A stretch of 33,316 nt of DNA from contig CAMBRH010000002.1 in assembly GCA_945870115.1 (NCBI GenBank), positions 1 through 33,316 of the forward strand. The letters are read 5' to 3'. This stretch comes from Chitinophaga pinensis (GTDB lineage: Bacteria > Bacteroidota > Bacteroidia > Flavobacteriales_D > Crocinitomicaceae). Shown here piece by piece: positions 1 through 33,316 of the stretch. Position 1 is the stretch's first letter, and every line of letters begins with the position of its first letter. The translations under genes and the position numbers were made by a program. Under the pieces are notes generated by a model that saw only the letters and a program-made list of their open reading frames with translations, made no database searches and was not told the DNA's origin.

Positions 1-476
1 TTCCATTCAGGTAAAAAATCTTCAATTTCTTCATCTGTTGGACGCAAAAACATGTTGTAAGCAAACATATTTGACCAAGAAAATTCCGTAACAACTCTTA
101 AATTTAAACGGAAATCATCGTTTGCACAAGCGTAAGCATCTCTCACATACATATCTTTTTCAGTTAGATATGCTTTCATGCGTTGGTATAAGTTTTCAAA
201 TTTTTCTGGAGAAAACTTGATGTTTACATCACCCCACCACACTGAATTTTCAGTTTTTTCGTCGCAAACAACAAAACGATCTTTTGGAGATCTTCCTGTA
301 AATTCACCCGTTTCAATAGCAATAGCTCCAGTATCCGTAAGAACTCCTTGTCCGCTAATAATAGTGTCTTCAACAAGTTCTGCTGGTGACAAATTCCAAA
401 AAACATTTCCTAGGTTGTTTAGACCTAAACTTTCGTTCAAATCGGCATTTTTTCCTCTTTTACCAAATTCGTTCAT
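1..476 (-). CDS. pckA: Phosphoenolpyruvate carboxykinase (ATP), N-terminal part, truncated by window edge
   Basis: Minus-strand translation from ATG at 476 reads MNEFGKRGKNADLNESLGLNNLGNVFWNLSPAELVEDTIISGQGVLTDTGAIAIETGEFTGRSPKDRFVV..., a typical ATP-PEPCK N-terminus (TGEFTGRSPKDRF). Confidence 0.93.
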   Translation of the reverse strand, partial: MNEFGKRGKNADLNESLGLNNLGNVFWNLSPAELVEDTIISGQGVLTDTGAIAIETGEFTGRSPKDRFVVCDEKTENSVWWGDVNIKFSPEKFENLYQRMKAYLTEKDMYVRDAYACANDDFRLNLRVVTEFSWSNMFAYNMFLRPTDEEIEDFLPEW

Positions 477-684
477 AATTTTTTAATTTTTTTATCTGCC
501 TTAGGCGGAATAGATTTGTGGCGCAAAATTACTAATTTTATGTAGAACTTTTTGAAAAACCAAGTGCATATTATTAACAATTAGTGAAAGAAATGTTAAA
601 TCTTGTTGAAAAATAATTCGATTTAGCATTTTTAAACTTAGTGTAATTTTGACGCTAATTTGTTTTTTGTCTGTTATTTTTTCT

Positions 685-692
685 TATATTTG
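685..692 (+). promoter_or_regulatory. Bacteroidota -7 box TATATTTG
   Basis: Matches TAnnTTTG, 18 nt before ATG 711; a TTG lies 15 nt upstream (667-669), shorter spacing than consensus. Confidence 0.5.
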
Positions 693-710
693 ACAAAATA
701 ATTAGTGAAA

Positions 711-1097
711 ATGAAAATTATATTTTACGATGGAGAATGTGGATTTTGTAACAAATCTGTTCAATTGGTTTTGAATAATGAAAAAACGCATGAAATAAAA
801 TTTGCTGCACTTCAATCTGATTTTGCAATTAATTTTTTTAAAGATCAAAATTTACTAAAAGCTGATATGAGTACATTTTATTTTTGGAACGAAGAAAAAA
901 TGTTTCAAAAGTCAAGAGGTGCATTAAAAGTTTTATCATTTTTAAAATTCCCATGGTCATTATTAAAAATTGGTTATTTAATTCCTAATTATTTAAGAGA
1001 TAAAATGTATGATTTCATTGCAAAAAGAAGAACAAAATTAAGCACTGGTTTTTGTGTTTTACCAAGTCCTGAGCAAAAAAGTCGATTTTTAAAGTGA
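711..1097 (+). CDS. DCC-family thiol-disulfide oxidoreductase (DUF393)
   Basis: IIFYDGECGFCNKSVQ motif at N-terminus; the ORF track starts at GTG 705 but ATG 711 is a likely start. Confidence 0.88.
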   Translation: MKIIFYDGECGFCNKSVQLVLNNEKTHEIKFAALQSDFAINFFKDQNLLKADMSTFYFWNEEKMFQKSRGALKVLSFLKFPWSLLKIGYLIPNYLRDKMYDFIAKRRTKLSTGFCVLPSPEQKSRFLK

Positions 1098-1172
1098 GAT
1101 ATTAACAAAGTAAAACTTATAAATTTCTCAACTAAAAAGTAAAATAAGCAAAACTTAAACTATTTTTGTTTT

Positions 1173-1505
1173 GTGGAAAAGCAAGTTGAAAATTCATCAT
1201 TTAAAGATAAGATTATATTCTGGAAACACCGATTGAGGTTTTTTAGAAATAAATATATTTTCACTATTACTGTTTTTGCTGTTTTCGCGTTATTTCTTGA
1301 TGACAACGATATTTTCACCTTATTTTCTCAAAATAGTAAGTTGAATAAAATTCAAACAGATCAAAAAAATGTTCAACAAAAATTGAGAGAAACAAGACAT
1401 ACTTTAAAACAATTGTCTTTTGGTTCTGAACTTGAAAGATTCGCTCGAGAAGAAAAATTGTTCAAAAAAGACAATGAAGATATTTTTATTTTGAGCTACG
1501 AGTAA
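1173..1505 (+). CDS. FtsB/DivIC-like septum formation initiator
   Basis: 110 aa, short N-terminal cytoplasmic part, one TM segment (YIFTITVFAVFALFL), then a coiled coil ending in ELERFAREEKLFKKDNEDIFIL, typical of FtsB/DivIC. Confidence 0.8.
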   Translation: MEKQVENSSFKDKIIFWKHRLRFFRNKYIFTITVFAVFALFLDDNDIFTLFSQNSKLNKIQTDQKNVQQKLRETRHTLKQLSFGSELERFAREEKLFKKDNEDIFILSYE

Positions 1506-1590
1506 AATTAAGAGTGAAGAATTAAAAATTAAGAATTAAGAGAGCAGAATTAAAAATTTATAACTCAACATTCTTAACTCATAACTAATT

Positions 1591-2562
1591 TCAGTATTTA
1601 TAAAATCTCCCTCTAAATTTCCTGAAATTTTCTAATTCAAAACAGGGATTTACCTCTTTCAAAATAGGGAATTCAAATCTTTTTTCAGCATATTTATATT
1701 GTGCTCTTTTTGACGATAAAAATTCCAGCATTTTTTGTGCGTTAGCTGGATTTCTTGCATAACGGTAAATTCCACCTCCAGAAATTGACATATAACAACC
1801 TCTTTTACGCTGGTTTGGGAAAATTGCTTGAACTTTATGAGAATTTTTCGCATTTTTAGTGTCATAATTAGAATGACTTCTTGCAAGGTTGGATAATTTC
1901 ACAATACTTAATAATGCTTCCACATTTTTCACTCGGTCAATTTGTTTAAAATCATCACCTGATTTTGGTAATAATCTTTGTCTTTCAAGTTTTAATAAAA
2001 AAGTATCTGCTTCAGATTTCAATAAAAAGCGAATATTGTTTGTAAAACATTTTAAAGTTTGATCATTTTTTTCTTGGAACGAAATTTTATTTTTCCATTT
2101 AGGTTTCAATAATTCATGGTAATTTTTAATGGTATCTTTTGAAAGTATATTTTTATTGTAAATAATAACCAACGGTGTTTTTGAAAGTCCAAACCAATTG
2201 TTTCTTTTGGAACGATAAATAGGATCAATGTTTTTTTTTAAAACGTTAGATGTAATGGGAAGAAATAACTTTTTCTGGCTTGCTTTTTTCAATAAATTGT
2301 AATTACTTAAAAGGATTAAATCAGCTTCTGAATTAAATTTTTCAGTTTTAATTTTCTGTAATATTGAATCACTTGGAATGTATCGAAAACGAACTTTTAT
2401 CTTTTCTTCTTTCTCAAATTTCATGAAAATTAGTGAATCGTTACCAGTTTTTGAATCAGAATATATAGTGAGGTAATTGTATTTTATTTCCTCAGCATCT
2501 TTTACTGAACATGACGAAAATAAAACAATAAATATGATTAAAGTAAAAAAGTGAAGCTTCAT
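1591..2562 (-). CDS. Extracellular solute-binding lipoprotein (iron-type ABC substrate-binding family)
   Basis: Lipobox MKLHFFTLIIFIVLFSSCS; AEKRFEFPIL, NPANAQKMLEFLSS and KTPLVIIYNKN resemble Fe3+ ABC binding proteins. Confidence 0.75.
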   Translation of the reverse strand: MKLHFFTLIIFIVLFSSCSVKDAEEIKYNYLTIYSDSKTGNDSLIFMKFEKEEKIKVRFRYIPSDSILQKIKTEKFNSEADLILLSNYNLLKKASQKKLFLPITSNVLKKNIDPIYRSKRNNWFGLSKTPLVIIYNKNILSKDTIKNYHELLKPKWKNKISFQEKNDQTLKCFTNNIRFLLKSEADTFLLKLERQRLLPKSGDDFKQIDRVKNVEALLSIVKLSNLARSHSNYDTKNAKNSHKVQAIFPNQRKRGCYMSISGGGIYRYARNPANAQKMLEFLSSKRAQYKYAEKRFEFPILKEVNPCFELENFRKFRGRFYKY

Positions 2563-2674
2563 TTTACAAAGCTAAATAAAATTATAGAATATTTGTTTTT
2601 AATGTTTTTCAAAAAGCTAAGATAAATCATAAAAATGTTTGATTTCACTTCTAATTTTTTTTATAAGTTCAATT

Positions 2675-2682
2675 TACCTTTG
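2675..2682 (+). promoter_or_regulatory. -7 box TACCTTTG
   Basis: TAnnTTTG match 16 nt before ATG 2699. Confidence 0.5.
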
Positions 2683-2698
2683 TAGAAAATAATTAATC

Positions 2699-3079
2699 AT
2701 GGAAAAAGCAAAAGTATTTGATCAACATGCTGAAAACACAGAATTTTCTGCAAAATTAGATTTTTATAAAGACGAAATTAAAATCTTCAAGAATCGTTTG
2801 GAGGAAATTGTTTCAAAAAATAATCAAGTTGAATGTTTATCTGAATTAGAAAAATTTCAAAATCAATTGATAATCCAACGCAATAACATTGATGAATTAA
2901 AACACAAAGTTACTGTTGACGAAGATCGATTAATTCATGAAATAAACAAAAATGAAGTTGCAATTGATCATAGAAGCATTGAAAATCATAGCGTTGAGAA
3001 AGATGAAATGGAGAGTTTTGAGAAAAATTTCCATAATTTAAGACATGAAATTAATTTGTTTTTCACTAAATGGATGTGA
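2699..3079 (+). CDS. Hypothetical coiled-coil protein
   Basis: 126 aa, charged helical composition, no recognised domain; followed by a terminator. Confidence 0.7.
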   Translation: MEKAKVFDQHAENTEFSAKLDFYKDEIKIFKNRLEEIVSKNNQVECLSELEKFQNQLIIQRNNIDELKHKVTVDEDRLIHEINKNEVAIDHRSIENHSVEKDEMESFEKNFHNLRHEINLFFTKWM

Positions 3080-3138
3080 TCAACTTATATTTCAATTGAT
3101 TAATATAAAATTAAGTTATACAATTTTAATCAATCCAA

Positions 3139-3167
3139 AAACCCAACTATTTTTTTTAGTTGGGTTT
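3139..3167 (+). terminator. Rho-independent terminator
   Basis: AAACCCAACTA-N7-TAGTTGGGTTT 11-bp perfect stem followed by a T-rich tract. Confidence 0.85.
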
Positions 3168-3228
3168 ATTTTTTTGTACCAATTATAAGAATTCTTATTT
3201 TTTTCTAAAATATTTACTTTTGGTTTCT

Positions 3229-3236
3229 TACCTTTG
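3229..3236 (+). promoter_or_regulatory. -7 box TACCTTTG
   Basis: TAnnTTTG match upstream of the 3279 ORF. Confidence 0.45.
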
Positions 3237-3278
3237 TGAAAAATCGTTTAATTAATCAATTATTAAGTTTATCAAAAA

Positions 3279-3854
3279 GTGGCTGTAACAACTAAAACCC
3301 AAGAGAAAAAAATAAATCAATTATTACTTGATTTGAATTCCTCAAATCCTGGAAAAGTTACAATTGCTCTTGATTCCCTGCAAGTTTATGGTGATTCAAG
3401 TATTATTTTTCCTCTTTTTGATTTTTTAAAAAATAGTGATGATGAAAAATCAAAAGCTGAAGTTCTAGAATTTTTATGTAATCTAAAAGATACAAATTCC
3501 ATGACTAAAGTAATGGAATGTTTAAAAGATGAACATTTTGCTGCTGTAAGAATTGAAATTTTAACAGCCATATGGAATTGTCCGATAAATTTTAGTGAAT
3601 TTTTACATGAATTTGTTAAAATTGCAGTCGAAAATGACTATTTACATTGCTTAGAATGTTTAACAATAATTGAAAATTTAGACGGACCTTTTGATGAAAA
3701 ATCAGTTTTTGAATCACAATTATTTTTAAAAGATTACCACGAAAACAAATATCCTAAAACAAAGGAAAAAGATTTATTAATAAGTGAAATCGCAATTTTA
3801 ATCCGTGATTTTGATTTGGATACGGACGATTCCATTGGTGCCGAATACGAATAA
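3279..3854 (+). CDS. HEAT-repeat-like hypothetical protein
   Basis: 191 aa from GTG start; repeated amphipathic helices (IIFPLFDFLKNSDDEKSKAEVLEFLCNLKDTNSMTKVMECLKDEHFAAVRIEILTAIW). Confidence 0.65.
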   Translation: MAVTTKTQEKKINQLLLDLNSSNPGKVTIALDSLQVYGDSSIIFPLFDFLKNSDDEKSKAEVLEFLCNLKDTNSMTKVMECLKDEHFAAVRIEILTAIWNCPINFSEFLHEFVKIAVENDYLHCLECLTIIENLDGPFDEKSVFESQLFLKDYHENKYPKTKEKDLLISEIAILIRDFDLDTDDSIGAEYE

Positions 3855-4003
3855 TTTTAAGTATCTTTTAAAATTGCTTTTTCTTCGTTGAACTTTAAAT
3901 ATAAAATGCTCATCAACTTAAGTTGACTGCGCTTTTAAATTTTTGTTCGCCTCAAAAAATCTAATTTTAAAAGATCCTTAAGATTTATTATTTAAATTTT
4001 ATT

Positions 4004-4011
4004 TACCTTTG
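4004..4011 (+). promoter_or_regulatory. -7 box TACCTTTG
   Basis: TAnnTTTG match 14 nt before ATG 4026. Confidence 0.5.
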
Positions 4012-4025
4012 AAAAAACTTGATAC

Positions 4026-4334
4026 ATGAATTTTAGAAATTGGACGAAACAACACACGCTGGGTTTATTGCTTGGAATCGCGACAACAATCGTTTTCATA
4101 CCGATTATTATGTTTGTTTTAGGAAGTATTGATAATATTCCATTTTCACGGATGTGGTTCAAATTTAGCCTGATACATGCTGAAAAAACACGCATTGTTT
4201 CCTTGGCAAGTATTGCAAATCTGATTTGGTTTCATACTTTTCTTAAAAAAGAGAATTTTTCTTATGGTCAAGGTGTAATTTTTGCGACAATATTAAATTT
4301 ACTTTTCATTCTTTATTATAAATTTCTTGCTTAA
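4026..4334 (+). CDS. Small integral membrane protein upstream of lpxB
   Basis: 102 aa, three hydrophobic segments; stop overlaps the lpxB start (TAATG). Confidence 0.75.
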
Positions 4335-5482
4335 TGAATGATTTAGCAAAAAAAAAGAAAATTTATATCATTGCTGGTGAAGCTTCTGGTGATTTACACG
4401 GAGCAAATTTGGTAAAAGCATTAAAAAAAGTTTCAACCGAAAATAACAGAGAATTAGATTTTCGTTTTTGGGGAGGAGATTTAATGCAAAAAGAAATTGG
4501 GAAACCAGTAAAACACATAAAAGAATTGGCTTTCATGGGTTTTATAGAAGTGATTTCAAATCTAAAGACAATTCTGAATAACATTAAATTTTGTAAACAA
4601 GACATTGAAAGTTTTGATCCAGACGCCTTAGTTCTAATTGATTATCCAGGTTTTAATTTAAGAATTGCTGAATGGGCAAAAGCAAAAGGCATAAAAGTAT
4701 TTTATTATATTTCACCGCAAGTGTGGGCTTGGAAGCAATCTCGGGTCTATAAAATTAAAAGAACAGTAGATCATTTATTTGCCATTTTGCCTTTTGAAGA
4801 AGAATTTTACAAAAAATTTAATTACAAAGTTGAATTTGTCGGACATCCATTGTTAGATGCAATTGAACAATATAAAGAAATTGAATTTTCTGAAACTGAA
4901 TTTAGAGAAAGAAACGAGCTGTCTCAAAAACCAATTATTGCCGTTTTACCTGGCAGTAGAAAACAAGAAATTAGAGTAAAATTGCCAATCATGTTGGAAG
5001 CTGTGAAAAATTATTCCTCTTATGAAATTTTAATCGCTGGCGCACCTTCTTTAGATCCTGATTTTTATAAACCCTTTTTAATTTATCCAAATATTAAAAT
5101 TATTCATGGGGAAACGTATAACATTTTAAATTTAGCCGAAGCAGCAATTGTAACATCGGGAACTGCAACTTTGGAAACGGCGCTTTTTTCTGTACCTGAG
5201 GTTGTTTGCTATAAAGCTTCATCGATTTCATATCAAATAGCAAAAAGGTTGATTAAGATTAAATATATTTCCTTGGTGAATTTAATTATGGATCGAGAAG
5301 TTGTGCGTGAACTTATTCAAAATGAGTGTAATGCAACTTTAATAGAATCAGAATTTTCGAAACTAATAAAAGGTGGAGAAAAAAGAGAATTGATGTTGAA
5401 AGATTTTGAATTATTAAAAAAATCACTGGGTTCTGGAGGTGCAAGTGAAAAGGTAGCACGTTTGTTGTTGAATAATTGTTGA
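4334..5482 (+). CDS. lpxB: Lipid-A-disaccharide synthase
   Basis: [56 protein letters not shown] motifs. Confidence 0.95.
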
Positions 5483-5523
5483 AAACAATTTGAATCTGTG
5501 TGATTTCAAGCTTTTTTTGAACT

Positions 5524-5531
5524 TATTTTTG
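5524..5531 (+). promoter_or_regulatory. -7 box TATTTTTG, 4 nt before ATG
   Basis: TAnnTTTG match ending 4 nt before ATG 5536; no clear -33 at normal spacing. Confidence 0.4.
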
Positions 5532-5535
5532 CAAA

Positions 5536-6729
5536 ATGAAAATGCTTTTTCTCTTTATTCTAATTTCTGTAACTCAAATAATCAGTGCTCAGCAATTGCG
5601 TGTTGGAGTTTTGACAGAATATGACATTCAAAGAATTTTATTTTCATATAATGAAGGAAGTTATTTGATTTATGCTGATACTTTCGAATTTGGAGCAATT
5701 CTACCTAATGAGTTTGTCGATATTTCCATAACTTCTGGAGACAAAATACAATTAAAAAAAGGTGTCGAAATATTAGGTGAATTTGAAAAAATTAATTTAG
5801 TTGAAACAATTCCTTCAAGTTCAATAGCTCTAACTTCAAAAAGTCCGGTTGTTAAAGAAAGAAAATACCAAGATGATTTTGAAATAACATTGAGTGCTAA
5901 AGGTTTAATAATTGTAAATCTTGTTGACATGAACAATTATTTGGCTGGTGTTGTAGAATCAGAAGGTGGCGGCGGTAAAGAATTAGAATATTACAAAGTT
6001 CAAGCAATCATGTGCAGAACCTATGTCTTGAAAAATTTGAGTAGACATAAAGATTTGGGTTACGGTGTTTGTGATCGTGTGCATTGTCAAGCATATCATT
6101 CGATGTTGAAATACACTCCAAAAATTATGGACGCTGTTAAAGCTACAGAAAGCCTTGTTTTAATTGATGATAAAACGAATTCAAAAGGAGAATTAGCAGG
6201 AACGTATTTTCATGCAAATTGTGGTGGTCAAACGAGCAATGCAGCTGATGTTTGGAATACAAATTTACCTTATTTAAATACTTTTAAAGACACATTTTGC
6301 ATTTATACCAAGCAAGCAACCTGGGAAAAAAGAATTTCACAGCAAAAATGGGCTGATTTTTTAGTTTCAAGATACAATTATCCGTTGTATGATAGTGTTT
6401 TTGGGCCAATGATTTTCACCTTTAATCAACCTGAGAGAATTGCGTTTTATCAAAGTCCGGCTTTAGGAGTTCCCTTGAGAGATTTACGAACAGAATTCCA
6501 ATTAAAATCGACATTTTTTAGTTGCTACCCTGAAGGATTAGATGTTGTAGTTCGAGGAAAAGGTGTAGGACACGGAGTTGGACTTTGTCAAGAAGGAGCA
6601 ATGAAAATGGCAAAATATGGATTCAGTTTCCAACAAATTTCACTTTATTACTTCCCAGGATTAAAACTTGTTTCGTACAAGGATTTTTTATTCTTTAATC
6701 AAAAAATAGTTTCTGAAACAGAGTTTTAG
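5536..6729 (+). CDS. SpoIID/LytB domain-containing protein
   Basis: Signal peptide then YLAGVVESEGGGGKELEYYKVQAIMCRTYVLKN...GKGVGHGVGLCQEGAMKMA, diagnostic of SpoIID. Confidence 0.9.
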   Translation: MKMLFLFILISVTQIISAQQLRVGVLTEYDIQRILFSYNEGSYLIYADTFEFGAILPNEFVDISITSGDKIQLKKGVEILGEFEKINLVETIPSSSIALTSKSPVVKERKYQDDFEITLSAKGLIIVNLVDMNNYLAGVVESEGGGGKELEYYKVQAIMCRTYVLKNLSRHKDLGYGVCDRVHCQAYHSMLKYTPKIMDAVKATESLVLIDDKTNSKGELAGTYFHANCGGQTSNAADVWNTNLPYLNTFKDTFCIYTKQATWEKRISQQKWADFLVSRYNYPLYDSVFGPMIFTFNQPERIAFYQSPALGVPLRDLRTEFQLKSTFFSCYPEGLDVVVRGKGVGHGVGLCQEGAMKMAKYGFSFQQISLYYFPGLKLVSYKDFLFFNQKIVSETEF

Positions 6730-6746
6730 ACTTTCTTGACACAAAA

Positions 6747-6792
6747 AAAAGGAATATCATTATATCTTTTAATGATTTATGACATTCCTTTT
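6747..6792. terminator. Bidirectional terminator between convergent genes
   Basis: AAAAGGAATaTCAT...ATGAcATTCCTTTT; the single mismatch is a G.U wobble in the minus-strand transcript. Confidence 0.7.
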
Positions 6793-6809
6793 ATCTTATG
6801 AATTATAAT

Positions 6810-8219
6810 TTATTTTTTGCTTTGACAAACGAAATCAGTTGTTTCCATTCCTGCTTTCTTAATTCCTGCAAAACCTCCAGCTACGTCAATCATATTATGA
6901 TAACCACGACTTTTTAGTATTGAAGCCGCAATAACTGAACGATATCCGCCAGCGCAATGAATAAAGAAAGGCTTTTCTTTCGGGAATTTTGCTAAATTTT
7001 CATTCAAAAAATCAAGTGGAGTAGAATAAGCTATTTCTAAATGTTCTGCATCATATTCACTTGGTTTTCTGACGTCAAAAACTTGTTTATCTTCTTTTTC
7101 AACACGATTTTTAAACGATTCTGCTGAAATTGATTCAATATTATCAGTTTCTTTACCAGTATTTTTCCAGGCTTCAATTCCACCTTTTAAAAATCCAATT
7201 GTATTGTCAAAGCCTACTCTTGCTAATCGAGTAACTGCCTCTTGCTCTCTTCCTTCTGGACAAACCAATAATATTTCTTGTTTTACGTCCATAATTAAAG
7301 CGCCAACCCATGGGGCAAAACCACCATCAATTCCAATGAATATTGAGTTTGGAATGTGTTCTTTCACAAAATCTTTTTCATTTCGAACATCTAAAATCAA
7401 TGCTTCAGTTTCATTTGCTAAAAGTTCAAATTCATTTGGTGTTAATTCCTTCGTTCCCTTCAAAATCACATCGTCAATGCTTAAATATCCTTGTTTGTTC
7501 ATTTGAACATTCATCCCAAAATATCCAGGGGGAGGTAATAATCCATCTGTCACTTCTGCGATAAACTCCTCTTTGGTCATGTCTTTTCTCAAAGCATAAT
7601 TTGTTGCTTTTTGATCTCCAATTGTTCCAACAGTTTCTTTTGACATATTTTTTCCGCAAGCCGAACCAGCTCCGTGACCTGGATAAACAATCGTTTCATC
7701 TGGTAAAACCATTATTTTTGTTCTTAAACTTTCGAATAAAATTCCAGCCAATTGCTCTTGTGTCATGTCTGCTGCCTTTTGAGCTAAATCAGGTCTCCCG
7801 ACATCACCTAAAAATAAGGTATCACCAGAAAATAAGGCATATTCTTTTCCAGCTTCATCATATAATAAATAAGATGAGCTTTCCATTGTATGACCAGGAG
7901 TATGAAGAATTTTTATTTTAACTTTTCCTAAGTGAAAAATTTGTCCATCTTCAGCAATTGTGCAATCAAAACTTGGCTTAGCTGTTGGACCATAAATTAT
8001 TTCAGCACCTGTTTTTTCTGCTAAAGTAACGTGGCCACTAACGAAATCTGCATGAAAATGTGTTTCAAAAATATACTTGATTTTTGCATTGTCAAGATTA
8101 GCTCTATCGATGTATGAAGAAACTTCTCTTAACGGATCAATTATAGCAACTTCGCCTTCACTTTCAATGTAATAAGCTCCTTGAGCTAAACAACCTGTAT
8201 ATATTTGTTCGACTTTCAT
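6810..8219 (-). CDS. MBL-fold persulfide dioxygenase fused to two rhodanese domains (CstB/Blh-like)
   Basis: ETHFHADFVSGH metal-binding motif, YPGHGAGSACG, then two rhodanese modules (LLVCPEGREQEAVTRL; FFIHCAGGYRSVIAASIL). Confidence 0.9.
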   Translation of the reverse strand: MKVEQIYTGCLAQGAYYIESEGEVAIIDPLREVSSYIDRANLDNAKIKYIFETHFHADFVSGHVTLAEKTGAEIIYGPTAKPSFDCTIAEDGQIFHLGKVKIKILHTPGHTMESSSYLLYDEAGKEYALFSGDTLFLGDVGRPDLAQKAADMTQEQLAGILFESLRTKIMVLPDETIVYPGHGAGSACGKNMSKETVGTIGDQKATNYALRKDMTKEEFIAEVTDGLLPPPGYFGMNVQMNKQGYLSIDDVILKGTKELTPNEFELLANETEALILDVRNEKDFVKEHIPNSIFIGIDGGFAPWVGALIMDVKQEILLVCPEGREQEAVTRLARVGFDNTIGFLKGGIEAWKNTGKETDNIESISAESFKNRVEKEDKQVFDVRKPSEYDAEHLEIAYSTPLDFLNENLAKFPKEKPFFIHCAGGYRSVIAASILKSRGYHNMIDVAGGFAGIKKAGMETTDFVCQSKK

Positions 8220-8339
8220 AATGAATAACTTTTAAATTCTAAAGTACAAATTTAAGAAATAAAAAATGGATTAACTGTAATGAAAGTTACAAAGTTAAAT
8301 TTTGAACAAAAAAAAGCTATTCTAGAATTCAAGGTTATT

Positions 8340-9332
8340 CTATTTGCGTATTTTTTTTATTTCTTTATCTAAATCTGAAAGGTAATTTCTATCTTGTTCT
8401 ATTCTAAATTGTTCAAATTCTGTATGAGCTTTTTCAACTGCTTTTTCATGAGAAATAATTCCCGCGTTTGGTAAAATATCCAAATTATTACTTTCTAAAA
8501 ATTTGTTGGTTCTTTCTAGCCAATCTTTCATGGTCATTAATTGATTTCTTCGTGCTTGAAACTCAGCTAAATCCAAATATGCACTGACAAGCAGATTCAA
8601 ATCACCAATTTCATGCTCATCCAAATAGTTTTTTGCAATTGTGACATCGCTTTTAAGAATTTTTCCATCGGGACTATTTTTCCAAGTGGATAATCCCATG
8701 AAATCCTTGTTTTTATCGACTCGATTAAATACAATTTCAGCTGCCGTTTTTCCAGTTATTGCAAAATGTAATTTGTTTTGGACCATTTTATAAAACAAAT
8801 TCGCTTCATCAGAATTTTTGTTGTAATCAGAACTGCATTGTTGAAATAAATCTCCCAATTTTTGATAAATTCTGCGTTCACTTGATCTAATTTCTCTGAT
8901 TCTTTCGAGTAATTCTTCAAAATAATCCTTACCAAAAGCTTTTCCATTTTTTAGCATTTCGTCATTTAAAACAAAACCTTTAATTATGAATTCTTTTAAG
9001 GTATTTGTAGCCCAAATTCTAAATTGTGTTGCTTGCTTTGAATTTACTCTATATCCAACAGCGATTATAGCATCAAGATTGTAAAACTCAACTTTTCTTT
9101 TAACATTTCGATTTCCTTCAGTTTGAACTGTTTCCAAAATGGAAATAGTTGAATCTTTTAATAATTCAGAGTCTTCATAAATATTCGTAAGATGTTTACT
9201 AATTGCAGGTACTTCAACTCCAAAAAGTTGAGCAAGAGATTTTTGTGTCAACCAGAAACTTTCATTATGAAATGTTACATTTATAATGATATTTTGGTTT
9301 TCGTTTTGATAAAAGATAATATTATTTTGCAT
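8340..9332 (-). CDS. RhuM family protein
   Basis: SFWLTQKSLAQLFGVEVPAISKHLTNIYEDSEL...YNLDAIIAVGYRVNSKQATQFRIWATNTLKEFIIKGFVLNDEMLKNG, characteristic of the virulence RhuM family. Confidence 0.88.
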   Translation of the reverse strand: MQNNIIFYQNENQNIIINVTFHNESFWLTQKSLAQLFGVEVPAISKHLTNIYEDSELLKDSTISILETVQTEGNRNVKRKVEFYNLDAIIAVGYRVNSKQATQFRIWATNTLKEFIIKGFVLNDEMLKNGKAFGKDYFEELLERIREIRSSERRIYQKLGDLFQQCSSDYNKNSDEANLFYKMVQNKLHFAITGKTAAEIVFNRVDKNKDFMGLSTWKNSPDGKILKSDVTIAKNYLDEHEIGDLNLLVSAYLDLAEFQARRNQLMTMKDWLERTNKFLESNNLDILPNAGIISHEKAVEKAHTEFEQFRIEQDRNYLSDLDKEIKKIRK

Positions 9333-9403
9333 TGTGGTTTAGTTAATTGTTATCAAAATTAAACAAAAAAAGATAAAAATCAAAAGCTATTTTAAGATTA
9401 ATT

Positions 9404-10159
9404 TTACATTCGCTCTAAAAAAACAATTTCTTTATTTTGATATGCTTTCACGCCTTTTGAATCCAAATTTTGAAGGACAAGCCTACCAATTTCATCTATT
9501 CCTGTAATTTTTCCTTTGAAAACATTTTCTTCTTCTTTAAATGTTGATTCCTTTTCAAAAAGCCACAAATTAGTGAGGTAATCTTGCTTGATTTTTTCAA
9601 ATTGGAATGTTTCAAGTTCGTTAAATCTTACATTTAATTTCTGAATTAACTTTAAAACTAATTCTTCTATGTTCAATTCTTTACTTAAAATGGATTTCAA
9701 ACTTATCGCATTGTAATCTCCAAATTTTTCTTGATTGATGTTAATACCAATTCCGATAATGCTATTTTTAATCGAAAAGTCGTTAAATTTTCCTTTTTCA
9801 ATTTGCGTTTCAATTAATATTCCAGCAATTTTTGAGTTCTTCCAAAGAATATCATTTGGCCATTTAATTTTGAAATTCGAATCAAATTCTGATAAAAAAT
9901 CAAAAACCGCCAAAGAAATGGCTTGTGTTAAGAAAAAACTATTATTTACCGACAAATTGACATGATGCAAAAAAACACTTAAACTGATATTTTTAAAGGC
10001 TTCTGAGTCCCATGTAGCGCCCCTTTGTCCTTTTCCTTCAACTTGACTACCTGCCAAAATAACTGTTCCGTGTTCAATTTTATTATCAAGAACTAAATTG
10101 GCAACATAATTGTTTGTAGAATTAAGTGTATCTTTGTAGCTGATTTTTCTGCCAATCAT
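9404..10159 (-). CDS. birA: Biotin--[acetyl-CoA-carboxylase] ligase
   Basis: STNNYVANLV, GSQVEGKGQRGATWDS, KWPNDILWKNSKIAGILIE motifs; no N-terminal HTH. Confidence 0.93.
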   Translation of the reverse strand: MIGRKISYKDTLNSTNNYVANLVLDNKIEHGTVILAGSQVEGKGQRGATWDSEAFKNISLSVFLHHVNLSVNNSFFLTQAISLAVFDFLSEFDSNFKIKWPNDILWKNSKIAGILIETQIEKGKFNDFSIKNSIIGIGININQEKFGDYNAISLKSILSKELNIEELVLKLIQKLNVRFNELETFQFEKIKQDYLTNLWLFEKESTFKEEENVFKGKITGIDEIGRLVLQNLDSKGVKAYQNKEIVFLERM

Positions 10160-10212
10160 GGGGAAAATTGTTAAGAATGTAAAAAATATGATTGTAAAAT
10201 TAAAAAATAAAT

Positions 10213-10220
10213 TAGTTTTG
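10213..10220 (+). promoter_or_regulatory. -7 box TAGTTTTG
   Basis: TAnnTTTG match in the birA/rsfS divergent intergenic region. Confidence 0.4.
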
Positions 10221-10265
10221 TATAAGTTTTGATAAATCTATGCAAAACAAGACAAAAAATAATAA

Positions 10266-10643
10266 ATGTATAAAATAAATAATCAGATAGATTCTGAGAT
10301 CCTTTGCAAGTCAATTGTTGAGGGAATGCAAGAAAATAAAGCAAAAGATATTGTTGTTTTAGATTTAAGAGAAATTCATTCAGCGGTAACAGATTTTTTT
10401 GTTATTTGTTCGGGAGAATCATCTACTCAAGTGGATGGAATTAACTCAACGGTTGTTCGTCACACGCGTAAAGAACTGAAAGAAAGACCTTGGCATGTCG
10501 AAGGTAAGGGGAATTCAGAATGGGTATTATTGGATTATGTAAATGTTGTTGCACACATTTTTTACAAAGATGCAAGAGGATTCTTTGATTTGGAAGGATT
10601 GTGGGCAGATGCTAAAAGAACAGATATTCCAAATTTGGATTAA
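10266..10643 (+). CDS. rsfS: Ribosome silencing factor
   Basis: KDIVVLDLREIHSAVTDFFVICSGESSTQVDGI...WVLLDYVNVVAHIFYKDARGFFDLEGLWADA. Confidence 0.95.
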   Translation: MYKINNQIDSEILCKSIVEGMQENKAKDIVVLDLREIHSAVTDFFVICSGESSTQVDGINSTVVRHTRKELKERPWHVEGKGNSEWVLLDYVNVVAHIFYKDARGFFDLEGLWADAKRTDIPNLD

Positions 10644-10653
10644 TTAAAAGAAA

Positions 10654-12756
10654 ATGAGCGAAAATAATAACGATAAAAAGAAAAATCCTAATTCCATTTA
10701 TTGGATTTACGCATTAATAGGTGTGGCTTTGGTGGCTTTTTCACTTTATACAAGTGGAGCTGGAGCGGTAAAAATTAAATATCAATCTACATTCTTTGCT
10801 CTTGCTGATTCAAGCTATGTGACGGATGTAAAGTTGGTAAACAGAGTTAGAGTTGATTTTAAATTAACTGAAGCAGGACGAAAATTTGTTACTGAAAGTA
10901 AAGACAAGCAATTTTTACCTTTAAAAAATAGTTTGAAGGCTGGAAACAAATCAATGTCTGCAGTAAATCCTGTCTTTCAGTTGGATGTTTCTGACGCTGG
11001 AAATTTTTTAGATGGCTTAGACAAAACAAACGAAAGTTTAAAACTAGCTGGAAAAAAAGAAATTGAACATATACCAACTGAGGAAGTAAATTACCTTGGA
11101 AGCATAATTAGTTTCATTCTTCCAATTTTGATTTTAATCGTTATTTGGATGTTTGTAATGCGCAGAATGTCTGGAGGAAATGGTCCTGGAGGACAACTTT
11201 TCAATATCGGAAAATCGCGTGCTCAAGTTTATGATAAAGGCAAATCTACAAACATTACTTTTCAAGATGTTGCTGGTTTACAAGAGGCTAAAATAGAAAT
11301 ACAAGAAATTGTTGAATTTTTAAAAAATTCTAAAAAATATACTGAATTAGGTGCTAAAATTCCGAAAGGAGCATTATTGGTAGGACCTCCAGGGACTGGA
11401 AAAACCTTATTGGCAAAAGCTGTAGCAGGTGAAGCAAAAGTTCCTTTTTTCTCACTTTCAGGGTCTGATTTTGTTGAAATGTTTGTTGGTGTTGGTGCTT
11501 CTCGGGTAAGAGATTTATTCAAACAAGCTAAAGAGAAATCTCCAGCAATTATTTTTATCGATGAAATTGATGCAATTGGTCGTGCAAGAAGTAAAGGAAA
11601 CGGAATGGGTGGAAACGATGAGCGTGAAAACACATTAAATCAGCTTCTAACAGAAATGGATGGCTTTGGTACAAATTCGGGAGTAATTATTCTTGCTGCT
11701 ACCAATAGAGCAGATGTTTTAGATAGTGCTTTGATGCGTGCTGGTCGTTTTGACAGACAAATTTATGTTGATATGCCAGACATCAATGAGCGAAAAGAAA
11801 TCTTTTTGGTTCACTTGAAACCAATCAAAAAAGATGATTCGATCGATGTTGACTTTTTAGCAAAGCAAACGCCAGGTTTTTCTGGAGCTGATATTGCAAA
11901 TTTATGTAATGAGGCGGCATTAATTGCTGCTAGACATAACAAAGCACAAGTTGAAAAACAAGATTTCTTAGATGCTGTTGATAGAATCGTTGGTGGACTT
12001 GAAAAGAAAAATAAAATCATTACTAAAAGCGAAAAACGTTCAATTGCTTTCCATGAAGCGGGTCATGCAACAACATCTTGGTTGTTGGAGCACGCTTCTC
12101 CTTTGGTAAAAGTTACAATTGTACCTAGAGGTCAATCTTTGGGTGCCGCATGGTATTTACCTGAAGAAAGAAGTATTACAACAACTGAGCAAATTTCTGA
12201 TGAAATGTGTTCAGCATTGGGAGGAAGAGCAGCTGAGGAATTGATTTTCGGTAAGATTTCAACTGGAGCTTTAAGTGATTTGGAAAAAGTTACAAAACAA
12301 GCTTATGCTATGGTTAGTGTTTATGGATTAAATAAAAGAATCGGAAATCGTTCTTATTATGACTCACAAGGAAGAGAATCATTCACCAAACCATATTCTG
12401 AGGATACAGCGAGAATTATTGATGAAGAAGTTAGTATCTTAATTGAAGAGCAATATCAAAGAGCTTTGAAGTTGCTAACGGATAACAAAGATAAATTAAC
12501 TGCGTTGGCGGAAAAATTATTGGAGAAAGAGGTTATTTTTAAAGAAGATTTGGAATTGATTTTCGGTAAAAGAGAATGGGAAACGATTGAAGATATTGAA
12601 AATGCGGCCAAACTTACTGAAAAAGCTGAAGATATAGCATTAAGTGCAAACGGTGAAACAAGTGAAAACTCAACTGAGGACAATTCCACTTCTGAAAATG
12701 AATCGTTAGTAAATGAAGTTAAAACTGACGAAAATGGGATTGATTCAAGTACTTAA
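10654..12756 (+). CDS. ftsH: ATP-dependent zinc metalloprotease FtsH
   Basis: [38 protein letters not shown], Zn motif HEAGH ([16 protein letters not shown]). Confidence 0.97.
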
Positions 12757-12991
12757 GGGAATATTTAGTAGCAAAAAAAAGCAACACAATGCTCGAAATT
12801 TTGTTGAAATATTAAAAACAAGTGATTTGGAACTTGTTAAATCGACGAAATGTAAACTGGAAAAATATAAAATTCCAGTTTATGAAATCGACCATCAAAA
12901 AAGAAATACTGAAGATTCAGGCAAAATTATTTTGAGAATTCCTGAAAAACATTTAGCCCAGGCAAATTTACTTTTAAAAAACAATGAATAA
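12734..12991 (+). CDS. DUF2007-like small protein
   Basis: In-frame ATG 12734 (ORF track starts at 12713) overlaps the ftsH 3' end by 23 nt; IPVYEIDHQKRNTEDSGKIILRIPEKHLAQANLLLKN resembles DUF2007. Confidence 0.7.
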   Translation: MGLIQVLKGIFSSKKKQHNARNFVEILKTSDLELVKSTKCKLEKYKIPVYEIDHQKRNTEDSGKIILRIPEKHLAQANLLLKNNE

Positions 12992-13799
12992 TTTTTTACA
13001 AAGAGCTTTAACAGGAACTTTATTTGTTGCTTCTATCTTATGTTCAATTTGGTTTAATAATTACCTTGCAATTGGAGTTTTTACACTATTTTTTATTGGT
13101 GCATTAACTGAGTATTTAAGCTTTTTCAAAAATCATGAAACAATTAAAATTAATCAAATTACTTTTTTGATTTTCAATATTGTTTTTTTTGCTTTAGTGG
13201 TAATTTGCCTCTTTTTTAAACTTAATTTTATTTATCTATTTGCCATTTTTCCAATGCTATTTTTATACATGATTTTAGAATTATGGAGAAAAAACACTGA
13301 ACCCTTGGCAAATATTGCAACTGGAATCTTTGGATTCATCTATTTACTTTTTCCTTTTAGCCTAATTTTAGTTTTATTATTTGTTTCAACTCATTCATTT
13401 CCTGTTTTAATTGGTATGTTTTTATTGATTTGGACAAACGATACTTTCGCTTATCTTTCAGGTCGATTTTTTGGTAAAACAAAATTATTTGAACGCATTT
13501 CACCAAAAAAAACATGGGAAGGTTCAATAGGCGGAATAATTTTCACAGTTGGTGTTGGATTTTTACTTGGCCTAACTGATAATTCATCAAACATGCTTTT
13601 TTGGATAATTTCAGCGATAATCATTGCGCCAACTTCAATCTTTGGAGACTTGCTAGAATCCTTATTTAAGAGAAATCTAAAGATAAAGGATTCGGGGACG
13701 ATACTTCCAGGTCATGGCGGAATTTTAGATCGTTTTGATGCAACAATTTTTACAGTACCATTCTTTTTCTGTTGGTGGGTGATTTATGTGAATTGTTAG
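12984..13799 (+). CDS. cdsA: Phosphatidate cytidylyltransferase
   Basis: Polytopic; WTNDTFAYLSGRFFGKTKLFERISPKKTWEGSIGG and KDSGTILPGHGGILDRFD signature. Confidence 0.95.
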   Translation: MNNFLQRALTGTLFVASILCSIWFNNYLAIGVFTLFFIGALTEYLSFFKNHETIKINQITFLIFNIVFFALVVICLFFKLNFIYLFAIFPMLFLYMILELWRKNTEPLANIATGIFGFIYLLFPFSLILVLLFVSTHSFPVLIGMFLLIWTNDTFAYLSGRFFGKTKLFERISPKKTWEGSIGGIIFTVGVGFLLGLTDNSSNMLFWIISAIIIAPTSIFGDLLESLFKRNLKIKDSGTILPGHGGILDRFDATIFTVPFFFCWWVIYVNC

Positions 13800-13938
13800 T
13801 TTTAAATTAATTTAGAATAAATGTTTTAGTATTTAAACAATTGTTATACCTCAAGGAAATGAAAATTCTCAAATAAGGACACTAAAACATATAGGGAAAG
13901 ATCTAATTGATCATTGAAATACAAATCAAATCAGCAAT

Positions 13939-13972
13939 AAAAGTTCTTTATTTGGATTAATATAGAACTTTT
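13939..13972 (+). terminator. Possible distal terminator/hairpin downstream of cdsA
   Basis: AAAAGTTCT-N16-AGAACTTTT perfect 9-bp stem. Confidence 0.4.
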
Positions 13973-14029
13973 CTTTAAAATTAATTTGCAAATATTCTAA
14001 ATTCTATACAAAAAGTTACAGCAATAAAA

Positions 14030-14060
14030 AAGAGGCTGCTCAAATTTGATACAGCCTCTT
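14030..14060 (-). terminator. Rho-independent terminator for the 14083 gene
   Basis: AAGAGGCTG-N13-CAGCCTCTT, T-rich tract on the minus strand. Confidence 0.75.
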
Positions 14061-14082
14061 CAATTTTTCTTTAAAATAAGAA

Positions 14083-14292
14083 TTATTTAGTTTCAGTAGC
14101 TCCAGCTTTTTTCTCTGAACAAGAAGTTTTACCAGCGCAACAAGCACCTTTTTTACCTTTTTTTGCTTTTTTACCTTTTTTCTTATCGTCTTTTTTAATT
14201 TCTGTTTTGTCACCGTTAGATGCAGCGAATGCAGTTGAAGTTAAAGAACCTACAAACAACATTAATGATAATGCTAAAAATACTTTTTTCAT
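14083..14292 (-). CDS. Small secreted Lys-rich, Cys-containing protein
   Basis: Signal peptide MKKVFLALSLMLFVGSLTSTAFA followed by KKKGKKAKKGKKGACCAGKTSCSEKK. Confidence 0.7.
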   Translation of the reverse strand: MKKVFLALSLMLFVGSLTSTAFAASNGDKTEIKKDDKKKGKKAKKGKKGACCAGKTSCSEKKAGATETK

Positions 14293-14321
14293 GATTTCAA
14301 GTTTTAAATTATGGTATAAAT

Positions 14322-14996
14322 TTAATCATTATTTTTTAATACAGCAAGTTTCGTTATCCTTCCTTTAACAATTTCACCAATTTTAACATTTAATTCACAA
14401 TTTAATGGCAAAAATACATCAATTCGAGATCCAAATTTTATAAAACCGAACTCTTCGCCTGTTTTTACAACTTGATTTTCGTTTACATAATAACAAATTC
14501 TTCTTGCAACTGCTCCAGCAATTTGTCTGAACAAAACTTGTTGCCCAGATTCATGTTCTATAACAAAAGTACTTCTTTCATTATCTGTACTACTTTTAGG
14601 ATGCCAAGCAACTAAAAATAAGCCTTTGTGGTATTTTACATACTTAATGATCCCTGAAATTGGATTAAAATTAGCATGTACATTTAAAGGCGACATAAAA
14701 ATTGAAATTTGGATACGCTTGTCGTGAAAAAATTCCGTTTCTTCAACTTCTTCAATTACAACTATTTTTCCATCGGCAGGACACATAACATCCATTAAGT
14801 CGTAAACACATTTAATATTAGGAACTCTGAAAAACTGTACAACCAAATACATCATGGTTAATTCTCCTACTATCAACAAAATATAGAGCCAAAGCCACAT
14901 TGTATATTGAAATAAAAAATAATTCCCAACATGTATTGTTCCCAAAATCAAAGCCGCAATTGCCATGATTAAATATCCTTCTCTGTGTAATTTCAT
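14322..14996 (-). CDS. psd: Phosphatidylserine decarboxylase family protein
   Basis: CPADGKIVVIEEV, ISIFMSPLNVHANFNPISG, KFGSRIDVFLP (Gly-Ser processing site). Start moved to ATG 14996 (MKLHREGYL). Confidence 0.92.
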   Translation of the reverse strand: MKLHREGYLIMAIAALILGTIHVGNYFLFQYTMWLWLYILLIVGELTMMYLVVQFFRVPNIKCVYDLMDVMCPADGKIVVIEEVEETEFFHDKRIQISIFMSPLNVHANFNPISGIIKYVKYHKGLFLVAWHPKSSTDNERSTFVIEHESGQQVLFRQIAGAVARRICYYVNENQVVKTGEEFGFIKFGSRIDVFLPLNCELNVKIGEIVKGRITKLAVLKNND

Positions 14997-15084
14997 AAGT
15001 TTAATTTGAGACAAAGTTAAGAATTTATTGCAAACATGAAATTTTATCAAAAACTAATGACATCTCAAATATTTAACAAAAAAA

Positions 15085-15109
15085 GCACTGAGTTATTTTA
15101 ACTCAGCGC
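15085..15109 (-). terminator. Terminator downstream of the 15155-16375 gene
   Basis: GCACTGAGTT-ATTTT-AACTCAGCGC; mismatch becomes a G.U wobble in minus-strand RNA; followed by a T tract on the minus strand. Confidence 0.7.
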
Positions 15110-15154
15110 CTCATTAAGATAATTATACCAAAAAATAATTATCAACTTAAAAAA

Positions 15155-16375
15155 TCAAATAGAATAATTTAATTTTTCTTTTCTCTTTACCACATTAAAT
15201 CCTACACTTAATCCAAGCATTCCTCCCTTCTTAAGGGATGAATAAAAAATATTTACCGGAATATTTAAAGAACCTGATTTAAATGTTCGACCTATCCCCA
15301 TCAACCAACGTGTGCTTACTGAAGTTGTTCCTCGAGTATCCAAAAATGTTGCTGATTTATAAGAAGACGCTGGAGCTGTATAATTGTTTGATGAATCAGC
15401 TAATTTACTAGCATAATTAGCATATTCATTTTCTGTCCAATAACGATTTGCTCCTTGCCCATATTCATTATTTGTATCAAAAAATCCTTTTGATGTTTGC
15501 TGCAAACCAAAACTTGGTCCAAAAGCGATTTCAAAACCAGATTTTCCAAATCTAAAACCATTTAATAATGAAACTGATGGAATAAAATGTCCTTGTTCTA
15601 AACCAGAAACATTGATTATCGTTTCAAACAAAGCTGAGAAGTTTTCAGTTCCAATGTATTGTTTTTCAAACTGATAACCAATCATACTGAAGGCTGGAAA
15701 AACATCCAATCCTCCTTCATCTTCACTCCTATTTGCAAATTCTGATAAACTTCCCGTTACATAAGCGTACCCGATTCTAGGTCCAGAATTATTGATTCTA
15801 CCAACATTGTTTGAAGTAATTACATCATTCTTGAAACTCAATTGACTTTCCGTTTCTTTAACGTTCTCCAAACCCATCATTTCTCTTAATGTCAGCTCAA
15901 TCATTCTTTGCAACTCCTCTTCTTGGTTTCCAAATTCCTTGAAGGAAGTTTTATGAATTACACCTTTATTGATATCGATAATTTTTAAAGATATAATAAT
16001 TTTGTTTCCTAAACGATCAAAACTACATGATGCAATAAAATCAACTTTGAGTGCTTTACCTAAAGTTGTCAAGCAATTAATTCCAAAACATTCTTTCTGA
16101 AAAGTTGGATTTGAATTGACAACTTCAGAAATATCAAATTCATTATATACGTTATATTGATTTAACTTTACTAATTCTAAGTACATCATTTTAGAACAAG
16201 TCTTTGGTGGAATATTTATTCCTTGAACAGATGGAATTGAAACGGCAATTGTTGGATTGTTATTTGTTTGCGCTGTTGCATTAAAACTGGAACAAAAAGT
16301 TATTCCAATAAACAAATTTTTGATTGTGCTTTTAAAGTTAGCTCTTTTTTTGGTGTTTTTTACATTTGTTTTCAT
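15155..16375 (-). CDS. Secreted/outer-membrane hypothetical protein with TolB/FlgO-like N-terminal region
   Basis: Signal peptide-like start MKTNVKNTKKR...FNATAQ; CLTTLGKALKVDFIASCSFDRLGNKIIISLKIIDINKG resembles TolB/CsgG-type fold; C-terminal beta-rich region. Confidence 0.6.
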   Translation of the reverse strand: MKTNVKNTKKRANFKSTIKNLFIGITFCSSFNATAQTNNNPTIAVSIPSVQGINIPPKTCSKMMYLELVKLNQYNVYNEFDISEVVNSNPTFQKECFGINCLTTLGKALKVDFIASCSFDRLGNKIIISLKIIDINKGVIHKTSFKEFGNQEEELQRMIELTLREMMGLENVKETESQLSFKNDVITSNNVGRINNSGPRIGYAYVTGSLSEFANRSEDEGGLDVFPAFSMIGYQFEKQYIGTENFSALFETIINVSGLEQGHFIPSVSLLNGFRFGKSGFEIAFGPSFGLQQTSKGFFDTNNEYGQGANRYWTENEYANYASKLADSSNNYTAPASSYKSATFLDTRGTTSVSTRWLMGIGRTFKSGSLNIPVNIFYSSLKKGGMLGLSVGFNVVKRKEKLNYSI

Positions 16376-16399
16376 AACATTTATCTTTTTAAGTTGAGA

Positions 16400-16432
16400 C
16401 AAATGTACAGCCACTAATTGCGTTTAACACAA
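16400..16432 (-). promoter_or_regulatory. Promoter: TTG-N22-TACATTTG
   Basis: Minus strand: TTG at 16432-16430, TACATTTG at 16407-16400, upstream of ATG 16375. Confidence 0.6.
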
Positions 16433-16574
16433 CTGATCTCACGAAGTATCAATAACATAATTGTGATAAATACAATTATCTTAATCTAAAAATTAAAAAA
16501 TACTATTTTATTTACGAATATCACAAGAACAATAAATAACGCTTGTTATATTCACAATAATTAATCTAAAAATA

Positions 16575-16780
16575 AATTACTTTTTGCAGTATTGTAAAAA
16601 AAATACTTTGAATAGCAAGGTAGATTGATAAATTAATTGATTCTTTGTATATCGACCTTTCAGGCCTTTTGTTATTAGTTTCTTTTATACGATGGGCTTT
16701 ACCCATCGTTTCAGTACTTTACCCTTTCAGGGCAAAAATATTTAATCTAAGTTCAAATTAATTACTTTTTGCAGTATTGT
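16575..16780. repeat. 21-bp direct repeat AATTACTTTTTGCAGTATTGT flanking element R1
   Basis: Identical copies at 16575-16595 and 16760-16780, each preceded by TTAATCTAA. Confidence 0.85.
16654..16733. repeat. REP-like tripartite element R1
   Basis: GACCTTTCAGGCC ... CGATGGG-CTTTA-CCCATCG ... ACCCTTTCAGGGC, 80 bp. Confidence 0.85.
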
Positions 16781-16809
16781 CGAGCAAATCACTTTTCATA
16801 GATAAAAAA

Positions 16810-16889
16810 GACCTGAAAGGTTGCAATATACTAATATAGGGTGAAGCCCTATATAATAACAACATAATACATATAAACCCTGAAAGGGT
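16810..16889. repeat. REP-like tripartite element R2 (opposite loop orientation)
   Basis: GACCTGAAAGGT ... ATATAGGG-TGAAG-CCCTATAT ... ACCCTGAAAGGGT, 80 bp. Confidence 0.85.
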
Positions 16890-16918
16890 GCAATATCTAT
16901 ATCTGAATTATTCTAAAA

Positions 16919-17371
16919 TTAAGTCCAAACATATTTTTCATCATATTCAACTTCGTATTTTTTTAAAAATGCTACATATTCTTCTTTAAAAGTTTTTTTT
17001 CTATGATGTTCTTTTTGATTCTCAATATACTTTATGACAATATCTACTTCAGAAGGATTTACTGAAAAAGCACCATAACCATCTTGCCAATAAAAGTTTG
17101 CATAATTATCCCCTTTTGTTTTTATCCATTTTGAAGAATGAGATTTTAATTCTTCCATTAATTTCATTAATGTTATTTTTTTTGAAAGCATACAAAGAAT
17201 ATGAACGTGGTTAGTAAAACCGCCTACTTTTATAACTTGACAGTCAAGCTTATTGCAAATACCACCCAAATAACTATGTAACTCATCCTCAATTTCTTGA
17301 TGAATTGAATGTTCTCGGTGCTTTGTACTAAACACGATGTGTAGGTAATTTTTAACTAGTGACTGTCCCAT
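16919..17371 (-). mobile_element. IS200/RAYT-like HUH (Y1) transposase
   Basis: 150 aa; VKNYLHIVFSTKHRE, HUH motif NHVHIL, WQDGYGAFSVN, VIKYIENQKEHHRKKTFKEEY typical of REP-associated tyrosine transposases. Confidence 0.92.
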
Positions 17372-17385
17372 GTTTTTGGTATTTC

Positions 17386-17467
17386 GACCTTTCAGGCCTT
17401 TTGTTTATATGTTTCTTCAATCACGATGGACTACATCCATCGTTTCTGTACTTTACCCTTTCAGGGC
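17386..17467. repeat. REP-like tripartite element R3
   Basis: GACCTTTCAGGCC ... ACGATGGA-CTACA-TCCATCGT ... ACCCTTTCAGGGC, 82 bp, just upstream of the transposase start. Confidence 0.85.
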
Positions 17468-17509
17468 AAAAATATTTACTCATCTAGGATTGACGCAAAC
17501 CTTAAAAAA

Positions 17510-18520
17510 TCAAATACTTAGATCCGACTCTATTTTTTGTCTATAAATCAAAATAGTTCTTTCCATTTTATGAAAAAAGGAATTCCTTTCTTTTTCATTG
17601 ACACGACTAATTAAACTAGAGTTTTCAAGTAATTTTTCAAGGATTTGATTTGATTCTTTCACATAAACTTCATCTCTAGTATGCAAATAATTCATCATAT
17701 TATGCGTGAAATAAAGTCCATTCTTTTCTTCTGATTTGAAACAATAGGTTGTGTCGGTAATTGTGGTTTCGTTCAAATAAACCTCGTATTCATTTCCTGA
17801 TGCTGGAGGATGAGTTCCATACATAAATTTTTTACCCACAATAATTTGAGCCTTCATGTGCACAAGTAAGCGTTGCATTTCATCCAATAATTTTAAAGCA
17901 TAAGTTGGATCCTTAAATAGATATGCTGAAAAATAATATTGAATTTGACGCATAAAGCCTCTCAAAAAATCAAAATCATAGATTTCTTTGGAAGGAATAG
18001 TATTGTAAATTTGTAGAATTTCTTTTCCTAAGGCAAAGGTTTTTTCATTTATTTTTTCGTGTTCAAATTGTTCAAACTTATAAGCTTCAATATTCAAATA
18101 AGATTTAGCCCAGAAATAAAGTTTGAAGCGAAATAAATGCGGGAAATTTAACAATTGAAAAAGTGGTGTGTCTTTAATCGTGATGATCATTTTTGGATTG
18201 GTGCACGATTTTATTTCTCTCATGCCCATTAATATTCCTTCTAGGTATCTATCCAAACTAAAATCATATTCAGATAAAGAATTATACTGAAAAGCAACCC
18301 TATTTTGCTTTATTTCTAAAAGGGAATCGAAAGAAATTTGATAATGACTACAAATTTTTTGAATTTCAAAAATTGTAAAAGGAGTCTCACCTCGGTAACG
18401 TCGATAAACTGCATCTTGACTTAAACTCAAAACTTCAGACAAAGATTTTCCAAGAGAATCATCCTCTTTTAATTTTGATTTTATTTCTTTGATTAAATTA
18501 TCTTGAATGTTGATTTTCAT
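17510..18520 (-). CDS. HTH (XRE-like) domain protein
   Basis: LSEVLSLSQDAVYRRYRGETPFTIFEIQKICSHYQISFDSLL matches an XRE-like HTH; start moved to ATG 18520. Confidence 0.7.
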   Translation of the reverse strand: MKINIQDNLIKEIKSKLKEDDSLGKSLSEVLSLSQDAVYRRYRGETPFTIFEIQKICSHYQISFDSLLEIKQNRVAFQYNSLSEYDFSLDRYLEGILMGMREIKSCTNPKMIITIKDTPLFQLLNFPHLFRFKLYFWAKSYLNIEAYKFEQFEHEKINEKTFALGKEILQIYNTIPSKEIYDFDFLRGFMRQIQYYFSAYLFKDPTYALKLLDEMQRLLVHMKAQIIVGKKFMYGTHPPASGNEYEVYLNETTITDTTYCFKSEEKNGLYFTHNMMNYLHTRDEVYVKESNQILEKLLENSSLISRVNEKERNSFFHKMERTILIYRQKIESDLSI

Positions 18521-18565
18521 CTTCTGAATTTGATTCACGAAAATAAGGATTTTTTCCAAATAAAA

Positions 18566-18594
18566 AAACCGTTACAAAGAATGCAACGGTTTTC
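18566..18594 (-). terminator. Terminator of surface module copy A
   Basis: AAAACCGTTACA-AAGAA-TGCAACGGTTTT; mismatch is G.U on the minus strand. Confidence 0.8.
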
Positions 18595-18609
18595 ATATTT
18601 TTTACTCTA

Positions 18610-20364
18610 TTAAAACTGCTTTTTAGTTTTATTATTTTTATCAATAAATTCTTGATTTGGAATTCTTTGAGGCATTGCGTCAAATCGAACTTGAGTACCA
18701 TCCCACCAAATGGATTTTGGCTCAGAATCTTTATCTGCATCATTAAACATTATACCATTCATATTTTCATCAAATGATGAACTTACAATTTCAGGACTAA
18801 CATTAACAACTTCAAATCCTGTTCTTGTTCCAATTGCAATCCAAGTAAATTGCACATTTGAATTTCCTGCTTGCATTTCTTTTACTTCAAATCCAGTCGC
18901 AGTAATGTTTTTCACATACAACCCCTTACAATCACCTAAAGGAGAAACTGTTACAATAACCTCTTCGTTAAGGGCAATTAATTTTTTGAAATTTTCATCA
19001 AACTCAACTAATTTAAATCCATTTTCAATTGCATTTTTTCCTTTTGAATAAACATCTACTGATGTAGAATTAATACCATAAGTTGGAATTCTATTTTCTT
19101 CTCCTACATTATTTAATGTTACTACAACATCATTTGTAATTACTTTTCCATTTGAATAAGAACCATATAAATCTCCTGAGAAGTGGGCACCATAAACGAG
19201 TCCTTTTATCCAGCCACCCATAACACCTCCGTGAGCACCAAGTCCGACTTGAGAATTATTTTCCATACCAACCCAATTATTCATGTTTGTTTTTAAATAA
19301 ATATTTGTAGGCAAGTTATTTCCACCGTTTGGGTTTTGAACGATTCCTCCAGATACACCAGTTTCATAAGCATTACCAAAACCATAAACTGAATAGTCAG
19401 TGGTACTATTTGAATAATAGCCTAAAGCTCCACTTGCTAGAGGCTGAAGTCCCATAACACCTCCAGAACGTTTAGATAATCCACCTAAACCATAAACACC
19501 AAATCGATATTGACCAGTTTCATAAGAAGTTCCAACTACACCATCTCTGGAATCCCCAAAATCCGTTCCAGCTCCTGCTGTTAAATTTATACCTCTAACA
19601 CCAGGAGCATCTCCAGTTCCACCATATTCACCTTGAACACCTGCATAAATCGTTGTTCCAGCCATTATTCTTCCGTAAACACCTGCAGCATTAAAAGAAG
19701 TATAACCATTTACAGCCCAATCTAAAGTTGCATTACCAACAGCACTGAATAAATCATCAGCAATCACAGTACTTGTTGCACCAACTATTACCTCACCCGT
19801 GCTTAAAATTCGCATTCTTTCTAATGCTCCGGTACTGAAAGCCAATGTATTAGCCCCAGGGCTCCACATTCCAATATCTGGATCATTTTGAAACGAATAA
19901 GTTGGTAAAGAAACAGTTCCTAAGCCAATAGATAATAATTGTCCACTTTGATTCATTTCAAAACGCTCAACATTGTTGGTTCTAAAACGTAAATTATTTG
20001 CATCTAAAGTACCTAGAAAATTTGTTGCAGCAGTTGTATTCCAATTCCCTAAGGTATTCCAAGCGTTTGTACTTGACATTATGCGTACCCATTTGGTACC
20101 GTCCCAATAGTACATTCCAGGCGTAACATCAGAAACGGTAGCTGTATTAAAAACAGTTAACCAATTTGCAGCACTAGTTACAGTTGTAATGTCTGTTGTA
20201 CCAGTTAGGGTAACTCTTGGCATTAAAAAACCTTTATTTGTTGAAACAATATCTAACATTGCTGATGCATTTGGAGTTGCTCCAGTAGAATTTATCCCTA
20301 CATTTTGTGTAAAAGTTGCAGTTGAAACAAGCAATGCAGCAATAAGTATATTTAACTTCTTCAT
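18610..20364 (-). CDS. Fibre-like secreted protein, copy A
   Basis: Signal peptide, QNVGINSTGATPNASAMLDIVSTNKGFLMPRV, GVYG/GVxG-rich middle, C-terminal EFDENFKKLI...DCKGLYVKNITATGFEVKEMQAGNSNVQFTWIAIGTR. Confidence 0.85.
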   Translation of the reverse strand: MKKLNILIAALLVSTATFTQNVGINSTGATPNASAMLDIVSTNKGFLMPRVTLTGTTDITTVTSAANWLTVFNTATVSDVTPGMYYWDGTKWVRIMSSTNAWNTLGNWNTTAATNFLGTLDANNLRFRTNNVERFEMNQSGQLLSIGLGTVSLPTYSFQNDPDIGMWSPGANTLAFSTGALERMRILSTGEVIVGATSTVIADDLFSAVGNATLDWAVNGYTSFNAAGVYGRIMAGTTIYAGVQGEYGGTGDAPGVRGINLTAGAGTDFGDSRDGVVGTSYETGQYRFGVYGLGGLSKRSGGVMGLQPLASGALGYYSNSTTDYSVYGFGNAYETGVSGGIVQNPNGGNNLPTNIYLKTNMNNWVGMENNSQVGLGAHGGVMGGWIKGLVYGAHFSGDLYGSYSNGKVITNDVVVTLNNVGEENRIPTYGINSTSVDVYSKGKNAIENGFKLVEFDENFKKLIALNEEVIVTVSPLGDCKGLYVKNITATGFEVKEMQAGNSNVQFTWIAIGTRTGFEVVNVSPEIVSSSFDENMNGIMFNDADKDSEPKSIWWDGTQVRFDAMPQRIPNQEFIDKNNKTKKQF

Positions 20365-20398
20365 AATTTATTTTTGTATTTACTTTAAAAATATTGTA

Positions 20399-21652
20399 TT
20401 AGTCTATTAAGATTTTTTGAATGTATTCTTTAACACCTACAGTGATGTGAGAAGTATAAATTCCTTTTGAAAAGCTACTTACATCAAAAGTGTTTATTGT
20501 TGGCAAAAGTTGATTATTCAAAACCAATCTTCCTGTAAGGTCATACAATTTTAATTCACCTTCTTTTATAGATTTGATATTTAAATTTTCTTTTGTTGGA
20601 TTAGGGAAAATAACTGGTTGATCACTTTCGCTACAAATTGAGTTAGCAGCCATCTTTGAGAATGAATTTATTTTACCATCAAAATCTACTTGTTTAATTT
20701 GATAATAAACACTTGCATTTGAGAAGTGAGAATTATCAATAAATGAATAATCAATTTCACCAGAACTATTTCCAGATCCGTCAAGTTTTCCAATATTTTC
20801 CCATTTTTTTCCATCAAAAGACCTCATTACATTGTAAAAATCACAATTTGTTTCATCTGTAACTTTCCATGAAATCAAATTAGCACAATCTTTAATTTTA
20901 ATTTCTTGACTTAAAAACACAACTGGTAACGGAACAGTTTGATCCACCAAAATCCATACTGGCCAAAAATCGGCTGCGGGAGCTAAAACTCCACTTGTTA
21001 CATTTGTCACATCATTGTTGGATCCAAAAAGTAAGGCTTCCCAAGAAGTATTGTCAATACTCCAGCGTTGAGCCTGAATATTTGTTTCCGTCAATGTATT
21101 TGTTCCAGCTATTTCATTCGCAGCATCGTCATAAGTGAAAGAAAGAGTTGCATCAGGAATTGTTGTATAAGAGGTATTGTCTAAAATCCAAAAGCGGTCT
21201 ACAACTAAAAGTGATTGATCAGCATCTGGCGAACCACCATTCATAGTTGTTATTGCGGTTGGAAAAGTTGGATAAGCAGTATTTGCATCAGTCGCTGTTT
21301 CATAAGTACTGAAATTAAATGTACCTCCTGCATTTCCAGCGGAAGTAATATTCATTTCCATTGGGATTTTAACTCCATTACCACCTTGAATGATTGGTTT
21401 TGTAGCCCATGGAATAACGTAATTTCCTGTTGAATTTGAAATCTCCCAAACGATTTGATTTCTTTCTCCTTCAGAAACAATATTGCCTCCAGTTCCAGTT
21501 GTTGTAATAGCATTTGCATTTGAGTTATCTAAAACAACCTTAGCATTGTTAGATATTATCAAAAAAACATCGTTATTTAAAATTAATCTTTCTTGCGCAA
21601 AGCTTAAGAAAGAAAGGAAAAATATGCAAATTGCTGAAATTTTTTGTGTCAT
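20399..21652 (-). CDS. T9SS type-A sorting domain protein, copy A
   Basis: Signal peptide; C-terminal FPNPTKENLNIKSIKEGELKLYDLTGRLVLN...FSKGIYTSHITVGVKEYIQKILID. Confidence 0.9.
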   Translation of the reverse strand: MTQKISAICIFFLSFLSFAQERLILNNDVFLIISNNAKVVLDNSNANAITTTGTGGNIVSEGERNQIVWEISNSTGNYVIPWATKPIIQGGNGVKIPMEMNITSAGNAGGTFNFSTYETATDANTAYPTFPTAITTMNGGSPDADQSLLVVDRFWILDNTSYTTIPDATLSFTYDDAANEIAGTNTLTETNIQAQRWSIDNTSWEALLFGSNNDVTNVTSGVLAPAADFWPVWILVDQTVPLPVVFLSQEIKIKDCANLISWKVTDETNCDFYNVMRSFDGKKWENIGKLDGSGNSSGEIDYSFIDNSHFSNASVYYQIKQVDFDGKINSFSKMAANSICSESDQPVIFPNPTKENLNIKSIKEGELKLYDLTGRLVLNNQLLPTINTFDVSSFSKGIYTSHITVGVKEYIQKILID

Positions 21653-21729
21653 TATTTTACTGTTTATCTAACTTTAAGGATATTTCATCTTAAACAATAA
21701 GTGTTTAAAAGAAAAGCCTAATTTGAGTG

Positions 21730-21737
21730 CAAAAGTA
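21730..21737 (-). promoter_or_regulatory. -7 box TACTTTTG of surface operon A
   Basis: TAnnTTTG match, minus strand, upstream of ATG 21652. Confidence 0.5.
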
Positions 21738-21908
21738 CTACATTTAAATTATTTTTTATAGCAAGCAATTTGAAGAACAAATCACTTGCTACTAACCAAC
21801 TGAAATACAGTAGGTTAAATTATTAAAAAATAACCTAACAATCGTTAAAATTTAAACAATTAATTTGATCTTTTGGTAAATAATAAATGGGGAGTGTATT
21901 TTAAATAA

Positions 21909-21923
21909 ACTAAATCGATTAAT
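21909..21923 (-). promoter_or_regulatory. Conserved upstream motif ACTAAATCGATTAAT (surface operon A)
   Basis: 15-bp exact match to the motifs at 25381 and 29177; 257 bp upstream of ATG 21652; degenerate second copy at 21979-21993. Confidence 0.65.
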
Positions 21924-22142
21924 ATTCATTTATTTAATAAATTTCTAAAGAATTTTGTTCTGAACTCAATGTTTTAAAACTAAACCGATTTAAGATTTAT
22001 AATTCCAAATGAAAATTATTGAACAATTTCCTTCAAGATTATATTAAAAAAAATTCTTTCATTTTTGACTAACTTAGTAATAGTGATCTTTTTTAAAACC
22101 TGTTGTCAATTGCAAATTGACAGTTAATTTTTAAACAAAACA

Positions 22143-22169
22143 AAACCATTACACAGCATGTAACGGTTT
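22143..22169 (-). terminator. Terminator of surface module copy B (paralogous to 18566-18594)
   Basis: AAACCATTACA-CAGCA-TGTAACGGTTT; mismatch is G.U on the minus strand. Confidence 0.8.
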
Positions 22170-22234
22170 CTCGAAATTTAAACATTAAAAATAATAGAAA
22201 AGCCAAATAACAAATATGGACTTTTCTTAAAGAC

Positions 22235-23839
22235 TTAATTTCGTTTCTTTAAAATAGTCATTTTACTCTGATTCAGCATATCTTCATAGGTAGTGAAACC
22301 AAATGGGACTGGACCTTGTTTCCAATTTTTATTTTTTTCTTCTTGTAATTTTAAGTTTTCTTTATAATCAACAAGTGGTGGTTGAGAATACTCCATATAC
22401 TCGCGAGTATCTCCTTCTCCCCAAACTGGATCATTTCCGTATTTGTGATCTTGAAAATGAATTCTTTTAGCCATAACTCTGTATGAAAAACTCACATTAC
22501 TTGTGCCACCATTTTTTTCTTTAACAGTAAAACTTGTTTGACCTGGAACTACATAAACATCATTACATTCACCTTCAATTTGAATGAAAACGTGAATAGG
22601 ATGAGCCTCATCTATAAAAGTAACTTGTTTAAATATTTCATCTAATTCAACTGTGACTTCACCATTAATCAATTTTGCTCTTCCCAAGTCTTCAAACCAG
22701 ACTTCTGGAGATTCTGTACAGTACAGTAATTGATTCCCCCATTCCGTGCCAACAGATGCTGATTTTGTACCATTAGCAATAACATGATTTCCATTAAAAT
22801 AACCACTATAATTTGCATTGTTAGCTCTCCAGCCAACAACTGCAAAATCAAAAGCTCCTCCGACAAGACCTCCACCTAAACCAATTCCATATACCCCAGT
22901 ACCGGTTCCTCCAGCATTATAAGAACCTAGCACACCAATCCTTCCACTTCCGCTAGTAGCATAATTTATACCTCTTAATCCATATCCGCCGGTAGCAGCT
23001 GTTCCAGCCCATCCACCTAAAGTTCCCACAGTTGAGGTACTTGCACTAGTTGTTAAATTTAAACCTGAAGTACCTCCGCCAGTACCAGAGCCTTGATAAA
23101 TACCAACAGTACCATATTCAGAGGTTGTTCCTCCAGTTATTTCACCATAAACTCCCGCACCATTTTGATTTGAATAACCATTAACTGCATAAGGTAAAGT
23201 TGCATTACCTACAGCACTAAATAAATCAACAGCATATAATGTTGCAGTAGCCCCAATAATAACCTCACCAGTACTCAATATCCTCATACGCTCTGTTGCA
23301 CCAGTACTAAAAGCAAGTGTATTTGCTCCTGGACTCCACATTCCAATGTCTGGATCATTTTGAAAGGAATAAGTTGGTAATGAAACTGTACCTAAACCAA
23401 TAGATAACAATTGTCCACTTTGATTCATCTCAAAACGCTCAACATTATTGGTTCTGAATCTTAAGTTAATTGCATCCAATGTACCAAGAAAGTTTGTTCC
23501 TGCAACGGTATTCCAATTACCCAAAGTATTCCATGCATTGTTACTTGACATAATTCGAACCCATTTTGTACCATCCCAATAATACATTCCTGGTGTAACA
23601 TCAGAAACTGTGGCTGTATTAAAAACAGTTAACCAATTTGCTGCTGCTGTTACCGTAGTAATATCAGTTGTACCAGTTAATGCAACTCTAGGCATTAAAA
23701 ATCCTTTATTCGTTGACACTATATCTAACATTGCTGATGCATTTGGAGATGCTCCAGTAGAATTTATCCCTACATTTTGAGCGAAATTTGCAGTTGAAAA
23801 CATCATTGCAACAAAAAATAATTTTACATTTTTCATCAT
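22235..23839 (-). CDS. Fibre-like secreted protein, copy B
   Basis: N-terminal ~200 aa nearly identical to copy A; divergent Gly-rich middle; related C-terminal domain ELDEIFKQV...ECNDVYVVPGQTSFTVKEKNGGTSNVSFSYRVMAKR. Confidence 0.85.
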   Translation of the reverse strand: MMKNVKLFFVAMMFSTANFAQNVGINSTGASPNASAMLDIVSTNKGFLMPRVALTGTTDITTVTAAANWLTVFNTATVSDVTPGMYYWDGTKWVRIMSSNNAWNTLGNWNTVAGTNFLGTLDAINLRFRTNNVERFEMNQSGQLLSIGLGTVSLPTYSFQNDPDIGMWSPGANTLAFSTGATERMRILSTGEVIIGATATLYAVDLFSAVGNATLPYAVNGYSNQNGAGVYGEITGGTTSEYGTVGIYQGSGTGGGTSGLNLTTSASTSTVGTLGGWAGTAATGGYGLRGINYATSGSGRIGVLGSYNAGGTGTGVYGIGLGGGLVGGAFDFAVVGWRANNANYSGYFNGNHVIANGTKSASVGTEWGNQLLYCTESPEVWFEDLGRAKLINGEVTVELDEIFKQVTFIDEAHPIHVFIQIEGECNDVYVVPGQTSFTVKEKNGGTSNVSFSYRVMAKRIHFQDHKYGNDPVWGEGDTREYMEYSQPPLVDYKENLKLQEEKNKNWKQGPVPFGFTTYEDMLNQSKMTILKKRN

Positions 23840-23865
23840 TTCTATTTTTTTAAAAATTATAAAAT

Positions 23866-25119
23866 TTAATCTATTAATATTTTTTGAATGTATTCTTTTA
23901 GTCCTAGCTTGATATGTGATGTATAAATTCCTTTTGAAAAATTTGATAATTCAAAAGTATTAACTGTCGGCAATAATATTTCATTTAGAACAATCCTACC
24001 AGTAACATCATAAAGTTTCAACTCTCCCTCTTTTATCGTTTTTATGTTAATACTTCCTTTTGTTGGATTTGGAAAAATAATAGGATCTTCACTTTCACTG
24101 CAAACTGATTCACTAATTATTTTTTCAAAAGCATATTTTTTTCCATTAAAATCTACTTGATTAATCTGGTAATAGACCAAACCATTTGTAAAATGTGTAA
24201 AATCATTGTATTCGTAGTCAATTACACCAATACTTGTCCCAGAACCGCTAATGATAGCTATTTCTTCCCATTTATTGCCATCAAATGATCTTGATATCTC
24301 ATAATAATCACAATTTGTTTCATTAGAAACTTTCCATGAAATATTATTATTACATTCTTTGTTGCTAATTTCTTGACCTAAAAAATTCACTGGTAATGGC
24401 ACCGTTTGATCAACTAAAACCCACACTGGCCAAAAGTCAGCTGCAGGAGCTGAAACACCGCTTGTTATATTTGTAGCAGTATTAGTAGCACCAAACAATA
24501 AACCTTCCCAAGAAGTATTGGCTATACTCCATCTTTGCGCTTGCAAATTTGCTTCCGTTAGTGTATTTGCACCAGCTATTTCATTTGCCGCATCATCATA
24601 AGTAAAGGAAAGAGTTGCATCAGGAATTGTAGTATAAGTTGTGTTATCTAAAATCCAAAAACGATCTACAACCATTAAAGATTGATCTGCATCTGGAGAT
24701 CCACCATTCATTGTAGTAACTGCAGTTGGAAAAGTTGGGTAAGCCGTGTTTGCATCTGTAGCTGTTTCATAAGTACTGAAATTAAATGTTCCACCTGCAT
24801 TTCCAGCAGATGTAATATTCATTTCCATTGGGATTTTAACTCCATTACCTCCTTGCACAATTGGTTTTGTTGTCCATGGAATTATATAATTACCAGTTGA
24901 ATTCGATATTTCCCAGACTAATTGATTTCTTTCTCCTTCAGAAACTATATTTCCGCCAGTTCCAGCTAGTGTGATAGCATTCGGATTTGAATTATCTAAA
25001 ACAACTTTGGCATTATTTGAAATAATCAAAAAAACATTATCATTCAATATCAATCTTTCTTGGCTTGATACTAAAATTGGAAATATTAAAATGATGAGAG
25101 TAGAGATTATTATTTTCAT
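23866..25119 (-). CDS. T9SS type-A sorting domain protein, copy B
   Basis: 417 aa, same length as and closely similar to 20399-21652; same C-terminal sorting domain. Confidence 0.9.
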   Translation of the reverse strand: MKIIISTLIILIFPILVSSQERLILNDNVFLIISNNAKVVLDNSNPNAITLAGTGGNIVSEGERNQLVWEISNSTGNYIIPWTTKPIVQGGNGVKIPMEMNITSAGNAGGTFNFSTYETATDANTAYPTFPTAVTTMNGGSPDADQSLMVVDRFWILDNTTYTTIPDATLSFTYDDAANEIAGANTLTEANLQAQRWSIANTSWEGLLFGATNTATNITSGVSAPAADFWPVWVLVDQTVPLPVNFLGQEISNKECNNNISWKVSNETNCDYYEISRSFDGNKWEEIAIISGSGTSIGVIDYEYNDFTHFTNGLVYYQINQVDFNGKKYAFEKIISESVCSESEDPIIFPNPTKGSINIKTIKEGELKLYDVTGRIVLNEILLPTVNTFELSNFSKGIYTSHIKLGLKEYIQKILID

Positions 25120-25191
25120 TATTTTAAGTTTTAGCTTTTAGTTTCAATTGTTTAAATGAAGTTTATACAAAAACAAATAAACGCTTATACA

Positions 25192-25199
25192 CAAACTTA
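25192..25199 (-). promoter_or_regulatory. -7 box TAAGTTTG of surface operon B
   Basis: TAnnTTTG match on the minus strand upstream of ATG 25119. Confidence 0.4.
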
Positions 25200-25380
25200 C
25201 AAAAAAAAATTCATTTTTAAAAATTACACAAAAAATCTTATTTTCAATTTACAAATAAAATTTTTTAAAAACCTGTATACTAGACGTTTAGCAATGTGAC
25301 CAGTTCTACTTTTTTCTTTAAATTAAAACAAAATGCCACTAAAACGGGATAATAATAATCAAAAGCACCTTTTTAAACAA

Positions 25381-25395
25381 ACTAAATCGATTAAT
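25381..25395 (-). promoter_or_regulatory. Conserved upstream motif ACTAAATCGATTAAT (surface operon B)
   Basis: Exact 15-mer, 262 bp upstream of ATG 25119; extended similarity TTTTAAAyAAACTAAATCGATTAATATwCATTTA with operon A. Confidence 0.65.
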
Positions 25396-25457
25396 ATACA
25401 TTTAGTTGATTTTTAATAAATTAAATTTAAAAACAAAGTAATAAAATAATAAAAAAA

Positions 25458-25484
25458 AGACCCTTGCAAAAAATGCAAGGGTCT
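25458..25484 (-). terminator. Rho-independent terminator of the large T9SS gene
   Basis: AGACCCTTGCA-AAAAA-TGCAAGGGTCT, 11-bp perfect stem, T tract on the minus strand. Confidence 0.9.
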
Positions 25485-25509
25485 AAGATTGAATTAATTT
25501 AAAAATAAA

Positions 25510-28500
25510 TTATTTCTTCACAAATCTTTCATTTTTAATTTCATCTTTGCTTTCTACTTTTACAAAGTAAACTCCAGAAGTGATATTATTTGCGTCAATT
25601 TTAAAAGTATTCACTCCTTTTATTAAGTTATTAGTTTCAGAATAAATAATTTTTCCGGTAATATCTAAAATTGTCAAAGTTGATTCAACATTATTATTGA
25701 ACGACTCAACATTAATTTCTATTTCAGAAACAATTGGATTTGGTGAAATTGTAATTTTTGTATTATCTAATTTCACTTTAACAATTTCTGAATAAGTGTA
25801 ATTTCCATTGAAATCAATTTGTTTTAACCTATAATATCTTAGTCCTTTAGTTTTTACATCGTTGTCATCTAAAGTATATCTTTTCAAACTTGAGCTAGTA
25901 CCCGAACCATCAACTTTTGCAATCTTTTCAAAATTGATTCCATCATAAGATCTTTCGATTGAAAAGTAGTCATTGTTGTCTTCTGATGCTGTTGACCAAT
26001 CGAGTGTAATATGATCAATTTTGTTCTCAGCTTTAAATTCAATTAATTCAATCGGCAAAGTAATGTTAGTCATCGTAATATCAAAACTAGAAGGTGTACC
26101 TGCATTACCATCTGCTACAAACCAATATTGCGTACTTGCCGTTAAGCCTGTAATAGTTGTATTATAGGTTGGAGTACTTACTCTATCACAAGGATCCAAT
26201 GCAGTAGAAAGTCCATCAGCTGGAGTATTTAAGGCATTTGCACCTGCAGAAGTATAAGGACCACCACACGCACCTTGAACAATACCCCACTGAACATCAC
26301 CTGACACATTAGTTAATGCAATATCAACAGTAGTTTGACCAGCTGCAGTAGTAAAAGAAAACCAAGCTAAATTCTCAGTTGAAATCGCACAAAAATCACT
26401 TGCATTAGGATCATTTGGACCATAAGAGTAATTACATCCCATGTTATTTCCATTTTGAGTTACACCTGCCACAATATTTGCAACGCCAGTACATTCATTA
26501 TTTGGTGCAGCAGCCAAATCATTAATTTCAAACTGGTATTGATAGCCTAAGGGTACCCCAGCATAATTTCCAAAAACATTATGTGCACCAGTAGTTGAAT
26601 TAAAAGTAGAAGATACATTTCTAGCATGATCAATTACAATAAAATAATTACCAGCAGGAAGCCAAATTCCTTTGCATGGAATATCTCCACCAATACTATA
26701 AGAACTTGCACTAGAATTTTGACCATCACCTCCAGAATCGTTTAAAGCTGCACATAAGTCAACACTATTTGAATTTGTATTTAAAACATCACCGAAATCA
26801 TAAGTATTTGAACCTGGACAAGCCGTAATAAAACTCACAATTGGATATGAATTTGCTACAGGTAAAGTTGTATTTCTCACTGAAAGGGAATAATCATAAT
26901 ATCCTCCTCCAGCAGGAACAGTTAATGAATAAAATTTATCCTCAGTTGCCGTACCACCAAATTCAAGTGTTCCATCTCCTGGATCATATAGACCACAAGA
27001 AAAATTCCAATCATTTCCAGAACCAACTGTTGTACTAATATCTATAAAAGGCGTTGTAATTGGAATTGCTGTTCCACATGTAAACCCTGTTCCAACAGGT
27101 GGAACAAAATTATATGGGTCAAGGCACAAGCCAAAAGTTCCTTCTGCAGCATTGTTGCCATTATGATCAACTACCACATAGTAAGTATCACCAATTGTTA
27201 AAATATCTAAAAAATTTGCAACAGTTCCCCAAGCAGGACATGAACTTGCAATTACAGAATAAGGATCTGTACAATCTGTATCATCCGGTGTTGTTTGTAA
27301 AATGGTTATTTCTGCGTTTCCTCCAGAATTTGAACCTTGCAAAGCAGTAACATCCATTGAAGTAGTTGTTGCTACAAATTTAAAGTAAATCTCATTTTCT
27401 CTATTATCACCACAAGCATTATTGTTGTAAAAATCATTAACAAATGCCAAACCAGTGGCTCCAACATTTGTATGGGCTGTGGCAGTTGAACAATAATTCG
27501 ATGCAATTACAATTGCGTCACAGGGATCATCTGGAAAAGCTGCCACTGTAGATTGAGTAGCATTTATCGTAAAAGCACCTTGATTTCCCAAAGTTGTTGA
27601 AACTCCTAAAAAGTATGTTCCAGCTGTGAATCCGTTTAAGGTAATTGGACCAGTAGCAGTTCCGCAATAATCATCCTCTAAGGTCATAGATGTATTTGCA
27701 GGACATGGAACATCATTTGTTACAAGTTGAAGACTAACATTTCCGCCACCAAATGAATTTGTTGGAAAGTTAACTGTTAAAGTATTATTTGCACCAGTAA
27801 TAGTTACCTGATACCAAACTTCTGTTTCTCCCGCTACAACGCAACCACCTGACCACAAAGAAGTTGAACCACAATTTGTTTGACCACCCAATGTTGTACC
27901 ATCTACTAATAAGACTGTTGCAGAACAAACTGCATCGTTTGCAGGAGCAACTGCAGTATATGTTACCCATACTTCACCTCTAGCACCATTACCGCCAGTG
28001 TGATTAGAGTTATCTGGTAGATAAGCGCCACTTCCTCCTCCACCAGGGGCAGAACCATTTGCGCCATCATTTTCAGTCGCTCTTGAAGCACCTCCAGCAC
28101 CTCCGCCAACAGCTCCAGCGCCGCCTGCGCCACTAGATCCAGCTCCACCTACTCCACCATTTGCACCTGCCGTTACAGGAGTTCCGTTACTAGCGCCAGT
28201 TCCGCAAGTTGCAGCTGCACCTCCAGAAGCACCAGCACCACCAGCACCACCTTGAGCAACCACTGTGCCACCAACTCCAGTAAAAGTTGTCGTTCCACCT
28301 TGAGTTCCAGCAGCTCCTGTTCCAGCTGTGACACCAGCAACAGTAACCGTGTAAACTTGTCCAGCTACCACCGCAAAAGTCTTAGTGGCGTGAGCACCTC
28401 CCGCACCGCCACCACATCCATTGGCATCATTAGCAGAAGTTCCTCCACCAGCTCCACCGCCACCCCAGCAGTCAACTTCAATTGAAGTAACCCCACAAGG

Positions 28501-28608
28501 AACGGTAAAACTACCATTAACAGTAAAAACATCTGTTACTTGCCCATTAGCAAATAAAGATACAAAAACTAAAAGAGTTGAGAAAATAAATTTGTAGAAA
28601 TTTTTCAT
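25510..28608 (-). CDS. Large Gly-rich multidomain T9SS type-A secreted protein
   Basis: Start moved to ATG 28608 (MKNFYKFIFSTLLVFVSLFANGQ). Gly-rich N-terminal region, several beta-sandwich-like repeats beginning PxxxC, C-terminal ISPNPIVSEIEINVES...TSGVYFVKVESKDEIKNERFVKK sorting domain. Confidence 0.9.
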   Translation of the reverse strand: MKNFYKFIFSTLLVFVSLFANGQVTDVFTVNGSFTVPCGVTSIEVDCWGGGGAGGGTSANDANGCGGGAGGAHATKTFAVVAGQVYTVTVAGVTAGTGAAGTQGGTTTFTGVGGTVVAQGGAGGAGASGGAAATCGTGASNGTPVTAGANGGVGGAGSSGAGGAGAVGGGAGGASRATENDGANGSAPGGGGSGAYLPDNSNHTGGNGARGEVWVTYTAVAPANDAVCSATVLLVDGTTLGGQTNCGSTSLWSGGCVVAGETEVWYQVTITGANNTLTVNFPTNSFGGGNVSLQLVTNDVPCPANTSMTLEDDYCGTATGPITLNGFTAGTYFLGVSTTLGNQGAFTINATQSTVAAFPDDPCDAIVIASNYCSTATAHTNVGATGLAFVNDFYNNNACGDNRENEIYFKFVATTTSMDVTALQGSNSGGNAEITILQTTPDDTDCTDPYSVIASSCPAWGTVANFLDILTIGDTYYVVVDHNGNNAAEGTFGLCLDPYNFVPPVGTGFTCGTAIPITTPFIDISTTVGSGNDWNFSCGLYDPGDGTLEFGGTATEDKFYSLTVPAGGGYYDYSLSVRNTTLPVANSYPIVSFITACPGSNTYDFGDVLNTNSNSVDLCAALNDSGGDGQNSSASSYSIGGDIPCKGIWLPAGNYFIVIDHARNVSSTFNSTTGAHNVFGNYAGVPLGYQYQFEINDLAAAPNNECTGVANIVAGVTQNGNNMGCNYSYGPNDPNASDFCAISTENLAWFSFTTAAGQTTVDIALTNVSGDVQWGIVQGACGGPYTSAGANALNTPADGLSTALDPCDRVSTPTYNTTITGLTASTQYWFVADGNAGTPSSFDITMTNITLPIELIEFKAENKIDHITLDWSTASEDNNDYFSIERSYDGINFEKIAKVDGSGTSSSLKRYTLDDNDVKTKGLRYYRLKQIDFNGNYTYSEIVKVKLDNTKITISPNPIVSEIEINVESFNNNVESTLTILDITGKIIYSETNNLIKGVNTFKIDANNITSGVYFVKVESKDEIKNERFVKK

Positions 28609-28635
28609 GATATTGTATTTTATATTCAACTTATT

Positions 28636-28914
28636 TTAATTTGTTTTAATTTCTTTTATTGATTTTCTTTTTTGCTGCATTAAAATCAATTTTTTTTCTT
28701 CTGCAGTTAATTTCCAATGTTTTGTTGGAACAACAGAATTAGAATCTAACATAATTAGGTTTTGTTTTTGACCATCAATATTTACAGAATTTAGATTTAA
28801 TTCAGATTGATGCTTAATTGTTGGATGTATACTTTTAATTTCTTGAGCAAAGGCACTTGAACTAAAAATTATTCCTCCAAAAATAAAAACTAAATTTATG
28901 ATTGCTTTTTTCAT
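28636..28914 (-). CDS. Small secreted hypothetical protein, first gene of operon with 25510-28608
   Basis: 92 aa with signal peptide MKKAIINLVFIFGGIIFSSSAFAQ; 27 bp before the large gene. Confidence 0.7.
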   Translation of the reverse strand: MKKAIINLVFIFGGIIFSSSAFAQEIKSIHPTIKHQSELNLNSVNIDGQKQNLIMLDSNSVVPTKHWKLTAEEKKLILMQQKRKSIKEIKTN

Positions 28915-28983
28915 GACTATTTATTTATAATATTATTTCATAAAAATCTACTAAACAGTAATAGAAAATTATAATTCTTAGTA

Positions 28984-28991
28984 CAAAGATA
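28984..28991 (-). promoter_or_regulatory. -7 box TATCTTTG of surface operon C, with TTTTG 17 nt upstream
   Basis: Minus strand TTTTG-N17-TATCTTTG upstream of ATG 28914. Confidence 0.5.
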
Positions 28992-29176
28992 AATAATACT
29001 TAATAGAAAACCAAAATTACGGATGTTAATAACTTGAAAATCAAGTACTGCAATTTTATTCCATGTCCTTATTTCATGTGTAAAAAATTGAAAATCAATG
29101 CTTTTAAGCCTGTATTTTACGATTTTAGCAAATGTTAAATAAATAACAATTTTTCGAAATTTATTAAAATGCTCTT

Positions 29177-29191
29177 ACTAAATCGATTAAT
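29177..29191 (-). promoter_or_regulatory. Conserved upstream motif ACTAAATCGATTAAT (surface operon C)
   Basis: Exact 15-mer, 263 bp upstream of ATG 28914; degenerate copy ACTAAATCTATTTAT at 29198-29212, 21 bp away. Confidence 0.6.
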
Positions 29192-29309
29192 AAAAAAACT
29201 AAATCTATTTATCTTCATCTATTTTGAAATAAGTGTAAAAAATTTAATTTAAAGGTCAAATTACATAAAATGATATCAAAATGATTATTTTTGTCCAAAA
29301 TAAAAAAAC

Positions 29310-30386
29310 ATGACTCCAACTTTTCATAAATTAAGAATTGCCGAAATAAATAAAGAAGCGAATGAAACTGTTTCGATAACATTTACAGTTCCATCAGAGT
29401 TAATAAATGATTATACGTTTATTTCAGGGCAATATTTAACTTTAAGAGCAGATATAAAAGGGGAAGATTTGAGAAGATCATATTCTTTGAGTTCTGCTCC
29501 GCACGAAAATACATGGAGAGTAGCCATCAAAAAAGTTGAAAACGGTAAATTCTCTACTTATGCAAATGATGTATTAAAAGCTGGAGATGAAATAGATGTA
29601 ATGACTCCAGCAGGACATTTTCACGTTGAATTAAATGAAAACAATCAGAAATCTTATCTTTTATTTGCTTCTGGAAGTGGAATTACACCAATAATTTCAA
29701 TAGTAAAATCCGTTCTAAAATTTGAACCAAAAAGTAATGTTACCTTATTTTACGGAAATAAAAATTTCGGTTCTATCATATACAGAGAAGAATTGGAAGC
29801 TTTAAAAAATGAGTACATGGATAATTTCCGTTTAATTCATATTTTATCGCGAGAAAGTTTAGGAAATCAAATCCAAAAAGGTAGAATTGATAACGAAAAA
29901 TGTGAAAAACTAAAGACAGCATTTTTAAATTTTGAAAAAGAAAACACTGCTAATTGTGAAGTTTTTGTTTGTGGACCAGAAGAAATGATTCACGCTGTTA
30001 AAAATAGCATGCTTGACTTTGGTATTCCGAGTAAACAAATTCATTTTGAGTTGTTTGGTACTAATGTAATCAAAAAAGGAGAACTTGGTTTAACTGAAGA
30101 GAATGTGCATTCAAATGTTCAAGTTATTATTGACGGTGACACCTTAGATTTGGCCTTAGATTCAAACTCAGAAAACATTCTTGATGCAGCATTAAAAGCT
30201 GGTGCTGATTTGCCTTTTGCCTGTAAAGGTGGCGTTTGCTGTACGTGTAAAGCGAAAATAATTGAAGGGACAGCCCGAATGGATGTAAATTACGCATTAG
30301 AGCAAGATGAACTTGATGCTGGATATATTTTGACTTGTCAAGCACATCCTACTAGTGAGAAGCTGGTGGTTTCTTTTGATGAATGA
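29310..30386 (+). CDS. PaaE-like FAD/2Fe-2S oxidoreductase
   Basis: RRSYSLSSAP, SGSGITPIISIVKSVL, CKGGVCCTCKAKIIEGTARMDVNYALEQDELDAGYILTCQAHPTSEKLVVSFDE. Confidence 0.9.
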   Translation: MTPTFHKLRIAEINKEANETVSITFTVPSELINDYTFISGQYLTLRADIKGEDLRRSYSLSSAPHENTWRVAIKKVENGKFSTYANDVLKAGDEIDVMTPAGHFHVELNENNQKSYLLFASGSGITPIISIVKSVLKFEPKSNVTLFYGNKNFGSIIYREELEALKNEYMDNFRLIHILSRESLGNQIQKGRIDNEKCEKLKTAFLNFEKENTANCEVFVCGPEEMIHAVKNSMLDFGIPSKQIHFELFGTNVIKKGELGLTEENVHSNVQVIIDGDTLDLALDSNSENILDAALKAGADLPFACKGGVCCTCKAKIIEGTARMDVNYALEQDELDAGYILTCQAHPTSEKLVVSFDE

Positions 30387-30499
30387 GGATGAGTTAGGAA
30401 TTATGAATTATGAGTTATTAGTTATGAATTTTGAGTTATGAAGTATGAGTTTTGAATTATGAATAGTACAAAACATTCCTAATCAAGAATAAAAAAAAG

Positions 30500-30527
30500 A
30501 TTTTTTCTAAACTAAATTAGAAAAAAT
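30500..30527. terminator. AT-rich hairpin between convergent genes
   Basis: ATTTTTTCTAA-ACTAAA-TTAGAAAAAAT, 11-bp perfect stem. Confidence 0.55.
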
Positions 30528-30554
30528 TCATAACTCATCGTTCATCATTCATAA

Positions 30555-30956
30555 CTAATTTTCGTAGTGGGCTTTCAAGTTTTCTGCCATGGTGTTAAAA
30601 AGATGTTTTAATGGACCTTCAACCATCATTTTAAGGAAGTAGTTAACATCGCCATCAAATTTTAAATAGCCTCCCGTTTTATCTTCTTGCTCTTCTAAAA
30701 ACAAAGTTAATGTAAATTTAAAAGGAACTTTTTCTCCTGATTTAAGATAAATTCGTGTTGGTTCTTCTACCCTATCTTGTAAAAATGAAATAATGATGCC
30801 ACCCTGAACTTTGAAAGAACAAGAAAGATTGTCTGATTTCCAATCTGAAATTTTATCTTGTGGAAGTAAATGTAAAATATTGTTGGTATCACTCAAAAAA
30901 TCAAAAACTGATTTTATTGAACCATCAACTACAACCTTATTGCTTTCTAAAATCAT
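30555..30956 (-). CDS. SRPBCC/polyketide cyclase-like protein
   Basis: 133 aa, NKVVVDGSIKSVFDFLSDTNNILHLLPQDKISDWKSD..., START-like fold pattern. Confidence 0.7.
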   Translation of the reverse strand: MILESNKVVVDGSIKSVFDFLSDTNNILHLLPQDKISDWKSDNLSCSFKVQGGIIISFLQDRVEEPTRIYLKSGEKVPFKFTLTLFLEEQEDKTGGYLKFDGDVNYFLKMMVEGPLKHLFNTMAENLKAHYEN

Positions 30957-31061
30957 TTTTTTGAAGTAATAGTTTATTTATAATTAAGTTGAAAATTGAA
31001 TGTTTTATTTTTTACCACCTAGAAACAAAGAAAACATAGAAAGTAAATTTCCTTAAAATGT

Positions 31062-31703
31062 TTATTTCATCCATTCAGACGGATTTTCTTTCCAATCGCT
31101 TAAAGATTCAATGTCTGCTTCTGTTATGTATTTCTTTTTTAAAGCTTGCTCCATCAAATAATCGTAATTTGTCAATGTTACAAATTCACATTTAGCTTTT
31201 TTGAAATTATTTATTGCTTCATCAAAACCGTAAGTAAAAATTGAAGCCAAACCTTTGACGTTTAATCCTGCATCGCGCAAGGCTTTAACAGCTTCTAAAC
31301 TGCTTCCCCCAGTGGAAATCAGATCTTCAATAACTACTACACTTTGATTTTCTTCAAAATATCCTTCAATTTGATTTCCTAGTCCGTGTGCTTTAGGAGT
31401 TGATCTAACATAAACAAAAGGAATTCCCAATTCTTGCGCTACCAAAACACCATGCGCAATTCCTCCAGTTGCAACTCCAGCAATCAAATCTGGTTTTCCA
31501 AATTTTTCTGTAATCACCTCAGAAAAAGACTGACGAATATACGTTCTTACCTTTGGAAAAGACAAAGTTTTACGATTGTCGCAGTAAATTGGAGATTTCC
31601 AACCTGAAGCCCAAGTAAAAGGATTTGCAGGTTGCAATTTAATTGCTTTAATTTGTAGTAAAAATTCGGCTAGTTTATATGATCGGTCGTTGTTTAATTT
31701 CAT
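31062..31703 (-). CDS. pyrE: Orotate phosphoribosyltransferase
   Basis: FTWASGWKSPIYCDNRKTLSFP, DLIAGVATGGIAHG, VVVIEDLISTGGSSLEAV (PRPP loop). Confidence 0.96.
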   Translation of the reverse strand: MKLNNDRSYKLAEFLLQIKAIKLQPANPFTWASGWKSPIYCDNRKTLSFPKVRTYIRQSFSEVITEKFGKPDLIAGVATGGIAHGVLVAQELGIPFVYVRSTPKAHGLGNQIEGYFEENQSVVVIEDLISTGGSSLEAVKALRDAGLNVKGLASIFTYGFDEAINNFKKAKCEFVTLTNYDYLMEQALKKKYITEADIESLSDWKENPSEWMK

Positions 31704-31707
31704 AGTG

Positions 31708-31737
31708 CAAATGTATAAAGTTTTTATTCAAAACAAA
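31708..31737 (-). promoter_or_regulatory. pyrE promoter TTTG-N18-TACATTTG, 4 nt before ATG
   Basis: Minus strand TTTG 31737-31734, TACATTTG 31715-31708, ATG 31703; overlaps the divergent NUDIX start codon. Confidence 0.7.
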
Positions 31738-32319
31738 CCATTATTTTTCATTAATTCAAAAAAAATTAACGAATTTGATGGGATTTTTATTCCACAAAGT
31801 CTTGCGATTTCAAATAAACGCTATATTCTGGATTTGTTACAGGCAACTTCAATTAATATGCCACTTTTTTTAATTTCAGATAATCCTCAAGAAGGTATTT
31901 CAACATTTTTTGAAGATTATGAATTTATTGAAGCAGCAGGAGGAATTGTAAAAAGAAAATCTAAGTACTTGTTTATAAAAAGAAATGGTATTTGGGATAT
32001 TCCAAAGGGTAAAATCGAAATAGGTGAAAATCCTGAGATCGCTGCTTTGAGAGAAATTGAAGAGGAATGTGGAATTACATGTGAAAAAGTTGAACACTTA
32101 ATAACAATTACTTATCATGTTTATCAATACAAAGGGAGAGATACAATCAAAAAAACGTATTGGTATGCTTTAAATTATGCTGGTCCTAAAAAACTAATTG
32201 CTCAAAAAGAAGAAGGAATTACAAAGGCAAAATGGGTGAATGAAGATAAATATAATCAAATAAAATTAGAAACTTTTGCATCAATTGTAGATGTGATGGA
32301 GAACTATGTACTTCGATAA
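31711..32319 (+). CDS. NUDIX hydrolase
   Basis: Nudix box GKIEIGENPEIAALREIEEECGI; start moved to ATG 31711. Confidence 0.92.
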   Translation: MYKVFIQNKPLFFINSKKINEFDGIFIPQSLAISNKRYILDLLQATSINMPLFLISDNPQEGISTFFEDYEFIEAAGGIVKRKSKYLFIKRNGIWDIPKGKIEIGENPEIAALREIEEECGITCEKVEHLITITYHVYQYKGRDTIKKTYWYALNYAGPKKLIAQKEEGITKAKWVNEDKYNQIKLETFASIVDVMENYVLR

Positions 32320-32366
32320 ACTCAGAGTGAAAGTTATGAGTTATGGGTTATGAGTTATGAATGAGG

Positions 32367-32750
32367 TTAATCTTTTTCAAAATTCATTCTAACTATCTTA
32401 TAAAGTGAATCAACTTTTTTGAAATGAAAGGTTATTCTTATATTTCCATTTTTACTTTCGTAAGAAGCGATTGCAAAAGTTCCATCTTGGTTTTCTTTTC
32501 CTTTAAAAATAAATTTGAAAGATGAAACTGGATATTTTACGAAAAAGTCTTTTAATACCAACGCTGCTTGCTGGTTACTGTAAACACTTTCTTTATCAAA
32601 AAGAGAAATCATTAATTTATCATTTCCAAGTTTGGAAACTGAAACAGCGTCTTTTGATAAAAATGCATATTCAATTTCGTTAAATGGAACATCAGCTTTG
32701 TGACCAAAGTTGAGCAACATAAATGAAACGACTGTAAATAAAAAATTCAT
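32367..32750 (-). CDS. DUF4783-like secreted protein
   Basis: 127 aa, signal peptide, KFIFKGKENQDGTFAIASYESKNGNIRITFHFKK; typical of Bacteroidota DUF4783. Confidence 0.7.
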   Translation of the reverse strand: MNFLFTVVSFMLLNFGHKADVPFNEIEYAFLSKDAVSVSKLGNDKLMISLFDKESVYSNQQAALVLKDFFVKYPVSSFKFIFKGKENQDGTFAIASYESKNGNIRITFHFKKVDSLYKIVRMNFEKD

Positions 32751-32803
32751 GTTTTAAGATTCAATGTCTCCAATCTAGCAAAAATAATGCCTAAAATTAT
32801 TGT

Positions 32804-33316
32804 TTACTTGAAAATAATTTTTTTAGAAAAATTAATTGCTGGGGCTTCTATGCATATGTAGAAAATCCAAGAAAGGAAAATTAAGATTGGAATTGTAGCA
32901 AACATTAAGAAAGCCCTACCTACCTCATCGACAATAAAATTTTGACAAAAATTAATTATTCCGTCAGTTCCAATAGGCGTGTGAAGTAAATATACCGAAA
33001 ATGAAATTTTTCCTAAAAACATCAAAATTCTTTTCGGTTTTTTTATAAAATAGATGAATGAAATAGTAATCAAAGGACAAAGAGCGGTATAAAGTTCAAA
33101 TTTCAGCCCATTTAAAATTGCTATTAATAACAAAAATAGTATGAAAAATTCCAATTTCAATTTTTGAATATAAAAAAGGTAAAATAAATATCCCGGGATA
33201 AATAATAAAAGATAGTTGAATACCAAAAAATCAACTTTTAAAAGAAAAGGCAAGGCGCAACCAAAAAATAAAATAAAAAGCTTAATTGGTTTACTAGTAT
33301 TATGAAGAAATGAAAA
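32804..33316 (-). CDS. Acyltransferase (OafA/YrhL family), 5' end beyond window
   Basis: Open to the window edge (FSFLHNTSKPIKLFILFFGCALPFLL precedes the ORF-track TTG start); polytopic; FLGKISFSVYLLHTPIG motif. Confidence 0.8.
   Translation of the reverse strand, partial: FSFLHNTSKPIKLFILFFGCALPFLLKVDFLVFNYLLLFIPGYLFYLFYIQKLKLEFFILFLLLIAILNGLKFELYTALCPLITISFIYFIKKPKRILMFLGKISFSVYLLHTPIGTDGIINFCQNFIVDEVGRAFLMFATIPILIFLSWIFYICIEAPAINFSKKIIFK

Follow-up and report, generated by a model that had tools for sequence, protein, structure and literature searches.

The window analysed here, namely the whole stretch of 33,316 nucleotides, contains a short transposase gene accompanied by three hairpin elements of about 80 bp, R1, R2 and R3. 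This raises the question of what these elements are and whether the transposase acts on them. The preliminary description regarded the gene as encoding a RAYT-like transposase bracketed by REP-like elements, so we examined the protein, the elements, and their counterparts in related genomes.

The gene, tnpA, is located at 16919-17371 on the minus strand and encodes a protein of 150 residues. This protein matches Pfam PF01797 (3e-27) and the NCBIfam IS200/IS605 model (7.8e-20), and the closest solved structure is that of ISHp608 TnpA (2A6M, 1.4e-7). In an alignment of 37 proteins, comprising the window protein and 36 relatives, the catalytic residues H55, H57 and Y115 are invariant, and so are Q119, H122 and H123. 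The YIENQKEHH stretch of the window TnpA corresponds to the Y---Q--HH signature of subclass 1.2 (Y115-Q119-H122-H123) and a WQ motif is also present. The HuH motif is NHVH in the window TnpA and mostly DHIH or NHVH in the relatives, the subclass motif being DH[IV]H. Based on the Pfam and NCBIfam matches and on the motif alignment, the window transposase is an HUH Y1 enzyme of subclass 1.2, as far as sequence can assign it. A true RAYT (TnpA-REP, class 2) is ruled out, as the protein exhibits YIENQ instead of the class 2 Y..NP motif and the consensus of the elements is devoid of a GTAG/GTGG foot. The RAYT-like identity of the protein must therefore be abandoned.

Subclass 1.2 TnpA Y1 proteins are low-copy proteins of Cyanobacteria and Bacteroidetes that do not behave as insertion sequences (Quentin et al. 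2018, PMC6006769). The window TnpA resembles them in its Y---Q--HH signature, its WQ motif, its length of about 150 residues, its low copy number and its occurrence in Bacteroidetes: the host genome has one tnpA copy and two paralogs (40% and 33% identity), and the tnpA relatives are almost all from Bacteroidota. This subclass has been reported without REPs (Table 1 of PMC6006769) and generally without IS200-like secondary structure, whereas the genes examined here are accompanied by conserved double-hairpin modules, which also occur dispersed.

Each of the three elements of the window holds one copy of a conserved module made of a hairpin A and a hairpin B. R3 (17386-17468, minus strand) is the 5' (LE-type) element, with A1 at 17456-17466, a hairpin B of the CGATGGA type at 17424-17442, and A2 at 17388-17396, immediately ahead of the tnpA start codon. 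R2 (16809-16889, plus strand) is the 3' (RE-type) element and is inverted with respect to tnpA, with A1 at 16812-16820, a hairpin B of the ATATAGGG type at 16834-16854, and A2 at 16878-16888, about 30 bp past the stop codon. R1 (16654-16734, minus strand) is an extra LE-type element downstream of R2, with A1 at 16722-16732, a hairpin B of the CGATGGG type at 16690-16708, and A2 at 16656-16664. R1 and R3 have in common the repeats D1 (59 nt, 90%) and D3 (33 nt, 91%). The covariance model built from the units found in relatives and in the window matches R3 at 17404-17468 minus (57.0 bits, E 1.6e-13) and R2 at 16809-16873 plus (63.5 bits, E 1.8e-15), both of which were among its training units, and R1, which was outside the training set, at 16670-16734 minus (55.9 bits, E 3.3e-13). 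R1 is also flanked by a direct repeat (copy 1 at 16556-16604, copy 2 at 16737-16789; repeats D2, 35 nt, 86%, and D4, 27 nt, 78%), which possibly originated from the insertion of R1 or from unequal exchange.

When folded as single-stranded DNA, R1, R2 and R3 show z values of -3.2 to -5.0 relative to dinucleotide shuffles, with no more than 1 of 200 shuffles equally good. A search of the entire 3.27-Mb host assembly for the exact tripartite pattern returns three occurrences, namely R1-R3, and the reversed control gives none. Chance hairpins are ruled out by the shuffles, by this count with its control, and by the covariation described below. The three elements are thus real and close to where they had been placed, their mini-hairpin cores and central hairpins having been located, and R2 is indeed on the strand opposite to R1 and R3. 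They do accompany the gene, but not as a simple bracket: R1 and R2 are both on its 3' side and R3 alone is on its 5' side.

In the related tnpA loci that were fetched (n = 80), hairpin A is present in the flanks of nearly all, often in arrays with a spacing of 24 or about 67-78 bp. The module comprises, in this order, hairpin A (of the GCCCT-GAA-AGGGC type), a spacer of about 8 nt, ATA, a further 3-4 nt, TAAC and hairpin B. Aligning the copies on A gives the consensus A-GCCC[TC]-GAA-[AG]GGGC-G-nn-ATA-nnn-TAAC, after which hairpin B comes; the border is sharp on the 5' side. The compensatory stem changes, initially claimed from three copies, hold in an alignment of 75 units from relatives, and the structure is therefore conserved beyond the window. 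In this alignment, 97.5% of the cells are paired versus 83.4% after shuffling, a figure that is biased upward, since a loose pattern served to choose A and a recognisable B to choose the 75 rows. The covariation is 0.483 versus 0.213, with 0 of 500 shuffles as high. Changes on both sides of the stem are observed in 10 of 13 pairs, including 7 of the 8 pairs of hairpin B, and these double changes are firmer evidence for a selected structure than the fraction of paired cells. G.T pairs outnumber A.C mismatches 92:8 (48:8 without the loop-closing pair) and the B loops are GNA in 47 of the 75 units, which indicates that selection acts on the strand with the GNA loops. Covariation by itself does not distinguish a DNA hairpin under selection from an RNA that is transcribed from this strand and likewise under selection.

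Four loci (L035, L037, L043, L049) exhibit arrays of hairpin A only, in 24-bp steps and without B, adjoining tnpA. In at least eight related loci (L013, L014, L016, L018, L022, L024, L029, L051), including one in a Methyloglobulus genome, tnpA and its modules are located within a type I restriction system, with hsdS on one side and hsdR on the other, where they may be hitch-hikers or have some role.

The type of hairpin B is tied to the strand relative to tnpA. Modules on the gene strand exhibit a B of the GATGG type (75 versus 10), whereas those on the opposite strand exhibit the YAGGG type (57 versus 2), with a p value of 5e-27, which is nominal, since units that come from the same locus are not independent. 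When each locus contributes a single unit per strand, the counts are 34 to 8 versus 0 to 28. The window follows the same rule, R3 and R1 being of the GATGG type on the tnpA strand and R2 of the YAGGG type on the other. The conserved plan is therefore LE-tnpA-RE with inverted and unequal ends, and R1 is an additional LE-type copy.

The modules are also dispersed in genomes that contain a close tnpA. In a set of 297 Bacteroidota genomes, 18 of the 24 with a close tnpA contain the strict A pattern, as do 25 of the 273 others (p=1.6e-12). With the covariance model, modules are detected in 24/24 gene-bearing genomes versus 1/20 others (p=1.4e-11), with up to 139 matches per genome (139 in G162, 98 in G112 and 37 in G185), so dispersed copies in relatives are found with both the pattern and the model. 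Many dispersed units of G112 show the A-B-A arrangement known from the window, with a spacing of 66-72 bp, and those of G185 form inverted pairs, A-B...B'-A', in which each B type is present once. For two non-autonomous copies of G185, the orthologous sites are empty in congeners. Deletion in all congeners is possible, but it is a less simple explanation than insertion in G185. As the flanks are only about 90% identical, the exact element ends and target sites are not resolvable from these empty sites. One genome (G261) has 13 exact and 15 model matches and no close tnpA detected, which gene loss or assembly gaps could explain.

In the host genome itself, exact-pattern searches, which return R1-R3 and little else, suggested a private three-copy structure. 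This was overturned by the covariance model, which reveals 24 dispersed copies of a divergent module (0 in the reversed control), 23 of which are outside ORFs of at least 100 aa, so that almost all are intergenic. Most of these units are about 108 bp long and comprise a hairpin A (TGATRCC-GTA-GGTATCA), ATA, TAAC, a hairpin B (GACGGAT-GAA-GTCCGTC) and a third long hairpin, and their stems vary with compensation. A subordinate possibility, which concerns this family more than the reading as a whole and which we consider somewhat doubtful, is that the family belongs to another subclass 1.2 transposase, unassembled or lost, and that the window TnpA serves R1-R3 only. The A stem and the tail of the family are unlike those of R1-R3, other subclass 1.2 paralogs have their own hairpin families, and the host assembly is 86% complete. 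Nevertheless, its hairpin B differs from that of R3 mainly by one compensated pair, and the hairpins that flank C312 and C58, the only further Y1 genes detected, are unrelated. In five of the host copies (L226, L228, L222, L240, L245), hairpin A is broken by a common segment, AGAAAAAGCAAAGCTTTTGAAGAACCAACG..., and a Flavo-1 RNA (RF01705, 55 bits; L217:1293-1373, minus) is located about 130 bp from one dispersed copy.

Whether the family was already catalogued, a point left undecided in the preliminary description, can be answered in part. Modules adjoining tnpA in relatives match Rfam RF01687 (Acido-Lenti-1) with up to 54.7 bits, for a gathering cut-off of 37 bits, and reverse-complementing the RF01687 consensus, CCUAGCgCUgACGcGCUAGGCUAauuUAUgcCGUgCCUUCGGcACU, gives A-G-nn-ATA-nnn-TA-B. 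The 46-nt layout of RF01687 corresponds to the module, but Rfam models it as an sRNA that reads the other strand, and R1-R3 are below the gathering cut-off, an Rfam search of the window alone giving no match. RF01687 was described from Acidobacteria and Lentisphaerae and listed as a probable RNA, with no function given (Weinberg et al. 2010, PMC2864571). Later genome literature merely annotates it, with a possible regulatory ncRNA suggested for Tannerella (PMC13298647), and no link to a transposase appears in the literature found on the family. Among open-licence papers, searches for CCCTGAAAGGG returned only NF-kB probes and unrelated matches, and those on REPs in Bacteroidetes returned nothing about the R1-R3 module.

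The Rfam label raises the possibility that the modules are non-coding or cis-acting RNAs, such as terminators, attenuators or an sRNA, which adjoin the gene by chance. Rfam types RF01687 as an sRNA, the modules of relatives match it, A2 is located about 17-25 bp ahead of the tnpA start codon at many loci, and hairpins next to genes can terminate or attenuate transcription. However, according to the wobble pairs, the structure is selected on the strand complementary to RF01687, the copies are dispersed, occur as inverted pairs and in arrays and are found together with one transposase, and two inserted copies correspond to empty sites in congeners, which makes this explanation very improbable. 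Another explanation would be an insertion sequence of the ordinary IS200/IS605 kind, whose hairpins would be subterminal and whose deletion derivatives (MITEs) would be the dispersed copies, but this is likewise improbable. It would fit with a protein closest to TnpA of IS200, with a hairpin B that differs between the left and right ends, and with short copies devoid of tnpA inserted elsewhere. Several near-identical full-length copies with end hairpins on one strand would characterise such an element, but the host has only one close tnpA copy and the end hairpins are inverted. Moreover, many genomes have tens of modules but few close tnpA copies, and the gene is flanked by tandem module arrays.

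With a probability of about 0.8, we consider that a subclass 1.2 Y1 (HUH) transposase serves a mobile DNA family of the REP/REPIN-like kind, and that R1-R3 are ends or master copies of this family. This reading is based on the modules flanking the gene, their covariation and strand, the asymmetry of the B types, the co-occurrence with tnpA, the dispersal, the empty sites, and the invariant catalytic residues. The elements are short, palindromic, mostly intergenic, dispersed and tied to a resident HUH gene. The REP-like part of the initial proposal is thus supported by the dispersed copies and the conserved structure, but the partner protein is not a RAYT. As in REP/REPIN systems with RAYTs, a low-copy HUH gene lies between inverted palindromes and short intergenic copies are dispersed, often as inverted pairs. 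In contrast to these systems, the module has two hairpins, GNA triloops, and ATA and TAAC instead of a GTAG foot, the left and right B hairpins differ, and the transposase is of another class. The locus shares with IS200/IS605 elements (IS608, ISDra2) the HUH Y1 fold, the catalytic residues and, probably, end recognition through hairpins, but its ends are inverted, its gene is low-copy, and no mobile full-length copies are seen. We regard it as a new REP-like variant, linked to a transposase subclass that was not known to carry any.

A mechanism can be proposed for this REP/REPIN-like family. The basic module, hairpin A with its GNA triloop, ATA, TAAC and hairpin B, folds on one defined strand. 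On the left of tnpA is a module on the tnpA strand, with a B of the CGATGG type, and on the right is one on the other strand, with a B of the YAGGG type. When this strand becomes single, for example as lagging-strand template, TnpA would bind the A-B hairpins in the single-stranded DNA and cleave beside them with Tyr115, by analogy with the biochemistry of IS608 and TnpA-REP. R1-R3 would be recognised and cleaved in this way. Short segments bounded by inverted modules would then be excised or copied to new intergenic sites, while tnpA itself would remain low-copy. The present results assign substrate-like elements to a transposase subclass reported to lack them, and they make many natural TnpA-hairpin pairs available as material for the study of HUH enzyme/hairpin co-evolution.

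We also favour, with less assurance, the view that what RF01687 describes is DNA instead of RNA, namely the substrate of subclass 1.2 Y1 transposases with the wrong strand having been read, and, more generally, that each subclass 1.2 clade has its own triloop-hairpin family, which diversifies with its transposase and forms part of a second, two-hairpin REP superfamily in Bacteroidota and beyond. This would provide a testable DNA-based account for an orphan Rfam 'sRNA' that is still annotated as a possible regulatory ncRNA. In the 700-bp flanks of 19 loci encoding subclass 1.2 relatives with about 40% identity, 47 triloop hairpins are found versus 2.9 expected; their stem sequences differ between loci, and 7 of the 19 have none. 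Several distant paralogs (L002, which is G000:C312 of the host genome, L120, L183, L188, L193, L198) are flanked by triloop families of their own, such as CGACTCC-AGC-GGAGTCG and CGACCCC-GTA-GGGGTCG.
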